Part shown: one piece after another, positions 1 through 64,000 of the stretch | Layout: each line of letters opens with the position of its first letter | How positions within the stretch are numbered: the first letter of the stretch is position 1 | Assembly: GCA_024742285.1 (NCBI GenBank) | Contig: JANSYR010000001.1 | Span: forward strand, 620,001 to 684,000 | Direction: 5' to 3' | Length of the DNA: 64,000 nt | DNA from: a bacterium | Lineage (GTDB): Bacteria; Myxococcota_A; UBA9160; UBA4427 | Notes under the pieces: generated by a model | Told to the model about the DNA's origin: nothing | The model's input: the letters and a program-made list of their open reading frames with translations, nothing else | Databases searched by the model: none | Made by a program: the position numbers and the translations under genes

Positions 1-961
1 GGAAGACGCGGACGTGATCGGCGTGCTCGGCCACGGGTGAGACGAGCTGGACGCCCGTCGATCCGTTCCCCACGACGGCGACGCGCATTCCTCGAACGTC
101 GTGCTCGCGCGTCCACTGTGTGGGATGGAGAATCGTGCCCTCGAACTCGTCGATTCCCTCGATGTCCGGCAGCTTGGGCGTAGAGAAGATTCCGGCCGCG
201 CTGATCACGACGTTCGCGGCGTGCTCGACGCGTCGCCCGTCGGGTCCCTGGAACGCGAGATGCCATTTCGACTCGTCGTCATCGAAGCGTGCGTCTTCGA
301 GGTCGTGGCCGAAGCGGATGTGTTCGCGAACGCCGTATTTCTCGGCGATGAACTCGAGGTAGGCTCTGACCTCCTCCCCGCGCGCGAAGTACTCAGTCCA
401 CGGGTACTCATCGTCGAAGCTGAACTCGTAGGTGATGCTGAGCGTGTCGACGCGGATGTCGGGGTACTTGTGAATGCTCCAGGTCCCGCCGATCTCACCG
501 CGTCGGTCGTAGAGGACGTAGGGGATGCCGAGTCGTTGGAGCTGAACAGCCATTGCGATTCCGGCCGGACCGGCGCCGATGATCGCGACCTCGAATTGCT
601 CGGGAGCTGCCGCGCTGCCCGACGATCGCTCAAACTGGAACGGGTACGGTTCGAAGGCCAGAAACTTCCGCCGGACCTCGAAATGCTCGTCTCGCGTGGG
701 GACGCCGAGCACGAGATCCATCAGCTTGCGGAGCTCCTCGTCTGTGGGGACGCGCCGCTCGAGGGTGCCGATCCGGGTTTCCAGCAGATACGCGGCGCGG
801 TCGGCCAGCCGCGCGCGACTCGCGTCGTCGAGGATCTCCACGGGGCCGAGTTCGGCGAGCTCGGGATCGCCCGTCGCCTGGTACAGAGCTATGCGAAGCG
901 CGGCAAGGTCGGAGGCTTCGACGGCCCGGCGGATGAAAGCTGCATCGATCTGTTGGTCCAT
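1..961 (-). CDS. Baeyer-Villiger flavin monooxygenase, 4-hydroxyacetophenone monooxygenase-like (3' end outside window)
   Basis: This gene runs off the left edge, so only about 320 N-terminal residues are visible. It starts at ATG 961 (MDQQIDAAFIRR). A helical N-terminal extension of about 120 residues precedes an FAD-binding Rossmann motif (GAGPAGIA), as in 4-hydroxyacetophenone-type BVMOs, and EIGGTWSIHKYPDIRVD follows. The BVMO fingerprint appears as FEGTILHPTQW, matching FxGxxxHxxxW, and a second nucleotide-binding motif (VVGNGSTGVQ) for NADPH comes just before the edge. Such enzymes insert oxygen next to a carbonyl, turning ketones into esters or lactones. It is divergent from the IclR gene at 1057, which may control it. 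Family is secure; substrate is unknown. Confidence 0.9.
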   Translation of the reverse strand, partial: MDQQIDAAFIRRAVEASDLAALRIALYQATGDPELAELGPVEILDDASRARLADRAAYLLETRIGTLERRVPTDEELRKLMDLVLGVPTRDEHFEVRRKFLAFEPYPFQFERSSGSAAAPEQFEVAIIGAGPAGIAMAVQLQRLGIPYVLYDRRGEIGGTWSIHKYPDIRVDTLSITYEFSFDDEYPWTEYFARGEEVRAYLEFIAEKYGVREHIRFGHDLEDARFDDDESKWHLAFQGPDGRRVEHAANVVISAAGIFSTPKLPDIEGIDEFEGTILHPTQWTREHDVRGMRVAVVGNGSTGVQLVSPVAEHADHVRVF

Positions 962-1033
962 GATCTCGCTCCTCGGGGCGGGGAAGTCGCCCGATTCCGC
1001 GAATTTGCCTGGTGTCCCAGACCTTCGTCGGTT

Positions 1034-1060
1034 GCAATGGCGAGATTCTTATCGCAATGG
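1034..1060. promoter_or_regulatory. Possible regulatory direct repeat at the BVMO/IclR divergent promoter
   Basis: GCAATGG occurs twice, 20 bp apart (1034-1040 and 1054-1060), in the short gap between the divergent BVMO and IclR genes. The second copy overlaps the IclR start codon. The two-turn spacing would suit a regulator dimer, but a 7-bp repeat can arise by chance. Confidence 0.25.
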
Positions 1061-1938
1061 TAACCTTCGACTCTGTGTCTCGACGCGCCCTCTCTGCGAC
1101 TCGTGCTGCCGACCTTCTCAATTTTCTTGCGGCTCACCCCGACGAGACACTCACGTACTCGGAGCTATCCAGCCGGCTCGACATCAACAAGGCGTCGGCG
1201 CACAACCTCCTGATGGCGCTGACGGAATGCGGCTACCTCCGGCGCGACCCGAAGGACCGCACGTTCTCGCTGGGCGCCGCGCTGGTCGCGATCGGCGATG
1301 CGGCGCTCCGCAAGAATCCGCTCGTCGACGAGACCCGTATCGAGATGTCGAGACTCGCGAAGGCGCTGGGTATCGGGGCGGTCGCGCTCGTCCGTGCCGG
1401 CTCGGACGCGCTGTGTATTGCCCGCACAGGAGCCCGCCGCGCGAAGATCGATCCACCCGAAGTCGGCCAGCGAATTCCCATCATGGCGCCGCTTGTCTCC
1501 GCATTCGTCGCGTGGGCGCCCGAGGACGAGATCGACCGTTGGCTGCTACGGGGAAGCACCAACGACGACGAGCAGCGAAGAGCTCGAGAAGGACTCGAAA
1601 GGGTTCGGAATCGCGGCTACAGCGTCGCCCTCGAGTTCTCGGGTCGTCGTCGGCTGGGTGATCTGATCGTGGAGCTGGCGGATGATCCGCATTCTGAAAA
1701 TCTGCGACAGAAGCTGCACGAGACCATCGGAGAGCTGGGGCGAGCTTCGTACCAATTCCGCGAAGCGGACGGACGACAGCAGAGCATCAGCACGATCACC
1801 GCGCCGGTCTTCGATCGCCACGGCGACGTGTCTGTCGCCGTTTCGCTCCAGGTCTTCGAGAGCGGACTCGACTCGAGCGATGTTGCTGCGATGGGCGATC
1901 GCTTGTTGGAGATGACCCGGTCGATCTCTCTCAGCTAG
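1057..1938 (+). CDS. IclR-family transcriptional regulator
   Basis: The 293-residue product has an N-terminal winged HTH (about residues 20-75, including LDINKASAHNLLMAL and GYLRRD) and a C-terminal IclR effector domain (GAVALVRAGSDALCIAR and APVFDRHGDVSVAVSLQVF). This is the usual IclR size and layout. An upstream in-frame ATG at 1012 would add 15 residues, but ATG 1057 gives the better family start and leaves a promoter region between it and the BVMO on the other strand. IclR proteins bind small aromatic or organic-acid ligands and often control neighbouring catabolic genes, so the divergent BVMO at 1-961 is the likely target. That link is inferred. Confidence 0.9.
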   Translation: MVTFDSVSRRALSATRAADLLNFLAAHPDETLTYSELSSRLDINKASAHNLLMALTECGYLRRDPKDRTFSLGAALVAIGDAALRKNPLVDETRIEMSRLAKALGIGAVALVRAGSDALCIARTGARRAKIDPPEVGQRIPIMAPLVSAFVAWAPEDEIDRWLLRGSTNDDEQRRAREGLERVRNRGYSVALEFSGRRRLGDLIVELADDPHSENLRQKLHETIGELGRASYQFREADGRQQSISTITAPVFDRHGDVSVAVSLQVFESGLDSSDVAAMGDRLLEMTRSISLS

Positions 1939-1982
1939 GCAGCCTGAGCCGAAGAGATCTGCTCTCCCAACCGACCAGTGCG

Positions 1983-2465
1983 CTACTGGCCGTTGCCCCC
2001 GGAGTCATGCCGGTGGACAGGCCAGCTGGAAGATGTCTGTGGAATAGAATCGTGCCGATGAAGCGGCGGCAGCGAGGCTCGGCAGACCTCGATGTCCTCG
2101 TCTCTGGGCAGATCGCGTTCCTCCACGCGGATCAGCGGAGCCGGCAGCGAACGTGCTGCGACGCATCGTGGGCCGAGCCGATCGCGATGCGCGCACGTCC
2201 CACAGTTTCTGCGGGTGGCGAGCACGACGCGATCTCCGGTCGCGAGGTGATTCACACGTGGCCCGATTCGTTCGACCGTGCCCGCTCCCTCGTGCCCGAG
2301 GACGGCGGGGGTTTCGAACGGAACCGTTCCGTTGGCGACGCTGAGGTCGCTACGACAAGCCCTCGACTCCACGATCCGGGTGGAGACCCCGCCGCCGCCG
2401 GGCTCGGGCACCCCGAGTCTCTTGCGCACCCGTAACTCATTGCCACCGCTGGAGATTCTCTTCAC
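1983..2465 (-). pseudogene. Decayed zinc-dependent alcohol dehydrogenase (N-terminal remnant)
   Basis: The minus-strand frame starts like a medium-chain alcohol dehydrogenase: VESRACRSDLSVANG, then ETPAVLGHEGAGTVERIG (catalytic zinc GHE motif), then GDRVVLATRRNCGTC, the start of the structural-zinc Cys cluster. After about residue 105 the family similarity stops, and the rest (PLHRHDSIPQTSS) is unlike any dehydrogenase. No Rossmann domain follows. Only about 105 of the usual 350-370 residues remain, so this is a truncated gene. It sits between the IclR and TetR regulators in the ketone-oxidation cluster, where an alcohol dehydrogenase would have supplied the ketone for the BVMOs. Confidence 0.75.
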
Positions 2466-2534
2466 ACGGGCTCCCCTTGCCTCCGGTCCGGAGGTGCCCG
2501 CGGTCCCTGAGGGTCTCGTCGGGCGGAGATCTTT

Positions 2535-2570
2535 GTTTACTTATTTGTCTGTAATCGTATACTTTGGCAA
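2535..2570 (+). promoter_or_regulatory. Promoter of the TetR-BVMO operon, apparently leaderless
   Basis: A good -10 hexamer TATACT lies at 2558-2563, with a plausible -35 (TTTACT, 2536-2541) 16 bp upstream. A start site about 7 bases past the -10 falls on the A of the ATG at 2570, leaving no 5' leader or ribosome binding site. The stretch is AT-rich against its surroundings and also contains TTAC and GTAA half-sites about 10 bp apart, a possible TetR autoregulatory operator. Confidence 0.5.
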
Positions 2571-3244
2571 TGCCGTCGAGTCACGATAGATCTCCGCATC
2601 GAGACACAGCCGCCTACCGCCGTATTCTCGCCTCCGCCGAGAGCTGCTTCGGAACGCTCGGGTTCCGCAAGACGTCGGTCGTCGACATCGCGGCGGGCGC
2701 GCAGGTCTCGAAGCCCCTCGTCTACCGCTACTTCGAGTCCAAAGAGCAGCTCTACGAAGTCGTGATCAGCCGACTCGTGAAGACCTGGAACGACGAACTC
2801 TTGCGCGAGCTTTCAGCGGCGATTGAGGCCCCCGCCGCCGAGGACAGCGCGGGCGTCGCAGAGGCGCTTCGCCGGATGCACCGCGCCTCGCTCGACTACG
2901 CCCGCCGCAGTCCACTTCTCAGAGGCCTGCTCGCAAAGGAGAGCCGACTCCTGCTGGCGTCGTACAGCGACATCGTCGAGCGGACCAACGCGACGCTGAA
3001 GGCGCAGATCAAGCAATGCCTCGAGTCCGGAATCACCACGGGCGAGGTGCGACTGGACCTCTCGGTCGACGCAATGGCCGACGCGGTGACGGAGATCCAC
3101 CTGGCCTATGCCGAGCGCGTCGTGTCCGGAACAGAGAAGCCGAACGCAGAGCGCCTCTCGCTGGATGCATTCGAATGTCTCCTCTTCGGAATCTGTCTGA
3201 GGGTCAACGATTCCGATACGAATCCCGACAAAGGACGGAAGTGA
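2570..3244 (+). CDS. TetR/AcrR-family transcriptional regulator
   Basis: The 224-residue product has a canonical TetR HTH near the N-terminus (TSVVDIAAGAQVSKPLVYRYF followed by ESKEQLYEVV) and a helical ligand-binding C-terminal domain. ATG 2570 is preferred to TTG 2564 because the -10 box ends at 2563. The gene ends 5 bp before the BVMO at 3250, so the two form one operon. TetR proteins usually repress their own operon, so this one likely senses a ketone or its precursor; that is inference. Confidence 0.9.
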   Translation: MPSSHDRSPHRDTAAYRRILASAESCFGTLGFRKTSVVDIAAGAQVSKPLVYRYFESKEQLYEVVISRLVKTWNDELLRELSAAIEAPAAEDSAGVAEALRRMHRASLDYARRSPLLRGLLAKESRLLLASYSDIVERTNATLKAQIKQCLESGITTGEVRLDLSVDAMADAVTEIHLAYAERVVSGTEKPNAERLSLDAFECLLFGICLRVNDSDTNPDKGRK

Positions 3245-3249
3245 TAGCG

Positions 3250-5070
<1,821 letters not shown>

Positions 5071-5769
5071 GTCACGGCCGTTCGTTTGGGGGGATGGCCG
5101 CCAAGACATGGGCCCGTTCGTACTGACGTGCGGCATCGCCGATGGCAAGCCCGCAGCACATCGCCTTCTCGCCGAATCGCCATCGCCTGCAGGTCCGAAC
5201 TGCGCAGGCAGGTAACAGCGCTACCGGTCTGATCGAACCATCTCGCGGTTGCGCTCTCGCCTCTCTCGTCGGCGGCTCCGGTCCGGAAAGTCCTCGACCC
5301 GATCATCGCTGTTGACCGAGACGCGATTCGCGTCCCGGGCCTTTGCATGCGATTACAACGCGCAGCGTGAACGCTCCTCGGGCCAATCAGATGTGGATGT
5401 GCTGGGAATCGCGAGGAGCGGCTCCTACGCCTGGGCTCATCGACATCGCTCGGACCGGGCGATGGAAGACAAGCGCCTCCTAGACCTGATCCCCGAGTCG
5501 TACACTTCGAGTGACAGTATCTATAGAGGCCCTCGCGTCTTCCTCGATCTTCGAGAAGCCGAAGAGCGTGTCGGGCGAAAGCGGGTCGCTCGGAGAAGCG
5601 AAGCAGCAGGACCTACCCCACCAAATCGGCGACAACGACCCGCCGATTCGAGAGTACGCGAACGAATTCGTCTCATTCCGATCCTAGTCCCACGACAGAC
5701 ACGAGGAGCGAGAGGACTTCCAAGCTCGTGCTTGCCGAGACAGCCATCTCGATCTCTCCCGGCCCGTGC
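5071..5769. other. Gene-free stretch between BVMO and P450
   Basis: About 700 bp lies between the stop of the BVMO (plus strand) and the end of the P450 gene (minus strand). I see open frames here but none with a recognisable domain, a plausible start and ribosome site, or codon use like the neighbours. It may contain decayed coding sequence; I found no ferredoxin gene, which sometimes follows bacterial P450s. Confidence 0.5.
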
Positions 5770-6948
5770 TCAAAGGCTCTCGAATTCGACGTTCAGGTGC
5801 TCCGGACCGCGGATGTTGAACCCGACAATCCGAGGAGTCTTGCCGGATTGAATGCGCAGGCCGCCCAGCCTATCGAGCAACGCGTTGAGCCCGATCTCCG
5901 CCTCGAGCAAGGCCAGCCGCGAACCAGCGCAGTAGTGTCGCCCAATTCCGAAAGCCAGGTGGTCGACGGCGTTTCGATCGATGTCGAAGGAGCCCGGATT
6001 CGAGTATTTGCGTTCGTCACGGTTCGCCGACCCTATGTGACAAAGGACGGTGGTGCCCCGCTCGATTCGGACACCCCGCAGCTCCACGTCCTCGACGGCC
6101 TCGCGACCGGTGGTCGCCAACGGTGATTCCCAGCGGAGCGTCTCCATGAGTAGCAACGGGACGAGAGAGCGGTCTTGAACCACCCGCGCGGATAAACTCG
6201 GAGAGGACAGGAGCGCACAGAGCGCCGAACCAATGAGGTGATACGTCGTTTCCGCTCCAGCGAGCACCAATAGGCGAACTATCGACGCTACGTCAAGCTC
6301 GCTCAATCGGTGCCCATCGACCTCTGCTGTAAGAAGACTTCCAATCAGACCTTCGCCTGGGTGGCCCATCTTCTCCTCGAACACCGGCACAAGCGCTGCG
6401 CGAATCTGCTCCGACGCTTTCATCCCCCGCACAGGGTCGCTCGTGACGAGCATGAGGTCGATCGAGAGCCTGTGAAACTCCTGCACCCTTTCCGGCGACA
6501 ACCCTAGAATCTCAACCATGACGGTCAGTGGAAAGGTGAACGCGAAATCGGCGCACAGTTCCGCGTGCCCCGCACCCGCGAACGCATCGATATGCTCGTG
6601 CGCGACTCGCTCCACGAGCCGAGGGAATTCTCCGCGGAGCGACCGGGGAGCCAAGGCGGGCGTCACGAGCGCCCGATGGCGCAGATGCGCCTCGCCGTCC
6701 ATTCCAAGGAGAGTCGGACCCACCGCAAGCCCGAGTGATTTCTGAATCGCAGCGTTCGAGAATCGCTCGTGGTCTGCAAGAACCTCCCGAACGTCGTCGT
6801 AGCGCATCACGAACACCTTCGAGCCGCCGTCAAGAGCCACGATGGGCGATTCATCGCGAAGATTTCGGTACAGGTCGTACGGATTCTCGACCGGCGCGAA
6901 CGGCCCGAGCGCCGAAAGTCTCTCGAGCTCGGTCGCTGCAGAGTTCAC
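5770..6948 (-). CDS. Cytochrome P450
   Basis: The 392-residue protein is a soluble bacterial class I P450. The I-helix motif AGAETT is at 230-235, the ExxR pair in ETLR at 269-272, and the heme-binding loop FGIGRHYCAGSRLA at 333-346 with thiolate Cys340. It starts with GTG at 6948, overlapping by four bases (GTGA) the stop of the upstream gene, so the two are translationally coupled. Redox partners are not encoded nearby. It probably hydroxylates a terpenoid, steroid or fatty acid, given the flanking BVMOs; the substrate is not readable from sequence. Confidence 0.93.
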   Translation of the reverse strand: MNSAATELERLSALGPFAPVENPYDLYRNLRDESPIVALDGGSKVFVMRYDDVREVLADHERFSNAAIQKSLGLAVGPTLLGMDGEAHLRHRALVTPALAPRSLRGEFPRLVERVAHEHIDAFAGAGHAELCADFAFTFPLTVMVEILGLSPERVQEFHRLSIDLMLVTSDPVRGMKASEQIRAALVPVFEEKMGHPGEGLIGSLLTAEVDGHRLSELDVASIVRLLVLAGAETTYHLIGSALCALLSSPSLSARVVQDRSLVPLLLMETLRWESPLATTGREAVEDVELRGVRIERGTTVLCHIGSANRDERKYSNPGSFDIDRNAVDHLAFGIGRHYCAGSRLALLEAEIGLNALLDRLGGLRIQSGKTPRIVGFNIRGPEHLNVEFESL

Positions 6949-7670
6949 GGCGACGTCTCCGCGGCGAACGTCTTAGCGACGAAGCCACGTTCAACGACCG
7001 GCTCGAAAGCTGTCAGGCATCGGAGCTTGGGCGTCCGCTGCAGCTCCGCAAGCGGGTCTCGTAGCCCGTCCTCCCAATCTTGAGCCGGGAGCCAGGCAGC
7101 CGAATGTGCCTTCCTCCGCGCCTCTCGGATCGCGCGAGCACCCTGAGGACTGAAAGAGTGGACGTTGGAGGACAGAAAGCTCGGGAGTACAAGAATGGGG
7201 TTCGTGATCTGGATGAACATCATGTGAAGCAACGCTGCTTCGCCAGGTAGGTCTCGCGCCGAGACTCTCCTCGCATGCAATCGGGTGTGTGCAAACTTCT
7301 CGCGCACCATGAACACTTCCTGGTCATCCGTGAGATGCTCCGCACCAAGAGGCGCATCCGCGGTGATGTCCAAGAGACCTTCGGCGCAGAGTTCCTCGTC
7401 CCTCGTCCATGCAAAGTTGGCATGGCCGAGACGTTCAGGCTTGAGTGGCCCTAGCGCGCCCCGGTCTTTCAACGTGCCTTCGGGCCGTCTCGTTCCGAGG
7501 AGAATTGGCGCCCCGCTTGGGTCACGAGCGAATCTCGAGAACAGTCTGTTCTGCGAGGTCCCGGTCAAGGAGCCGACCATCTTCGCGCCCGCCGCGGTGT
7601 CGCACGGGTCTACGAATACGCGAGCTAGAGTTCGCATCGCCCGACTCGAGCGATTTCTCCAATGCTCCAT
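6945..7670 (-). CDS. Conserved-looking hypothetical protein coupled to the P450
   Basis: I do not recognise this protein of about 241 residues. It is predicted soluble, with no signal peptide and one moderately hydrophobic stretch (MMFIQITNPILVLPSFL). The frame could extend to a TTG at 7847, but ATG 7670 avoids running into the AraC start; ATG 7637 is another option. Its stop overlaps the P450 GTG start, so it is the first gene of a two-gene operon and probably acts with the P450, as a partner enzyme or a substrate-handling protein. It is divergent from the AraC regulator. Confidence 0.6.
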   Translation of the reverse strand: MEHWRNRSSRAMRTLARVFVDPCDTAAGAKMVGSLTGTSQNRLFSRFARDPSGAPILLGTRRPEGTLKDRGALGPLKPERLGHANFAWTRDEELCAEGLLDITADAPLGAEHLTDDQEVFMVREKFAHTRLHARRVSARDLPGEAALLHMMFIQITNPILVLPSFLSSNVHSFSPQGARAIREARRKAHSAAWLPAQDWEDGLRDPLAELQRTPKLRCLTAFEPVVERGFVAKTFAAETSP

Positions 7671-7846
7671 CTCTAGCCTCCATCCGTCGCCAAGCGAATC
7701 TACCTGCACGCCACAGCCGTAGACTACGGCTTGCAGAAGTATTCCTCGTGTCCACTGAGGCCTCTTTTCATGTCGGCCTGGGCCAGGCGTGCTGGGGGCG
7801 AATTGGAGTGATTGGCACCTGGGCTCCGGAGTCGTACGCTTCTTCA

Positions 7847-8863
7847 ATGAGGCGACAACTCACGCCCCAGGGGCCAAGCAGCTCGTTTCAGCGATACAGC
7901 GTCTTGCTGCAGCACCTGCAAGACCTCGAGCTGGACGTTGAGCAGATCCTCGCGGAGAGCGGGTTTCCTCCGACCTTCCTTGAGGACGCGACCAGACGCG
8001 TGCGGCAATCCCAAATCGATTCGCTTTGGGAGAAGGCAATCGAAGCCTCTGGAGATACGCTGCTCGCGCTTCGGGTGGGAATGCGGTCTGAGTTGACCAC
8101 CCTCGGAATCGCCAGCTACCTGGTCGCGGCAAGCGATTCCGGGTGTGACGCGGTGGAACGGATCTCTAGCATCAGCGACCTCTACCGAACGGCTGCGCGA
8201 ATCGAAGTCTCGTTCGAGACCGGCCTTGCGGCTCTGCAGCTTCTACACGACTCCGAGTATCCCCCCGGCCGTGCGGATAGTGAGTTCGGCATCGCTCAGA
8301 CCGTTCGTCTCAGCTCGCTACTCGACGTAGCAGGGGGTCCTCCAGTCGGGGCTCGCTTTCAGTATTCGGCCGCCGCGAGCGTCGCTGACTATGAAGCGAT
8401 ACTCGGTCTGCCCGTCCGGTTCGACCAACCACAGAATTCGGTCGTGTTCCCGCTATCGACCTTTGAGTCGCCGTTTCCGAAAGCGGACGCGGGGCTTCGC
8501 ACGATTCTCGAGCAGCATGCTGACGCACTAATGCGCGAGATCCCTAGAGAGAATTCGTTCGCCGACCGTGTTCAATCCGCAGTCGCAAGAGTGTTGGCGA
8601 ACGGGAGCCCCGGAGTCGAGGATGTCGCGACTGCGCTTGGCATGAGTTCTCGTTCTCTAAAACGAAATCTACAAGCGGAGGGCCTGACGTTCAGCCAGAT
8701 CCTCGACGACCTACGCCTGGGCTTGGCTCTTCATCTGCTCGAACACGACGACCGACGCATAGATGAAATCGCCTATCGATTGGGCTTCTCCGACGCGAGT
8801 GCATTTCACAAGGCTTTTCGGCGGTGGACCGGAAAGAGCCCATCTGAATACAACAAGACCTAG
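7847..8863 (+). CDS. AraC-family regulator with arabinose-binding-like N-terminal domain
   Basis: The 338-residue product has the helical N-terminal domain (about residues 15-200) typical of OruR/ArgR-like AraC regulators and a C-terminal double HTH (from about 245: VEDVATALGMSSRSLKRNL, then IDEIAYRLGFSDASAFHKAF, ending GKSPSEY). ATG 7847 begins MRRQLTPQG; the longer frame upstream lacks family similarity. It is transcribed away from the P450 operon and is a likely activator of it, since this AraC type usually responds to a small hydrophobic or amino-acid ligand and controls the divergent genes. Confidence 0.88.
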   Translation: MRRQLTPQGPSSSFQRYSVLLQHLQDLELDVEQILAESGFPPTFLEDATRRVRQSQIDSLWEKAIEASGDTLLALRVGMRSELTTLGIASYLVAASDSGCDAVERISSISDLYRTAARIEVSFETGLAALQLLHDSEYPPGRADSEFGIAQTVRLSSLLDVAGGPPVGARFQYSAAASVADYEAILGLPVRFDQPQNSVVFPLSTFESPFPKADAGLRTILEQHADALMREIPRENSFADRVQSAVARVLANGSPGVEDVATALGMSSRSLKRNLQAEGLTFSQILDDLRLGLALHLLEHDDRRIDEIAYRLGFSDASAFHKAFRRWTGKSPSEYNKT

Positions 8864-8866
8864 TGG

Positions 8867-9529
8867 CTAGTGGGAGCCGTCACATCTCCGGATCATGCAT
8901 TGCTCGTTCAGTGCATCTCTTAGGGAGGAAATGTTCTCGAGCGCTCTTCTTCGGATGTTCCCCCGAACGAGCCAACCAGGAACAGCGGGGCCTGGCTTGA
9001 CCCGCTGGTGGTATTCCACGCGGGACCGACCCTTTGGAAGCGGACTCATCTTCAATTCGGTGTCCGACTTCGTGAGGCGCACAACTCCTGGTTTCGGCGG
9101 GGGGCCCTCGTTCTCGAGAGCCGTAGAAGCGACCAGATAGGCACCGTCTGGAAGCGCAGATCGGATGACCTCCACGACGAAGTCCCTGTTCGCCAAGAGC
9201 GGAACGTGAATCTCGACGTGTTTCAGGACGCGTTGGTCTCCCGATTCGAGAACCACTTCTACCTTTCCTGATTTCGCCTTCGACGCGCTCCCAGCCCGCA
9301 AGAAGGCCGTTTCGGCGACAACTATGGGTGGGAACGGGAAGATCGCTTCGACCCGATGCCGGTAGAGCCCGGCTTCTGCATCAATAGACTCGTAGAGCTG
9401 GGATTGCTCCTCGACGAGCACCCAGTGGGTTTCCGCCGCGGCGATAGTCGGCGCGGCGCGAAGGCAGACCGCCGTCAGCGCGAGTGCCACCGCGGCCGCG
9501 AGCAGGGGGCGCCACGAAATGTCGTCCAT
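8867..9529 (-). CDS. Exported START/polyketide-cyclase-like lipid-binding protein
   Basis: The 220-residue product begins with a signal peptide (hydrophobic LLAAAVALALTAVCLRAAP, likely cleaved after TIAAA). The mature part reads like a START-type helix-grip fold: VLVEEQSQLYESIDAEAGLYRHRVEAIFPFPP, alternating strands, and a long C-terminal helix (RALENISSLRDAL). Such proteins bind sterols, lipids or other hydrophobic ligands. ATG 9529 is chosen because the signal peptide starts there; ATG 9556 would add nine residues. It converges on the AraC gene with a 3-bp gap. A periplasmic binder fits a cluster that oxidises hydrophobic ketones, but the fold call is by pattern only. Confidence 0.55.
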   Translation of the reverse strand: MDDISWRPLLAAAVALALTAVCLRAAPTIAAAETHWVLVEEQSQLYESIDAEAGLYRHRVEAIFPFPPIVVAETAFLRAGSASKAKSGKVEVVLESGDQRVLKHVEIHVPLLANRDFVVEVIRSALPDGAYLVASTALENEGPPPKPGVVRLTKSDTELKMSPLPKGRSRVEYHQRVKPGPAVPGWLVRGNIRRRALENISSLRDALNEQCMIRRCDGSH

Positions 9530-9848
9530 AGGAAGTCTACTCACTTGGGCAACCATAGGGTCGGCGCGAGCGCCAGTGCATGTCTCGAGAAGCCCAATGG
9601 ATTGTCCACTCAGGCCATGTCGCCTCGTGCAGAAGCGCGGTCGTCGACCCCGTATCCTAGGTCGACGTTGGCGAGAAATATCGTGATCGATGGGCAGTCT
9701 ATGGAATCCAGGTTTGCGCCCGCGCCGCGACAACCTTCCGTAGACGAGCAGATTTCTGGTCCTGCACGCAACCCGCACGAAGAGTTGGCTCGAGTACGCG
9801 TCATCACGCAGCGAATCCGCAACTCGGCCGCAGACCGCAGGGACTCGA
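9530..9848. other. Intergenic left flank of the phage-like island
   Basis: No convincing gene is seen. A short frame from ATG 9700 reads MESRFAPAPRQPS and has no recognisable domain. An inverted repeat CGTCGAC (9642-9648) and GTCGACG (9661-9667) with a 12-bp spacer lies here. The left boundary of the mobile island should fall in or near this stretch. Confidence 0.4.
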
Positions 9849-10619
9849 ATGGACCCGATTCGCGAGAAGGGCTATCACGGCCACATGCCGTTCCTCCCGC
9901 TCGATCAACCTGATCCGCTGATGGCCACGATGGCCATCATGCACTATCCGGGACAGGATGATCTCGAACGGGCGCGCGCCCGCGCGCTTGCATCGCGGCT
10001 CCTCGCGGAGCCACTCAAGGCATTCCACGCCGACGGCCAACGACTCGGCTATGACCAGCTCGCCGAGATCGCCACCGGCGCGGGCGAGTCGATCGACGAC
10101 CTCGAAGATCGACACTTCGGCGGAACGGCGATCGGCGAAGTGTTCAAGGTGCTCTTCGCGCTCCACAACACCGAACCCGTCCTGGCGTCGTGGGAGAACG
10201 CGATCAAGATCACGCGCGCGCATGCCAGGAGGCACGAAGTCGCCGCGTCTCGCTCGCTGATCTTGAAGCACCGACAACGCTTCCATTCGGTCGCGCACCT
10301 CTGGGCCGCCCTGAGCCTTCGCGAGAATCGCTGGACGACCGACGAGAGCTGCGGCTATGAGGGCGCCCACGACTTCGCGTACTTCCTCGAAGAGGCCGAG
10401 ACGCTGAGAAGATGGGGACAGCATTGGCGCCACCCGCGCGAGGGATCCGAGCCGCCGCTGCCGAAAGATGTCTGGCGGGTCCCGCAGGACTGGTCACCGC
10501 CGGAGCGCCAGCCGGGATGGCCGACACGACCCGGGCGCATCCCGATGGTCTTCATCGACGAAGACGTTTTGCGGGACGCCAAGATTCGCCGACCCGGTCG
10601 TCCCAAAAACTCGAGCTAA
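9849..10619 (+). CDS. Hypothetical protein of the phage-like island
   Basis: I do not recognise this 256-residue protein. It appears soluble and largely helical, with a basic C-terminus (AKIRRPGRPKNSS) that could touch DNA, and it has many Trp and His residues in the second half (RRWGQHWRHPREG). It is the first gene of the island on the plus strand and is separated from the methyltransferase by a terminator-like hairpin at 10625-10650. A role in the element's regulation or DNA processing is a guess from position. Confidence 0.6.
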   Translation: MDPIREKGYHGHMPFLPLDQPDPLMATMAIMHYPGQDDLERARARALASRLLAEPLKAFHADGQRLGYDQLAEIATGAGESIDDLEDRHFGGTAIGEVFKVLFALHNTEPVLASWENAIKITRAHARRHEVAASRSLILKHRQRFHSVAHLWAALSLRENRWTTDESCGYEGAHDFAYFLEEAETLRRWGQHWRHPREGSEPPLPKDVWRVPQDWSPPERQPGWPTRPGRIPMVFIDEDVLRDAKIRRPGRPKNSS

Positions 10620-10624
10620 AACCC

Positions 10625-10650
10625 TGTCCAGTTTCCACTGGACAATTTTT
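10625..10650 (+). terminator. Rho-independent terminator or attenuator
   Basis: TGTCCAGT (10625-10632) and ACTGGACA (10637-10644) form a perfect 8-bp stem with a TTCC loop, followed by ATTTTT. It directly follows the stop of the 256-residue protein and precedes the methyltransferase operon. The same palindrome could alternatively act as an operator. Confidence 0.65.
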
Positions 10651-10708
10651 CGCACAGTTCTGGGTACTTACGCTCCCTCGCTCGAACCCTCAGCGAAGGA
10701 GATCGGCC

Positions 10709-12151
10709 ATGCCCGACCGCATTCATTCCGTTTCAGCTCGACCCGACACCACCAATCTGAAGGCCTCGACCAGCGACCAGAATCTTCGGATCGATCCCCG
10801 CCACCCCGACACCCTCACGCTTCGCTCGACCAACCCCCGCACCCACTCGCAGCACCAGATCCGTCAGATCGCCGGATCAATCCTCGAGTTCGGCTTCCTG
10901 AACCCGATCCTGATCGATGCGAGCGGGACGGTCGTCGCTGGTCACGGGCGTGTCCGCGCCGCGCGCTATCTCGGCCTCATCGAGATCCCGACGATCCGAA
11001 TCGAACACCTCACAGAGGCTCAGATTCGCGCCTACGTGATCGCGGACAACAAGCTCGCCGAGAACGCGGGCTGGGACCGCGACCTGCTGGCGCTCGAACT
11101 CCAAGGGCTTGCCGAGATCGACATCGACTTCGATCTCGAGGTGACGGGTTTCGAGACAGCGGAGATCGATCTCTTGATCGGCGGGGACGCGCTGGACAGC
11201 GAGACGGATCCAGCCGATGCCCCAGTGGATCCCGACGCCGCCGGGCCGATCGTCTCCCGCCCGGCCGACCTCTGGCAGATCGGTCCGCACCGCCTCCTCT
11301 GTGCCGACGCCCTCGACGGGGCCGCCTACGCGCACCTCCTCGGCGAGGGTCGCGCCCAGGCCGTCTTCGTCGACCCGCCCTACAACGTCCCGATTCAGGG
11401 CCACGTCTCGGGACTCGGCCGGATCCAGCACGACGAGTTCGCAATGGCAAGCGGGGAGATGACGCCGGCCGAGTTCGAGACCTTCCTTGAGACGGCGCTC
11501 GCGCATCACGCCGCGTTCAGCCTCCCCGGCGCGCTGCACTACGTCTGTATGGACTGGCGGCACGCCGGCGAGCTGATCGTGGCCGGCGATGCCGTCTACT
11601 CCGAGTGCAAGAACATCTGCGTCTGGGCGAAGACGAACGCCGGGATGGGATCGCTCTATCGATCGCAGCACGAGTTCGTCTTCGTCTTCAAGCACGGGAC
11701 GGGACCGCATATCAACAACGTCGAGCTCGGCCGCCACGGTCGGACCCGAAGCAACGTTTGGAACTACGCCGGCGTCAATAGCTTCGGCCCCGAGCGCGAG
11801 GGCGGGCTCGGCATCCACCCCACTGTGAAGCCCGTCCGCCTCGTCGCCGACGCGATCCTCGACTGCACTCGCCGCGGTGACCTCGTGCTCGACGGGTTCG
11901 CGGGATCGGGCACCACGCTCCTCGCGGCCGAGCGAACCGGACGCGTCGGCGTCGGCCTCGAGATCGAGCCGAAGTACGTGGACGCCGCCCTGCGTCGCCT
12001 CGAGGAGCACGCCCTGCTTGAGGCGATCCACGTCGAGTCGGGGCGGAGCTTTTCGGAGATTGCCGCAGAGCGCGCCGCGGAGCCCGATCCGCCGATCGAG
12101 CCTGACGACGAGTCGGAGGCCAGCGCTGCCGATCTTCAGGTCGTCCGATGA
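10709..12151 (+). CDS. ParB-domain DNA methyltransferase (phage-type adenine/cytosine-N4 modification methylase)
   Basis: The 480-residue protein fuses a ParB N-terminal-like domain (about residues 25-130: NPRTHSQHQIRQIAGSI, AGHGRVRAARYLG, YVIADNKLAENAGWD) to a DNA methylase. The methylase has the catalytic DPPY motif in FVDPPYN and the SAM-binding motif DGFAGSGTTLLAA, with DPPY before FxGxG, the order of beta-class methylases. ATG 10709 is chosen after an AAGGAGAT ribosome site. Such fusions are common next to terminase genes in proteobacterial prophage-like islands. They modify the element's own DNA or mark packaging sites. Its stop overlaps the next start (ATGA). Confidence 0.88.
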   Translation: MPDRIHSVSARPDTTNLKASTSDQNLRIDPRHPDTLTLRSTNPRTHSQHQIRQIAGSILEFGFLNPILIDASGTVVAGHGRVRAARYLGLIEIPTIRIEHLTEAQIRAYVIADNKLAENAGWDRDLLALELQGLAEIDIDFDLEVTGFETAEIDLLIGGDALDSETDPADAPVDPDAAGPIVSRPADLWQIGPHRLLCADALDGAAYAHLLGEGRAQAVFVDPPYNVPIQGHVSGLGRIQHDEFAMASGEMTPAEFETFLETALAHHAAFSLPGALHYVCMDWRHAGELIVAGDAVYSECKNICVWAKTNAGMGSLYRSQHEFVFVFKHGTGPHINNVELGRHGRTRSNVWNYAGVNSFGPEREGGLGIHPTVKPVRLVADAILDCTRRGDLVLDGFAGSGTTLLAAERTGRVGVGLEIEPKYVDAALRRLEEHALLEAIHVESGRSFSEIAAERAAEPDPPIEPDDESEASAADLQVVR

Positions 12152-12600
12152 GCGAGTCAAAGACGCCGCCCGAGGCCGACTACGAGGTCGGATACGGCAA
12201 GCCCCCGAAGCACACCCAGTTCAAGCCGGGCAAGTCCGGCAATCCTCGCGGCCGCCCGAAGGGCACGAAGAACCTCAAGACCGACCTGATGGAGGAGCTC
12301 GGCGAGAAGATCGTCGTCCGCGAGGGCGAGGAGACGCGCCGAGTCAGCAAGCAGCGCGCGGTCGTGAAGACGCTCGTCGCCAAGACTTTGAAAGGCGATG
12401 CCCGATCCGGGCGCCTCCTCACGGGTCTGATGATGCGGCTGCTCGATACCGGCGAGGACGCGCCCGGCGAGATCGAGCCGCTGCACGACGACGAGCTGGA
12501 GATCCTCGCGGCCTTCGAGGCGCGGCGGGCGGGCCGTGACCACGCGTCGGCGCGGCCGACTCTCGGCGAGATAGCGGACGACCCGGAGGACCCGGAATGA
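12148..12600 (+). CDS. DUF5681 protein, probable small-terminase-like partner
   Basis: The 150-residue protein carries the DUF5681 signature near its N-terminus (YGKPPKHTQFKPGKSGNP followed by RGRPKGTKN), a Gly/Pro/Lys-rich DNA-contacting segment, and an acidic C-terminus. It overlaps the methyltransferase upstream and the terminase downstream by four bases each (ATGA), so all three are translationally coupled. DUF5681 proteins regularly precede terminase large subunits, so a role in recognising DNA for the terminase is likely but inferred. Confidence 0.82.
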   Translation: MSESKTPPEADYEVGYGKPPKHTQFKPGKSGNPRGRPKGTKNLKTDLMEELGEKIVVREGEETRRVSKQRAVVKTLVAKTLKGDARSGRLLTGLMMRLLDTGEDAPGEIEPLHDDELEILAAFEARRAGRDHASARPTLGEIADDPEDPE

Positions 12601-14066
12601 GTCTCAACGATCGCGCTCTACTCCACGCCCTCCTCCGCCACGACCTCGTCGCGTTCACGCAAAGGGTCTTTCAGACGGTCGTCCCGGGCCAGACCTTCGT
12701 GCCCAACTGGCACATCGAGGCGATCGCCTACGAGCTCGGCCGAGCCATGCGCGGCGAGATCCGGCGCCTGATCATCACCCTGCCCCCGCGGAACCTGAAG
12801 TCGATCTGCGCCTCGGTCGCCTTCCCGGCCTACGCCCTAGGACACGACCCCTCGAAGCGGATCGTCTGCGCGAGCTACTCGCAGGACCTGACGGCGAAGC
12901 ACGCCCGCGACACACGGGCCGTGATCACCTCGGACTGGTATCGGCAGCTGTTTCCGCGGACCCGGATCGACCCCAAGAAAAACGCCGAGACCGAGTTCGA
13001 GACGACGGCCAAGGGTTACCGGCTCGGGACCTCGGTCGGGGGCACCCTCACGGGTCGCGGCGGCAGCCTGATCATCATCGACGACCCGATGAAGCCCGCC
13101 GAGGCGCTCTCCGAGACCAAGCGTGCGGCGGTCTCGGAGTGGTACGACTCGACGCTCACCTCACGGCTGGACGACAAGAAGAAGGACGTGATCATCCTGA
13201 TCATGCAGCGGCTCCACGTCGACGACCTCGTGGGCCACGTCCTCGAGAAGGATGGGCAGCACTGGGTCCACCTGAACCTGCCGGCGATCGCCGACCGGGC
13301 AATGGACGTGCCCCTCGGCGACGGCCGCTTCTATCACCGAGCGGAGGGCGAGATCCTGCACGCCGAGCGCGAGCCCCTCTCGGCCCTCGAGGAGCTGCGG
13401 TCGGCGATGGGCAGCCAGTCCTTCTCGGCGCAGTACCAGCAGGCCCCGGTACCGCCGGGCGGCGCTCTAATCCAGCGTGATTGGCTCGCGACCTACGACC
13501 GCCTCCCGGAGCCGAAGCGAGGCGATCGGATCGTCCAGAGCTGGGACACGGCGTCCAAGGCCAACGCATCGAATGACTACTCGGTCTGCACGACCTGGCT
13601 GATGTCGGGCAAGGACTACTACCTGCTCCACGTCGATCGGCGGCGACTCGAGTTCCCCGACCTGAAACGGCGTATCGTTGCACTCGCCGAGGCGAGGGAG
13701 GCAAAGACCGTCCTCATCGAGGACGCCGGATCGGGCATCTCGCTGATCCAGGAGCTGCGCGACGAGGGCAAGGTGCGACCCATCGCGATCAAGCCCGACC
13801 GAGACAAGATCTCGCGACTCGAAGGCCAGAGTGCGGTGATCGAGGCGGGGCGCGTGTTCCTGCCGGCGAAGGCGCCCTGGCTCGACGAGTTTCTCTCGGA
13901 GGTCCTCGCCTTTCCCTACGGGCGCTACGACGATCAGGTCGACAGTCTGTCGCAATTCTTGACCTGGGCGGCCAAGGAGCAACGGCGGCGGAAATCGATC
14001 CCCGTCGCGCCGATTCTATTCACGATCGATCGGCAGCTCGGGGGGCCTGACTTCGGGTTCAGCTAG
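12597..14066 (+). CDS. terL: Phage terminase large subunit
   Basis: The 489-residue product has an N-terminal ATPase with a Walker A-like LPPRNLKS (variant lacking the usual GxGKS), a motif like CASYSQDLT, GGTLTGRGGS, and Walker B LIIIDDP. A C-terminal RNase H-like nuclease follows, with acidic positions in SWDTASKANASNDYS, LIEDAGSG and DDQVDSLSQF. Terminases cut and pump phage DNA into a prohead. Here no portal, protease or capsid gene follows, so the terminase stands alone in this island, either as a relic or as a helper-dependent satellite function. Length and motifs suggest an intact protein. Confidence 0.92.
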   Translation: MSLNDRALLHALLRHDLVAFTQRVFQTVVPGQTFVPNWHIEAIAYELGRAMRGEIRRLIITLPPRNLKSICASVAFPAYALGHDPSKRIVCASYSQDLTAKHARDTRAVITSDWYRQLFPRTRIDPKKNAETEFETTAKGYRLGTSVGGTLTGRGGSLIIIDDPMKPAEALSETKRAAVSEWYDSTLTSRLDDKKKDVIILIMQRLHVDDLVGHVLEKDGQHWVHLNLPAIADRAMDVPLGDGRFYHRAEGEILHAEREPLSALEELRSAMGSQSFSAQYQQAPVPPGGALIQRDWLATYDRLPEPKRGDRIVQSWDTASKANASNDYSVCTTWLMSGKDYYLLHVDRRRLEFPDLKRRIVALAEAREAKTVLIEDAGSGISLIQELRDEGKVRPIAIKPDRDKISRLEGQSAVIEAGRVFLPAKAPWLDEFLSEVLAFPYGRYDDQVDSLSQFLTWAAKEQRRRKSIPVAPILFTIDRQLGGPDFGFS

Positions 14067-14076
14067 CTGAGGCCGG

Positions 14077-14361
14077 CTATTCGATCCCTTCGACGAGGTC
14101 GGCTAGGGAGACGCCCAGGGCGTTCGCGAGATCGACGGCCGTCATGAGCGTCGGGTCGACCTGACCACGCTCGATCAGCGAGACGTGAGTGCGGTGAACC
14201 GAGGCTTCGGCTCCGAGCGCCTCCTGGCTGATCTCCATCTTCTCGCGGAGACGTCGGAGGTTCGCCCCGAAGACGGCGGCGCGCTCGCGGCGACGCCTTG
14301 CCTTGGCCGGATCCCGCGGCCGAGATCCGCTTCCTCGAGTCTTCCGCCGCGCTGCCGCCAT
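14077..14361 (-). CDS. XRE-family HTH repressor
   Basis: A small protein of about 94 residues. A basic N-terminus (RRKTRGSGSRPRDPAKARRR) precedes a Cro/CI-type HTH: FGANLRRLREKMEISQEAL, then ASVHRTHVSLIERGQVDPT and LANALGVSLADLVEG. The frame extends to 14388, but ATG 14361 leaves the paired operator-like repeats at 14383-14411 upstream of the coding start. It faces away from the lipoprotein gene and is the likely master repressor of the island. Confidence 0.82.
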   Translation of the reverse strand: MAAARRKTRGSGSRPRDPAKARRRRERAAVFGANLRRLREKMEISQEALGAEASVHRTHVSLIERGQVDPTLMTAVDLANALGVSLADLVEGIE

Positions 14362-14382
14362 GGGCGTAAAGCATCGATTTTG

Positions 14383-14411
14383 CAGCAAATTTGACTACAG
14401 CAAAGTTGCTG
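14383..14411. promoter_or_regulatory. Paired operator-like repeats upstream of the XRE gene
   Basis: CAGCAAATTTG (14383-14393) and CAGCAAAGTTGCTG (14398-14411) share CAGCAAA at 15-bp spacing. The second is a perfect inverted repeat (CAGCAA, AG, TTGCTG). Their place between the divergent XRE and lipoprotein genes suits autoregulation by the XRE protein. Confidence 0.5.
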
Positions 14412-14478
14412 AGAGTCCGACATCGGGAGCCATGCGGACGGGGAGTCCACCCCTCCGACGAGACCAGGAGAACGACCC

Positions 14479-14991
14479 ATGGCCTCTCGAATCGCTCTCA
14501 CGGCCCTCGCGGCCCTCTTCCTCGCCGGCTGCGCGGCGACCCCCTATCAGCCCAATGGCCTGCGCGGCGGCTACTCCGAGGTCCGCCTCGGGACCGACAC
14601 CTACGCCGTCACCTTTAGCGGCAACGGCTACGCAACCGAGACGCAGACTCGATCAATGGCCTTCCTCCGCGGCGCCGAGCTCTGCCGCGAGGCGGGCTAC
14701 CCCTGGATGGCCGCGGTGAAGGACAACTCGAAGGTGAACCGCGACGTCCGCGTGACGCCCGCGCGGACCCGGGTCAGCACCTACGCCCACACGAACAAGA
14801 ATGGCCGCTACACGGGCTCCTCGGGCTACGTGACGAGGACGCCCGAGAAGACTCGGGTGACCGAGCGACCGGTGGCGCAGCTCGAGATCCGATGCCTCCG
14901 AGACAACCCGAAGAAGGACCGGCGGATCCTGCACGTCGAGCAGTACATCCGGACGGTCGGGCCGCAGTTCGGGGTCGCGCTCAACGACTAG
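14479..14991 (+). CDS. CC0125/CC1285-type lipoprotein
   Basis: The 170-residue precursor has a type II signal peptide with lipobox LAGC (Cys18). The mature part opens YQPNGLRGGYSEVRLGTDTY, then VTFSGNGYATE and AFLRGAELCREAGYPW, the pattern of the small CC0125/CC1285 lipoprotein family seen in proteobacteria. Function is unknown. The A at +2 after Cys predicts outer-membrane sorting by the Lol system. A lipoprotein in a phage-type island may be a lysogenic-conversion factor, for example blocking superinfection, but nothing in the sequence proves that. Confidence 0.75.
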   Translation: MASRIALTALAALFLAGCAATPYQPNGLRGGYSEVRLGTDTYAVTFSGNGYATETQTRSMAFLRGAELCREAGYPWMAAVKDNSKVNRDVRVTPARTRVSTYAHTNKNGRYTGSSGYVTRTPEKTRVTERPVAQLEIRCLRDNPKKDRRILHVEQYIRTVGPQFGVALND

Positions 14992-15164
14992 GGCACCCGG
15001 CCCGCACGGCCTGGAGGGCCTCCGCGACACGCGCTGTGGCCTGCCGCGCTCGCGCCAAGGACCCGGCGGGCCATCGAGCGACAGCTAGCCTCGCCGCCAG
15101 GCGTGACCGGATCTGTCACGGGGATCATCTCCCATCGACGTTGACTACCGAAAGGGAGAATCAC

Positions 15165-15335
15165 ATGAGCTTCTTCAGAATTCGCGTCGCCGCGCTCCTA
15201 CAGCGACGCCCCGGCGCCGAGTGTTGCGACTGCGCCGAGCAGGCCGAGTTTCGACCGGACGATCAGCTCTGGACGATCCACAACGGGTCGATCGTCTACT
15301 GCCCGCGGTGCGCGGAGTACGAGGGCCTCTACTAG
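15165..15335 (+). CDS. Small zinc-ribbon-like protein
   Basis: A 56-residue protein with two Cys pairs, CCDC near residues 20-23 and CPRC near 46-49, spaced as in a compact zinc ribbon. It has a good AAGGGAGA ribosome site 7 bp upstream of the ATG. It lies between the lipoprotein and DUF2924 genes. Zinc ribbons of this size in phage-type DNA often bind nucleic acid or host RNA polymerase; no specific function can be assigned. Confidence 0.6.
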   Translation: MSFFRIRVAALLQRRPGAECCDCAEQAEFRPDDQLWTIHNGSIVYCPRCAEYEGLY

Positions 15336-15624
15336 GAGCGTCCGGGAGGTCTGAACCCAGGCCTCGATGGCGGCTCGCCGTCCCTCTGATTCGCGGCGTC
15401 GTCCGCCCTTTCGGCTCCGATTGCCGAGGCATCCAAACGCCGCGAATGGAAGGCGAATACCGTCCCGGAGACACGCGTCTCTCCCGGATTCGCCTTGACT
15501 CCCCTCCCTCGGGAAGCGTGCATGGGGAGCCTTCTCTGGGCTCCCCGAGACAGCACGACCGACCGATGGACGGCCCGGATCGAACTCTCGGCGCATGCCC
15601 GGAGACCGATCAAGGAGTCGATCC

Positions 15625-16074
15625 ATGGGGAACCCCTACCCCCGAAACGAAGCCCTCGAAGCCGAGCTCGAGGCCCTCCCCGACCTCCCTCGTGACGAGC
15701 TGAAGCAGCGCTGGACTGAGCACTACGGGACGCCCGCCCCGCACAAGATGAGCCGCAAGCTCCTTTGCTACGCGATCGCCTACAAGATGCAGGAGAAGGT
15801 CTACGGCGGGCTCGACAAGAAGACGCGCCGAAAGCTCGAGAAGGCAGCCGCCGACCTAAAAGCGGGGAAACCGCTTGGACCGACGGGGCCGAAGATCAAG
15901 CCCGGCACCCGTCTCCTCCGCGAGTGGCAGGGCACCGTCCACGAGGTGATCGTCCTCGAGAAGGGGGTCCAGTACCGGGACAAGACCTGGCCCTCGCTCT
16001 CGGCCGTCGCCCGCGAGATCACGGGCGCCCGCTGGTCGGGGCCTCGGTTCTTCGGCCTGAAGGACAAGTCCTAG
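15625..16074 (+). CDS. DUF2924 protein associated with serine recombinase
   Basis: The 149-residue product has the DUF2924 pattern: WTEHYGTPAPHKMSRKLLCYA in the N-terminal half, then IKPGTRLLREWQGTVHEV and a C-terminal block with YRDKTWPSLSAVAREITGAR and WSGPRFFGL. An AAGGAG site precedes ATG 15625. The recombinase starts 1 bp after its stop. DUF2924 genes commonly sit immediately before serine recombinase genes in proteobacterial mobile islands, so it is probably a DNA-binding accessory or directionality factor. Confidence 0.85.
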   Translation: MGNPYPRNEALEAELEALPDLPRDELKQRWTEHYGTPAPHKMSRKLLCYAIAYKMQEKVYGGLDKKTRRKLEKAAADLKAGKPLGPTGPKIKPGTRLLREWQGTVHEVIVLEKGVQYRDKTWPSLSAVAREITGARWSGPRFFGLKDKS

Positions 16075-16075
16075 G

Positions 16076-17755
16076 ATGGGCGGCGAGAAGACGGGACGAC
16101 GACGCTGCGCGACCTACACCCGAAAGTCGTCCGAGGAGGGTCTGGAGCAGGACTTCAACTCGCTCGATGCCCAACGAGAGGCCTGCGAGGCGTACATCAA
16201 GAGCCAAGCGGGGGAGGGCTGGAAGCCGGTCAAGACCCGCTACGACGACGGAGGATTCTCGGGCGGAAACGTCGATCGGCCGGGGCTGCAACAGCTCCTC
16301 GCGGACATCGATAATGGGAAGATCGACATCGTGGTCGTCTACAAGGTGGATCGGCTCACTCGATCGCTCGCCGACTTCGCGAAGATCGTCGAGGTGCTCG
16401 ACGTGCACAAAGTCTCGTTCGTCTCCGTCACGCAGCAGTTCAATACGACGACTTCGATGGGGCGGCTGACGCTCAACATGCTGCTCTCGTTCGCACAGTT
16501 CGAGCGCGAGGTCACGGGGGAGCGAATCCGAGACAAGATCGCGGCGTCGAAGCGGAAGGGGCTCTGGATGGGTGGTCTCGTGCCGCTTGGGTACGAGGCG
16601 GATGGGCGGACGCTCAAGATCGTCGAGGCCGAGGCGATGATCGTGCGGCGACTCTTTCAGCTCTACCTCGAACTTGGGACCGTGAAGCGAGTGAAGGAGG
16701 AGGCGGATCGACTGGGGTTCAGGAGCAAGGTCCGGGAGCTCAAGGATGGATCACACCGAGGAGGGCTTCCGCTCGGGCGTGGGCATATCCACCGCATCCT
16801 CAACAACCCGATCTATGTCGGCCAGATCGGCCACAAGGGGACCGTCCACGAGGGGCAGCATCAGCCGATCATCGACAGGAAGACGTGGGATGGCGTTCAG
16901 AAGCAGCTCGCGAACCAGACGCCCAATCGACCGGCGCAGAACATCGCGGAGAGCCACAGTCCGCTCCGAGGCAAGCTGTTCGACGAGGACGGCGGCATGC
17001 TCACGCCGAGTCACACCGTAAAATCTGGGCGGCGATATCGGTACTACGTGTCGCGGGAATCGACTGCGATCGAAAAGGACGGAGCGAATCGCAAGGCCGG
17101 AGCCCGATGGAGACTGCCTGCTCGGGATCTCGAGCGGTGCGTCGAGCGAGGTGTGATCGAGTTTCTCTCGGATCCGGCCGAGCTGGTCGATGCTGCTCGA
17201 CAAGTCGGGGTCAACCGCGCGGAAGCAGCTAGCCTCGTAAGGCAAGTTCCGGAGCGACCGACACACTCTCTAGAGCTTGTCCGATGCGTCGTGCTTGGCG
17301 CGGACGGCTTGATACTGGACATCGATCTCTCGAGCATTCTCTCGAGGGATGTCGACGTGATTCGACGGTCGATCGCGGCGCGTTTCAGAAAGCGTGGCGT
17401 CGAGCAGCGGCTCGTGCTCGAAAGACCCGAACGACGCTCGGTTGCGACCGACGTTGATCCCGCGCTTCTCAGGGCGATTGCGCGAGCCCACAGGTGGTTC
17501 CAAGAATTGTCGGATGGCCGCGTCAGGTCGCTGGAAGAGGTCGGTGAGAAGGAGGGCATCTCCGCTCGGTTCGTCGGAGCACTCATGCCGCTGGCCTTCC
17601 TCTGCCCGGACGCGGTTTCGAGCGTTTCGGCAGGTGAACAGCCCGTCGATCTCACTACAGAGTCCCTTATACGACGCACAGAGATTTCTCTCAGCTGGAG
17701 CGAGCAGCGGCGAAGCCTCGCGCTCCGACACCAGGATCGCGACGCTAGAGGTTGA
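16076..17755 (+). CDS. Large serine recombinase (integrase) of the island
   Basis: The 559-residue product has an N-terminal resolvase domain with the catalytic YTRKS motif (Ser18), DAQREACEAYI, and the VYKVDRLTRSL helix (about residues 88-98). A recombinase domain follows (about 170-290: ILNNPIYVGQIGHKGTVHEG), then a C-terminal region containing FDEDGGMLTPSHTVKSGRRY. The zinc-ribbon cysteines of many large serine recombinases are missing there. Such enzymes integrate and excise elements at short att sites without tRNA targets. It follows DUF2924 by 1 bp and is probably the island's integrase. Confidence 0.92.
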   Translation: MGGEKTGRRRCATYTRKSSEEGLEQDFNSLDAQREACEAYIKSQAGEGWKPVKTRYDDGGFSGGNVDRPGLQQLLADIDNGKIDIVVVYKVDRLTRSLADFAKIVEVLDVHKVSFVSVTQQFNTTTSMGRLTLNMLLSFAQFEREVTGERIRDKIAASKRKGLWMGGLVPLGYEADGRTLKIVEAEAMIVRRLFQLYLELGTVKRVKEEADRLGFRSKVRELKDGSHRGGLPLGRGHIHRILNNPIYVGQIGHKGTVHEGQHQPIIDRKTWDGVQKQLANQTPNRPAQNIAESHSPLRGKLFDEDGGMLTPSHTVKSGRRYRYYVSRESTAIEKDGANRKAGARWRLPARDLERCVERGVIEFLSDPAELVDAARQVGVNRAEAASLVRQVPERPTHSLELVRCVVLGADGLILDIDLSSILSRDVDVIRRSIAARFRKRGVEQRLVLERPERRSVATDVDPALLRAIARAHRWFQELSDGRVRSLEEVGEKEGISARFVGALMPLAFLCPDAVSSVSAGEQPVDLTTESLIRRTEISLSWSEQRRSLALRHQDRDARG

Positions 17756-17778
17756 CAGATGAGCGAATTTGCTACTTT
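17752..17778 (+). promoter_or_regulatory. Putative promoter for the HTH-ImmA/IrrE operon
   Basis: A consensus -35 TTGACA (17752-17757) overlaps the recombinase stop, and a weaker -10 TACTTT (17773-17778) sits 15 bp downstream, slightly short of ideal. It lies in an AT-rich patch 42 bp before ATG 17820. Confidence 0.4.
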
Positions 17779-17819
17779 TCTCTCCACCTCCCCCCAGGCA
17801 GAAAGTACGAGATCGATCG

Positions 17820-18437
17820 ATGGGTCCGAAGAAGCCCTGGGAGCGACACTTCAGTCTTACCGAGGAACGGCTCAGAATAGTCGCGGAGATCCTTCGCGAC
17901 GTGCGAAATGACGCACTCGAGGATTTCAGCGCCGAGCGTGGAGATCGCGCTTGGGGGCACGGCTGCCGCGTCTACGAGAGGTCGTGCGAGCAGCTCAATA
18001 GAGCCAGCGAGAAGTTCGATTGGCTAGACATCCACGACTCGTCGCTACATTTCATATTCAAGATCGGCGGCGTGCCCGTGCGCTTCTATCGAGGCGATCC
18101 GGACAATCCAAATCGCAATTTGCTGAGGATCTGTCCCGGCGAGCTGGAGCAGCAGCAGCAAGCGTTCGCGTTCCTCGACGACAACGAATCGGGATGGTTC
18201 TGGCGAATCGCCGTCGCAACGGACGCAGACGAGCGCGTTCTCGAGATCTTCATGCTTGAGGTTCGCGATAGCGGCGAGACTCGGAATGCTTGGAGTATCC
18301 CCCTCAATGGCGATGTACGAGTGCTCCACGACGTGTCCGCCACGCCGCAACCGGTGAAGCTTGCACCCCCCGTAGTCGAGGTCCGGACAGCGGACCGAAA
18401 GGAAGAGGACGGCGATGGACCTTCGGGCGGCCGTTGA
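17820..18437 (+). CDS. Hypothetical protein coupled to HTH-ImmA/IrrE protease
   Basis: I do not recognise this soluble protein of about 205 residues. It has an N-terminal helical part (ERLRIVAEILRDVRNDALED), a central beta-rich section (LHFIFKIGGVPVRFYRGDP) and a Pro-rich acidic tail. An upstream frame from 17769 lacks a good start; ATG 17820 begins MGPKKPWERHF. Its 3' end overlaps the next gene by 23 bp, so the two are co-translated. In that position it may be the target, toxin or sensor partner of the HTH-metalloprotease. Confidence 0.6.
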   Translation: MGPKKPWERHFSLTEERLRIVAEILRDVRNDALEDFSAERGDRAWGHGCRVYERSCEQLNRASEKFDWLDIHDSSLHFIFKIGGVPVRFYRGDPDNPNRNLLRICPGELEQQQQAFAFLDDNESGWFWRIAVATDADERVLEIFMLEVRDSGETRNAWSIPLNGDVRVLHDVSATPQPVKLAPPVVEVRTADRKEEDGDGPSGGR

Positions 18438-19539
18438 GGAGGAGTTCTCAACACGTCTACGTCTGGCGCGACAGCTTCGAGGAATGACTCAAGCGGAGCT
18501 TGGAGGCGAGCTCGGGGTAAGCCGCCAGTTCGTGCATCAGCTTGAAACGGGATCAAAGCTTCCATCAGCCGAACTTCACGACTCCTGCGCACGCGCTCTC
18601 GGATTCCACTCTCGATTCTTCGCTTCGCCGATCGCGAATGAAGTGCGAGACGACGAGTGCCACTTTCGAAAGCGCCGAGCGACGCCGCAACACATGCGTA
18701 GTCGGGCCGTCGCCCAGGGCACCCTCTTCGCGGAACTTGTCGCGTGGCTTGACCGAAATCTTCACTTGCCGGAAGTCTCGTTGCCGACGGTCGATTTGTC
18801 GTCTACCGAGAGTATCGAACGGGGTGCCGAAGCCTGCCGAAACGCATGGGGTCTTGGTCTAGACGCTCCCATAGACAACGTGACCCGCGTGCTTGAGCGA
18901 GCTGGCGTTGTTGTTTCGACGTTCGACGGAGTATCAAACCAGGTCGACGCATTCTCCTGGTATGGCCCTCGCCCAATTGTGATTCGCAATCTCGCGAAAG
19001 GCTGCCCAGCGCGCTCGAGATTCGATTCGTCCCACGAGTGTGCCCACCTCGTAGGACACGTCGGGATCTCCACGGAAGATGCGGATCGCGAGGCTGAGGC
19101 CGATAGGTTTGCGAGCGCATTTCTCCTTCCGCGGTCAAGCTTCCCCCGGGAGTTTCCGCGCGGAGCACGAATGGATTGGCAGGCCCTCGTTAGGATGAAG
19201 GAGCGGTGGGGCGTGAGCCTTCAGGCTCTAATTAGGAGAGCGTTCGACCTCAAGCTGATCTCGTCGCGTCAGTATCGTGGAGCATACATCTACATCAGCA
19301 AACGAGGTTGGCGAACGAACGAGCCCGGCGTCGTGAGCGACGAGCCCGCGGAGCTCGTAGCTAACTCGATCGCGGTAGCCGAGGAGCGACTAGGTATCTC
19401 GCCGGCAAGTATCAGCTCAGAACTCGGGTGGGATATCTCAGTGATGCGCGCTGTATCAGGGCTGACGAACATCAGTGGCGAAGTCAGCAACGTGGTTAGC
19501 ATTCACGGACGGACTACCCCGCGACGGCCAGGAGCGTAG
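18415..19539 (+). CDS. XRE HTH - ImmA/IrrE metallopeptidase fusion
   Basis: The 374-residue product fuses an N-terminal Cro/CI HTH (about residues 14-66: RQLRGMTQAELGGELGVSRQ) to an ImmA/IrrE-type zinc peptidase with HECAH at 207-211 and a likely third ligand Glu in EAEADRFASAFLLP (about 227). Proteins of this type cleave repressors or antitoxins, as ImmA does for ICEBs1 ImmR and IrrE does for DdrO. Here it could relieve repression of the island or act with the overlapping upstream protein as a toxin-antitoxin-like or defence pair. The active site looks complete. Confidence 0.85.
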   Translation: MDLRAAVEEEFSTRLRLARQLRGMTQAELGGELGVSRQFVHQLETGSKLPSAELHDSCARALGFHSRFFASPIANEVRDDECHFRKRRATPQHMRSRAVAQGTLFAELVAWLDRNLHLPEVSLPTVDLSSTESIERGAEACRNAWGLGLDAPIDNVTRVLERAGVVVSTFDGVSNQVDAFSWYGPRPIVIRNLAKGCPARSRFDSSHECAHLVGHVGISTEDADREAEADRFASAFLLPRSSFPREFPRGARMDWQALVRMKERWGVSLQALIRRAFDLKLISSRQYRGAYIYISKRGWRTNEPGVVSDEPAELVANSIAVAEERLGISPASISSELGWDISVMRAVSGLTNISGEVSNVVSIHGRTTPRRPGA

Positions 19540-19652
19540 GAGTCTCTGACGTGCCCCCTCGCTTCGTGCTCGACACCGAGTGACGTCCCGAGCGTGCGAG
19601 CTAGAGCCGTCGTCCACAGGCATGGTGCGACGTTGCGGTCCACTCGATCGGG

Positions 19653-21647
19653 CTATTTCAGCTCCGAGGGCTCGCCTTCGGGCCGAAACCACAACTCACT
19701 AATGCGTGCGTCATCGGACTTTGGCTTCGGATCAACATCGCGCACGCGAAAGGTTGTGGGAATGTTGACAGAGTTTCCGAACACCAGCGCATGCTGCTTC
19801 GGAAGAGATGGAAGGCGTTTCAGCACGTTCTCGGAGATGAATGGTGTCATCTGACGAATGTGCGCGAGATCGTCGGGATTCTGAATCCTGTGCACAACAA
19901 AGTTGGCGCACTGCGACAGAACTGTTTTTGATAGCTCACTTGGCCGCTGCGAAGCGACGATCAGAAACAGACCATACTTTCTACCCTCCTTCGCTATGCG
20001 CTCGAACGTTCTTCCCGCGTCGATCGCGTACCGCGAAGGTCGCTCTGCAATGTATCGGTGCGCCTCCTCTAACACGAAGTTCACAGGCAACCGATTTCGC
20101 GGATCGGCCCGCCGAAGTCTCTCGAAGACGAGCCGGGCGACCACTGCGGCAGCCACCTCGACGACCTCGTCGTCTGCCTCGTTGAGATCGATTACGGAAA
20201 CTTGCGCCACCTTGCAGAGGTCAGAATCGCGTCGTTCGAGGCCTAGCAGCTGCTCCACGAAGGTTCCAGGGTCCCTTTCGTAGTCACGTAGATCATCGAG
20301 TGGACTCCTCAGGAATCTGAACTCATCCCTCTCGTTGATCCACTTGAATCGCGTCAATAGCTGGGCGCAGTAGTCTCTGATCTGGCGGTTCCCGTGAGCC
20401 TCTTCGTAGAGCAGAGCCAGTTCCAGTGCGTCCTCCAAACGCCGGAACTCGAAGGGGATGTGGCGATAGCCTGGCAAATCGATGTCATCGCGAATATGTG
20501 CTTGAAGCAGGTCCACGAGAGCGTCGGCACCGACCATCTCACCGTAGCTGATTGCAATCAATGGGCTGATCGTACCCAGATTGAGATCAGGAGTATTGAA
20601 AGCCGACAGGATTCCCGTGATTCGATCCTTCTTGGTGGGACTGCCTGCTTCGCTCGTCAGGATCCCGTGGAAGCAGAGCGCCAGTACATGATTCTGGATC
20701 TTTAGAAGATCCCCTTCTGCGCCAGCACCGAAGAGACTCGTGAGCCCGAGTGCTGCTCGGAGAACAGGTTGTTGAGTTCGCTCGCTCGCCCGAAGTAGAA
20801 GCTCCCATTCCTCGACCGACATGAACCAATGGGGAATACGGAAGGATCGAATCTCGGAGGAGCAACCGATCGAGTCGCCGTCTGCACCGAGGACATACGA
20901 GCGAATCCCGATCGCCGAAGGCAGCTTCGACAGGGCCTGCCGATACTCTCCGTTGACATCAACAAGAAGGAAGGTGGCACCACGCGCCGGGTGCTCAGTC
21001 GTCTTCTCGAATAACGACTGGACGAGAGTTGCAACCGTGCACGACTTTCCACTCCCGGTATTCCCGAGAACGGCAACGTGACCGCCAAACAACTCGTCGA
21101 TCTTCGCTTTCACTGCGAAACCCTCGAATACGACGGAGGTACCAATAGTTAGCGTGCGTAGACGGGTTGGGATCGAGTGGTCGATAGCGGCTGAATGGTC
21201 CGACTTGGAACTACCAACAGCTGGCTCCTCTCGAAGAGCAACGTCAAAGATTCGATCCAGTTCGTGGTCTCTGCAGTACAAGACCTCCGAGTAGAGCGAC
21301 GGGAACGTGGACACGCCGAATCGAAAGCCGCCCTCTCGTTGCTGGGGAAGCGTGCCGACTGGAACAACATCAAGAAACTTGACGGAAGAAGTCTTATCCA
21401 GCACCTCTTCGGCACTGCGCGTAGCGTTTGTTGACGCATCTCTTTCGCGAAGGCCAACTACCTCGCAAACAGCATAGTCGGGGCCGGTTGGAATCATCAC
21501 GAATGCACCGATGCGGGCGACGTAGTGGATGTCGTCGAAGCCCACTACCGTAAAGGTGTCACTCTGACCGTGGAGTTCGACGACTAACCGGTCGGCAGCA
21601 ACCTGCACAACGTTTCCGATCGCACGACGGCGATCATCCGCGATCAT
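19653..21647 (-). CDS. herA: HerA-type ATPase of a SIR2-HerA antiphage system
   Basis: The 664-residue protein has an N-terminal HAS-barrel-like part (1-140), then a HerA/FtsK-class P-loop ATPase: Walker A GNTGSGKS (195-202), LLVDVNGEY (228-235), Walker B FVLEEAH (524-530) and an arginine-finger region ASQRPSELSKTVLSQCANF. HerA ATPases form hexamers. In known SIR2-HerA (Nezha) defence systems the HerA ring assembles with SIR2 subunits into a large complex whose NADase or nuclease activity stops phage growth. It overlaps the SIR2 gene by 14 bp, so the pair is one operon. Confidence 0.92.
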   Translation of the reverse strand: MIADDRRRAIGNVVQVAADRLVVELHGQSDTFTVVGFDDIHYVARIGAFVMIPTGPDYAVCEVVGLRERDASTNATRSAEEVLDKTSSVKFLDVVPVGTLPQQREGGFRFGVSTFPSLYSEVLYCRDHELDRIFDVALREEPAVGSSKSDHSAAIDHSIPTRLRTLTIGTSVVFEGFAVKAKIDELFGGHVAVLGNTGSGKSCTVATLVQSLFEKTTEHPARGATFLLVDVNGEYRQALSKLPSAIGIRSYVLGADGDSIGCSSEIRSFRIPHWFMSVEEWELLLRASERTQQPVLRAALGLTSLFGAGAEGDLLKIQNHVLALCFHGILTSEAGSPTKKDRITGILSAFNTPDLNLGTISPLIAISYGEMVGADALVDLLQAHIRDDIDLPGYRHIPFEFRRLEDALELALLYEEAHGNRQIRDYCAQLLTRFKWINERDEFRFLRSPLDDLRDYERDPGTFVEQLLGLERRDSDLCKVAQVSVIDLNEADDEVVEVAAAVVARLVFERLRRADPRNRLPVNFVLEEAHRYIAERPSRYAIDAGRTFERIAKEGRKYGLFLIVASQRPSELSKTVLSQCANFVVHRIQNPDDLAHIRQMTPFISENVLKRLPSLPKQHALVFGNSVNIPTTFRVRDVDPKPKSDDARISELWFRPEGEPSELK

Positions 21648-22977
21648 CGGACTCCTCGTGGACTTCGGCTCCGAAGGGCGGAGAAATCAGCTCATGCACG
21701 ACGGCCTCGACAGCATGCTCAATTTCGTCGCTGGGTGGCTCCGGCATGAAGTCGTCAACGAAAACGTCGAAGTGATGCGCGCACCGTCCGCCTGGACCTC
21801 GTCCTCCGATTAGCCAGATCCGCGGGTCGTCCAGTTCACGAAGCTTCTCGACAATCCCAGAAGAGTCAGGGGATACGAATGACACCAATCTAAACGTAGG
21901 AATCGTGAGCGCCTGAAAAATCAAGTTGTTCACGTGCTCATCGCCGAACCCGTATCCGAGTGTCACGAGAACGCTCTGATCACGGACGACGCGAGAGTGA
22001 AATTCTCTAAAGAGATCTGAGTAGGGAGCGCCAAGGCTCTGATTCTGCTTTGCGGGCGTCGGAAAAATCATCACCTCAGCACCCTCCGCGGTCGAAGGTG
22101 CCTGTAGTTCTCGGATTGGGAAGAGCCCTTCGCCTTCCTGCACCCAGTTGATGGACCCATGGAGCTTGCAAAGGTAGACGAAGCTATCGACTGCAGTCCA
22201 TTTGCGACTGGAGACGTCAATCTGCTCGGCGAGCGAGTAGCGGAAGAGCGCCGGATTGAATCGACGCTCGATACTTCCCGCGAATCCGTTGCAGTATGGA
22301 ATCGCCTGACGATCCATCGCGCGCTCGTTGAATAGATCGTAGTTGGTAGTGAAGATCCACGGACGCGGGAGCGCACGATCGCGGTAGATAAGCTTCCTAT
22401 AGAACGACTCGTACGTGCTGAGTACAGTTTCGTCCTCAGCGAACGCGCCTGTCGAACAGAGTTCTACTATCTGCCCGACGATCTTTGCGATCAGTCCTTC
22501 GGCAGAACAAGCTGCCGCTCGGAGGTCAGCCTGTTGACTTCGATTTAATGCGAATCGATAGCTGTACAGGACCTCAAGTAGGCGCTCGAGATTGCAAGTG
22601 AAGTCGCTTTCGGTGAGATCGAGACCCACAGATTCCCGCAAGCGCGATCGCTCGGGCTCAAGCGATGGACCATCGGCCTCCGCTAGCACCTGGCGGGCCA
22701 TCGGCGCCATTGTTGGTATGCCGAGCTCGTGCCCGTCCACGAGCCTTGATGAGCAACCGGAACCGAGGAGGAATGCGACGTTCCGAGCGCTCATCACGTC
22801 GTTCATGTGCTTGCGAACGGTCTCCGCCTGGTGAAGCCAATGTTCGTCGCCCTCGGAGCCAGATGGAATCTGATCGAACAGATTCGAACCGCCTTTTTGA
22901 AAGACGACATCGTTCGCCATGGTCGAGGCGTCCGTCTCGTTCTGTTGAGTCAATACGTGCTCCCGGCTGGATGACAT
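21634..22977 (-). CDS. SIR2-family NADase-like effector of a SIR2-HerA antiphage system
   Basis: The 447-residue product is a SIR2-like protein: nucleotide-binding FLLGSGCS (69-76), catalytic-type FTTNYD (209-214), KLHGSINW (271-278) with the His of SIR2 enzymes, and GYGFGDEHVNN (341-351). Defence SIR2 proteins degrade NAD+ on infection instead of deacetylating proteins. The N-terminal 20 residues are uncertain: ATG 22920 (MANDVVFQKG) is an alternative start. It is the promoter-proximal gene of the operon and overlaps HerA. A divergent PIN-like gene lies beyond the promoter region. Confidence 0.92.
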   Translation of the reverse strand: MSSSREHVLTQQNETDASTMANDVVFQKGGSNLFDQIPSGSEGDEHWLHQAETVRKHMNDVMSARNVAFLLGSGCSSRLVDGHELGIPTMAPMARQVLAEADGPSLEPERSRLRESVGLDLTESDFTCNLERLLEVLYSYRFALNRSQQADLRAAACSAEGLIAKIVGQIVELCSTGAFAEDETVLSTYESFYRKLIYRDRALPRPWIFTTNYDLFNERAMDRQAIPYCNGFAGSIERRFNPALFRYSLAEQIDVSSRKWTAVDSFVYLCKLHGSINWVQEGEGLFPIRELQAPSTAEGAEVMIFPTPAKQNQSLGAPYSDLFREFHSRVVRDQSVLVTLGYGFGDEHVNNLIFQALTIPTFRLVSFVSPDSSGIVEKLRELDDPRIWLIGGRGPGGRCAHHFDVFVDDFMPEPPSDEIEHAVEAVVHELISPPFGAEVHEESDDRG

Positions 22978-23159
22978 TGGAATCGCCGTCTAGCTGCGTC
23001 CTGTTCGGCCACGGCAGTCCCGAGATCCGTGCATGGTATCTTGCCATTGTGGCGGCCATCAACGCGAAAGCAGCGTCCAGTTTCCGTGCGCTAGATGATC
23101 TCAGCCCGCACGTTTGCGGATCGGATCTGTGCATCTACCTGACCCACGGAGGCATCTGA
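22971..23159 (+). CDS. Doubtful small ORF in the SIR2 upstream region
   Basis: A frame of 62 residues (MTLESPSSCVLFGHGSPE...) starts at ATG 22971, overlapping the SIR2 start by 7 bp on the other strand, and ends before the PIN-like gene. It has no recognisable motif or clear ribosome site, although its composition (AWYLAIVAAINAKAASSFRAL) looks more protein-like than most antisense frames. It may be a small protein, a gene remnant, or chance. Confidence 0.25.
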   Translation: MTLESPSSCVLFGHGSPEIRAWYLAIVAAINAKAASSFRALDDLSPHVCGSDLCIYLTHGGI

Positions 23160-23223
23160 ACAGCCGAGTGGTTGTTGGGTACGGTTTCGAGGCACCCGTT
23201 CGAGTTCACAGTCTGCTTATCCA

Positions 23224-24315
23224 ATGTCAACTGACGACGGCAACCGACGAGTTTGGATCCCGATTTATCCGGTGGACGTCGAGGCTCTCGAGAACCTCCT
23301 CGTGGAGGCGGATCCCTTCGTAACGGAGATGATCGAGATTGATTCTCCATACTCCCTCATCGAGTACGTAAATCACGAACATGTAGGCGGAGTCCCGATT
23401 ACGGCAATACTTGATCGCAATCTGATATCGAGAGCGGTTCGCCTGGCACTAGGCGGCGTCGTCGATCACTCTACAGCCGCATCACACACCGATCGAGCCG
23501 CGGCAGCATGCATGGCGTTCTTGATCACGGCGAAGATCGAGATCGAACCGAACATCTCTCTGTATGAGCTCGCCGAAACGAAATCCGTGAACGACGCGAA
23601 TGCACAGCTCACCGATTTTCGAGTTGCCGACCATATCCACCCCCAAGCATATCTCGATGTTGCTCTTGGCCGTGCCGAGAGGATCGAAAACTGGGTACGG
23701 GATGAGGCAATCGATGTCGTGAACAGGCGAGTCGGAGGACGTGATCATGTAGATCTCGGCTCACCATTGCTCCACTGGAAGAGGCATCGGACCGCATTGA
23801 CGCGCCTCGCGATTCTTGACCGTCAAGAGACGTCTGGGTTCAAGAATCTTCAGAAGTTCATCGATTGGTCGCTCGAGCCCGGATTTTTCGATGCTCTTGC
23901 GATCACGTTTGCGGTCGCGCTCTTTGGTCGGCATCGAAGCAGAAGAATGCTCCGGGGAATCCGATCTCGCGATCACGAACGCTGCGAAGCGGCCATCCGA
24001 AACACAGCGTGGGACCTCACGTATATCTCCTATTGGGAGGCTCGCGCGAAGAGCACGGAGGGCAGCCGGCTTTGGATGTTCATTACGAACGATCGAGTCT
24101 GCCGACAGATTGCGAGGGCAGCCGTCGGAGATGATCGAAACGTTCATTTGATCTTCGCCGAGCATTGGCCGCCACCAGAAGCGAGCGCACTCTATGAGCA
24201 CTACGCGAAAGCGGTAGAGGAGATGCAGGCAATGGGAACGCAACGATTTCGAGATTTCGAGGCGATCCAGATGTCGCTCGATCTCGAGCTCTCTCGCTGC
24301 TTCGAAGGCCCCTAG
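23224..24315 (+). CDS. PIN-nuclease-like protein next to SIR2-HerA
   Basis: I do not recognise the full-length family of this 363-residue protein, but it has motif spacing like a PIN ribonuclease: ITAILDRN (acidic D64 plus Asn66, as in LDTN), a Glu in SLYELAE (about 115), AWDLTYI (D264) and MFITNDRVCR (D290, like the ATxD motif). A long insert (about 130-250) separates the two halves. PIN proteins cut RNA and appear as toxins and defence effectors. It is divergent from SIR2-HerA with about 250 bp between, so shared control is possible. The nuclease call is motif-level only. Confidence 0.5.
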   Translation: MSTDDGNRRVWIPIYPVDVEALENLLVEADPFVTEMIEIDSPYSLIEYVNHEHVGGVPITAILDRNLISRAVRLALGGVVDHSTAASHTDRAAAACMAFLITAKIEIEPNISLYELAETKSVNDANAQLTDFRVADHIHPQAYLDVALGRAERIENWVRDEAIDVVNRRVGGRDHVDLGSPLLHWKRHRTALTRLAILDRQETSGFKNLQKFIDWSLEPGFFDALAITFAVALFGRHRSRRMLRGIRSRDHERCEAAIRNTAWDLTYISYWEARAKSTEGSRLWMFITNDRVCRQIARAAVGDDRNVHLIFAEHWPPPEASALYEHYAKAVEEMQAMGTQRFRDFEAIQMSLDLELSRCFEGP

Positions 24316-24635
24316 GCCCAGGTCTCGAACCGAACCTGCGGATACCCGAATGGTGTCCCTGCCGCCGGCGTCCGATTGCTGAAGTCGATGAATAGGCTGG
24401 GGAGATGCTCGCGTTGGAAACAAGCGCCTCACGCATGCTTGCGCCGCGGAAGGCGCGCCTGATTCCGGTTAACGGTCCGAACCACCGACAACCATTCTTG
24501 GCGGGATCGGTCCAGAGGCTGCACAGGCGGCGAATCCGAACCGCCGGAATTGCCAGCAGAGATAGAGGGGGCACGTCGTGCCTACCGACCCGGATACGCT
24601 CCGTCTCCGGTTCGGATTCGCTAGCCCCAAGACCC
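24316..24635. other. Gene-poor right flank of the defence island
   Basis: No convincing gene is present. A 77-residue frame at 24405-24638 (MLALETSASRMLAPRK...) has no recognised domain. The base composition rises here towards the GC-rich chromosome, so the right end of the island probably lies in this stretch. Confidence 0.4.
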
Positions 24636-24657
24636 TAAAACCCCGCGAAACCGCGGG
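24636..24657 (-). terminator. Rho-independent terminator of tRNA-Ser
   Basis: On the minus strand CCCGCG and CGCGGG form a 6-bp GC stem around a GTTT loop (24642-24657), followed by GTTTTAG. It lies 57 bp past the 3' end of the tRNA-Ser gene on the same strand. Confidence 0.8.
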
Positions 24658-24713
24658 ATTTTCTCGATCGCCCTCGGGTTCTCTGGCGAGAGTCTCTGCT
24701 TCCGCAGACTCAG

Positions 24714-24802
24714 TGGCGGAGAGGGAGGGATTCGAACCCTCGATAGGGGTTACCTATACACCCTTAGCAGGGGCGCGCCTTCAGCCACTCGGCCACCTCT
24801 CC
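24714..24802 (-). tRNA. tRNA-Ser (anticodon GCT)
   Basis: The minus strand reads GGAGAGGTGGCCGAGTGGC, an anticodon loop with GCT (CTGCTAA), a long class II variable arm (GGTGTATAGGTAACCCCTATC), the T-loop GGTTCGAATCC, and acceptor strand CCTCTCC plus discriminator G and encoded CCA. The acceptor stem (GGAGAGG with CCTCTCC) pairs fully. It has its own downstream terminator. The long variable arm is diagnostic of tRNA-Ser; GCT reads AGC/AGT codons. It borders the mobile island, but I found no second copy of its 3' end. Confidence 0.95.
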
Positions 24803-24930
24803 GCGGCCGCACAGAGTACCGAAAGCCTCGCCGATCGCGAGTCCGAATCGCGCCAACTGCCCGGGATGGCGTGTTTTTTCGGCGACCCGAGGCCCGCGTT
24901 GGCCATCCGGCGTAGGCTTGTCCGGCCCCC

Positions 24931-25650
24931 GTGACCGCCGACCAGGAGTCCGAATCGATGCCGCCCGAAGCCGACGCCGCGACCGGCCTCTTCGTCGTGT
25001 TCAGCCGATGCAACGACGCCCGGCGGATCCCGGATTGGAACCGTTGGATGGTGGAGACCCACGTCCCCGCGATGGCGGAGACCCCGGGCGTTCGCGCCGG
25101 ATCCCACTGGGCGCTCAGCGTCCAGCCCACGCCCGGCATGCCGTCGGTCGGGTTCTCGCACGTCACGCTCTACGAGCTCGACGCCGCCGACCTCCGCGCG
25201 ACGGCTTCGTCGCTCGAAGAGCGAGAACGCGCGCTCCGGGGAAGCGGCGGCTTCGATCCGAACCACTGCGTGATCGAGACCGATCTCTTCGAGACCCATG
25301 GACGCTGGAACGCGAAGCCCCTGCCCTCGTCCGAACTCACGGGACACATCTTCGCGACCGTCGGATGCAACGATCCGGACGTCGAAGACGAGTGGGATCG
25401 CTGGAACGACGACGAGCACATGCCGGACATGCTCGCGTCCGACGCGTTCACCGGCGTGTCCCGGTGGCGTCGGGTCGATCAGGGCGGACGACGCGCGAGG
25501 TGGCTGACGCTCTACGACGTCGGGCCGATCGGGGTCGAGGCCGCGGTCGAACGATCCGCCGCCGTCATGCCCGGGATCGTCGCGGCCGGTCGCAAGCATC
25601 CGGCGCACGTGGGCGCTCTGACCGTCACGCTCGTCCGCGCGGACACCTGA
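24931..25650 (+). CDS. Tandem-duplicated dimeric alpha/beta-barrel (EthD-like) protein
   Basis: The 239-residue product contains two similar halves: FVVFSRCNDARRIPDWNRW with ETHVPAMAETPG, and HIFATVGCNDPDVEDEWDRW with DEHMPDMLASDA. Each looks like a ferredoxin-like dimeric alpha/beta-barrel unit with the hallmark WNxWxxxxHxPxM segment. Fused tandem copies would form the barrel inside one chain. Such folds include EthD-like and antibiotic-biosynthesis-type monooxygenases and lyases. The start is GTG 24931; ATG 24958 is possible. It stands alone on this strand. No specific reaction can be assigned. Confidence 0.65.
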   Translation: MTADQESESMPPEADAATGLFVVFSRCNDARRIPDWNRWMVETHVPAMAETPGVRAGSHWALSVQPTPGMPSVGFSHVTLYELDAADLRATASSLEERERALRGSGGFDPNHCVIETDLFETHGRWNAKPLPSSELTGHIFATVGCNDPDVEDEWDRWNDDEHMPDMLASDAFTGVSRWRRVDQGGRRARWLTLYDVGPIGVEAAVERSAAVMPGIVAAGRKHPAHVGALTVTLVRADT

Positions 25651-25662
25651 CACTGGCTCCGC

Positions 25663-26496
25663 TCAGGCGCCGCCGTCTCTCCGAACCCGCTCGAGCCCCG
25701 GCCGCTTCGCCTCGCGTCCGTCTCCCGACGACACGCCCCGGATCATCCGGCCGATCTTCGGCACGACGTAGCTCGCGATCCACGCCGCCTCGCTCGCCGC
25801 CGCCCCGAGCCGACCGCGCGCCGGAGCATCCGGCAGCTCCTTCTGCCAGGACGTGTCCCCGTCCTGCGCGAACGCCGAGAACATCGCCGCCGCCAGCCGC
25901 GCATGCCCGTCCGGATTCAGGTGGATCCGGTCGCCGGCCCACAACCGCAGATCCGCCGCCATCGGAAACGGCTCGAGCTCCGCGACGAGGACCCCGTGCC
26001 GCGACGCGGCCTCGCGGATCCGCGCGTTCAACGCCTGCAACCGCGGGGCGACCCGCGCGGTCAGCCCGGTCGACGGCAAGGGGAACGTGCACACGATCAC
26101 CCGACAGCCGATTCCCACCAGCGCCGCGTACATCGCCTCGAGATCCGCTGCGACCGCATCGACGTCCGCGCCGGGGCGGATCACATCGTTGACCCCCGAC
26201 ATGACGGACGCGAGGTCCGGCTCGAGCGCGAGCGCGGGTTCGAGCTGCGTCCGCCGGATCTCCGCGGTCCGCTTTCCCCGCACGGCGAGGTTCGCGTAGT
26301 GCACGTCCGGATGGTGCTTGGCGACCGTTTCCGCGAAGCGATCCGCCCATCCGCGCGGGCCCCCGTCCGGATGGTAGTCGTGCAGACCTTCCGTCTGACT
26401 GTCTCCGAGCGCAACGAAACGATCGACGCGGGGGATGTCTTGCACGCCTCGACCTCGGATGCGACGAGGCACCCGACGCGCCTCGCCTGCCCCCAT
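25663..26496 (-). CDS. SGNH/GDSL-family hydrolase (esterase/lipase)
   Basis: The 277-residue product has the SGNH blocks: VALGDSQTEG (nucleophile Ser33), a Gly/Asn block ANLAVRGKR, SGVNDV, and the C-terminal DRIHLNPDGH with catalytic Asp and His. No signal peptide is seen. GTG 26445, just before IPRVDRF, may be the true start, since the first 17 residues are basic and outside the fold. After the domain there is an extra C-terminal helical tail (about residues 215-277). It probably hydrolyses short-chain esters or lipids, which would fit ester products of BVMOs, though those genes are distant. Confidence 0.88.
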   Translation of the reverse strand: MGAGEARRVPRRIRGRGVQDIPRVDRFVALGDSQTEGLHDYHPDGGPRGWADRFAETVAKHHPDVHYANLAVRGKRTAEIRRTQLEPALALEPDLASVMSGVNDVIRPGADVDAVAADLEAMYAALVGIGCRVIVCTFPLPSTGLTARVAPRLQALNARIREAASRHGVLVAELEPFPMAADLRLWAGDRIHLNPDGHARLAAAMFSAFAQDGDTSWQKELPDAPARGRLGAAASEAAWIASYVVPKIGRMIRGVSSGDGREAKRPGLERVRRDGGA

Positions 26497-26547
26497 CCGT
26501 AGCAGCTTTCCGCTGCCAGCGGCCGAGACGTGCGGTCCGGAGGGCGG

Positions 26548-27090
26548 CTAGCCTCCGCTTTCGACGCCGACGGCCGGGGGCGCCGCCTGTCGGGCGCGCG
26601 CTTCCGCCGCCTCGGCGGCCTCGGTCGTCTCAACGTGTGCTTCGAGCACGCGCCGCAACCGATCGAGCGTCGCGACCGGCAGGCCGCCGATTTCCGCTTC
26701 CATCGCCCGCGCCTGCGCGGCGAGCGCGGCCGACTCCACCGCGAGCTGCCCGAGCCGACCGTCGACGACCTGCGCGAGCTCGAGGCTCGTCTCTGCGTTC
26801 GTGTCGACGCGGGTCGAGAGCGAGGTGAGCTCGACGCCGAAGTTCTCCAGGCGCTCGGCGAACGCCGCGAGCTGCTCCCGGTCTTCCTCTCTCGCCTCGC
26901 GAACCGCGGTCTCGACCTGCGAGACGACCGTCTCTTCGAAGGAGCGGCGGATCTCGCGCTCGCGCTCTTCGATGGTCTCGAGCGTGACGAGGGTGAGCGC
27001 TGCACCGGGTCCCGACTCGGGCGCGAAGGGGAGGCTCGTACAGCCGGTCAAGGCCGGAGCCAGAATCGCCGCGAGAAGCCATGATCGCAT
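26548..27090 (-). CDS. Coiled-coil lipoprotein
   Basis: The 180-residue precursor has a type II signal peptide with lipobox LTGC (Cys17). Nearly all of the mature protein is heptad-rich helix (TIEEREREIRRSFEET, REAREEDREQLAAFAERLEN, ATLDRLRRVLEAHVETTE) and ends in an Ala/Pro-rich tail. It resembles small outer-membrane lipoproteins that form rods or tethers but matches no named family I know. The start lies 28 bp downstream of the beta-barrel gene on the same strand, so the two probably form an operon and may act together at the outer membrane. Confidence 0.7.
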   Translation of the reverse strand: MRSWLLAAILAPALTGCTSLPFAPESGPGAALTLVTLETIEEREREIRRSFEETVVSQVETAVREAREEDREQLAAFAERLENFGVELTSLSTRVDTNAETSLELAQVVDGRLGQLAVESAALAAQARAMEAEIGGLPVATLDRLRRVLEAHVETTEAAEAAEARARQAAPPAVGVESGG

Positions 27091-27118
27091 GGGGACACCT
27101 CCTTCTCTGGAAGCAAGT

Positions 27119-28066
27119 TCAGAAGCGAATCGCGAAGCCGGCGCTGAAGAGGCCGAAGTCTAGGCCGTCGAGGTCGCCGCCGGGGGCCACGTAGGCGGCG
27201 TCGAGGTTCACCACGAAGTTCTCCGACAGGTAGAAGTCGAGACCGATCGACGGCCGGACGACGGCCTCGGTCGTGCGGTCGGAGACCTCCGAGCCGTCGG
27301 CGAGGGTTCCCTCGACCTCCGCGCGGATCGCGCCGAGCCCCAGGCCCGCGTAGGGCTGAAACGCACCGGTCAACGCGTAGACCTTCGGCCCGACGGTCAC
27401 GAGGAAGCCGTCGAGGGAAGCCTCCTGAAACGTCGTCGCCGCATCCTTGGCGGTGGCGTCGAAGCCCTGCAGGATCTCGCCGCGCGCCTCGACGCCCACG
27501 TGTGGGTGGAAGCGGTAGCCGGCGAAGGCGGCCACGCCGCGGCTGTCGTCGACCGTGAAGCTCGGGGCATCGAAGCTCTCGACGGCGTAGATCCCGGACG
27601 CGCCCGCGTAGAAGCCCGCACGTGAGAATCGCTCGCGGTGGACACGGAGCGCTTCCTTGACCTCGAAGGCCTTCTCCCGCGCAACCCGGGCAGCCTCTTC
27701 CGCGCGCTCGGCGGACGCTTCGGCGCGGTCGATTGCCTCCTCGAGCGTCGGGTCCGTGGCCGCAGCATCTTCCGGCGGAGCTTCTTCGGCGCTAGGCGCC
27801 GTCTGCGGGGTCGCCTCCTGGGTTGCCTCCTCCGCGGCGGCGCCTTCCCGACGAAGTCGTTCGAGAATCACCGAGATCTCTTCGACCGCCGCGTCCGCCG
27901 TCGCCGCCGCGCCCTCGGCCGCGTCCGCATCCTGTGCCGCCGCGGGTCCGGCCGCGCAGACGCAGAAGAGGACGACGAGCGCCGCCGCGCGCGAGGGGCG
28001 CGCGGCCGACTGCCGAACGCCATCCAGGAAGAAGAAGACTCGCTCCCAACCGTTGTCCCGCACCAT
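27119..28066 (-). CDS. Outer-membrane beta-barrel protein with periplasmic coiled coil
   Basis: The 315-residue precursor has a signal peptide ending in AGPAAAQ. An Ala/Glu-rich region with helical heptads follows (about 45-140). The C-terminal half is an eight-strand-type OmpA-like barrel: FYAGASGIYAVESF, GVAAFAGYRFHPHVGVEARG, KVYALTGAFQPYAGLGLGA, and a terminal strand FSAGFAIRF ending in Phe, the BAM recognition signal. It is the first gene of a likely two-gene operon with the coiled-coil lipoprotein. The combination of periplasmic helices and barrel suggests envelope tethering. Confidence 0.8.
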   Translation of the reverse strand: MVRDNGWERVFFFLDGVRQSAARPSRAAALVVLFCVCAAGPAAAQDADAAEGAAATADAAVEEISVILERLRREGAAAEEATQEATPQTAPSAEEAPPEDAAATDPTLEEAIDRAEASAERAEEAARVAREKAFEVKEALRVHRERFSRAGFYAGASGIYAVESFDAPSFTVDDSRGVAAFAGYRFHPHVGVEARGEILQGFDATAKDAATTFQEASLDGFLVTVGPKVYALTGAFQPYAGLGLGAIRAEVEGTLADGSEVSDRTTEAVVRPSIGLDFYLSENFVVNLDAAYVAPGGDLDGLDFGLFSAGFAIRF

Positions 28067-28204
28067 CGGGTCCTTTCCGAGGCGTCCGGCAACGACGCCT
28101 TCTAGAGGACCATACGAATCGTGTGGCGAGGGTTACGAAGAATCGATCTCGGATTGGAACGGTTGCGAACCCGAATGAATCGATCATTGAATCAAGCCCC
28201 CCCG

Positions 28205-28247
28205 CACAAACGCAAAGCGCCGCCGTACCGAACCGGTACGACGGCGC
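28205..28247 (-). terminator. Terminator downstream of the alcohol dehydrogenase
   Basis: A long inverted repeat (28217-28247, 13-14-bp arms with one mismatch around a short loop) is followed on the minus strand by TTTGCGTTTGTG. It lies about 110 bp past the stop of the minus-strand dehydrogenase. It could also shield the barrel gene promoter from read-through. Confidence 0.65.
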
Positions 28248-28355
28248 CTCGAATCAACAGCCGCGATCGTCTACGAACCGCCTTCACCGAACGCCCGCGG
28301 AGCCAACGGCCCCCCGTCGTGGCTCCAGACTCGCCGAGCGCCCGCAGGCGAAGGT

Positions 28356-29447
28356 TCAGTCGAACATGATCACCTGGCGCGCCGCTTCGCCCTTGCGCAT
28401 CGCGTCGAACGCTTCGTTGACCTCTTCGAGCGGGATGCGCGAGGAGATCATCTCGTCGATGCGGAGACGGCCGTCCAGGTAGAAATCGACGTAGCGCGGC
28501 ATGTCGAACTGGAAGCGGTTCGAGCCCATCATCGAGCCGGTGATCTTCTTCTCCTGGAGCGTGAGGTCCGAGGCCGAGATCTGGACGGTCTGACCGACCG
28601 GGAGTACGCCGACCAGCACGGTCGTGCCGCCGCGGGTCGTCATCTGGACCGCCTGCTCGATCGTCGGCACGAGGCCGATGCACTCGAAGACGTAGTCCGC
28701 ACCGCCGCCGGTCAGGTCCATCACGGCCTCGAGCGCCTTCCCGTCGGATGCATCGACGCAGTCGGTCGCGCCGCAGTCGCGGGCGAGGTCGAACTTCCAG
28801 GGCTGAGCGTCGACCGCGATGATCCTGCCGGCGCCCGTGATGCGCGCGCCCTGGATCGCGGAGAGGCCGACGCCGCCGCAGCCGATCACGACGACGGTGT
28901 CGCCCGCGCGGATGTCGACCGTGTGCAGCGCCGCGCCGACGCCCGTCGTCACGCCGCAGCCGATCAGGCACGCGCGGTCGAGGGGCATGTCGTCGCGGAT
29001 CTTCACCACGCTCATGTCGGTCGTGAGCATCTTCTCCGCGAACGAAGAAAGGCTCGTGAACTGCATGACCGGGTTGCCGTCCTTGTCGGTCAGCGCCGGG
29101 GTCAGGTTGCCGCCCGGACGACCGGTGAAGCCGGCCGTACAGAGATAGGGACGGCCGCCCGTGCAGAACTGGCAGGTTCCGCAGTAGCGCGAGAGGCAGG
29201 CGATCACGTGATCGCCTTCGGCGACGCTCGTCACGCCCGGGCCGACCTTCTCGACGATGCCGGCGGGCTCGTGGCCGAGCACGCACGGGGGCGGCAGCGG
29301 AAGACCGCCTTCGATCACGTGGAGATCGCTGTGGCAGATGCCACTCGCGACGGTCTTGACGAGGACTTCGCCGGGACCGGGATCGTCGATGTTGAGCTCC
29401 TCGATCTCGAGGGGGGCGTTGTTCGCGCGCATCACGGCGGCCTTCAT
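28356..29447 (-). CDS. Zinc-dependent alcohol dehydrogenase (class III/MDR type)
   Basis: The 363-residue product is a medium-chain zinc dehydrogenase: catalytic zinc ligands in GICHSDLH (Cys) and GHEPAG (His), and a four-Cys structural zinc cluster in [15 protein letters not shown]. The NAD-binding motif is GCGGVGLS, followed by IIAVD. The C-terminal part matches class III-like NDMA or mycothiol-type alcohol dehydrogenases. ATG 29447 follows AGGAGAA; the long frame upstream is spurious. It oxidises alcohols to aldehydes or ketones with NAD+. The divergent neighbour is an enoyl-reductase-like protein; the intergenic palindrome may serve both. Confidence 0.92.
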
Positions 29448-29499
29448 GGCGTTCTCCTGCGTAGATTGCGTGTATGTAGATGTAGGTATAGAAGGAAGA

Positions 29500-29513
29500 G
29501 CTGCCCGGGCAGC
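29500..29513. promoter_or_regulatory. Perfect palindrome between divergent genes
   Basis: GCTGCCCGGGCAGC is a perfect 14-bp palindrome in the 156-bp gap between the divergent alcohol dehydrogenase and enoyl-reductase-like genes. It could be an operator; the GC-rich context makes chance occurrence possible. Confidence 0.35.
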
Positions 29514-29603
29514 GCCGAAAGCCTCGCAAACCGCGACCGGCCGGGCCAGCGTCCGGGCTATCTTCGCAGTCACGCGTGCGCTCGCCGCGCCCAGGAGATC
29601 GCC

Positions 29604-30677
29604 TTGTCCCCGTCCTCTCGCCTCCTCGTCTACGGCGCCACCGGCTACACGGGCCGACTCGTCGCCGCCGAGGCCGCAGCGACGGGCGTCGACGTCGTGC
29701 TCGGCGGGCGCGACGCGGACAAGCTTACGGCGGTCGCCGAGCCGCTCGGCTTCGAGACGAGATCGGTCGCCTTGAACGACGGCCCCCGTCTGCGCGCCGC
29801 CCTCGAAGACGTCGCGGCGGTCCTGCACATCGCCGGCCCCTTCTCCGCGACCGCCGCGCCCATGGTCGCCGCCTGTCTGGCGACGGGGACCCACTACCTC
29901 GACGTGACCGGCGAGCTCGACGTGTTCGAGACCCTCGCGCGGCGCGACGACGAAGCGCGGGACGCCGGGATCGCGCTCGTTCCCGGCGTCGGCTTCGACG
30001 TGGTCCCGACCGATTGTCTGGCGGCGTACGTCGCGGGCCAGGTCCCCGAGCCGCTGCGCCTCCATCTGGCGATCGCCGGGATGGGGAGCGGCGTGTCGCG
30101 AGGCACGGCCAAGACCCTGATCGAGTTCGTCGGTCGCGGCCTCGCGATCCGACGCGACGGCGTGATCGCGTACCTCCCGATCGGCAGCCTGCAGCGCGAC
30201 TTCGACTTCGGGGCCGGGCCGGTCCGCGCGATCGGCATGCCGCTCGGCGACGTCGCGACCGCCTTCCACTCGACGGGCGCGCCGAACATCGAGACCTACA
30301 TGGTCGCCAGCGGCGGCATCCCGCGCGCGCTCCGCGTGGCGCGGCTCGTCGCCCCCCTCCTTCGGCTCGACGTCGTGCAGTCCTTCCTCAAGGCGCGCGT
30401 CGATCGGGGCGCACCGGAAGGCCCGAGCGAGCAGGACCGGGCCGGCACGCGAACGACGATCGTGGCCGAGGTCGAAGGGGTCGAGGGGCAGCGCACCCGC
30501 GCGATGCTCGAGACGCCGAGCCCGTACGACTTCACGGCGACGGCGGCCCTCGCAGCCCTCCAGCAGGTCGCGCAGGGGGGGACGTCCCCCGGCTATCACA
30601 CGCCCGCGACCGCGCTCGGCGTCGATTTCGTTCTCGGGCTCGAAGGATGCGTGCGGCGGGATCTCGCCGCGACCTGA
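29604..30677 (+). CDS. Saccharopine dehydrogenase-like / trans-acting enoyl reductase family protein
   Basis: The 357-residue product starts with a Rossmann motif ([15 protein letters not shown]), then [11 protein letters not shown] and [21 protein letters not shown] followed by THYLDVTGE, the pattern of saccharopine-dehydrogenase-like trans-acting enoyl reductases. These act in lipid or polyketide reduction, with unclear substrates outside mycobacteria. The start is TTG 29604, supported by AGGAG at 29593-29597 and by [11 protein letters not shown] leading straight into the fold. It is divergent from the alcohol dehydrogenase. Confidence 0.85.
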
Positions 30678-30713
30678 CGACGCGCTCGGCGCGCTCCCCC
30701 GAGAACGCGTCGT
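30677..30713 (+). terminator. Strong stem-loop after the enoyl reductase gene
   Basis: ACGACGCG-CTCGG and CCGAG-AA-CGCGTCGT form a 13-bp interrupted stem starting at the stop codon of the preceding gene. There is no T-run, so it may be a weak or Rho-assisted terminator or an mRNA-stabilising hairpin. Confidence 0.4.
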
Positions 30714-30789
30714 CGTGGCGACGCCGAACCAGAGAACTTAACTTCGGCGGCGTGAACTCGGCCCCAATCCTCGAGAGGGAGATCCCCGG

Positions 30790-31464
30790 ATGAAGGCGAC
30801 CCGCGGAAGCCTTCCCGCGAAGCACGCCTGGCTCGCCCTCTTCGCCGTCGGCCTCGGCTGTTCCGGATGGGCCGGCTGCGCGGACCCGAACCACCTGCTC
30901 GACCGCGATCCGGTCAATCCGGACCTCACGATCCACGTCGTCGTCGAAAATCCGGCCGGCTCTAGCGAGAAGTGGGAGGTCCGCCCGGACGGACGACTCG
31001 AGCGCGACTACGACGCCGGCGTCCCGATCGAGATCCAGTACCTGCCCTGGCCCGTCAACGGCGGGATGATGCCGCGCACGCTCCACGCCGCGGAGCTCGG
31101 CGGCGACGGCGAGCCCCTGGACGTGCTCCTCCTCGGACCTGCCGTCGCGCGCGGGACCACCCTGCGCGCCCGACCGATCGGGCTGCTTCGGGTGCTCGAC
31201 TCCCTCGAACGCGACGACAAGATCCTCGCCGTTCCCGAGACGGGCGTCTTCGCGGGGATCGAAACCTGCGACGAGCTCGAGCGCCGCCATCCGGGCGTGC
31301 GCGAGATTCTGGCGCGATGGTTCGAGTACTCGCGCCCCGGCGGCGTGGTCGAGGTCCAGGGCTATGCGACGCGGGAGGCCGCGGCCCTCCTGATCGAAGA
31401 CGCGGTCCGCGCCTTCGACGAGGCGCTCGCGAACGGCGCGCTGCCGAGCTGGAAGAACCCGTGA
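30790..31464 (+). CDS. Exported (lipoprotein-like) inorganic pyrophosphatase homologue
   Basis: The 224-residue precursor has a hydrophobic export signal and a near-lipobox WAGC (Cys30), which would put it in the periplasm or outer membrane. The rest aligns by eye with family I soluble pyrophosphatases: VVVENPAGSSEKWEV (E53, K61, E63), DGEPLDVLL (D106, E108, D111) and LDSLERDDKILAVP (D137, D142, K144). The PPase signature third position, normally Asp, is Glu, and the usual NYGY segment is replaced by VNGGMMP. It may hydrolyse pyrophosphate or have changed substrate. A cytosolic enzyme family found with an export signal is unusual. It overlaps DUF4056 (GTGA). Confidence 0.75.
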   Translation: MKATRGSLPAKHAWLALFAVGLGCSGWAGCADPNHLLDRDPVNPDLTIHVVVENPAGSSEKWEVRPDGRLERDYDAGVPIEIQYLPWPVNGGMMPRTLHAAELGGDGEPLDVLLLGPAVARGTTLRARPIGLLRVLDSLERDDKILAVPETGVFAGIETCDELERRHPGVREILARWFEYSRPGGVVEVQGYATREAAALLIEDAVRAFDEALANGALPSWKNP

Positions 31465-32711
31465 CGCGATCCCCTGCGCACGCGCTCCTTCTCGTCACGC
31501 TCGCGATCGTCGTCGCGGGATGCGCGAGCGATCCGCGCTGGGCGACGACCCGGCGTCCCGACGTCCTCGACGCGGCCTCGCTCCTCGCTTCGAACGTAAC
31601 CGGCCTCGAGCGGATCCTTCGCCCCGACGAAGTCCCCCCGGTTCCGGTTCGAAGGCGCCTCCGGCCGTGCTGCGGCTTCGGGTCCGGGCTGCAGGTGAAG
31701 GTCGGTCGGATGAACGTGCCCGGCGTGGCGATCGGAAACATCCGGGGCCCGAACGACGTCGGTCGCCACGTCTACGACGCCGGCCAGAACGCACAGGACG
31801 TCCTCATCGGCAGCGAGCGAAACGGCCTCGTCTACTCGTGCCGCGGCGGCTTCCTCGACATCGCCCACGTCCGCGACTACGCCGACTGGACCCTCTATCT
31901 CGCGACCGCGATCGGCCGTCGCCTCGAGACCGGCGGCCGGATCGAGCTCCCGGACTCCGAAGGCGGGCTCCGCACGATCGTCCTCCAGCCGGTCGACGCG
32001 CATCACATCGCGGCCCTCGGCCGGAGCGAACTCGCGACCGCCCTCGCCGTCTCGGTCGCCTTCCGGATGTCGGTCTGGCACGAGATCGCGACCTGGTACG
32101 GCTGGTCGAGCTTCAGCCTCTTCCCCGAGCGCGTCTCGGCCTTCTCACCCGAAGACCTCTACTCGAATCTGCTCGGTGCGAAGATCGCGAGCGCGATCAT
32201 CAACTCCGGTGACGCCCTGTCCGAGACGCTCTTCAACGAAGCCATGGACGCGTGGCTCGACCAGTCCATGCGCTTCCTCGGCGCGGTCCCCGCGAGCCTC
32301 GGGGAAGAGATGATGGGCGCCGTCGACGGGCTCTGGTGGGACTCGAAGGCACGACTGCCGGACCCCGCCCTCGTCCTCCGCCGGAACTTCACGGTCGGGC
32401 TCCGTCAGGATCCCTGGACCGTCCCGCCGGATCGGATACCCGACGATCTCTCGGAACGCCTCGACGCGGCGTGCGGGACGGAGCGCGACCCGCTTCCCCT
32501 CCGCAACCCCGTTCGTCTCTTCGAGCTCGTCTTCTCCGAGATCGCCCATCTCGAGCTCGCGCTCGAGCCCGAGCTCGCGAACCACCCCGCCTTCGAGTCG
32601 TACGACGGGACCGTGACCGACGCCGCCTTCCCCGAGCTCCTCGAAGCGATTCGCCTCGAGGCCCGGGAGGAGTTCGGCACCCTCGCCGACCGCCCCACGG
32701 AGAATCCATGA
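31461..32711 (+). CDS. DUF4056 lipoprotein
   Basis: The 416-residue precursor has a type II signal peptide with lipobox VAGC (Cys21). The mature protein shows the DUF4056 pattern: RPCCGFGSGLQVKVGRMNVP, GLVYSCRGGFLDIAHVRDYA with DWTLYLA, and SVWHEIATWYGWSSFSLF. Conserved His, Asp and Glu residues (AHVRDYADW, WHEIATWYG) hint at an enzyme, but the function is unknown. The start is GTG 31461, overlapping the PPase stop; its own stop overlaps the next ATG. It is the middle gene of a tightly coupled operon with the pyrophosphatase and a translocase. Confidence 0.82.
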   Translation: MTRSPAHALLLVTLAIVVAGCASDPRWATTRRPDVLDAASLLASNVTGLERILRPDEVPPVPVRRRLRPCCGFGSGLQVKVGRMNVPGVAIGNIRGPNDVGRHVYDAGQNAQDVLIGSERNGLVYSCRGGFLDIAHVRDYADWTLYLATAIGRRLETGGRIELPDSEGGLRTIVLQPVDAHHIAALGRSELATALAVSVAFRMSVWHEIATWYGWSSFSLFPERVSAFSPEDLYSNLLGAKIASAIINSGDALSETLFNEAMDAWLDQSMRFLGAVPASLGEEMMGAVDGLWWDSKARLPDPALVLRRNFTVGLRQDPWTVPPDRIPDDLSERLDAACGTERDPLPLRNPVRLFELVFSEIAHLELALEPELANHPAFESYDGTVTDAAFPELLEAIRLEAREEFGTLADRPTENP

Positions 32712-34237
32712 CGGCGCCGCCCTCCGCCGACACGCACGACGCCCCACTCGGTCCCCTCGACCGACTCCTCGCCCCCTTCGCGGAGGTGCGCGGCGGCGAG
32801 GGTCTGAGCGTCCTCGTCCTCTTCGCGAACGTCTTCCTGATCCTGACCGCCTACTACGTTCTCAAGGTCGTCCGCGAGGCGCTCACGATCGGCGGGATCG
32901 AGCTCTTCGGATTGGCCGGCGACGAGATCAAGGCGTACCTGCCGGCGGTCATGATGGTCCTGCTGATCGGGATCGTGCCGGCCTACGGAAGGCTCGTGAG
33001 CGCCGTATCGCGCAAGCGACTGCTGAACCTGACGATGGCCTTCACGATGACCACCCTCGTCGGCTTCTGGTTCTGGGGCAAGGCCACCGGCGTCGGCACC
33101 GCGATCGGCCTTTCCTTCTACGTCTACCTCGGGATCGTGAACGTCTTCCTCATCGCCCAGTTCTGGTCCTTCGCGAACGACGTCTACACCGAAGCCCAGG
33201 GAGAACGCCTCTTCGCGATCATCGCGCTCGGCCAGTCGATGGGCGCGGTCCTCGGCCCGCGGATCGCCGCGTTCGGCACCGGCCGGATCTTCGACCTCCT
33301 CCTGATCAGCGCCGGCCTCCTGGGCGTCTGCCTCGCGCTCTACCACGTCTCCGATCGACTCTCGCCAAGCCCGGAAGAGGCGCCGTCGGAGGGATCCGAG
33401 GCGACCGTCGACGACGGGCCCGAAACGCAGGACGAGGGTCAGCGCGAGCAGAGTGGCTTCGGCCTCGTGCTGCGCAAGCCCTATCTCCTGTTGATCGCGC
33501 TGATGATCCTCGTCTCGAACATCGTCAACACGACCGGCGAGTACATCCTCGCGAACGCCGCGAAGCGCCACGCCGAGACGACCGTGGCGGAGCTCCCGGT
33601 GGAGCGTGAGGAGGAGGTCGTGGCGCTGGCGACGATGCGACTCGCGGACGACCCGGGTCTCGATCCCGACACGGCGCGTGAACAGGTTCGGGCGTCGCTG
33701 CTCAAGCTCGAACGATCTTCCGCGATCGGCGCCTTCTACGGCGAGTTCTTCTTCTGGGTGAACCTGATCGGCGTGCTCGCGCAGATGTTCCTCGTGTCGC
33801 GGATCCTCAAGTACGCGGGCATCCGCGCAGCGCTCTTCGTGCTCCCGCTCGTGGCCTTCGGCGGCTATCTCGCGATCGCGCTGACCAGCTCCCTCGTGGT
33901 CCTGCGTGTCGCCAAGACCGCCGAGAACAGCATCGACTACTCCCTCCAGAACACGGTCAAGCAGGCGCTCTTCCTTCCGACGACCCGGGACGAGAAGTAC
34001 AAGGCGAAGGCCGCGATCGACACCTTCTTCGTCCGGCTCGGCGACACGGTCTCTGCGGGGCTCGTCTTCGTCGGCCTCAACGTGATCGGCTTCGGCGTCG
34101 CCGCGTTCGCCTGGCTGAACGTCGCGATGATCGGCCTCTGGATCGGACTGAGCGCCGGAATCGCACGGCAGCACCGCGCCCTGACCGAGACGTCGGAGTC
34201 CGAAGACGCGAGCGAAGGCAGCGCCTCGACCGCCTGA
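32708..34237 (+). CDS. ATP/ADP translocase-family (Npt/NTT) membrane protein
   Basis: The 509-residue product is an integral membrane protein with about 10-12 hydrophobic segments, including VLFANVFLILTAYYVLKVVREAL near the start. This LTAYYxLKxxREAL pattern and the AQFWSFANDVYTEAQGERLF and ALGQSMGAVLGPRI segments are typical of the NTP/NDP exchanger (TlcA/Npt) family. A cytoplasmic charged loop (SPEEAPSEGSEA) separates the halves. Plastid and intracellular-parasite members swap ATP for ADP; free-living bacteria also carry homologues of unknown substrate. It starts within the DUF4056 stop (ATGA). Confidence 0.82.
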   Translation: MTAPPSADTHDAPLGPLDRLLAPFAEVRGGEGLSVLVLFANVFLILTAYYVLKVVREALTIGGIELFGLAGDEIKAYLPAVMMVLLIGIVPAYGRLVSAVSRKRLLNLTMAFTMTTLVGFWFWGKATGVGTAIGLSFYVYLGIVNVFLIAQFWSFANDVYTEAQGERLFAIIALGQSMGAVLGPRIAAFGTGRIFDLLLISAGLLGVCLALYHVSDRLSPSPEEAPSEGSEATVDDGPETQDEGQREQSGFGLVLRKPYLLLIALMILVSNIVNTTGEYILANAAKRHAETTVAELPVEREEEVVALATMRLADDPGLDPDTAREQVRASLLKLERSSAIGAFYGEFFFWVNLIGVLAQMFLVSRILKYAGIRAALFVLPLVAFGGYLAIALTSSLVVLRVAKTAENSIDYSLQNTVKQALFLPTTRDEKYKAKAAIDTFFVRLGDTVSAGLVFVGLNVIGFGVAAFAWLNVAMIGLWIGLSAGIARQHRALTETSESEDASEGSASTA

Positions 34238-34264
34238 CGTGCGACCCGCGCCGCGGGCGCGCGC

Positions 34265-35185
34265 CTAGAAGACGAAGGCGGCGCGGATCCCGGGACCGCC
34301 CTCGACGATCGAAGGCAGCACGAAGCCGAAGGCCTCGGGCTCGCCGTCCGGGCCCGGCGCCGACTCGTATCGCAACAGGTCGAAGGGGCCCCAGGTGTCG
34401 AACCAGCCGACCGTGCCCCCGATCGCCAGGCCGGCAAGCACGTCGGTCAGCCAGTGGCGATCCGCATTCACGCGAAGCGAGGCGGTCGCCAGAGCCAACG
34501 TCGAACCCACCGCACAGGGCATCGCCCGCGCCAGCCGGGTCGAGCCCCATGCGCGCCGCTTGACCGACCAGGCGCAGGTCAAGCCCGCTCCCGTGGCCGC
34601 GAGCGTCGCGTGTCCCGAGACGAAGCTCCGAAAGCGATCGCCGCCCGGACAGGTCTCGTCGGAGCCTCCGTCCGGTCCGCACTCACGATTGAAGGGCCGC
34701 AGACGCCCCGAAGCGAGCTTGATCGACTCGGAAATCATGAGCGACAGACCGAAGGCCTCGACGAGATCCGTCGCCATGTCCCAGCTCTCCTCACAGTCGC
34801 CGGTCCGCCATTGTTGGACACCGATCGACAGGACCGGGAGGACGGCCAGGCTCGAGGCCAGGGTCACGTCGCTCGCGACGTCCGCGCGCCGCCGGTCCCC
34901 GGGCTTCTCGAGTCGGAAGTCGCTTCGGGCGTTCTCGTCGAGGGAGTTCACCGCCGACCAGCGTTGGCCCGCGTCGCCTCCGAGGCTGACGGCGCCGCCG
35001 ATCAGCGCGAAGGCGACCCCGTTGTAGAGGTCCCGATTCGCGTCGGAGCGGACCCATCCGTCGAAACCGCCGTAGAACGAGTCGCAGAAGGGTTCCGCGA
35101 GCGCCGCCGAGGAGGCGAGCACGGCGACCAGGAGCGCCGCGAGCGCGAGAAGGCGAGTCACCCCACGACGAGGCAGCCCGCGCAT
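34265..35185 (-). CDS. PAP2-family phosphatase, exported
   Basis: The 306-residue product has a signal peptide (ALLVAVLASSAALAEP) and the three PAP2 motifs: KLASGRLRPF, FVSGHATLAATGAG, and SLRVNADRHWLTDVLAG with catalytic His and Asp. Normally the first motif is KxxxxxxRP and the third SRxxxxxHxxxD; here Leu replaces Ser-adjacent residues slightly. It dephosphorylates lipid phosphates, undecaprenyl pyrophosphate or similar compounds at the periplasmic face. ATG 35185 is chosen for the signal peptide. It lies in opposite orientation between two translocase-family genes, inside a cluster rich in phosphate and nucleotide proteins. Confidence 0.88.
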   Translation of the reverse strand: MRGLPRRGVTRLLALAALLVAVLASSAALAEPFCDSFYGGFDGWVRSDANRDLYNGVAFALIGGAVSLGGDAGQRWSAVNSLDENARSDFRLEKPGDRRRADVASDVTLASSLAVLPVLSIGVQQWRTGDCEESWDMATDLVEAFGLSLMISESIKLASGRLRPFNRECGPDGGSDETCPGGDRFRSFVSGHATLAATGAGLTCAWSVKRRAWGSTRLARAMPCAVGSTLALATASLRVNADRHWLTDVLAGLAIGGTVGWFDTWGPFDLLRYESAPGPDGEPEAFGFVLPSIVEGGPGIRAAFVF

Positions 35186-35370
35186 CGACCTTCTATCTTC
35201 TCGACGGGTTCGGGCGCTCGACACGCCCGAAGACTCGGCGTCTCCGAGCGGGGCGTCAACGGGTCGAACCTTCCATGACCGGAAGATTGCCTTTTCTGCT
35301 GCGCGCCCGCCCAACCCGTTCGCCCGGATCGACGCCTCGAACCCGCGAACGAGGTAGCCTCTCCTTTCCC

Positions 35371-38145
35371 ATGGCCAGCGATTCCCCCTCCCAGGCTCGG
35401 CTCCGTCGGGCGGCGGCCGCGACCCTCGGCACCGTGATGGCCGGGCACATGCTGCTCGAGACGGCGAACGACGCCCTCTTCCTGGCGAACGTCGCCGTCG
35501 AGCGCCTGCCCTTCATGACGATCGCCGTCGCCTTCCTCGCGCTCGGCGTCGCGCGGCTCGACGGCGGTCGGAGCCACCGCCCCGTGCTGGGCGTGCTCCA
35601 GATCACGGCCGTCATCGGCACACTGGTCCTCTGGTCCCTCGTCTCGACCGGCATCACGAGCGTCTTCTACGCCCTCTACGTGTGGTCGGGGATCATCACG
35701 AGCCTGATCGTCGTTCGCTTCTGGCTGCTCCTCGGCGACGTCTTCACGATCAGCGAGGGCAAGCGCCACTTCGCGTCGATCGCGATGGGTGGCTCCGCGG
35801 GCGCGGTCGTCGGGTCGCTGATCGCGGTGAGCGCCGCACCCAGCTTCGGCGGCGAAGGGCTGCTCGTGCTCTCCGCGGCCTGCTTCGCGCTGAGCGGAGC
35901 GGGCTGGTTCCGACTGGACGTGTCGGAAGAGGCCGCGGTCGCGAGCATGCCCGAGGCCGAAGCGCGCGTCTCGTGGTTGGAGAGTGCGAAGGGCCTCGCG
36001 CAGGACCCCTACGCGGTCCGCGTCTCGCTCCTCGTGATGACCGGCGGCATGACTCTGTCCGTCGCCGACTATCTCTTCAAGAGCGTGATCGCCGCCGAGA
36101 TCTCGCCGGACCAGCTCGCCGCCTGGCTCTCGCGGGTCTATCTCGGCCTGAACCTGCTCTCGATCCTGCTCCTCGGGCTGGGCGTCACGCCGCTCCTGCG
36201 TCGCCTCGGGATCGACCGCTCGCTCGCGGTGATGCCCGCGCTCTTCGCGATCGCCGCGGCGGGGGTCCTCGCCGGCGCGACCCTCGTCTCGACGATCGGC
36301 ATGAAGCTGGCGGATGGCGCCCTTCGCTACTCGCTGCACAAGACGGCGACGGAGCTCCTCTTCCTGCCGATGAGCTCCGCGGTCCGGCGAACGGTCAAGA
36401 CGGCGATCGACCTCGTCGGGACGACCGGCGCCAAGGCCCTTGGCTCCCTTCTCATCCTGGCGATCGTCATGCGGCCGGATCCGCAGCCCCTCGTCGCCGG
36501 CGCGCTGCTGATCCTGGCCGGCGCCTGGATCGCCCAGGCCCTCGCTCTCCGGCAGACCTACCTGAACGTGTTCCGCCGGACCCTCGACGAGGGGTCGATC
36601 GAGACGCGGCTCGAGCACCCGGAGCTCGACCTGCAGTCGGCCGGCGCGCTGCTCCGCGCGTTGAGCGATCCCGACCCGGCGCGCTCCCTCGCGGCGCTGC
36701 AGCTGCTGTCGGAGCGCGGCCAGAGTGATCTGATCCCGAACCTCGTCCTCTATCACCCGGCGCCGGAGGTCGTGGCCGCGGCGCTCGACGTGCTGACGCG
36801 GGACGGTCGCGACGATCTCGGCCATCTGCTCCCCGTCCTGACCGATCACGACGATTCGAAGGTCAGGGCGGCGGCGGTCCGCGCGCGCTGGGCCCTCGAC
36901 CGGGACGTCGAGGCGATGCGCGCCTTCGAAGCGAGCGACTGTCTCGTCGTTCGACTGAGCGCGATCGCGGGGCTCTTCTCGGTCGGCGAGGTCGGTCACG
37001 GTCGCTTCGAATCGATCCTCTCGGAGGCCCTCGCCTATCCGGAAGCGGACGCGCGGCTGGCGGCGGCCCACGCCGCGCGACTCTACTACGACCCGGTCTA
37101 TCGCGAGACGCTGGTGCTGCTCGCCCGCGACGCGGATCTCGAGGTCGCGCACGCGGCGGTCCACGCGATGCGCGGGAGTCGCGACGAGTGGTTCATCCCC
37201 GAGCTCGTCGACCTGCTCGTCGTGCGCGGCATCCGCGGGGACGTCCGTCGCGCGCTCGTCGCCGCCGGGCCGCCCGCGATCGACGAGCTCGCCAGGCGAC
37301 TCGGCTGCGACAAGACCGGGATCGCGGTCCAGGCGCAGATTCCGCGGACCCTCGCGCGCTTCCACTCCCGTGAAGCTGCCGAGCAGCTGATCACTTCGCT
37401 CACCCGGGTCGAGAGTGGTCTCGTCCGCTTCCGGATCCTGGCCGCGCTCGAGACGCTCCTCGACCGGCGCCGGACCGGCGACGAAGCCTCCCGCGACCTC
37501 CGCAAGGCCCTCGACCTGTCGCCCCTCCAGAGCGAGTTCGATCGCACCCTCGCCCGAGCCCAGGAGATGTGGGCGACGGAGCAGGGCCTCGCGATCGCGC
37601 AGGCGAGCCACCCGACCCATCGCACCGTCGGCGGCGAGCTCCTCGTCGACGTGCTGCGCGACAAGCGCGCCCTCGCGGTCGGTCGGCTCTTCCGGATGCT
37701 CGCGCTGCTCCATCCGAACGAGGACTTCCATTCGATCGAGGACGGGCTGCGCACGGGGGACGTCTCGGAGCGCGCCGCCGCCGAGGAGATCGTCGAGACG
37801 GTCCTGCGTGCGGACGTCGCAGCTACGCTCCTCGCGGTCACCCGGGGCGAGGGCGCCGTTCCGTCCGGACTCGCGAGCGTCGCCGGCTTCGACGAGCACT
37901 ATGCGAACCTGCTGGGTCACGTCCTCGAAGACGCGAGCGCGACCCTCCGAGCCGTGGCGCTCTATCACGCGGACGAGATCGGGCACATCCCCGCGGCGGC
38001 CGCAGCGCCGGAAGCGACGCGACCGGCGACCGCGGGCGCGACCGGCGCGACCGGCGTGGTCGCGCGCGGTCGCGAACGCGGGCTCGCGGCGATCCGAGAT
38101 CTCTTCGACCGGGACGCGGGCGAAGCGCAGAAGGCGATGGGGTGA
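35371..38145 (+). CDS. ATP/ADP translocase-like membrane domain fused to HEAT repeats
   Basis: The 924-residue product has an N-terminal membrane domain of about 415 residues with about 10-12 helices, related in pattern to the NTT/MFS translocase at 32708 (VRFWLLLGDVFTISEGKRHF, GGSAGAVVGSL, LHKTATELLFLPMSSAVRR). From about 430 to 890 there is a long helical solenoid of HEAT/ARM-like units (ALSDPDPARSLAALQLLSERG, LLPVLTDHDDSKVRAAAVRA). An Ala/Thr/Gly-rich linker lies at the end. Membrane-solenoid fusions of this kind suggest a receptor or scaffold rather than a simple exchanger. ATG 35371 is chosen after the divergent PAP2 promoter. The next gene starts 1 bp after its stop. Confidence 0.8.
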   Translation: MASDSPSQARLRRAAAATLGTVMAGHMLLETANDALFLANVAVERLPFMTIAVAFLALGVARLDGGRSHRPVLGVLQITAVIGTLVLWSLVSTGITSVFYALYVWSGIITSLIVVRFWLLLGDVFTISEGKRHFASIAMGGSAGAVVGSLIAVSAAPSFGGEGLLVLSAACFALSGAGWFRLDVSEEAAVASMPEAEARVSWLESAKGLAQDPYAVRVSLLVMTGGMTLSVADYLFKSVIAAEISPDQLAAWLSRVYLGLNLLSILLLGLGVTPLLRRLGIDRSLAVMPALFAIAAAGVLAGATLVSTIGMKLADGALRYSLHKTATELLFLPMSSAVRRTVKTAIDLVGTTGAKALGSLLILAIVMRPDPQPLVAGALLILAGAWIAQALALRQTYLNVFRRTLDEGSIETRLEHPELDLQSAGALLRALSDPDPARSLAALQLLSERGQSDLIPNLVLYHPAPEVVAAALDVLTRDGRDDLGHLLPVLTDHDDSKVRAAAVRARWALDRDVEAMRAFEASDCLVVRLSAIAGLFSVGEVGHGRFESILSEALAYPEADARLAAAHAARLYYDPVYRETLVLLARDADLEVAHAAVHAMRGSRDEWFIPELVDLLVVRGIRGDVRRALVAAGPPAIDELARRLGCDKTGIAVQAQIPRTLARFHSREAAEQLITSLTRVESGLVRFRILAALETLLDRRRTGDEASRDLRKALDLSPLQSEFDRTLARAQEMWATEQGLAIAQASHPTHRTVGGELLVDVLRDKRALAVGRLFRMLALLHPNEDFHSIEDGLRTGDVSERAAAEEIVETVLRADVAATLLAVTRGEGAVPSGLASVAGFDEHYANLLGHVLEDASATLRAVALYHADEIGHIPAAAAAPEATRPATAGATGATGVVARGRERGLAAIRDLFDRDAGEAQKAMG

Positions 38146-38146
38146 G

Positions 38147-39094
38147 ATGGCCCGACTGCCCCTCGTCTCGCCCCTCGACCGGATCCTCTTCCTGAAGGCC
38201 CAGCCCTATCTGGTGGGCCAGACACCCGGGGTCCTGACCGCGCTCGCGTCCTACACCGAAGACCGATTCCATGCCGCGGGCACCGTGGTGCGTCCGGCGA
38301 GCAAGCGCTTCGACGAGATCCTCTTTCTCGCCGAGGGCGCCGTCGAGATCCTCGAAGCCAGCGCGCGACGGATCGAGGCACCTGGCGTGATCGGCATCCC
38401 ACACGCGGCGACCGGAGCGACCGAAGCGCCGGAGATCCATGCCGCCGAGGACACGTTGCTCCTCGCGATCGCGACGGCGGACATGGATCAGATCCTCGAT
38501 GATCATTCTGCGCTCCTGATGAACTTCTCCCTTCGGACGGCCGAGCAGTTCCTCCACGTAGAGCGTTCTCTCGGCGATCAGCGACCGGAGATCCCGGCGT
38601 TCTCCGAAGAAGACGGCGCCGGTACTCCGATCGAGCTCGACCTCGTCCACCGCCTCGCCCGCGCGCGACGCGCCCCCTTCTTCGCCGAAACGAACCTGTC
38701 CGTCCTCGGCCAGCTCATCCGCTACGAAGAGGTCCGCCGCATCCAACCCCAGGAAGCGCTCTGGGAGATCGGTGATCCCATCCAGGAGATGACGCTCGTG
38801 CTCGACGGGAGCTTCGAGAGTCGCGGTCCGTTTCCGGTCACCAACGCCCGGGCGGGGGCGGTGATAGGCGCATACGATATTCTCTCGGAGGGCGATCGCG
38901 AGGAATCGTGGGTCGCTCGGAAGCCCAGCCGGGTCCTCGACATCTCACGCAACCATTTCATCGACGTCTTCGAAGACTACCCCGAGTTCGCACGCGCCTA
39001 TCATGCCTACTGCGCGAGAGCGACCCTCGACGCCTGGGATCGCGCGGCGCGCCTCGAGAGACTCGACGTCCAGACCGCAGATCACACGACCTGA
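38147..39094 (+). CDS. Cyclic-nucleotide-binding-domain-like protein (degenerate tandem)
   Basis: The 315-residue product appears to hold two cupin-like cNMP-binding-fold units: about residues 20-130 (FHAAGTVVRPASKRFDEILFLAEGAVEIL) and about 170-310 (IRYEEVRRIQPQEALWEIGD, EMTLVLDGSFES, AGAVIGAYDILSEG). The phosphate-binding cassette of true cAMP receptors (GExx...RxA) is not clear, so ligand binding may be lost or altered. No DNA-binding domain is attached. It follows the translocase-HEAT gene by 1 bp and precedes the barrel gene by 10 bp, placing it in the same operon, where it may regulate the translocase-like protein. Confidence 0.7.
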   Translation: MARLPLVSPLDRILFLKAQPYLVGQTPGVLTALASYTEDRFHAAGTVVRPASKRFDEILFLAEGAVEILEASARRIEAPGVIGIPHAATGATEAPEIHAAEDTLLLAIATADMDQILDDHSALLMNFSLRTAEQFLHVERSLGDQRPEIPAFSEEDGAGTPIELDLVHRLARARRAPFFAETNLSVLGQLIRYEEVRRIQPQEALWEIGDPIQEMTLVLDGSFESRGPFPVTNARAGAVIGAYDILSEGDREESWVARKPSRVLDISRNHFIDVFEDYPEFARAYHAYCARATLDAWDRAARLERLDVQTADHTT

Positions 39095-39104
39095 GGAGGG
39101 ACCC

Positions 39105-41771
39105 TTGATCGCGACCGCCCTTCCCCGACGTCTTGCTGCCGGCGGGATTCTTCCGCTTCTCGCGTCCGGACTGGTCTGTCTCGTCTTCGCGGCTCCCGCC
39201 TTCGGACAAGCGGAGGCGGACGAAGCGCCGAACGACACGGTCCGGGTCGCAGCCAGCGACCGGTACAAGGCGGGCCGCGTCTATCGCTGGGCGCTCGGCG
39301 GCGGCTACCGCGATCTCTGGGAAGCGCCGATCCTGCTTCCGCTCCTCGACCTCGAGAACGAAGGCGGCGGCCTCGAGCCGGTCGGACGCTTCGGCGGACT
39401 CCAGACCGCGGTCCTCGGGCTGAAGGGAGAGGACGGCGGGAGCTACACCTTCCGCGGCACGGACAAGGACCCCTCCGCCGTCCTCGACGATCTGCTCCGG
39501 GACACCCTCGTGCAGGTGATCGTCCAGGACCAGATGGCAGCACAGCATCCGGGCGGCCCCGTCGTCGCCGGCGCGCTCACCCGGGCGGCGAACGTGCTCA
39601 CGATCGACGAACGCATGGTCGTCGTCCCCGACGATCCGCGCCTCGGCGAGTACCGCGAAGAGTTCGCGGGGATGGTCGGGACCTATTTCGTCTATCCGCA
39701 GGCGGCGGACGGAACGCGGCCCGGCTTCGAGGGCGCCGTCGAGATCCTCGATCACGAAGCGCTCTACGAACGACTGCGCGCCGATTCGCGATTCGCGGTC
39801 GACGAGCGGGCCTTCCTCCGTGCGCGCCTCATGGACCTCCTCCTCGGCGACTTCGACCGCCATCGCAAGCAGTGGCGCTGGGCGAAGGTCCCGGGTGAAG
39901 AGGCCGTCCAGCCGATCCCCGAAGATCGCGACCAGGCCTTCGTCCGCTACGACGGCATCGCCCAGCGGATCATGAAGGTCTACATCCCGATCCTGCAGAA
40001 CTACGGTCCGGACTATCCGGGAGTGAAGGGCCTGACCCTGCACGGTTGGGAGCAGGACCGTTGGTTGCTGCCCGCGCTCTCGTGGAGCGACTGGACGGAG
40101 GTCGCCGCCGAAATCCAGGCGAGCCTGACCGATGCGGTGATCGACGCGGCGGTCGACCGACTCCCGCCCGAGTACGAAGCCCTCGACGGCGAACGCCTGC
40201 GCACCGACATCAAGGGTCGCCGGGACCACCTTCCCGAGATCGCGCGCAGCTTCTACGAGCACCTGGCGCGCGAGGTCGACGTCCGGCTCTCGTTCGCCGC
40301 AGAGCGCGTCGAGGTGGTCCACGGGAGCGACGACCGCATGCGCGTGACGGTCCGCGCCCTCGCCGGCGATCCGGCGGCGCCGATCTTCGACCGGACCTTC
40401 GATCCCGACGAGACGAAGGAGGTCCGGCTCTATCTCGGCGGCGGCGCCGACCACGTCGTCGTCGAGGGCGGCCCGGGATGGATCCGGCTGCGGGCGATCG
40501 TCGAGGCCGACTCGAAGACGATCGACGTCCGCGGCTCGACCCACACCCGGATCTACGACCCCGAGAACCGCGCCGCGATCAAGCTCGGCGCCAACACCCG
40601 CGTCGACCGACGCCCCTATGTTCCGCCGCCGCCGGACTCCGGTTTCGTCGACGTCGAAGACGTTCCGCCGCGGGACTGGGGCAGCGACACGATCCCGCTC
40701 CCGGAGTTCGGTTTCCAGCCCGACGTCGGGGTGTTCCTCGGCGGCGCGGTCGCCCATACCCGCTACGGCTTCCGCAAGGATCCCTGGTCCAGCAAGCACA
40801 GCCTGGGCTTCGGCTGGGCCTTCGAAGCGAGTGCGCCCCGCGTCCGGTACCGCGGCCAGTTCCGTCCCGAGAACCGCGACGTCGTCGCCCAGCTCGACCT
40901 CCAGTACTCGGGGATCGAGGTCGTCCGCTTCTACGGCTTCGGCAACGAGACCCGCGACCGCGGCAACGACCGTTTCTTCCGCGTCCGCAACGAGCGCTAC
41001 GACGTCGCCCTCCAGGCCGTCCAGCCCTTCTTCGACGATCGACTGAAGATCCGGGGCGGCGCCGACTTCCGCATCTCCCGAACGCGCAACGGCACGCGCC
41101 GGATCGACCAGGACCTGCCCTACGGCAACAACGACTTCCTCGCGCCCGGGGTCGTGGCCGGGCTCCAGTGGGATACTCGAAAATCGGTCGAGACGACGAA
41201 GACCAACCTCCAGCTCCCGTTCCTCGACAACCCCGCCGCGGGCTACCCGACGAGCGGCTTCCTGATCGATCTCGCCGCCCGCTTCGCGCCACCCCTCGCC
41301 GACGTCCGTCAGAGCTACGGCTCGATCCGCGGCTCGATCGCCGGCTTCTTCTCTCTCGGCGAGACCGATCGCGTGACCCTCGCCCTCCGCGCCGGCGGGA
41401 CCGAGACCTTCGGCCAGACCCCCTACTTCGACCTCGCGACGATCGGCGGCGGTCGCTTCTTCAGCGGCGACGCCACCAACCGCGGCCTACGCTCCCAGCG
41501 CCTGACCGGCGACTCCGCCGTCTTCGGCAACGCGGACCTGCGGATCGTGCTGGGTCGCGCCAAGCTGATCGTGCCCGGCGACTACGGGATCCACGGCTTC
41601 TTCGACGTCGGTCGCGTGTTCTTCCACGACGAGGGCTCCGACGAGTGGCATCCGACCGGCGGCGGGGGCGTCTTCTTCTCGCCGCTCCTGCGGACCAACA
41701 CGCTCAGCCTGTCGGCGTCGGGCGGACCGGAAGAGACGCTCATCTACTTCCGGATCGGCTTCCACTACTGA
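39105..41771 (+). CDS. BamA/TamA-type outer-membrane protein with N-terminal kinase-like region
   Basis: The 888-residue precursor starts at TTG 39105, supported by GAGGAGG at 39093-39100, and has a signal peptide (LVCLVFAAPAFGQ). Residues about 110-330 carry YTFRGTDKDP, VYLP-like VVVPDDPRLGEYREEF, LLGDFDRHRKQWRW (246-259) and PIPEDRDQAF (270-279). These resemble the Bacteroidota phosphatase-linked BamA family and, by spacing, the catalytic DxxxH/N and metal-binding Asp of HipA/CotH/Fam20-type kinases. The C-terminal about 330 residues form a 16-strand surface-antigen barrel ending in FRIGFHY. It probably inserts in the outer membrane with a periplasmic enzyme-like head. Confidence 0.78.
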   Translation: MIATALPRRLAAGGILPLLASGLVCLVFAAPAFGQAEADEAPNDTVRVAASDRYKAGRVYRWALGGGYRDLWEAPILLPLLDLENEGGGLEPVGRFGGLQTAVLGLKGEDGGSYTFRGTDKDPSAVLDDLLRDTLVQVIVQDQMAAQHPGGPVVAGALTRAANVLTIDERMVVVPDDPRLGEYREEFAGMVGTYFVYPQAADGTRPGFEGAVEILDHEALYERLRADSRFAVDERAFLRARLMDLLLGDFDRHRKQWRWAKVPGEEAVQPIPEDRDQAFVRYDGIAQRIMKVYIPILQNYGPDYPGVKGLTLHGWEQDRWLLPALSWSDWTEVAAEIQASLTDAVIDAAVDRLPPEYEALDGERLRTDIKGRRDHLPEIARSFYEHLAREVDVRLSFAAERVEVVHGSDDRMRVTVRALAGDPAAPIFDRTFDPDETKEVRLYLGGGADHVVVEGGPGWIRLRAIVEADSKTIDVRGSTHTRIYDPENRAAIKLGANTRVDRRPYVPPPPDSGFVDVEDVPPRDWGSDTIPLPEFGFQPDVGVFLGGAVAHTRYGFRKDPWSSKHSLGFGWAFEASAPRVRYRGQFRPENRDVVAQLDLQYSGIEVVRFYGFGNETRDRGNDRFFRVRNERYDVALQAVQPFFDDRLKIRGGADFRISRTRNGTRRIDQDLPYGNNDFLAPGVVAGLQWDTRKSVETTKTNLQLPFLDNPAAGYPTSGFLIDLAARFAPPLADVRQSYGSIRGSIAGFFSLGETDRVTLALRAGGTETFGQTPYFDLATIGGGRFFSGDATNRGLRSQRLTGDSAVFGNADLRIVLGRAKLIVPGDYGIHGFFDVGRVFFHDEGSDEWHPTGGGGVFFSPLLRTNTLSLSASGGPEETLIYFRIGFHY

Positions 41772-42570
41772 CGCGCGACGCGTTTCCGATCGCCTGCCAC
41801 GACGGAAGGGCGTCGCGCTCGATCCCCGCGTAGGCGATCGCGCGCGCTTCCTCGAAGTCGAGATCCGTCTCGAGGAGCTCGTCGATCGTCCAGCCCTCGT
41901 CCTCGAGCAACCAGGCGACGGCCAGACGATACGGCGCGTAGACGCCGTGGGCCTTCATCATGGGGAGATCCGCGTCCTCGCGTCCGATCTTCGCGTAGAG
42001 CGCGCTCGCCGACTCCGGGCGCATGCCGACGTAGTCCGCGAGCCCTTCGATGACCCACTCCGGTCGGAGATGGAAGCCGAGTCCGCCGACCCGGCGGATC
42101 GTCATCACGTGGGTCAGCTCGTGGGCTCCGTAGTAGGCGAGGGTTCGCGGCGGCTTCGTCCGGTAGCCGGTCGGTCCGATCAGCGAGTCGGCCTCGAAGT
42201 CGGCGCCGGAGAAGAAGGCGTGGCCCCGGGTGACCGGAGGCGCGACGAAGCCGCCTGCGGTCCCGGGCGGCACGATCCAGAGCCATGAACGGACCCAGTC
42301 GCGTTCGACCACATAGATGGGCAGCGAAGCGTCCGGCGGACCGAGGGGCGATCGCGCGAGTCTGCGTTCGATCTCCTCGAGGACGGCCATCGCGGGCGCC
42401 ACCGGGATCGGCGCATCCGAACGGAACGAGAGGTTCCCACGCTCGATGCGGTGTGCGAAGAGCGGACTGGGATGGAGGAGCGGTGCGGCGACGAAGAGCG
42501 CGAAGACGAGACACGCGCCCAGACCGACGAGAAGCGCCCGCGCTTTGCGCGAGATCGTCGCCTTCGCCAT
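41740..42570 (-). CDS. Membrane-anchored zinc metallopeptidase-like protein (gluzincin)
   Basis: The 276-residue product has one N-terminal hydrophobic anchor or signal (LLVGLGACLVFALFVAAPLL) and a gluzincin active site HELTH (150-154) with third ligand Glu in EWVIEGLADYVG (Glu175). It therefore faces the periplasm. Its end overlaps the convergent barrel gene by 32 bp. It may share an operon with the crotonase upstream (13-bp gap), although the two functions look unrelated. Substrates are unknown; the fold is like the basic secretory or M48-adjacent small gluzincins. The active site is complete. Confidence 0.8.
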   Translation of the reverse strand: MAKATISRKARALLVGLGACLVFALFVAAPLLHPSPLFAHRIERGNLSFRSDAPIPVAPAMAVLEEIERRLARSPLGPPDASLPIYVVERDWVRSWLWIVPPGTAGGFVAPPVTRGHAFFSGADFEADSLIGPTGYRTKPPRTLAYYGAHELTHVMTIRRVGGLGFHLRPEWVIEGLADYVGMRPESASALYAKIGREDADLPMMKAHGVYAPYRLAVAWLLEDEGWTIDELLETDLDFEEARAIAYAGIERDALPSWQAIGNASRVSSGSRSGSR

Positions 42571-42583
42571 CGACGCGCCCCTG

Positions 42584-43387
42584 CTACTCCCCCGTGAAGA
42601 CCGGCGGACGCTTCGCGATGAACGCCTTGGGTCCCTCGACGGCGTCCTTCGAGGACATGACCTTCATCCCGTGCTGCATCTCGATCTTGAACGCTTCCTC
42701 TTCGGGCATCGACTCGGTCGCGCGGAGCGTGGCGAGGATCCCCGCGACGGCGAGCGGGCCGTTGCTCGAGATCCGGTCGGCGATCTCCCGTGCCTTCGCG
42801 AGCGCCTGCCCGTCCGGGACGACGTGGTTCACCAGGCCGAGCTCGTAGGCGCGCTTCGCCGGGAGGTCTTCTCCCGCGAGCAGCATCTCCGCCGCGATCG
42901 CGTAGGGGATCTGTCGCCGCAGCCGGACCGCCGAGCCCGCCATCGGAAAGAGCCCGCGCTGGACCTCGGTCACGCCGAACATGGCGCTCTCGCCGGCGAC
43001 CCGGATGTCGGTGCCCTGGAGGATCTCGGTTCCGCCCGCGCGCGCGAAGCCTTCGGCCGCCAGGATCACGGGCTTGGTCGGGCGGTAGGTCTTGAGCCAG
43101 CAGCCCATCGTGATGTCCGGGTTGTCGAAGACCCGCTGCATCCAGTCGTTCTCGGCCTTGCCGGTCCGGAGCTTCGGGATCTCGGACAGGTCCATGCCGG
43201 CACAGAACGTGTCGCCCTTCCCGGTCAGGATCGCGACCCGGATCTCCGGATCCTCGTCGAGCTGGACCCACGCGTCGTAGACCCGACACATCACCTCGCA
43301 GTTGAAGCAGTTGCGCTTCTCGGGCCGGTTGAGGGTCACGGTGAGGACGTGGCCGTCCTTTTCGACGAGTACGGCGGGTTCGGACAT
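42584..43387 (-). CDS. Enoyl-CoA hydratase/isomerase (crotonase family)
   Basis: The 267-residue product is a typical crotonase: TLNRPEKRNCFN near the N-terminus, oxyanion-hole segments DTFCAGMDLSE and ARAGGTEILQGTD, and GVTEVQRGLFPMAGSA. Catalytic-type Glu residues are present in GGTEI and TEVQRG. It hydrates or isomerises enoyl-CoA esters in fatty acid, terpenoid or aromatic side-chain breakdown. It is in the core just left of the tRNA-Gln island. The exact substrate cannot be told from sequence. Confidence 0.92.
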   Translation of the reverse strand: MSEPAVLVEKDGHVLTVTLNRPEKRNCFNCEVMCRVYDAWVQLDEDPEIRVAILTGKGDTFCAGMDLSEIPKLRTGKAENDWMQRVFDNPDITMGCWLKTYRPTKPVILAAEGFARAGGTEILQGTDIRVAGESAMFGVTEVQRGLFPMAGSAVRLRRQIPYAIAAEMLLAGEDLPAKRAYELGLVNHVVPDGQALAKAREIADRISSNGPLAVAGILATLRATESMPEEEAFKIEMQHGMKVMSSKDAVEGPKAFIAKRPPVFTGE

Positions 43388-43672
43388 GGGGCGGGCTCCT
43401 GACGGGTGGGCGTTCGTGGGGTGGCGAGTCTACGAGAGCACCCGGATCCTCACACCCTCGAATTCGGAAGGCAGAGCGCCGCTCCCGACCGATTCCGGAG
43501 CCGGTGAGCATCCGGGAGTTCTACCACCCCCGGGGAATTCAACCTGCCGGTGACCTGCGCCGATGGCTAGTGTCCGGGCCGTCTTCGGAAGCGGCGCCTT
43601 CTCCTCGACGAGAGGCCCCCCATCCGGTACAAAACGGCTCCACGCCCGGGCGGGTCCCCGCCCGGATGCCGA

Positions 43673-43746
43673 TCCCCGATCGTCTAACGGCAGGACAACA
43701 GACTCTGAATCTGTGAATCATGGTTCGAATCCATGTCGGGGATCCA
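43673..43746 (+). tRNA. tRNA-Gln (anticodon CTG)
   Basis: The gene reads TCCCCGATCGTCTAACGGC, an anticodon arm ACAGA-CTCTGAA-TCTGT with anticodon CTG, the T-loop GGTTCGAATCC, acceptor strand TCGGGGA, discriminator T and encoded CCA. The acceptor TCCCCGA pairs fully with TCGGGGA. Its last 24 bases plus one are repeated at 57422-57446, so the gene is the integration target of the adjoining island, and it stays intact. Confidence 0.96.
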
Positions 43747-43747
43747 C
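43723..43747 (+). repeat. attL: tRNA-Gln 3' end
   Basis: These 25 bases, from the T-arm through CCA plus one C, are identical to 57422-57446. This copy is part of the functional tRNA gene, so it is the chromosomal-side attachment site. Confidence 0.9.
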
Positions 43748-43970
43748 CTTCTCTCTCAGGCTCAGGCGGCTACGAGCGCTTCCGCTGGCCGCTGAGTCCG
43801 CCGAGACGGCCGGGTCAGGCTAGGGCAAAGCGGACGGAAGCTTCGCCCGTTCGGCCGCAATCCCGGCCCCGGCGCCCTGGTCACCCGTCCGCTTCCTTCC
43901 GCGCCCATGGCGCTGGAAGGCGAGATCACCGCCGCGGTCGAGGCCTGAGTCACGGGGGGCCCTCGGCGAC

Positions 43971-44174
43971 GTGGCCGACCGGGTCGTGGAAGCCGCGGCC
44001 CCCGCACACCTTCAGCTGCTGACGACCGACGAGCTCGCGGCGCAGCTCGGGGTGACCGCGGTGACCGTCCGGATCCGGCGTACCCAGCGGGAGATGGGCC
44101 CGCCGTGGGTCATGATCGGCCGACTCATTCGGTACCGGGCGACTGCCGTCGAGCAGGGGCTGAACGGCCAATAG
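43971..44174 (+). CDS. Excisionase-like HTH protein of the tRNA-Gln island
   Basis: A 67-residue protein starting at GTG 43971. The core LLTTDELAAQLGVTAVTVR and GPPWVMIGRLIRYRATAVEQ is the winged MerR-like fold (HTH_17) of excisionases and AlpA-type activators. It lies about 220 bp inside attL, the usual place for an excision/integration module. The integrase that normally accompanies it is not found; the 250 bp after it holds no recognisable gene. It is probably a leftover of the mobilisation genes. Confidence 0.75.
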   Translation: MADRVVEAAAPAHLQLLTTDELAAQLGVTAVTVRIRRTQREMGPPWVMIGRLIRYRATAVEQGLNGQ

Positions 44175-44431
44175 GTTCGTCTTGGCTGACGGCGCCTCAT
44201 GCGGTCGCGACCTTCCATCTCGAATGGACGGGTCCAGGCCATCGATCGCGCCCGCGCCATCTCGACGTCCACCGTCACCGCCGCGCAGATCGTCGTCTCG
44301 ACGCCTCTCGCCCCTGGGAAGCGCGTTCCAGCCCGCGAAACGGGAGGTCGCCATCGCGCGCATGGTGTCCAGGTCCGATCGCGCGTAGCGAACATGCGGT
44401 TCCGACTTGGGGGCCCACCCAGTCTGCGCCG

Positions 44432-45346
44432 CTACGCCACCCCCTGCATCCGCGAATAGGGCAGCTCCGCCGCACGGCTCGGCGGCAGGCCGTAGTACCG
44501 CTTGAACTCGCGACTGAACTGACTCGCGCTCTCATAGCCCACCCGGTGAGCGGCAACGTAGGCGGGCTCGCCCTTGAAGGTGATGAGGTTGCGCGCGGTG
44601 CTCAGGCGGAGCTGCTTCAGGTACTGGAGTGGCGACTCTCCTGAGACGTCCTTGAAGGTTCGCTGGAAGGCCGACCTGCTCATCCTGGCGATCGAGGCGA
44701 GCTGATCCACGCCGATCCGTTCGTCCAGGTGCTGCTCCATGTAGCTCATGGTCGCGGAGATTCGCGCCAGCTTGCTGTCGGTGCGCGCGAGAGAAGCCAG
44801 GACGCGGCCGTCCTCGGAGCGCAGCACAGCGAAGTAGAGTCGCGAGAGAGCGCCGGAGCCGAGCGCCTCGCAGGCGACGGGGTCGTGAAGCAGGTCGACG
44901 AGCGCGCCGACGGCGCTCCGGACATCGCCGGTCATTCGCGCCGAGACGATCGAACGCTCGACGAGCGGAATGTCCGCTTCCTTGCCGCCGTCGCCTGATT
45001 CCTCCCGGAGGAGGTGGACGAGCCGCTGGAGCTCGCGGTGGTCGATCGCGACGTGGACGCCGAGCACGGGCTCTTCACTCGTGGCAAGGGTCTCGCATCG
45101 CATCGTCGCGTGATTACTCAGGATCAGATACCGATCACCACCCGTGCGAATCTTCATGTCGGCGGCGACACCGAGCTTGTAGCCCTGCAGCACGAAGCCG
45201 AGCCCGTTCTCGTAGAGGAGCGGGCAGGCGGCTTCGTGGTCCGCGGCGCGGAAGATCTTGACGCTCGGAAGGGGCGTGTCGCGATAGCCGTGCCCGTCTG
45301 CGAAGCCGAGTCGCTCGCAGAGCGATCCGATCGTTCTCTCCGGCAT
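44432..45346 (-). CDS. AraC-family regulator with AraC_N domain
   Basis: The 304-residue product has an N-terminal AraC_N cupin-like domain (LYENGLGFVLQGYKLGV and LILSNHATMRCETLA) and a C-terminal HTH pair (GVDQLASIARMSRSAFQRTF, then YVAAHRVGYESASQFSREF). ATG 45346 has a GAGGAGGT ribosome site. It lies downstream of the RND permease on the same strand (95-bp gap), so it may be in the pump operon or have its own promoter. It probably activates the island's pump or oxidoreductase genes. Confidence 0.88.
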   Translation of the reverse strand: MPERTIGSLCERLGFADGHGYRDTPLPSVKIFRAADHEAACPLLYENGLGFVLQGYKLGVAADMKIRTGGDRYLILSNHATMRCETLATSEEPVLGVHVAIDHRELQRLVHLLREESGDGGKEADIPLVERSIVSARMTGDVRSAVGALVDLLHDPVACEALGSGALSRLYFAVLRSEDGRVLASLARTDSKLARISATMSYMEQHLDERIGVDQLASIARMSRSAFQRTFKDVSGESPLQYLKQLRLSTARNLITFKGEPAYVAAHRVGYESASQFSREFKRYYGLPPSRAAELPYSRMQGVA

Positions 45347-45440
45347 GGGCGGCACCTCCTCGACGACTCGTCTCCGAATTGGCGCGTTCCGGCAAGTATA
45401 GGAACAAAATCGAGGCCGGAAAGCGTCGATTCTGGCGCGA

Positions 45441-48400
45441 TCAGGCAACATCGGGATCTCGGTCGGCGTGCGTGGCCTGCTCGTTCGCTTTCGCCTCGCC
45501 GCCCGGCCGCAGCAGCCGCCGCGGGTCGCGGCACAGGACGTAGAAGAGCGGCGTGAAGACGAGGCCCATGATCGTGACGCCCAACATGCCTGAGAAGACG
45601 GTGATACCGAGGGACCGGCGCATCTCGGCCCCGGGGCCGGACGCGATCACGAGGGGCACGACGCCGAGGATGAAGGAGAACGCGGTCATCAGGATGGGTC
45701 GCAGACGCAGTCGGGCGGCGTCGAGCGCCGCTTGCTCGGCGGTCTCGCCTTCGTCCTCTCGCTGTTTGGCGAACTCGACGATCAGGATCGCGTTCTTCGC
45801 CGCGAGGGCGACCAGCACGATCAGACCGACGCGAACCAGGATGTTGTTGTCCCAACCGGTGATCCAGACGCCGAACATCGCGAAGAGCAGACACATTGGA
45901 ACGATCAGGATCACGGAGAGCGGGAGGCTCAAGCTCTCGTACTGCGCGGCCAGCAGGAGGAACACGAAAAGCGCGGCAAGGGCGAAGACGGCCAGCCCGC
46001 TGTCGCCGGCCAGCTTCTCCTGCAGCGCGAGCTCCGTCCACTCGTAGCCGAATCCGTCTGGAAGGGACGCGTCCGCGATCGATTCGAGCCGCGCGATCGA
46101 TTCGCCCGTACTCGTCCCCTCGGTCGGATTCGCGTAGACGGACGCCGCCGGGAAGAGATTGTAGTGGCTCACCCGGTACGGCGCGGTGCGGAACTCCGCG
46201 CGCGCGACGCTGCCGAGAGGGACGGCCTCGCCCTGCGCGTTGCGCGTGCGGAGATGCAGGAGGTCGCGGGCCGACTGTCGGTAGGGCGCGTCGGCCTGCG
46301 CGGTCACACGGAACGTTCTTCCCAGGTAGTTGAAATCGTTGACGAAGGCGGAGCCGAAGTACACCTCGACCGCCTCGAACACGCCCGAGATCGGGACGTT
46401 CAGCCGCCGCGCGCGTTCCCGGTCGACGTCGAGATAGAGCTGTGGTGTCTGGTTGTCAAAGAGCGTGAAGACGCCGGTCAGCTCGCTCGACTCGCTGGCG
46501 GCGTCGACGATCTCGTTCGTCGAGTCTTCGAGGAGCCGAAGACCCCGTCCGCGCCGATCCTGAACCATCATCCGAACGCCGCCCGCGTTCCCGATCCCAC
46601 GCACCGGCGGTGGCTCGATCACGAGGACGAAGGCCTCGTCCGTCGTCTCCGCGACTTCCCACATCCGATCGATCAGGTCGCGGTAGTCGATTCCGGCGGC
46701 ATCACGCTCGTCAAAGGGCGCGAAGGTCGGGAAGATCGTCGCCGAGTTGGGCGCGTTCGTGAAGGTCGCGCCCGAGAATCCGGCGAAGCCGACGGCGTTC
46801 TCGACACCGTCGATCGATAGCAGGCGTCGCGTGACCTCCTGCGTGACGCGGTCCGTCCGCGCGAGCTCGGCGCCCGAAGGCAGCTCGATCGAGATGATCG
46901 CGTAGCCCTGGTCCTGGGCGGGGATGAAGCCGCCGGGGACGACGCCGAACTGGAGCGCAGCGAGAGCGAGCAGAACGACGTAGACGATGCAGGCGAGCAT
47001 CGCCTTGCCGAGTAGACGCCCGACGAACGCGCCGTAGCGTTCCGAGAACCGCTCGAGGCCGCGATTGAATGGAAGGAAGAGCCGTCCGAAGGGCGTCGGG
47101 TCCTTCGCTTCCTGCGGCGCTTCGAGGAGCAGCGCCGCGAGCGCCGGGCTGAGCGTGAGCGAGACGAACACGGAGATCATCGTCGCGGAGGCGATCGTGA
47201 GGGCGAACTGTCGAAAGAACTGGCCGGTGATTCCCGTGACGAACGCGGCGGGAACGAAGACCGCGACGAGCACGAGTCCAAGCGCGATCAGGGCACTTCC
47301 GACCTCGTCCATCGTTCGGTGCGCTGCCTCGCGCGCGCCGAGCCCTCCCCGCATGTTCCTCTCGACGTTCTCGACGACGACGATCGCGTCGTCGACAACG
47401 ATCCCGATCGCGAGGACCAGACCGAAGAGCGAGAGGTTGTTGAGGCTGAATCCGAATGCAGAGATCACCGCGAAGGTCCCGACGAGCGAGACCGGAATCG
47501 CGACCACGGGGATCAGCGCAGCGCGCCAGCTCTGGAGGAAGATGACGATCACGAGCACCACGAGCGCAATCGCCTCGAAAATGGTCTGGATCACGGCGTC
47601 CACCGACTCCGCGATGAACGCCGTCGGGTCGTAGGCGATCGCGTACGCGAGCCCGGGCGGGAACTCCTCCGAGAGGCTCTGCATCGTCGCACGCAACGCG
47701 GCGGCCGTCTCGAGTGCGTTCGTTCCGGGCGTCTGGGAGATCGGGAGAGCGATGGCGGGCTGGTTTTCGAGGTAGCCCCGCGTGAGATAGCTCTGGGCGC
47801 CGAGCTCGATTCGGGCGACGTCTCCGAGGCGCACGATTCGTCCGTCGTCCTCCGCCTTGACGACGACCCGCTCGAACTCGTCCGGCGTGATCAATCGCCC
47901 CCGAGTCTGCACGCCGATCTCGAACGCTGCCGGCGATTTCGACGGTGTCTGGTTCATCACGCCGGCGGAGACCCGGACGTTCTCGCTGCGCAGCGCCGCG
48001 ACGACCTCACCCGCCGTGAGTCCCACCGAGTCGATGCGCTGCGGATCGAGCCACACGCGCATCGCGTACTCGCTTGCGCCGAAGAGCCGCACCTGCCCCA
48101 CGCCGTTGATCCGAGCCAGTCGATCGCGGATCTGTAGCGTCGCATAGTTCGCGATGTAGAGCTGGTCGTAGGTCTCGTCCGGGGAAAAGAGGTTGATCAC
48201 CATCAGGAGATCAGGCGAGCTCTTCTGGGTCACGACGCCGAGGCGCCGCACGGACTCCGGGAGACGCGGCTCCGCGATCGCAACCCGATTCTGGACGAGG
48301 ACCTGGGCCGCCTCGAGGTTCGTGCCGAGCTCGAAGGTCACTGCGATCGTGAGGTTGCCGTCACCCGTCGACTGCGAGGACATGTAGAGCATGTTCTCGA

Positions 48401-48620
48401 CGCCGTTGATTTCCTGCTCGAGGGGCGTCGCGACGGTGTCCGCGACGACTTCTGCGCTCGCGCCCGGGTAGGAGGCCCTGACTTCGATCGTGGGAGGCGC
48501 GATCTCCGGGTACTGCGTCGTCGGAAGACCGACGTATGTAAGCCCACCGATGAAGGTGATCAGGACCGAGAGGACGGCCGCGAAGATCGGTCGATCGACG
48601 AAGAAGTGCGCGAATCCCAT
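45441..48620 (-). CDS. RND (HAE1) multidrug efflux permease
   Basis: The 1059-residue product matches AcrB/MexB length and layout: N-terminal FFVDRPIFAAVLSVLITFIG, two periplasmic porter/docking regions, and twelve membrane helices. The proton-relay acidic pair is in TM4 (GIVVDDAIVVVENVERN). It exports hydrophobic compounds from the periplasm or inner membrane using the proton motive force. It follows the adaptor by 2 bp. No outer-membrane TolC gene is in the operon, so it must borrow one. The C-terminal tail (KANEQATHADRDPDVA) is normal. Confidence 0.95.
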   Translation of the reverse strand: MGFAHFFVDRPIFAAVLSVLITFIGGLTYVGLPTTQYPEIAPPTIEVRASYPGASAEVVADTVATPLEQEINGVENMLYMSSQSTGDGNLTIAVTFELGTNLEAAQVLVQNRVAIAEPRLPESVRRLGVVTQKSSPDLLMVINLFSPDETYDQLYIANYATLQIRDRLARINGVGQVRLFGASEYAMRVWLDPQRIDSVGLTAGEVVAALRSENVRVSAGVMNQTPSKSPAAFEIGVQTRGRLITPDEFERVVVKAEDDGRIVRLGDVARIELGAQSYLTRGYLENQPAIALPISQTPGTNALETAAALRATMQSLSEEFPPGLAYAIAYDPTAFIAESVDAVIQTIFEAIALVVLVIVIFLQSWRAALIPVVAIPVSLVGTFAVISAFGFSLNNLSLFGLVLAIGIVVDDAIVVVENVERNMRGGLGAREAAHRTMDEVGSALIALGLVLVAVFVPAAFVTGITGQFFRQFALTIASATMISVFVSLTLSPALAALLLEAPQEAKDPTPFGRLFLPFNRGLERFSERYGAFVGRLLGKAMLACIVYVVLLALAALQFGVVPGGFIPAQDQGYAIISIELPSGAELARTDRVTQEVTRRLLSIDGVENAVGFAGFSGATFTNAPNSATIFPTFAPFDERDAAGIDYRDLIDRMWEVAETTDEAFVLVIEPPPVRGIGNAGGVRMMVQDRRGRGLRLLEDSTNEIVDAASESSELTGVFTLFDNQTPQLYLDVDRERARRLNVPISGVFEAVEVYFGSAFVNDFNYLGRTFRVTAQADAPYRQSARDLLHLRTRNAQGEAVPLGSVARAEFRTAPYRVSHYNLFPAASVYANPTEGTSTGESIARLESIADASLPDGFGYEWTELALQEKLAGDSGLAVFALAALFVFLLLAAQYESLSLPLSVILIVPMCLLFAMFGVWITGWDNNILVRVGLIVLVALAAKNAILIVEFAKQREDEGETAEQAALDAARLRLRPILMTAFSFILGVVPLVIASGPGAEMRRSLGITVFSGMLGVTIMGLVFTPLFYVLCRDPRRLLRPGGEAKANEQATHADRDPDVA

Positions 48621-48622
48621 GT

Positions 48623-49846
48623 CTATCGACTCGCCTGCAGTGCCGTGGCCGCGGACTCGACTTCGGCCCCGACGCGAACGCGATGAAACGCGCCCGCAAT
48701 GATGGTCTCGTGCCCGCTGAGACCGCTCCGAACGATTCGCTTGTCGCCATGAATCGGACCCGGCTCGATCCAGCGCCGGTCGACGCGCCCCGATTCGTCG
48801 ATCACGAAGACGAAGAGTCGCGATTGGTCGAACTGAATGACCTCGTCGGGCACGAGCACCGCCTCGTAGAGCCCGCTGCCCTGGAGCCGCAGGCGGCCGA
48901 AGACGCCTGGCTGGATGAATCCGCCCGGGTTGGCGAGGACCGCGCGCCCCTGGAGTGTTCCGGAAGACGCGTCGAGTTCGTTGTCGACGAAGTCCATCAC
49001 GCCGTGATGCACAAAGTCCTGCTCGTCGAGCAGCTTGACGCTCACGGCGTTGGGCGTCGTGCGCGACGTCGGCCGTGCCCCGCTCAGATCGAGCCGGGAG
49101 TACCGCAGGTAGTCGGTCTCGCTCACGTCGAACACGAAGTAGATCGGGTCCTCTTGCACGATCGTCGTGAGCAGGGTCGCCGCGGCCGTTCCGCCGCTGA
49201 TCAGGTTGCCCTCATCGACTCGACGCTTGCCGATGCGTCCGCTGATCGGTGCCGCGACCTCGGTGTACTCGAGCTCGAGCTCCGCGTGGGCGAGCGCGGC
49301 CTTCCGGTTGGAAACGCGCGCGGTCGCGGCGACGTACTCGGCGTGGACCTCGTCGTACTGCTCCCGAGGGATCGTGCGTCCAGCGAGGAGGCGCTCGGCC
49401 CGCTCCTTCTCGAGCTTCGCGAGATCCCGACGCGCGACCGCCCCTTCGTAGTCGGCTCGGGCGGCGTCGACAGCGATCCGGAAGGGCCGCTGGTCGATCA
49501 CGAAGAGCAGATCGCCCGCCTGGACGATCTGGCCCTCCTGGAAGGCCACCCGATCGAGAAACCCGCTCACGCGAGCGCGGACCTCGACCCGGTTGATCGC
49601 CTCGAAGCGCCCCGTGTACTCGTCGTACTCGACGAGGCTCCTCCGTTCCGGCACGATCGTGGGGACGGCCGGGGTCTCCTGTCCCCGGGCACCGTTGGCT
49701 CCGACCGAGAACGCAGCGACGACCAGCGCGAGTGCCGCGAGTCGCCGCCCCAAGACTCGCGGTCGGACGACCCGATCCGGAGCGAGGAGCAACCCGATGT
49801 TTCGACTGTGTGCCGGCTTGAATCGATCGATCGTCTTCCTGGGCAT
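48623..49846 (-). CDS. RND efflux periplasmic adaptor (membrane fusion protein)
   Basis: The roughly 407-residue product has a hydrophobic export signal (RRLAALALVVAAFSVGANGARG) after a long basic N-terminus, then the adaptor pattern: YTGRFEAINRVEVRARVSG (barrel-sandwich), an alpha-helical hairpin (ARADYEGAVARRDLAKLEK), and AAPISGRIGKRRVDEGNLIS. ATG 49846 is the first good start. A TTG at about 49750 would give a more usual signal peptide and remove the antisense overlap with the peroxiredoxin. It links the permease to an outer-membrane channel. It is the first gene of the adaptor-permease operon. Confidence 0.9.
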   Translation of the reverse strand: MPRKTIDRFKPAHSRNIGLLLAPDRVVRPRVLGRRLAALALVVAAFSVGANGARGQETPAVPTIVPERRSLVEYDEYTGRFEAINRVEVRARVSGFLDRVAFQEGQIVQAGDLLFVIDQRPFRIAVDAARADYEGAVARRDLAKLEKERAERLLAGRTIPREQYDEVHAEYVAATARVSNRKAALAHAELELEYTEVAAPISGRIGKRRVDEGNLISGGTAAATLLTTIVQEDPIYFVFDVSETDYLRYSRLDLSGARPTSRTTPNAVSVKLLDEQDFVHHGVMDFVDNELDASSGTLQGRAVLANPGGFIQPGVFGRLRLQGSGLYEAVLVPDEVIQFDQSRLFVFVIDESGRVDRRWIEPGPIHGDKRIVRSGLSGHETIIAGAFHRVRVGAEVESAATALQASR

Positions 49847-50375
49847 GTCGCTATCAATCCTTCTCGCCGACGGGGCGGTCGACGCACTCGAGGTGGGTGA
49901 CAAGGCGCCGCCGTTCGAGCTGGCGGGGTCCGACGGGCGTATCCACCGCCTGGCGGAGTATCTGAGCAATGGCGGGCTCGTGATCGCCTGGTATCCGCGC
50001 GCCTTCACGGCGGGTTGCACGCTTGAATGTAAATCGCTGGCCGAGGACGGGGATCTGATCCGCGCCTATGGCGTTCCCGTGGTCATGGCCAGCGTCGATC
50101 CTCTCAGCGAGAACGAGCGATTCGCAAGGGAAACGGGCGCAGACTTTCCTATCCTCTCGGATTCCTCCAAAGCGATTGCTCGCGCCTACGGTGTGCTGCA
50201 CCAGGAACGCTTCGCCCTTCGAACGAACTTCTTCCTCGCGTCGGACGGATCGATCGTCGCCATCGATCGAAATGTCAACCCGGCGACCGCCGCGGCGGAC
50301 ATCGCTCGCAAGCTCGGCGAGCTCGGATTCGAGCGCGCCGCCACGGGGAATGAAGCGACGCCGCAGGGGAATTGA
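49797..50375 (+). CDS. Exported peroxiredoxin (AhpC/TSA, BCP-like)
   Basis: The 192-residue precursor has a signal peptide (RSIVFLGMSLSILLADGAVDA) and a thioredoxin-fold peroxiredoxin: VGDKAPPFELAG, AWYPRAFTAGCTLECKS with Cys74 (peroxidatic) and Cys78, then DPLSENERFARETGADFP. A Thr precedes the Cys by three residues, as in the TxxC motif. It would reduce peroxides in the periplasm. Its 5' end overlaps the adaptor start on the opposite strand by 50 bp. It could limit oxidative damage linked to the neighbouring molybdenum oxidoreductase. Confidence 0.85.
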   Translation: MFRLCAGLNRSIVFLGMSLSILLADGAVDALEVGDKAPPFELAGSDGRIHRLAEYLSNGGLVIAWYPRAFTAGCTLECKSLAEDGDLIRAYGVPVVMASVDPLSENERFARETGADFPILSDSSKAIARAYGVLHQERFALRTNFFLASDGSIVAIDRNVNPATAAADIARKLGELGFERAATGNEATPQGN

Positions 50376-50739
50376 ACGCTCGTTCGATCGCCACCGTACG
50401 GTTCGAATGCGCTGCCCGCATGGCCCGAGGCGCGTAGCGGGCACCGTCGATCCCCACGGATAGCAACCGGTCCCCCGCCGGGAAATGCCTCTTCCCGCCG
50501 ATGTCTTGCTCGATCGTGCTTCACCGCGACGAGGCGACGAGACCACGCCGCCGTAGCCTGACAGCCGCTCGTCCCGGCGGCAGGAACAGGCAAGGCACGA
50601 GTCCGATCGGGTATTCCGGCGTGAGCCGACCCCGCCTAATCATCTATCTCGTCGCGAGGCGCACGGCCCCAGAGACGGGACGCGTGTCGATCGATACGGC
50701 GCCGTCGAGACGGGACGGGCCGATTTGGGAGGCATTCAG
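50376..50739. other. Upstream region of the Ior operon
   Basis: About 360 bp holds no recognisable gene. It should contain the promoter of the isoquinoline-oxidoreductase-like operon. I do not see a clear sigma-70 or sigma-54 promoter. A GGGAGG ribosome site precedes ATG 50740. Confidence 0.4.
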
Positions 50740-51207
50740 ATGGTTCGATTCGAGCTGAACGGGAAGTACGTCGAGTCCTCGGCCGAGAGCGATACGCCGC
50801 TCCTCTGGGTGATCCGCGATGAGCTCGGGCTCAAGGGCACCAAGTTCGGCTGCGGGATCGCCATGTGCGGGGCGTGCACCGTGCACATCGACGGGAACCC
50901 GGTGCGGTCCTGCTCGTTCCCGGTCGCCGGAGCGGCCGGCACGAAGGTGACCACGATCGAGGGGTTGAACGACGAACACCCGCTTCAGCACGCCTGGGTC
51001 GAAGAGCAGGTGCCACAGTGCGGCTACTGCCAGTCCGGCCAGATCATGCAGGCGGCCACTCTGCTGGAACGCAATGCCGATCCCAGCGAGAAGGAGATCG
51101 TCGATCACATGTCGGCGAACCTGTGTCGCTGCATGGCCTACCCGAGGATCAAGAAGGCGATCCAGCGTGCGGCAACGGTTACGGCAACGGCGCGGAAGGA
51201 GAGCTGA
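50740..51207 (+). CDS. iorA: 2Fe-2S subunit of a molybdenum hydroxylase (IorA-like)
   Basis: The 155-residue product has the two-cluster layout of xanthine oxidase family small subunits: a plant-type ferredoxin part with Cys38, Cys43, Cys46 and Cys58 ([15 protein letters not shown]) and a helical part with Cys94, Cys97, Cys129 and Cys131 (QCGYCQSG and NLCRCMAY). ATG 50740 is preferred to GTG 50725. It passes electrons from the Mo site to a cytochrome. Together with the next gene it matches isoquinoline 1-oxidoreductase, a two-subunit enzyme lacking the FAD subunit. Confidence 0.93.
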
Positions 51208-51208
51208 G

Positions 51209-53491
51209 ATGAAGAATCAGGAGCGCAACGCGCTCGACCTGTCCCGGCGCGACTTCCTCGTGGGCAGTGTCGGTACCGCCGTCGTCATGGGTTTCGGTGC
51301 GATTGGCGCCACCGCCTCCGCTCGGGCCGCCGTCGCGAGCAAGGCCTTCGCACCGACGATCTGGTTCGAGATCGACCGCGAAGGCGCTGTCGTGGTCCAC
51401 GTCGCGAAGTCCGAGATGGGCCAGCACATCGGAACCGCGCTGGCGCGGATCGTGGCCGACGAGCTCGGCGCCGACTGGAATCGTGTGAGGATCCACCACG
51501 TCGCCACGGATCCGAAGTGGGGCTTCATGGTCACGGGCGGATCCTGGTCCGTATTCCACAGCTTCGAGCACCTCTCGCGTGCCGGGGCGGCCGGCCGCAT
51601 CGCCCTGCTCGAGGCTGGCGCGCGCCTGCTGGGCGAAGATCCGAAGACCTGTGAGATCGCGGACGGGGTCGTCTCGAGAGGCGGCCGTTCGGTTGCGTTC
51701 GGTGAAATCGTCCAGCGCGGCCAGCTCGACCGACGCTTCTCGGCCGAAGAGCTCGAGCAGCTCCCCATCAAGGCCCCGGCGGAGAGACGTCTGGTCGGCA
51801 GAGACACCCGCGCCCTCGATATCCCCGCCAAGACGAACGGCACCGCGGTCTACGGGATCGATGTCGAGATCGACGGCATGGTCTACGCCCGCCCGGTGGT
51901 CCCTCCAACCCGCTATGGCAATCGGGTCCAACGCGTCGACGATTCCGCCTCCAAGAAGGTGAAGGGTTACCTCGGCTACGAGGTCCTGGTCGACCCGAGC
52001 GAGACCTGCCAGGGCTGGGTCGCCGTCCTTGCCGACTCCTACTACGCGGCGATCAAGGCGACCGATGCCATCGATGTGACCTACGAAATGAGCCCCGCCA
52101 CGAAGGTGAGCGAGGCGATGATCCAGGAGCACGGGAAGAAGCTGGTCGCCGATCGCTCGAAGGGTGCACTGTGGGTCGAGGAAGGAGACATCGAAGCTAC
52201 GCGCGAATCCGCCGCGACGATCTTGAAGGCGAACTACCGCACGGCGACTGCCCTGCACGTCCAGCTCGAGCCGGTGAACGCCACCGTCGAGTTCAAGGAC
52301 GGCGCCTGGCACGTGCACACCGGAAACCAATGGCAGTCGCTGACGCTGCCCACGGTGGCCAAGGCACTCGGCGTTCCCCAGGAGAAGGTCATCATCCACC
52401 ACTACTTCCTGGGCGGCGGCTTCGGGCGCCGGCTCTACGGGGACTACATCGTCCCCGCGGCGCTCACCGCGAAGGCAGTCGGCAAGCCGGTGAAGATGGT
52501 GTTCACCCGTCCGGACGACGCGCTCTTCGACCAGCCGCGCTCGCCGTCGGTGCAGCAGTTCGAGGCGTTCTTCGACCAGTCGGGGAAGCTCGCGGGCCTC
52601 GAGCACGCGCTCACGTCGGGCTGGCCGACATCGGCCATGGCGCCCGGCTTCATGGCCGACGCCGCCGCGGGCGATGGCAAGGTCGACATCTTCGCCGCCA
52701 GTGGTTCGGACCACTGGTACACGCTCCCGAGCCATCGCGTGCGCGCGATCGAGAACGACCTCGCCCAGAAGACCTTTCTCTCCGGTTGGCTGCGGTCGGT
52801 CGGCCCTGGCTGGATCGGTTGGGGGGTCGAGTCGTTCATCGACGAGATCGCTCACAGGATGGGCAAGGACCCGCTCGCGCTGCGCCTCGAGCTCCTCGAC
52901 GGCCAGGGCAAGAATGCCGGGAAGGCGCCCGAAAGCGTCGGGGGAGCGAAGCGCTTCGCGAAGGTGCTCCGTCAAGTCGCGAAGCAGGCCGATTGGGGCC
53001 GTTCGCTTCCGAAGAACGAGGGTCTGGGTCTCGCCGTCAGTGCCGGTCAGGAGCGCACGATGCCGACCTGGGTCGCCTGCGCGGCACACGTCGCCGTGAA
53101 CCCCGACTCCGGTGCGGTCACGGTGAAGAAGGTGCACCTGGCAGTGGACGCGGGGACCATCGTACATCCCGATGGCGCGTTGGCGCAGCTCGAAGGGTCG
53201 GTGCTCTGGGGCGTGAGCCTCGCGCTCCACGAGAGCACGGAGCTTGCAGGAGGTCGCGTCGCGGCGACCAACCTGCACCAGTACCAGCCCGTGCGGATGC
53301 GTGACGTCCCGGAGCTCGACATCCAGCTCGTTCCGAGCGATGAGTTTCCCGTGGGCCTCGGGGAGCCGGGCGTGATCGCCGTCGCACCCGCCATCGGCAA
53401 CGCGATCTACGATGCAGTCGGCGTTCGTCTGCGTGACCTCCCGATCCGACCGGAAGCGGTCCTCGCCCAGTTGCGATCGGAGGCGGCGTGA
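51209..53491 (+). CDS. iorB: Molybdopterin-binding subunit, isoquinoline 1-oxidoreductase-like (IorB), Tat-exported
   Basis: The 760-residue product starts with a Tat signal (LSRRDFLVGS at 11-20) and then the xanthine-dehydrogenase-type molybdopterin subunit with KSEMGQHIGTALARIVADEL, YFLGGGFGRRLYGDYIV and the C-terminal GLGEPGVIAVAPAIGNAI, whose Glu in GEPG is the catalytic base position. It hydroxylates N-heteroaromatics or oxidises aldehydes with water as the oxygen donor, in the periplasm. It starts 1 bp after IorA and overlaps the next gene (TGATG). The true substrate is unknown; aldehyde or quinoline-type is likely. Confidence 0.92.
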   Translation: MKNQERNALDLSRRDFLVGSVGTAVVMGFGAIGATASARAAVASKAFAPTIWFEIDREGAVVVHVAKSEMGQHIGTALARIVADELGADWNRVRIHHVATDPKWGFMVTGGSWSVFHSFEHLSRAGAAGRIALLEAGARLLGEDPKTCEIADGVVSRGGRSVAFGEIVQRGQLDRRFSAEELEQLPIKAPAERRLVGRDTRALDIPAKTNGTAVYGIDVEIDGMVYARPVVPPTRYGNRVQRVDDSASKKVKGYLGYEVLVDPSETCQGWVAVLADSYYAAIKATDAIDVTYEMSPATKVSEAMIQEHGKKLVADRSKGALWVEEGDIEATRESAATILKANYRTATALHVQLEPVNATVEFKDGAWHVHTGNQWQSLTLPTVAKALGVPQEKVIIHHYFLGGGFGRRLYGDYIVPAALTAKAVGKPVKMVFTRPDDALFDQPRSPSVQQFEAFFDQSGKLAGLEHALTSGWPTSAMAPGFMADAAAGDGKVDIFAASGSDHWYTLPSHRVRAIENDLAQKTFLSGWLRSVGPGWIGWGVESFIDEIAHRMGKDPLALRLELLDGQGKNAGKAPESVGGAKRFAKVLRQVAKQADWGRSLPKNEGLGLAVSAGQERTMPTWVACAAHVAVNPDSGAVTVKKVHLAVDAGTIVHPDGALAQLEGSVLWGVSLALHESTELAGGRVAATNLHQYQPVRMRDVPELDIQLVPSDEFPVGLGEPGVIAVAPAIGNAIYDAVGVRLRDLPIRPEAVLAQLRSEAA

Positions 53492-54195
53492 TGCGGGTGG
53501 CGCTTCGCTCCGTTCTCGTGCTGTTCCTCTTGACGGGCGCCGTCGGCGCCGAGGAGGAGGCGCACGCGCGCTTCGTCGCAGCTCCCTCGCCGGAGACCGC
53601 ATTCGGATACCTGCATGCGGTTGCCACCCACCCCCGGTGCTCGAACTGTCACGGCGTGATCGGCGAAACCAGCCATCATCCGACGGTCGGCGATCAACGC
53701 GAGCCCCACCCGATGGGCATCGACCTGCGGCACAACATCGTGCTGCTGCCCTCCGACCACGGCTTCAACCAGCTTCCGACGTCGGGCATGAACTGCCGCA
53801 GCTGCCACCGCAACACCAACGGTCGCGAGGGCGGCATGCCACCCGGAGCCGCGAACGACGAGATGCCCGGCTTCGTCTGGCACATGCCGCCGCCGTCGAT
53901 GTCGATCCCGCGCGATCTCTCGGCCGGCGAGCTGTGTCGCCGCTGGCTCGACCCGAAACGGAACAGCAGCCGTCTGGCCCAGCGCGGGGGGCGCCACGAC
54001 CTGGACACCTTCCGGGCCGAGTTTCTCGACCATCACGCGAAGATCGACCCGCTGGTGCAGTGGGCCTGGGAGCCGGGACCCGGCAGGACCCCAGCACCCG
54101 GCAGCCATGCCGATTTCATCGAGGCGATGGGGGTCTGGATCTCGGCCGGGGCCCTCTGCCCGGGGGATCAGAGCTCCGATCCCGCGAAGAAGTAG
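53491..54195 (+). CDS. Diheme c-type cytochrome-like electron acceptor
   Basis: The 234-residue precursor has a signal peptide (VLVLFLLTGAVGAEE) and two heme c motifs: CSNCH at 50-54 and CRSCH at 102-106. Several Met and His residues may act as axial ligands. It follows IorB with a TGATG overlap, so it is the likely periplasmic electron acceptor for the Mo enzyme, passing electrons to the respiratory chain. It is not a standard CccA-type cytochrome. Confidence 0.85.
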   Translation: MRVALRSVLVLFLLTGAVGAEEEAHARFVAAPSPETAFGYLHAVATHPRCSNCHGVIGETSHHPTVGDQREPHPMGIDLRHNIVLLPSDHGFNQLPTSGMNCRSCHRNTNGREGGMPPGAANDEMPGFVWHMPPPSMSIPRDLSAGELCRRWLDPKRNSSRLAQRGGRHDLDTFRAEFLDHHAKIDPLVQWAWEPGPGRTPAPGSHADFIEAMGVWISAGALCPGDQSSDPAKK

Positions 54196-54206
54196 GAGGG
54201 CCGAAC

Positions 54207-55289
54207 ATGCGAGAGCTGCGGGACATCCTCGACGCCTTCGACCGTCTCTCCCGCTCCGGCGAGTCCGCGGTACTGGCGAGTGTCGTGGGCACGACGGGCT
54301 CGACCTATCGTCGTCCCGGCGCGCGCACTCTGATCCTTTCCGACGAGCGAACGATCGGCCTCGTCAGTGGAGGTTGCCTCGAGGGAGATCTGCTCTTGCG
54401 CTCTCGGCTGGTCCGAGCGAGCGGTACGCCTGAGCTCGTCGAGTACGACGCAACGCGGGAAGACGACGTCCTCCTGGGCCTGGGCCTGGGCTGCGGCGGC
54501 GTCGTGCGGGTCTGGCTCGAACGGGTCGATGCCTCAGCGCCGGGCCCGCTCACGTTCCTGCGTAGCTGCCTGGAAGAGCGCCTCGCAGGAGCTGTCGCTG
54601 TCGAGCTGGCCGGCCCCCAGCGCGGTCGTTGGTCCGGGCTTCGCGGCGATGGCTGGCGCTGGAACCTCTCCGCGTCGGAGACGCTCGAGCGAGGACTGCG
54701 CGAAGCACTGCGGACGGGCCGCCACGCAGTCCTCGAAAGTCCACGGCGAGAGACGGCCATCGAATCGGTTGCAATTCCCAAGCGTCTGGTCGTCTTCGGG
54801 GCCGGCCCGGATGCCGCCCCGCTTTCCCGCACCGCGACCCGACTGGGCTGGGACGTCACGATCGTCGATACCCGTTCCGCCGGACTGACCGCTTCCCGCT
54901 TTCCCGGAGCTCGACTGCGCGAATGTTCATTCGCGCGGGCCGCGAAGGAGACGGGCGTCGACGCGGACACCTTCACAGTCGTGATGACGCATCACTATCT
55001 GCACGACCTGACCGTTCTCCGAAGTCTTCTATCCCACAACCCGCGCTACATCGGGATGCTTGGTCCAAGGCATCGGTTCGAGGACCTGATCCGCGAGCTT
55101 CGTGAGGAGGGCGTGTTCCTGGACGGCGATCAATTCGATCGGATCTACGCTCCCGCCGGACTCGACCTCGGCGCAGATGCACCGGACGAGATCGCGATCG
55201 CAGTCGTTGCCGAGATGCAAGCGGTGGCTGCCGAGCGAACAGCTGGATTCCTCAGGGATCGCAAGGGTCCGATCCACGCGGCGCCTTGA
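54207..55289 (+). CDS. XdhC/CoxI-family molybdenum-hydroxylase maturation protein
   Basis: The 360-residue product has an N-terminal XdhC_CoxI domain (SVVGTTGSTYRRPGARTLI, GLVSGGCLEGDL, GLGLGCGGVVRVW) and a C-terminal Rossmann domain (LVVFGAGPDAAPLSRTATRLG). XdhC binds the molybdenum cofactor, helps sulfurate it, and inserts it in the apoenzyme. The AGGAGGG site precedes ATG 54207, 11 bp after the cytochrome. Its position at the end of the operon fits maturation of IorAB. Confidence 0.93.
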   Translation: MRELRDILDAFDRLSRSGESAVLASVVGTTGSTYRRPGARTLILSDERTIGLVSGGCLEGDLLLRSRLVRASGTPELVEYDATREDDVLLGLGLGCGGVVRVWLERVDASAPGPLTFLRSCLEERLAGAVAVELAGPQRGRWSGLRGDGWRWNLSASETLERGLREALRTGRHAVLESPRRETAIESVAIPKRLVVFGAGPDAAPLSRTATRLGWDVTIVDTRSAGLTASRFPGARLRECSFARAAKETGVDADTFTVVMTHHYLHDLTVLRSLLSHNPRYIGMLGPRHRFEDLIRELREEGVFLDGDQFDRIYAPAGLDLGADAPDEIAIAVVAEMQAVAAERTAGFLRDRKGPIHAAP

Positions 55290-55313
55290 CGCGCGGCGCC
55301 GGCGCATGCTGCT

Positions 55314-57020
55314 TCAGGCTGCGGCGATCTCCGCGGAGTCATCCCCGAGGAAGCGCTCCTGCTCGCGTTCCATCCACTCGCGCACGCGATCATCCGAGAC
55401 TCCCTCGGATCGAAGCACCTCCGCCGCCAGCTCGAGGCCCCGGGGAACGCTCTGCGCCACGACGGGCGACAGGCCCAACGCCTCGAAGCGCGTCCGATCG
55501 ACGGCGTCGTCCACGGACACGAAACGACGAAGCCCCGGAAAGTGCATGTCGATGACCGGGGTCAAGTCGCGCGACACCTCGTACCGGGCGATGGTGATCA
55601 CGACGGAACTGCGCTCGTCGATGGACAACGCCTGCATGAGCCGCACGTCTCCGAGATCCCCGAACGCCACCGCGTAGCCATCAGCGCTCGCCCGAAGAAA
55701 GCGGTCGTAGTCCATCTCGACGGCGTCGTAGCGAAGTCCGTGCGATTCGAGGGCATCCGCGACGCGACGCCCCACCTCGTCCAGCCCGAACACGACCACC
55801 GGAGCCACCGTGCTGGTCGACGGCGCAGGTCCTGAAGCGTCGGCGGGCTCCCTCCATCGCCGGATGCGGCGGGCGGCGGCGTTGCCCAGCGCTGCCACCG
55901 AGGGCGTCAGCGCCAAGCTGACGGCGACCCCGGCGACGACGATTCCCACCGCCTGCTCGCCGAGGCCCGCCCGAACGGCCGGCATCGCGACGATGACGAA
56001 GGCGAACTCGCTCCCCTGGGCCAGCAGCGCGCCGAGCTGGATCGCACCCGCGTTCGACCATCCGAAGACGCGGGCCGACGCCGCGACGAGCAACGTCTTC
56101 AGAGCGAGGAGCAGGAACAGAAACGCGACGATGGCACCGGCATCCGCGAGGATCGCCCGCCAGTCGAGCGACATGCCGATCGTGATGAAGAAGAAGCCGA
56201 GCAGCAGGGCACGGAACGGCTTCGTCTCACTCTGGATGATGCTCCGGTACGGCGTCTCTCCGATGATCATCCCACCGAGGAAGGCGCCCAGGGTGAGGGA
56301 CAACTCGGCGCTCGCCGTGGCGACGGCCGTAGCCAACACGACCAGCAGAGCCGTTGGCGTGAAGATGTCCTCGTTCATCGATCGCGCGAGGAAGCGGAAG
56401 AGCGGGTCGACGAGATAGCGGCCGATCGCGACGGCTGCGACGAAAGCGACCGCCCCCTTGCCGAGCGCCGTCCCGAGTGCGCTCAGCACATCGGCCCCGG
56501 CCGCGCCGGTGCTGCCGCTGGCCAATACGAGCAGGAAGATCGCGAAGATGTCCTGGAAGATGAGGACTGCGGTCGCCGTCCGACCGACGGGGCAACCTTG
56601 CTGCTGCCGTTCCCGGAGCGTCTGAACGACGACGGCGGTCGAGGAGAGCGCGAGCCCTCCGCCGAGCAGCGCGGCCTGGTCGATGGGGATGCCCGCGATC
56701 GTGGCGCCCCACGTGAAGACGATCGCGCACAGCAGGATCTGCAGCGGACCCAGGCCGAAAATGTCCCGTCGCGCTTCCCAGATCGTCCCGATCGAGAAGT
56801 GCATCCCGATCTCGAAGAGCAGGAAAACCACGCCGAGCTCGGCCAGGAGGTGCGTCGTGGAGGTCTCCGCTGCCCAGTCCAGGCCGTGGGGGCCGATGAG
56901 CAGCCCCGCCATGAGATAGCCGACGATCGGGCTCAGCCCGAGACGGCGCGACATCGCAATGGCAAGGACACCCACGAGCAGGAGCAGGATCAAGGGCTGG
57001 AGTACATGCAACGCTTCCAT
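55314..57020 (-). CDS. Kef-type cation:proton antiporter with TrkA-N (RCK) domain
   Basis: The 568-residue product has 12-13 membrane helices of the CPA2 family (GLSPIVGYLMAGLLIGPHGL, ELGVVFLLFEIGMHFS, ALSSTAVVVQTLRER, LGAFLGGMIIGETPYR) and a C-terminal RCK/TrkA-N Rossmann domain (VVVFGLDEVGRRVADAL). It would exchange K+ or Na+ for protons with nucleotide-sensitive gating. ATG 57020 overlaps the stop of a LysR remnant (TGATG); GTG 57032 is a weaker alternative. It is convergent with XdhC and is the last intact gene before the right end of the island. Confidence 0.9.
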   Translation of the reverse strand: MEALHVLQPLILLLLVGVLAIAMSRRLGLSPIVGYLMAGLLIGPHGLDWAAETSTTHLLAELGVVFLLFEIGMHFSIGTIWEARRDIFGLGPLQILLCAIVFTWGATIAGIPIDQAALLGGGLALSSTAVVVQTLRERQQQGCPVGRTATAVLIFQDIFAIFLLVLASGSTGAAGADVLSALGTALGKGAVAFVAAVAIGRYLVDPLFRFLARSMNEDIFTPTALLVVLATAVATASAELSLTLGAFLGGMIIGETPYRSIIQSETKPFRALLLGFFFITIGMSLDWRAILADAGAIVAFLFLLLALKTLLVAASARVFGWSNAGAIQLGALLAQGSEFAFVIVAMPAVRAGLGEQAVGIVVAGVAVSLALTPSVAALGNAAARRIRRWREPADASGPAPSTSTVAPVVVFGLDEVGRRVADALESHGLRYDAVEMDYDRFLRASADGYAVAFGDLGDVRLMQALSIDERSSVVITIARYEVSRDLTPVIDMHFPGLRRFVSVDDAVDRTRFEALGLSPVVAQSVPRGLELAAEVLRSEGVSDDRVREWMEREQERFLGDDSAEIAAA

Positions 57021-57190
57021 CAGCTGCTCCACAAGGTCTGTGCCACAGGCTCTTCGGCGAGGGCGTCGATGAACGCCCGCGCCTTGGACGTCACATAGCG
57101 CCCCGAAGGCTGCACAGCCATGACATCGAGCTCCGCGTCGAGCTGCTCGCTCGAGATGGGCAGGGCACGCGATGCGGTCACATCAGCAAG
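57020..57190 (-). pseudogene. LysR-family regulator, C-terminal remnant
   Basis: The minus-strand frame reads ALPISSEQLDAELDVMAVQP and SGRYVTSKARAFIDALAE before a TGA that overlaps the antiporter ATG. This is the last part of a LysR effector domain (PSxRYxxxKxRAFIDxLxE). An in-frame stop lies immediately upstream and no HTH or further effector domain is present. About 55 of 300 residues remain. The full gene was probably the translationally coupled regulator of the antiporter, cut by the event that formed the right end of the island. Confidence 0.75.
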
Positions 57191-57421
57191 GCATTCTCAG
57201 ACCGCTGGACGGCGTTCGCCGGCGTCGTCTAGGGCGAGCTCGACGAAGGCGCGCTCGCGGAACTTCGCCGGATGGTGGAGGAGCCCCCGGAGCGCCGCGC
57301 GCGGCGGCTTGCTGGAAGCGACTCCGATGGCGCCCCCCCTCTCGCCCTCTTGTTGGCCATCTGTACTCCGAGCGCGCACTTGGAGCTGCCGCCAGCGATC
57401 TTCGGTTCGGGGCAGGAGTCT

Positions 57422-57446
57422 GTTCGAATCCATGTCGGGGATCCAC
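57422..57446 (+). repeat. attR: 25-bp copy of tRNA-Gln 3' end
   Basis: These 25 bases are identical to 43723-43747, the 3' end of tRNA-Gln. No other part of a tRNA is present here, so this is the displaced 3' end left by integration. The 230 bp on its left, up to the LysR remnant, hold no recognisable gene. Confidence 0.9.
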
Positions 57447-57472
57447 TCATTCCTTGCGCGCGCGGAGCGCGC

Positions 57473-58456
57473 TCAGGCCATGGATGAGCTTGCTGCGCGC
57501 TCGCCGTCGCCATCCTCGTCTGACCTGAACATCCGGCGATAGTCGGTCGGGTTCTTGCCGACGATCCGCTGGAACTGCGCCCGGAAGGTGGGCGTCGAGC
57601 GGAATCCGACCGCCGACGCGATGCCGTCGACGTTGAGTCGGCTCGTCTCGAGCAGTTCCTGCGCGCGACGAATCCGCGCCTGTCGGATCCAGGAGGCCGG
57701 CGTCGCGCCCGTTTGTTCCCGGAATTTCCGGCTCAGCGAGCGCGTGCTCATCCCGGATTGTCGAGCGATGGCTTCGATCGAGAGGCGCTTCCCGAGATTC
57801 GATTCGATCCAGTCCAGCAGGTTCGCCACCGAGTCGTCGTCACTCGCCGGCATCGGACGAGCGATGAACTGCGCCTGCCCCCCGTCCCGTTCGAGCGGCG
57901 CGACCGTCAACCGGGCGATCTCCGAGGCGACGGCGGCGCCATGGTCGCGGCGAACCATGTGAAGGCAGAGGTCGATCCCGGCGGCCGCGCCAGCGGAGGT
58001 CAGGAACTGACCGTTGTCGACGAACAAGACGGACGGGTCGACGTCGATCGCCGGAAACCGTTCCGCGAGCTCGTCGGTCGCGCGCCAGTGCGTCGTCGCC
58101 CGAAAGCCGGACAGCAATCCGGCCGTCGCGAGAACGAAGGCGCCCGTGCAGATGGAAGCGATCCGCGCGCCGCGCTCGGCGGCCGCTCGAAGTGCAGAGA
58201 CGGTCTTGCGCGGGATCGGGCGGTCGAGATCGGCAAGCCCCGGTACGACGATCGTCTCCGCGTCCTCGAGGGCCGAGAGGTCGTGGGGCACGCGCAACTC
58301 GAAGCCCACGGATTCCACCCGCTTCGTCCCTCCGCAGACCGCCACGGAATACGCGGCCGCGCCGTCGGGCAGTCGGACCCGAGCGAAGACGTCGCAAGGC
58401 ACGCCGAGATCGAAGGGAACGACGCTGTGTAGGGCGAGAACGGCCACGCGGTGCAT
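57473..58456 (-). CDS. GlxA-type transcriptional regulator (DJ-1/PfpI + AraC HTH)
   Basis: The 327-residue product joins an N-terminal DJ-1/PfpI-like domain (1-170; nucleophile-elbow-like ASICTGAFVLA with Cys103) to a C-terminal AraC double HTH (SIEAIARQSGMSTRSLSRKF, NVDGIASAVGFRSTPTFRAQF, GKNPTDYRRMF). ATG 58456 starts MHRVAVLALH, directly entering the Rossmann-like fold. Such regulators often control amine, nitrogen or aldehyde metabolism genes. It ends 27 bp outside attR, so it belongs to the chromosome. Confidence 0.9.
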   Translation of the reverse strand: MHRVAVLALHSVVPFDLGVPCDVFARVRLPDGAAAYSVAVCGGTKRVESVGFELRVPHDLSALEDAETIVVPGLADLDRPIPRKTVSALRAAAERGARIASICTGAFVLATAGLLSGFRATTHWRATDELAERFPAIDVDPSVLFVDNGQFLTSAGAAAGIDLCLHMVRRDHGAAVASEIARLTVAPLERDGGQAQFIARPMPASDDDSVANLLDWIESNLGKRLSIEAIARQSGMSTRSLSRKFREQTGATPASWIRQARIRRAQELLETSRLNVDGIASAVGFRSTPTFRAQFQRIVGKNPTDYRRMFRSDEDGDGERAASSSMA

Positions 58457-58625
58457 TGGCCGGATTCTAGCGATCGTCGGCCGAGGAGTGGCCGTCGCGC
58501 GCTTCCTATGACTGCAGGACGACATGGCGCCGCGTCGTTTGGCAGGAAAGCGACCTTAATTGGCGATCGCGCCACGAGGGGATCTTCTAGCCTCGCACGA
58601 TCCAACCGATCAGGAGGTCCGCTCC

Positions 58626-59060
58626 ATGGAACCGATCGTGCGCGAAGCACCGCTCATCGCCTACATCGCTCCGGCCCTTCAGGGACTCGTCTTCATCACG
58701 CTGATGTCGCTCGTCAAGGAGCCCCTGCGACGTCAGATCAACGTCGTCATCGCCGGCGGGTTCGCGACGATCTACGTGAACGGCGGCTTCGGCCCCTGGG
58801 AGTTCGTCTACATGGCCACGGCGATCGTCCCCGCGGTCCTCGGACATCGTTCGTACCGCTACATCGGAATCGCCTGGCTGATGCACACCTTCTGGGATCT
58901 CGCGCATCACTTCTACGGCAATCCGCTCTGGGCATTCGACGAGCTCTCGTCGCTGGGATGTGCCGTGATGGACGCGGTCGTCGCGGTCTGGTTCTTCATG
59001 GACGCGCCTTCGGTGTTCTCCCTGCTCTCTCGCCGGAACGACGCAGCGCCGGTCGCGTAG
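58626..59060 (+). CDS. DUF6010 membrane protein
   Basis: The 144-residue product has four hydrophobic segments (APALQGLVFITLMSLV, INVVIAGGFATIYVNGG, VYMATAIVPAVLG and VMDAVVAVWFF) and the motif WLMHTFWDLAHHFYGNPLW with several His residues, matching DUF6010. The AGGAGG site precedes ATG 58626. Function is unknown; the His-rich membrane-proximal motif could bind metal. It is a single gene divergent from GlxA. Confidence 0.8.
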   Translation: MEPIVREAPLIAYIAPALQGLVFITLMSLVKEPLRRQINVVIAGGFATIYVNGGFGPWEFVYMATAIVPAVLGHRSYRYIGIAWLMHTFWDLAHHFYGNPLWAFDELSSLGCAVMDAVVAVWFFMDAPSVFSLLSRRNDAAPVA

Positions 59061-59216
59061 GGCTTCAGGTCCCCCGTCGCGGCGCCCGATCGCTTTGGGG
59101 GCCTGCATCCTTCCCGTCGCAGCCGAGGACCGCTTCGGATTCGCTGCTGCCGACGCGTTGCCGGCGAGATTCCGGCACGGCTCATGACGAGGGGAGAAAA
59201 CGCCGAAGCGAGAGGC

Positions 59217-60332
59217 ATGCGCCGATCACTCGTCGTCTTCCGGGTTGGAGTCCTCCTTCTTCTCGTGTCTCTCGCCGCGCCCTCGCCGGCCGTCGCGGCG
59301 GCACCGATCCCGGTCGCGCCGACGATCGAGGTCCGGAACGAGGACTGGGTCCCGCTTCCGGTCGAGGAAATGAAGCGGGCTGCGGGCGACGCGGCGTTCG
59401 ACCGACTGACCGACGCCGGGCGGCTGCGGCTCGAGCCCGGCGCGACGGAGGGACGACTCACGGTCGTGATCGCGCTGGTCGGTCCGGCGGAGACGGCGGG
59501 GGTGACGATGACCCTCGACGCGGGCGGTCGGCCCACCCTCGTGTCCAACGCGACGATCAGCGTTCGCGGACTCGACCACGCGGGCATCCATCGCGCGTTC
59601 CAGCACGTGGGCAGCGAAGCCGCGGATCGCCTGGTCGCCAAGCTGGACCTCTTCGAAGCGTCGCCGGCCGCGCCCGGCCGTCCCGGCGCGCGCCCCACGC
59701 TCGGAGATCCGGAGCGGCGCGCTCGCTTCGATCGCGCCCAGGAGGCCAAGCGGGCCGAGCGATATGCGGAGTCCCATGCCGCGTTCGAGGGCGTCGTCGA
59801 CTCCGGCCCGAAGGGCGGCGACACGCTCGCCGAGATGGCTGCCGACGAGCTTCGCTACGGCCTGCCCGTCTACGAAGCCCGCCAGGCGCTGAACGCCCTC
59901 GGCCAGGTCGGCGGCCGGGGCGGACGCGCCGGCGAGACCGCTGCCCGACTCGAACGGGCGGAGCATCTCTACCGTCAGATCCGCGCGGAGAACGCTGACG
60001 ATGCCGTGCGCCTCACGGAAGCGGACCGCGCGATCGACGAGATCCAGATCGTGCGGAAGGCGTTCGCCAACGCGCTGCGCGCCCAGGCGATGAACCGGGT
60101 GTCGGTCGCGCGCATGATGCTCACGCAGCACGTGATGATGGAAGGCGTCTGCCCGGATCTCGAGACGACCCGGGACCTCCTTCCCGCCGAGGACGGCCTC
60201 TCGCGCCTCTCGCTCGAAGACGCTGGCGCGTCTTCGGGTTCGCCCGGCGCGCGGTCCTACCGATTCGACCTGTCCGCGGGCGGCGAGCCCGTCATCCTCG
60301 ACTGCGACCGGGACGGCGTGCGCGTTCGTTAG
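59217..60332 (+). CDS. Exported hypothetical protein
   Basis: I do not recognise this protein of about 371 residues. It has a signal peptide (VVFRVGVLLLLVSLAAPSPAVA) and a mature part with a helical central repeat-like region (RFDRAQEAKRAERYAESHAAF, TAARLERAEHLYRQIRAE) that resembles tetratricopeptide-type helices but without a clean consensus. ATG 59217 gives a standard signal peptide; ATG 59184 would add 11 residues. It probably lies in the periplasm. Confidence 0.65.
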   Translation: MRRSLVVFRVGVLLLLVSLAAPSPAVAAAPIPVAPTIEVRNEDWVPLPVEEMKRAAGDAAFDRLTDAGRLRLEPGATEGRLTVVIALVGPAETAGVTMTLDAGGRPTLVSNATISVRGLDHAGIHRAFQHVGSEAADRLVAKLDLFEASPAAPGRPGARPTLGDPERRARFDRAQEAKRAERYAESHAAFEGVVDSGPKGGDTLAEMAADELRYGLPVYEARQALNALGQVGGRGGRAGETAARLERAEHLYRQIRAENADDAVRLTEADRAIDEIQIVRKAFANALRAQAMNRVSVARMMLTQHVMMEGVCPDLETTRDLLPAEDGLSRLSLEDAGASSGSPGARSYRFDLSAGGEPVILDCDRDGVRVR

Positions 60333-60393
60333 GCGCGAGCGAAGGCGATCGGGTCGAGCGCGGGGAAGGGACGGCGCGAGCCGGTGCTGCGCG

Positions 60394-61578
60394 TCAGCGG
60401 GGCGCGAACTCGATCGGCATCCGGTGGAAGCCGTGGAGGAACTCGCTGTAGGCGCGTTCGGCCCCCGACGTGACCTCGTAGTCCGGGGCCACCGCCAGGA
60501 TCTCCTCGAGCAGGACCCTTCCCTCGAGATTGCCGAGGTGCTCTCCGATGCACTTGTGGTAGCCGTGGCCGAAGGAGAGGGATCGCTTCGGGCGACGTGA
60601 GAGGTCGAAGCGATCCGCCTCGTCGAACTCCTCCTCGTCCCGGTTGCCGGAGGCCCAGAGGAACATCACGCCCTGGCCGGGCTGGAGTTTCTGACCGCGC
60701 ATCTCGACCTCGCCCTTCACGAAGCGGCCGAGCAGGTTCGTCGGCTGGTCGTAGCGAAGCGACTCGGCGAAGGCGTGCGGCACCTGGGCGCGATCCGCGA
60801 CGACCTGGCTTCGCTGGTCCGGATTCTGCCAGAGGTAGTAGATGGTATTCGCGACCGCGAGGGTCACGACCTCGACCCCCGTCACGAGGAGCGTGTGGGT
60901 CGCGCCGATGATCGAAGCCACGCTCAGCGGCTTGCCTTCCGCCTCGGTGCGCATCATGACGGAGATGTGGTCCTCGCGGCCCTGGTCGCCCTCTTCCATT
61001 CGCTGCTGGACCGCCGCCGCGATCCCGCCGATCAGCGCTTCGCCGGCCTTCTCGTTCTCGGGCCGGCCTCCGATCTGTCCCGGCTCGCGTTCGAAGAACT
61101 TCGCCACGAGCGCGCGCAGCCGGAACGTCTCGTCCTCGGGGATCCCGAGGAGGCTCCCGGTGATCCGGGTCGCCAGGGGATCGGCGAGGTCGCGATAGAC
61201 GTCGAAGCGCCCCTTCGCCGCCAGCGGCTCGAGGATCTCCCGCGTCATCGCCCGAACGTCGGCCTCCATCTCGTTCGCGGCGCGGCGCGTGTAGCGCGGC
61301 ACGAACATGCGTCGGTAGTCGCGCTGGCGCGGCATGTCGAGCGTCGAGAAGACGGGATCCGGCGGCGGCGGGCGCTTGAGCAGGACCATCTCCGGCGCGA
61401 CGCCCTGTTCGGCCGTGAAGAGATCCATCGACGTGCTCGTCCAGATGTCCTCGAACTTCGAGAGGAACCAGGTGTCGTACTTCTCGTGATAGAAGACCGG
61501 CGCCTCGCGACGGAGCTCCGCATAGACGGGGAACGGGTCGCGCATGACGGCGTCGGAGTAGGGGTCGTAGTCGACCAT
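60394..61578 (-). CDS. Cytochrome P450 with atypical I-helix
   Basis: The 394-residue product has ExxR in ESLR (272-275) and the heme loop FGHGYHKCIGEHL (336-348, Cys343). The oxygen-activation motif, usually AGxxTT or GxDT, reads TGVEVVTL: the acidic Glu236 is kept but the next Thr is Val237. P450s without this Thr often use other proton routes or catalyse unusual reactions. ATG 61578 begins MVDYDPYSD; the longer frame upstream lies in the VOC gene. It follows the VOC protein by 4 bp, so they are one operon. Confidence 0.92.
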   Translation of the reverse strand: MVDYDPYSDAVMRDPFPVYAELRREAPVFYHEKYDTWFLSKFEDIWTSTSMDLFTAEQGVAPEMVLLKRPPPPDPVFSTLDMPRQRDYRRMFVPRYTRRAANEMEADVRAMTREILEPLAAKGRFDVYRDLADPLATRITGSLLGIPEDETFRLRALVAKFFEREPGQIGGRPENEKAGEALIGGIAAAVQQRMEEGDQGREDHISVMMRTEAEGKPLSVASIIGATHTLLVTGVEVVTLAVANTIYYLWQNPDQRSQVVADRAQVPHAFAESLRYDQPTNLLGRFVKGEVEMRGQKLQPGQGVMFLWASGNRDEEEFDEADRFDLSRRPKRSLSFGHGYHKCIGEHLGNLEGRVLLEEILAVAPDYEVTSGAERAYSEFLHGFHRMPIEFAPR

Positions 61579-61582
61579 CAGG

Positions 61583-61981
61583 TCACCCCTGTCCGATCTC
61601 GAGCATGTTGCCGTCGGGATCCGTCGCCTGGGACACGAAGCGACCGGGCCGGAGCTCGAAGGGCGGGAGCACGACCTGGCCGCCCTTCGCCTCGAGCGCC
61701 GCAACGGTCGCCGCGACGTCCTCGACCTCGAGGGTCAGGTACCGGATCCCGGTCCGCCCGGACCACGACTCGGCCTCGTCCGGCTCCGGCAGCGTCTCGG
61801 GGACCATCACGCGAAGGATGCTCTCACCGGCGGCGAGCTTGTGGATCGTCCCGATGTTCGGGAGCACGAGCGGGTCGAGGCGCTCGAGACCGAAGACCTC
61901 GACGTAGAAGGCGAGCAGCGGCTCGGCCTCCCGGGTGATGAGCCCCGCGTCGAGCGCGGGCTTGGAAAGGCCGATTCCCAT
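61583..61981 (-). CDS. VOC-family (glyoxalase/dioxygenase-like) protein
   Basis: The 132-residue product has the paired beta-alpha-beta-beta-beta layout of the vicinal-oxygen-chelate fold: PLLAFYVEVFGLERL, IRYLTLEVEDVAATVAALEA and FVSQATDPDGNMLEIGQG. The final Glu and one His or Glu in each half may bind metal. It is the first gene of an operon with the P450 and divergent from a TetR gene. It may bind or open a P450 product. Confidence 0.85.
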   Translation of the reverse strand: MGIGLSKPALDAGLITREAEPLLAFYVEVFGLERLDPLVLPNIGTIHKLAAGESILRVMVPETLPEPDEAESWSGRTGIRYLTLEVEDVAATVAALEAKGGQVVLPPFELRPGRFVSQATDPDGNMLEIGQG

Positions 61982-62024
61982 GCGTCTTCCTCCTCGAATC
62001 CGGTCGCTGGCGATATACGATACT

Positions 62025-62049
62025 CCTGGTAGCTTATTTCGCTACCGGG
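62025..62049. promoter_or_regulatory. Probable TetR operator
   Basis: CCTGGTAGC and GCTACCGGG form a 9-bp inverted repeat with one mismatch and a 7-bp spacer (TTATTTC) in the 84-bp gap between the VOC-P450 operon and the divergent TetR gene. Size, symmetry and place fit a TetR dimer site controlling both directions. Confidence 0.6.
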
Positions 62050-62065
62050 ACCAGGAGCGCGCGTC

Positions 62066-62716
62066 ATGCCCACGGCGAAGGCCGGAAAGAAGAGACCGAC
62101 CGCCGCGCCGCCCCGGCCGCGACGCTCTGGACGCCCTCGCGACCCCGACGCCGACCGCTCGATCATCGACGCCACCCTCGACCTGATCGCCGAGCAGGGA
62201 TTCGACGGCGTTCGCGTCGCGGACGTCGCCGACCGGGCCGGCGTCGCCAAGACCACGATGTACCGGCGCTGGCCGAGCAAGACCCACCTCGTCGTCGCCG
62301 CACTCCGCGCCGCGCCGCCCCTCGACCCGATCGATACGGGCAGCGTCGACGAAGACCTCCGGACGCTGCTGACCCAGTTCATCGGCATCACCGAGACGGT
62401 CCCCCTCGTCGGTCTCCTCGCCTCCCTCGCCGCCGAGCGCCAGAAGGAGCCGCGACTCGCCCAGGAGATGGACGACTACGTCCTCGAGCGGATGCGCCCG
62501 GTCGCGGAAGCACTCGAGCGCGGCGTCGAGCGCGGCGAGCTCCCCGCGGAGGCGGACCTCGACCTGATGGCGGGCATGCTGGGTGGCGCGGTCGTGCTGC
62601 GCCTCTTCTTCGGCGGCGCGACGGATGCGGGAACCGTGGACCGGCTCGTCGACATGGTCCTCCGCTCGGCGCAACCGCCCGGGACGAACGCGCGTGAATC
62701 GAGCGAGCGCGCATGA
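62066..62716 (+). CDS. TetR/AcrR-family transcriptional regulator
   Basis: The 216-residue product has a basic N-terminus (AKAGKKRPTAAPPRPRRSG) and a TetR HTH (GVRVADVADRAGVAKTTMYR, then RWPSKTHLVVAAL), followed by a TetR_C_11-type helical ligand domain. It is divergent from the VOC-P450 operon, with a strong inverted repeat between them, so it is very likely their repressor. The dioxygenase-like gene follows 73 bp later and may be co-transcribed. Confidence 0.92.
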   Translation: MPTAKAGKKRPTAAPPRPRRSGRPRDPDADRSIIDATLDLIAEQGFDGVRVADVADRAGVAKTTMYRRWPSKTHLVVAALRAAPPLDPIDTGSVDEDLRTLLTQFIGITETVPLVGLLASLAAERQKEPRLAQEMDDYVLERMRPVAEALERGVERGELPAEADLDLMAGMLGGAVVLRLFFGGATDAGTVDRLVDMVLRSAQPPGTNARESSERA

Positions 62717-62789
62717 ATCCCGGCCTCGAGTCTTCTCATCCTGGCCGCTTCGAAACGAAGTCGCCCCACTGCAACGGAGCCCCCCACCC

Positions 62790-63749
62790 ATGAACACGAA
62801 TCGAATCGAATACGCGGGCCTCGGCTACGTCGGCGTCGCGGCGAACGACGCCAAGGCCTGGCTCGAGTTTGCGACCGAAGTCTGCGGTTTGATGCCGTCG
62901 ACCATTCCGCCCGGTGATCGCGGCCCGATCCTCGCGCCGGCCCCCGAGCGGGGCGGGACGGGACCCGACGGATCCGTCTACCTCAAGATGGACGACCGAC
63001 AATGGCGGATCGCCGTGCACCCGGCTGAAGAGCCCGGTCTCCGCTATCTCGGCTTCGAAGTGAAGTCGCAGGGGAGCTTCGATCTCGTCGTCGAGCATCT
63101 CCAGAAGCGGGGCGGCGACGTACGCCCGGGCACGCCGGAGGAGCTCGATGCGCGTAGCGTGGCCTCGCTCGCCGTGCTCGAAGATCCGGCCGGCCACCGG
63201 ATCGAGCTCTTCGCCGGCCCGGTGCGCGACCGCGACTTCCGCTCGCCGACCGGGACGCGCTTCCTGACCGGCGATCTCGGCATGGGTCACGTCGTGCTCT
63301 ACGTGCCGGACATCGAGGCGGCCCTCGCCTTCTACCGGAACGTGCTGGGCTTCGAGCGGTCCGACTACATGACCTTCGGTCCGAACGGGATGGGGATCCA
63401 CTTCCTGCGGTGCACCCGCCGACACCACAGCATCGCCCTCCTCCAGATCGGCGAGCTCACGGGACTGCAGCACCTCATGCTCGAGACCGAATCCCTCGAC
63501 GAGCTCGGCGGCGCCCTCGATCGCGCGATGGCGAAGGGCGTTCCGATCACTTCGACCCTCGGCCGTCACCGCAACGACGAGACCGTGTCCTTCTACATGC
63601 AGGGGCCGTCGGGCTTCGACGTCGAGATCGGTTGGGACGGACTGCTGATCGGCGACGACTGGGTCGAGAACGAGTTCGCGGGCGGGGGCGATCTGTGGGG
63701 ACATCACGGCCTCGACGCGGAATCCCTCGAGCCGCGGGAAACGAGCTGA
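62790..63749 (+). CDS. Two-domain extradiol-dioxygenase-like VOC protein (BphC/HsaC type)
   Basis: The 319-residue product has two VOC modules, as in 2,3-dihydroxybiphenyl 1,2-dioxygenase. The C-terminal module keeps the likely Fe(II) ligands: His in GMGHVVLYV, His in GLQHLMLET and Glu in FDVEIGW, with SFYMQGPSGF matching the family signature. ATG 62790 begins MNTNRIEYAGLGYVG. Such enzymes cleave catechol rings next to the hydroxyls. Together with the P450, VOC protein and TetR this looks like a small aromatic or steroid-ring degradation module. Confidence 0.88.
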   Translation: MNTNRIEYAGLGYVGVAANDAKAWLEFATEVCGLMPSTIPPGDRGPILAPAPERGGTGPDGSVYLKMDDRQWRIAVHPAEEPGLRYLGFEVKSQGSFDLVVEHLQKRGGDVRPGTPEELDARSVASLAVLEDPAGHRIELFAGPVRDRDFRSPTGTRFLTGDLGMGHVVLYVPDIEAALAFYRNVLGFERSDYMTFGPNGMGIHFLRCTRRHHSIALLQIGELTGLQHLMLETESLDELGGALDRAMAKGVPITSTLGRHRNDETVSFYMQGPSGFDVEIGWDGLLIGDDWVENEFAGGGDLWGHHGLDAESLEPRETS

Positions 63750-63761
63750 GGCGCGCCCCGT

Positions 63762-64000
63762 TCACGAATCGAGCCGCTTCTCCATGTCGACCTCGACCGG
63801 CTCGAAGCCCTCGTCCTCGTAGAGCGCGATTGCCCCGCGGTTGCCCGCGAGAACCGAGAGTCGGAGCGTCGTGACCCCGGCCTCCCGGACGGCGGCTTCC
63901 GCCCGCCGAAGGAGCGCGCGCCCGACGCCCTGGCCACGCGCGGCGGGGCTCACCACGAGATCGCTCACGTAGCCCATCTCGCCCGGCGGGTCGTCGAGCT
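63762..64000 (-). CDS. GNAT-family acetyltransferase (5' end outside window)
   Basis: Only the last 78 or so residues are visible. They contain the acetyl-CoA-binding motif A (YVSDLVVSPAARGQGVGRAL) with RGQGVG, then LRLSVLAGNRGAIALYEDEGF, a classic GNAT C-terminus. The frame stays open to the right edge. It converges with the dioxygenase-like gene (12-bp gap). The substrate is unknown. Confidence 0.9.
   Translation of the reverse strand, partial: LDDPPGEMGYVSDLVVSPAARGQGVGRALLRRAEAAVREAGVTTLRLSVLAGNRGAIALYEDEGFEPVEVDMEKRLDS

Follow-up and report, generated by a model that had tools for sequence, protein, structure and literature searches.

A barrel-kinase gene beside exchanger-like genes suggests a route to ATP-driven phosphorylation outside the cytoplasm

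Gene content and layout of the locus

The window analysed here is a stretch of 64,000 nucleotides from a soil-type bacterium that carries, between positions 30790 and 41771, seven genes, all of them listed by an earlier sequence-only reading and all found where it had placed them, with the plus-strand genes forming the two tight blocks that it described. The first block comprises a homologue of family I inorganic pyrophosphatases with a probable lipoprotein signal, SGWAGC (30790..31464; Pfam PF00719, 1.4e-20), a DUF4056 lipoprotein (31461..32711; PF13265, 9e-80) and TLC1, an inner-membrane protein of the ATP/ADP-translocase family (32708..34237; Pfam TLC); the reading frames overlap by 4 bp at 31461-31464 and at 32708-32711. 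The second block opens with TLC2-HEAT (35275..38145, the start being uncertain between 35275 and 35353), in which a translocase-family membrane domain is followed by HEAT repeats, and continues after a gap of 1 bp at 38146 with a cyclic-nucleotide-binding (cNMP) protein (38147..39094) and then with a kinase-headed Omp85 barrel protein of 888 residues (39105..41771). The 10-bp gap at 39095-39104 holds if the barrel gene starts at TTG 39105, a possible start that is closely preceded on its 5' side by GAGGAGGG. A PAP2 phosphatase gene lies on the minus strand (34265..35314; PF01569, 3e-18), divergent from the second plus-strand block.

The accessory members differ in how far they travel with the rest. 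The PAP2 protein contains the motifs KxxxxxxRP, SGH and RxxxxxHxxxD, as read by eye, and its true start is likely a methionine near codon 44, with a signal peptide after it; PAP2 adjoins TLC or kinase-barrel genes in further loci (L047, L048, L054, L100, L111, L121 and L155), and PAP2 or UppP recurs beside the head, Hymenobacter plasmids included. The DUF4056 lipoprotein belongs to CapCone-DUF4056 of the Lipocone superfamily (PMC12419801) and recurs in one other genus (G040, L090), directly 3' of the kinase-barrel gene. No member of the cluster is less conserved than the pyrophosphatase. It was seen beside DUF4056 and TLC1 only within the same genus (L034), a restriction for which its proposed place as a core component was rejected. 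Judged by eye, part of its catalytic residues appear changed, with DGEPLD in place of DxDPxD. That the kinase-fold head might AMPylate its substrate, with the pyrophosphatase clearing the released PPi, is speculation. A reading of the cluster as anti-phage defence was dropped, as PADLOC matched the cNMP protein alone, through its cNMP domain.

The kinase-fold head and the Omp85 barrel

The barrel protein is organized as a signal peptide, a predicted atypical kinase domain (residues ~35-387; 39207..40265), a small β linker domain and a 16-stranded barrel (residues ~527-885; 40683..41759). The head was modelled confidently by AlphaFold2 (pLDDT 91.1, pTM 0.91) and its nearest solved structures are CtkA, CotH, PI4KII and HipA, and kinases alone head the two fold lists; CtkA is matched at E 1e-6, CotH and PI4KII at Z 15.4 and HipA at Z 12, within a range of Z 11-15.5, and the bilobal kinase fold extends over model residues 4-356 with Z up to 15.5. 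The modelled head is thus clearly an atypical kinase fold of the CotH/CtkA/HipA/PI4KII group. No Pfam or NCBIfam model covers it. Searched by sequence against the PDB, the head matched no kinase, so that the fold is assigned from the model.

Conservation within the head points the same way. Six residues (K121, D142, D251, R252, D274 and D276) are identical in all 33 aligned heads, drawn from three phyla, and Q256 is kept in 32 of the 33. K121 (39465..39467) is the candidate ATP-binding lysine, while the catalytic-loop-like stretch D251-R-H-x-x-Q256 and the metal-site-like P-E-D274-x-D276 occupy 39855..39932; K121, D142, D251, D274 and D276 are candidate catalytic residues, the ATP-binding lysine, catalytic aspartate and metal-site residues being assigned from order and spacing, without superposition. 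The “kinase-like head” of the sequence-only reading is therefore upheld by a confident model with kinase folds nearest to it and an invariant candidate catalytic set, and a model unrelated to kinases, which that reading had named, jointly with translocases lacking nucleotide-binding residues, as grounds for abandoning its proposal, was not what emerged. Heads of this type occur in a number of soil phyla and also in Bacteroidota, Parabacteroides distasonis among them. None of the family libraries searched lists a kinase domain for proteins of the Omp85 type, and a search of the open-access literature turned up no report of an Omp85 kinase or of a bacterial kinase in the outer membrane.

The barrel makes up the C-terminal half of the protein. 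In the AlphaFold2 model of the full-length protein it has 16 strands, and Foldseek places Sam50, TamA and BamA at the top of its matches (E 2e-11 to 5e-9); the sequence matches Omp85 in Pfam at 2e-4, slightly under the cut-off, and Omp85_fam in NCBIfam at 2.7e-20, yet again under the cut-off of that model. As modelled, the C-terminal barrel is a member of the Omp85 superfamily. No POTRA domain was matched by Pfam in the kinase-barrel protein, and the small β domain lies between kinase and barrel in the full-length model; Omp85 subfamilies lacking POTRA domains have been described (PMC4104836).

Translocase-family genes and the conserved neighbourhood

Both TLC proteins match PF03219 over its cut-off (9e-8 for TLC1 and 5.5e-10 for TLC2-HEAT, which also matches HEAT_2), and both match MFS_1. 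Taken alone the TLC matches are weak; a barrel-adjoining paralogue in a relative matches the Chlamydia ADP/ATP carrier Npt1, whose structure is solved (9j3n), at 2.6e-13. By sequence, both window proteins are members of the NTT/TLC family, and TLC1 is of the same subtype as the kinase-barrel-linked TLC proteins of Acidobacteriota (41-43% identity). In AtNTT1 the four charged residues that matter for transport are K155, E245, E385 and K527. Four charged NTT columns (basic, acidic, acidic, Lys) are kept in the TLC proteins compared, except for an Asn in the first column of TLC2; TLC1 has R, D, E and K and TLC2 has N, D, D and K, in columns onto which the AtNTT1 residues are not directly mapped. 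The partner of TLC2-HEAT had been called a cNMP-domain-like protein; the cNMP domain is indeed present, but the description understated it, as two stretches are matched (Pfam cNMP_binding, 5e-12). No hydrophobic segment was found in this protein, and so no membrane segment. Its gene follows TLC2-HEAT after 1 bp, a succession repeated in relatives, and the window thus contains an NTT-HEAT + cNBD operon, with the cNBD gene a few nucleotides downstream; Major et al. 2017 (PMC5381601) had described this pair before.

The same families recur in the same order in other genera and in a second phylum, the conserved neighbourhood on whose existence the sequence-only reading had staked its proposal, and for this reason the gene arrangement is beyond chance. 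The order TLC-HEAT, cNMP, TLC, kinase-barrel is found in L046, L047/L097, L104 and L105 (Myxococcota and Acidobacteriota), the order TLC-barrel in L048/L098 and L096, the order barrel-TLC-PPK2 in L106 and the order barrel-PPK2-TLC-Pkinase-PAP2 in L121. Of roughly 45 kinase-barrel loci examined, about 12 have a TLC-family gene no more than 10 kb away, and these are spread over two phyla and several gene orders; fewer than one locus would be expected by chance according to our rough estimate from ~4 TLC genes per 5 Mb. PPK2, an enzyme that can convert ADP to ATP, adjoins the kinase-barrel gene in four Acidobacteriota loci; L113 is a locus with PPK2 beside the barrel gene, and the G131 contigs carry both TLC and PPK2. 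It is absent from the cluster in the window, and the PPK2 protein starts examined have no signal peptide.

Around the kinase-barrel genes of Gemmatimonadota, a distance of 10 kb on the DNA includes no TLC gene, and the Bacteroidota examples seen, on plasmids, have none nearby; the translocase is thus not an obligatory partner. TLC genes are so frequent that their presence in the same genome as a head carries no information, and only the neighbourhood counts: TLC genes were found in 20 of the 24 genomes examined. Four head-bearing genomes had no match to PF03219, a model that is insensitive here. In free-living bacteria, TLC-family genes also have other neighbours, for instance NAD-GDH. The TLC genes of other families within the taxonomic order (L043 and L050) belong to such a different cluster (NAD-GDH, a beta-lactamase-type gene and PPDK) and were not counted as support.

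Interpretation and related systems

The interpretation offered by the sequence-only reading is partly supported: the kinase-fold head and the conserved neighbourhood stand, while no support was found for counting the pyrophosphatase among the core parts or for regarding the translocase as indispensable. ATP is taken to be absent from the periplasm, and kinases are for that reason unexpected there. We tentatively read the cluster as encoding a periplasmic kinase anchored in the outer membrane together with inner-membrane suppliers of the ATP/ADP-translocase family, PAP2 opposing or recycling the modification; with slightly more reserve, exported ATP may feed the Omp85-anchored kinase for phosphorylation of envelope lipids or proteins at the outer membrane, PPK2 recharging the nucleotide in some relatives. 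The head, a kinase of the CotH/CtkA/HipA/PI4KII type fixed to the barrel, would face the periplasm, as does the enzyme head of the Omp85 protein PlpD (PMC11116518); TLC1 and/or TLC2-HEAT would exchange ATP outward for ADP, the cNMP-binding partner gating TLC2-HEAT. Phosphate would then be passed to an envelope substrate, a lipid or lipid-linked glycan being likelier than a soluble protein, and PAP2 would strip it off again, while ADP would go back to the cytosol, where the PPK2 encoded in the same operon of some relatives may recharge it to ATP. Several observations speak against this reading: the kinase-barrels with no TLC gene nearby, the head-bearing genomes with no PF03219 match, the other surroundings of TLC-family genes in free-living bacteria, the Asn in the first column of TLC2 and the lack of PPK2 in the window's cluster. 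In addition, the NTTs whose function has been characterised fall nearly all into a single group, made up of parasite and plastid transporters (PMC5381601).

It is rather unlikely, but deserves weight, that the cluster remodels envelope lipids with no export of ATP at all: the kinase head would draw on another phosphate donor or on leaked nucleotides and act on lipid phosphates alongside PAP2, DUF4056 and UppP-like neighbours, and the TLC proteins would be distant MFS-like members that move something else. The adjacency of PAP2 or UppP, which covers more phyla than that of TLC, agrees with such an account, as do the MFS_1 matches, the PI4KII lipid kinases among the best fold matches of the head and the placing of DUF4056 in a CapCone Lipocone family of predicted lipid-headgroup enzymes (PMC12419801). 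That TLC genes keep recurring close to the kinase-barrel gene, in several different orders and in both Myxococcota and Acidobacteriota, argues against this account, together with the recurrence of PPK2, an ADP/ATP enzyme, and the retention of the charged NTT columns.

Omp85 barrels mostly assemble or translocate proteins (PMC4104836), and further Omp85 genes lie nearby in L046 and L106; the head could be a pseudokinase or a ligand-binding sensor regulating a barrel that assembles or translocates outer-membrane proteins, with the nucleotide genes there for other reasons. This is distinctly unlikely, given that the lysine, the aspartate and the metal-site aspartate are invariant across three phyla, which is unusual for pseudokinases, and that standalone heads without a barrel occur (L123, L135). 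Nucleotide scavenging, in which the barrel would admit extracellular nucleotides, the exported pyrophosphatase and PAP2 would trim their phosphates and the translocases would import the remainder, is more improbable still: it recalls the import of nucleotides by characterised NTTs of intracellular parasites (PMC5381601), but leaves the conserved kinase active site with no role, relies on a genus-specific pyrophosphatase and finds no nucleotidase among the seven genes in Pfam. A chance neighbourhood of unrelated envelope genes, to which the frequency of TLC genes across genomes and several long-flanked kinase-barrel loci lacking TLC might point, is very improbable when set against the excess of TLC-linked loci in two phyla.

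If ATP is indeed exported to the kinase-barrel, the NTT-HEAT-cNMP proteins of free-living bacteria, unexplained in 2017, gain a role; the linkage of a conserved kinase-fold barrel to translocase-family and ADP-recharging genes opens to direct test how energy is supplied beyond the cytoplasm.

Several known systems resemble parts of this one. The extracytosolic CotH/FAM20 kinases and the HipA/CtkA/PI4KII kinases have in common with the head their fold as well as the order of catalytic aspartate, metal-site residue and second aspartate and the spacing of these, as in HipA; identity is ~8-15%, the head has Gln where HipA has Asn, and we know of no such kinase fused to an outer-membrane barrel. 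Kinases in the lumen of the eukaryotic secretory pathway work in a compartment that makes no ATP of its own and are supplied through ER/Golgi ATP-ADP exchangers; the analogy is one of working principle only, as transporter families and compartment differ. The BAM/TAM assembly factors share the barrel fold but bear POTRA domains, none of which was matched by Pfam here. The Omp85 “Metallo” subfamily (PF00149-Omp85; Heinz and Lithgow 2014, PMC4104836) is linked to the present protein by a Persicobacter relative (L134) that has, in this order, PF00149, the kinase head and the Omp85 barrel; the window protein lacks PF00149, and the word kinase never appears in that paper. In PlpD and the patatin-Omp85 family (PMC11116518) an enzyme domain is placed N-terminal to a 16-stranded Omp85 barrel, as the kinase-fold head is in the window protein, and in PlpD this domain faces the periplasm; the PlpD head is lipase-like and comes with a POTRA domain, whereas the window protein has a kinase fold and a small β domain at the POTRA position. 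The closest counterparts on the inner-membrane side are the NTT-HEAT and NTT-HEAT-cNBD proteins of free-living bacteria, in which, as here, TLC and HEAT are immediately followed by a cyclic-nucleotide-binding gene; in the parts of Major et al. 2017 (PMC5381601) drawn on here, no link is named to an outer-membrane kinase-barrel, a second TLC, PAP2 or PPK2, the first three of which are present in the window.

The kinase head and its barrel

The protein encoded on the plus strand at 39105-41771 has an evident signal peptide. Its head is matched by no Pfam or NCBIfam model, and a sequence search of the PDB found no kinase. The head was called kinase-like in the sequence-only reading, and structure prediction bears this out: with the AlphaFold2 model (pLDDT 91.1, pTM 0.91), Foldseek returned Helicobacter CtkA as top match (E 1e-6), followed by HipA, CotH, PI4KII and Fam20, and with a second structure aligner every row listed was a kinase (Z 15.4-15.5 against PI4KII and CotH, 14.8 against CtkA, about 12 against HipA). 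The head is thus predicted, from its model, to be a kinase fold. An alignment of 33 heads, relatives gathered from genome contigs, is numbered here with TTG 39105 as residue 1 (alignment A2 plus 31); all 33 share R117, K121, D142, P175-D176-D177, R241, D244, D251, R252, D274 and D276, and Q256 is kept in 32. D251, Q256 and D274, the first two within the sequence D251-R-H-x-x-Q256, are spaced like D309, N314 and D332 of HipA, and candidate catalytic residues are matched to HipA through this order and spacing.

In a model of the mature protein, built without the signal peptide (pLDDT 87.6, pTM 0.85), the kinase domain is followed by a small beta domain and a barrel of 16 strands; a fold search returned Sam50, TamA and BamA. 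Because of the signal peptide and the precedent of PlpD, an Omp85 protein whose enzyme head is periplasmic (PMC11116518), the kinase head would by analogy lie on the periplasmic side.

The locus and its translocases

The host genome is 6.55 Mb, and its closest relatives at the locus are MAGs labelled Myxococcota or Deltaproteobacteria. All seven genes named earlier are present with unchanged coordinates. On the plus strand, a lipoprotein-type pyrophosphatase (30790-31464), a DUF4056 lipoprotein (31461-32711) and the ATP/ADP translocase-family (TLC) gene TLC1 (32708-34237) form a block linked through two 4-bp overlaps; PAP2 (34265-35314) lies on the minus strand, and a second plus-strand block comprises TLC2-HEAT (35275-38145, alternative start 35353), a cyclic-nucleotide-binding-domain (cNMP) protein (38147-39094) and the kinase-barrel. 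Downstream of the barrel, the minus-strand gene 41740-42570 encodes a protein that has a hydrophobic segment at its N-terminus and a zinc-protease-like HELTH motif, with sub-threshold family matches only.

The proposed neighbourhood is conserved, the order TLC-HEAT, cNMP, TLC, barrel recurring in the window's family and in two Acidobacteria (L104, L105). The pyrophosphatase drops out as a member, being found only in the window's genus. Within the family, G036 adds a divergent PAP2 before TLC2-HEAT, G035 has the four genes with no PAP2 detected, and G042 and G040 have the parts split between two contigs, DUF4056 directly following the barrel in G040. Other arrangements are barrel-TLC-PPK2-Omp85 (L106), barrel-PPK2-TLC-Pkinase-PAP2 (L121) and, in G131, two contigs, one carrying head, TLC and PAP2 and the other the barrel end, PPK2 and a further TLC. 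A TLC-family gene lies within 10 kb of the kinase-barrel in about 12 of about 45 loci examined, which are non-independent through shared descent; by our estimate, at about 4 TLC genes per 5 Mb, chance would give less than one. The Pkinase of the Acidobacteria operon (L121:6282-7913), between TLC and PAP2, is a classical Ser/Thr protein kinase gene, and kinase-barrel and TLC genes are accompanied by another, distinct Omp85 gene at L106:13789-16086 and L046:1638-3695.

A TLC encoded beside the barrel in a relative matches the solved structures of the ADP/ATP carrier of Chlamydia (9j3n, 2.6e-13) and of the plant carrier (9j3j). Four charged alignment columns, presumably those that matter in AtNTT1, are basic, acidic, acidic and Lys in nearly all members; at the first, the Arg of other TLC2-HEAT proteins is replaced by Asn in that of the window. 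TLC1 shares 41-43% identity with TLCs beside Acidobacteriota barrels but only 22-24% with those beside barrels of its own family, so two TLC subtypes are paired with the kinase-barrel. The NTT-HEAT and cNMP pair is already known, since Major et al. 2017 describe NTT-HEAT genes that have a cNBD gene downstream, to which they could not assign a function (PMC5381601). In a second recurrent NTT context (L043, L050, L063, L064 and similar loci of the same taxonomic order), a TLC1-like gene adjoins a gene for NAD-glutamate dehydrogenase or for a protein of beta-lactamase/PBP or PPDK type. A fused TLC-cNMP protein of about 1057 aa also belongs to this context.

Spread of the head

In the head tree, TLC-linked heads fall within the part holding Myxococcota and most Acidobacteriota sequences, and none falls in the mainly Gemmatimonadota part; no TLC lies nearby in Gemmatimonadota loci or Bacteroidota plasmid examples. 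PF03219, a model insensitive to these proteins, had no match in 4 of 24 head-bearing genomes. The head is present in 8 of 247 Acidobacteriota-group genomes and is therefore an accessory trait. Its PAP2/UppP neighbours are more widespread than TLC (L100, L111, L121, L155), also in Hymenobacter, where a standalone head is surrounded by three PAP2 genes and a head-barrel gene has a UppP gene upstream.

Bacteroidota plasmids also bear the head, annotated at most as hypothetical protein: with PF00149 and a barrel in Persicobacter (L134:6864-10505), with a barrel in Hymenobacter (L136:6636-10391) and Parabacteroides distasonis (L137:7395-9851), and as a standalone form, possibly bearing a lipoprotein signal, in another Hymenobacter plasmid (L135:7824-9239). 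A Gemmatimonadota MAG has two diverged kinase-barrel genes in tandem, both with intact catalytic residues (L109:5539-10840), and a Deltaproteobacteria-labelled MAG an exported standalone head of 489 aa, without barrel and on a long tree branch (L123:9836-11302).

Proposed mechanism and known systems

Beyond the fold, the residues and the linkage, what follows is what we infer, and as a whole it is tentative, somewhat short of probable. ATP would leave and ADP enter by exchange, the outer-membrane-anchored kinase would phosphorylate an envelope substrate, PAP2 would oppose it, and the cNMP protein would gate TLC2-HEAT; ADP would come back and be recharged, in some relatives by an operon-encoded PPK2. 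The N-termini of these PPK2 proteins lack a signal peptide, which fits a location in the cytosol. Because of PAP2, UppP and DUF4056, a lipid or lipid-linked glycan is the favoured substrate; DUF4056 is a Lipocone family, of a superfamily for which lipid head groups are the main predicted targets (PMC12419801).

Relatives of the individual components are known. We know of no system that joins a kinase on an Omp85 anchor to an ATP/ADP translocase, and none was found in the open-access literature; provided that the linkage reflects a functional tie, the combination would be of a new kind. Taken singly, the protein adds a kinase-headed form to the Omp85 proteins that bear enzyme heads. Heinz and Lithgow distinguish ten Omp85 subfamilies, and the word "kinase" is absent from their text (PMC4104836). 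In the Bacteroidota relative from Persicobacter, the kinase domain lies inside the known 'Metallo' Omp85 architecture.
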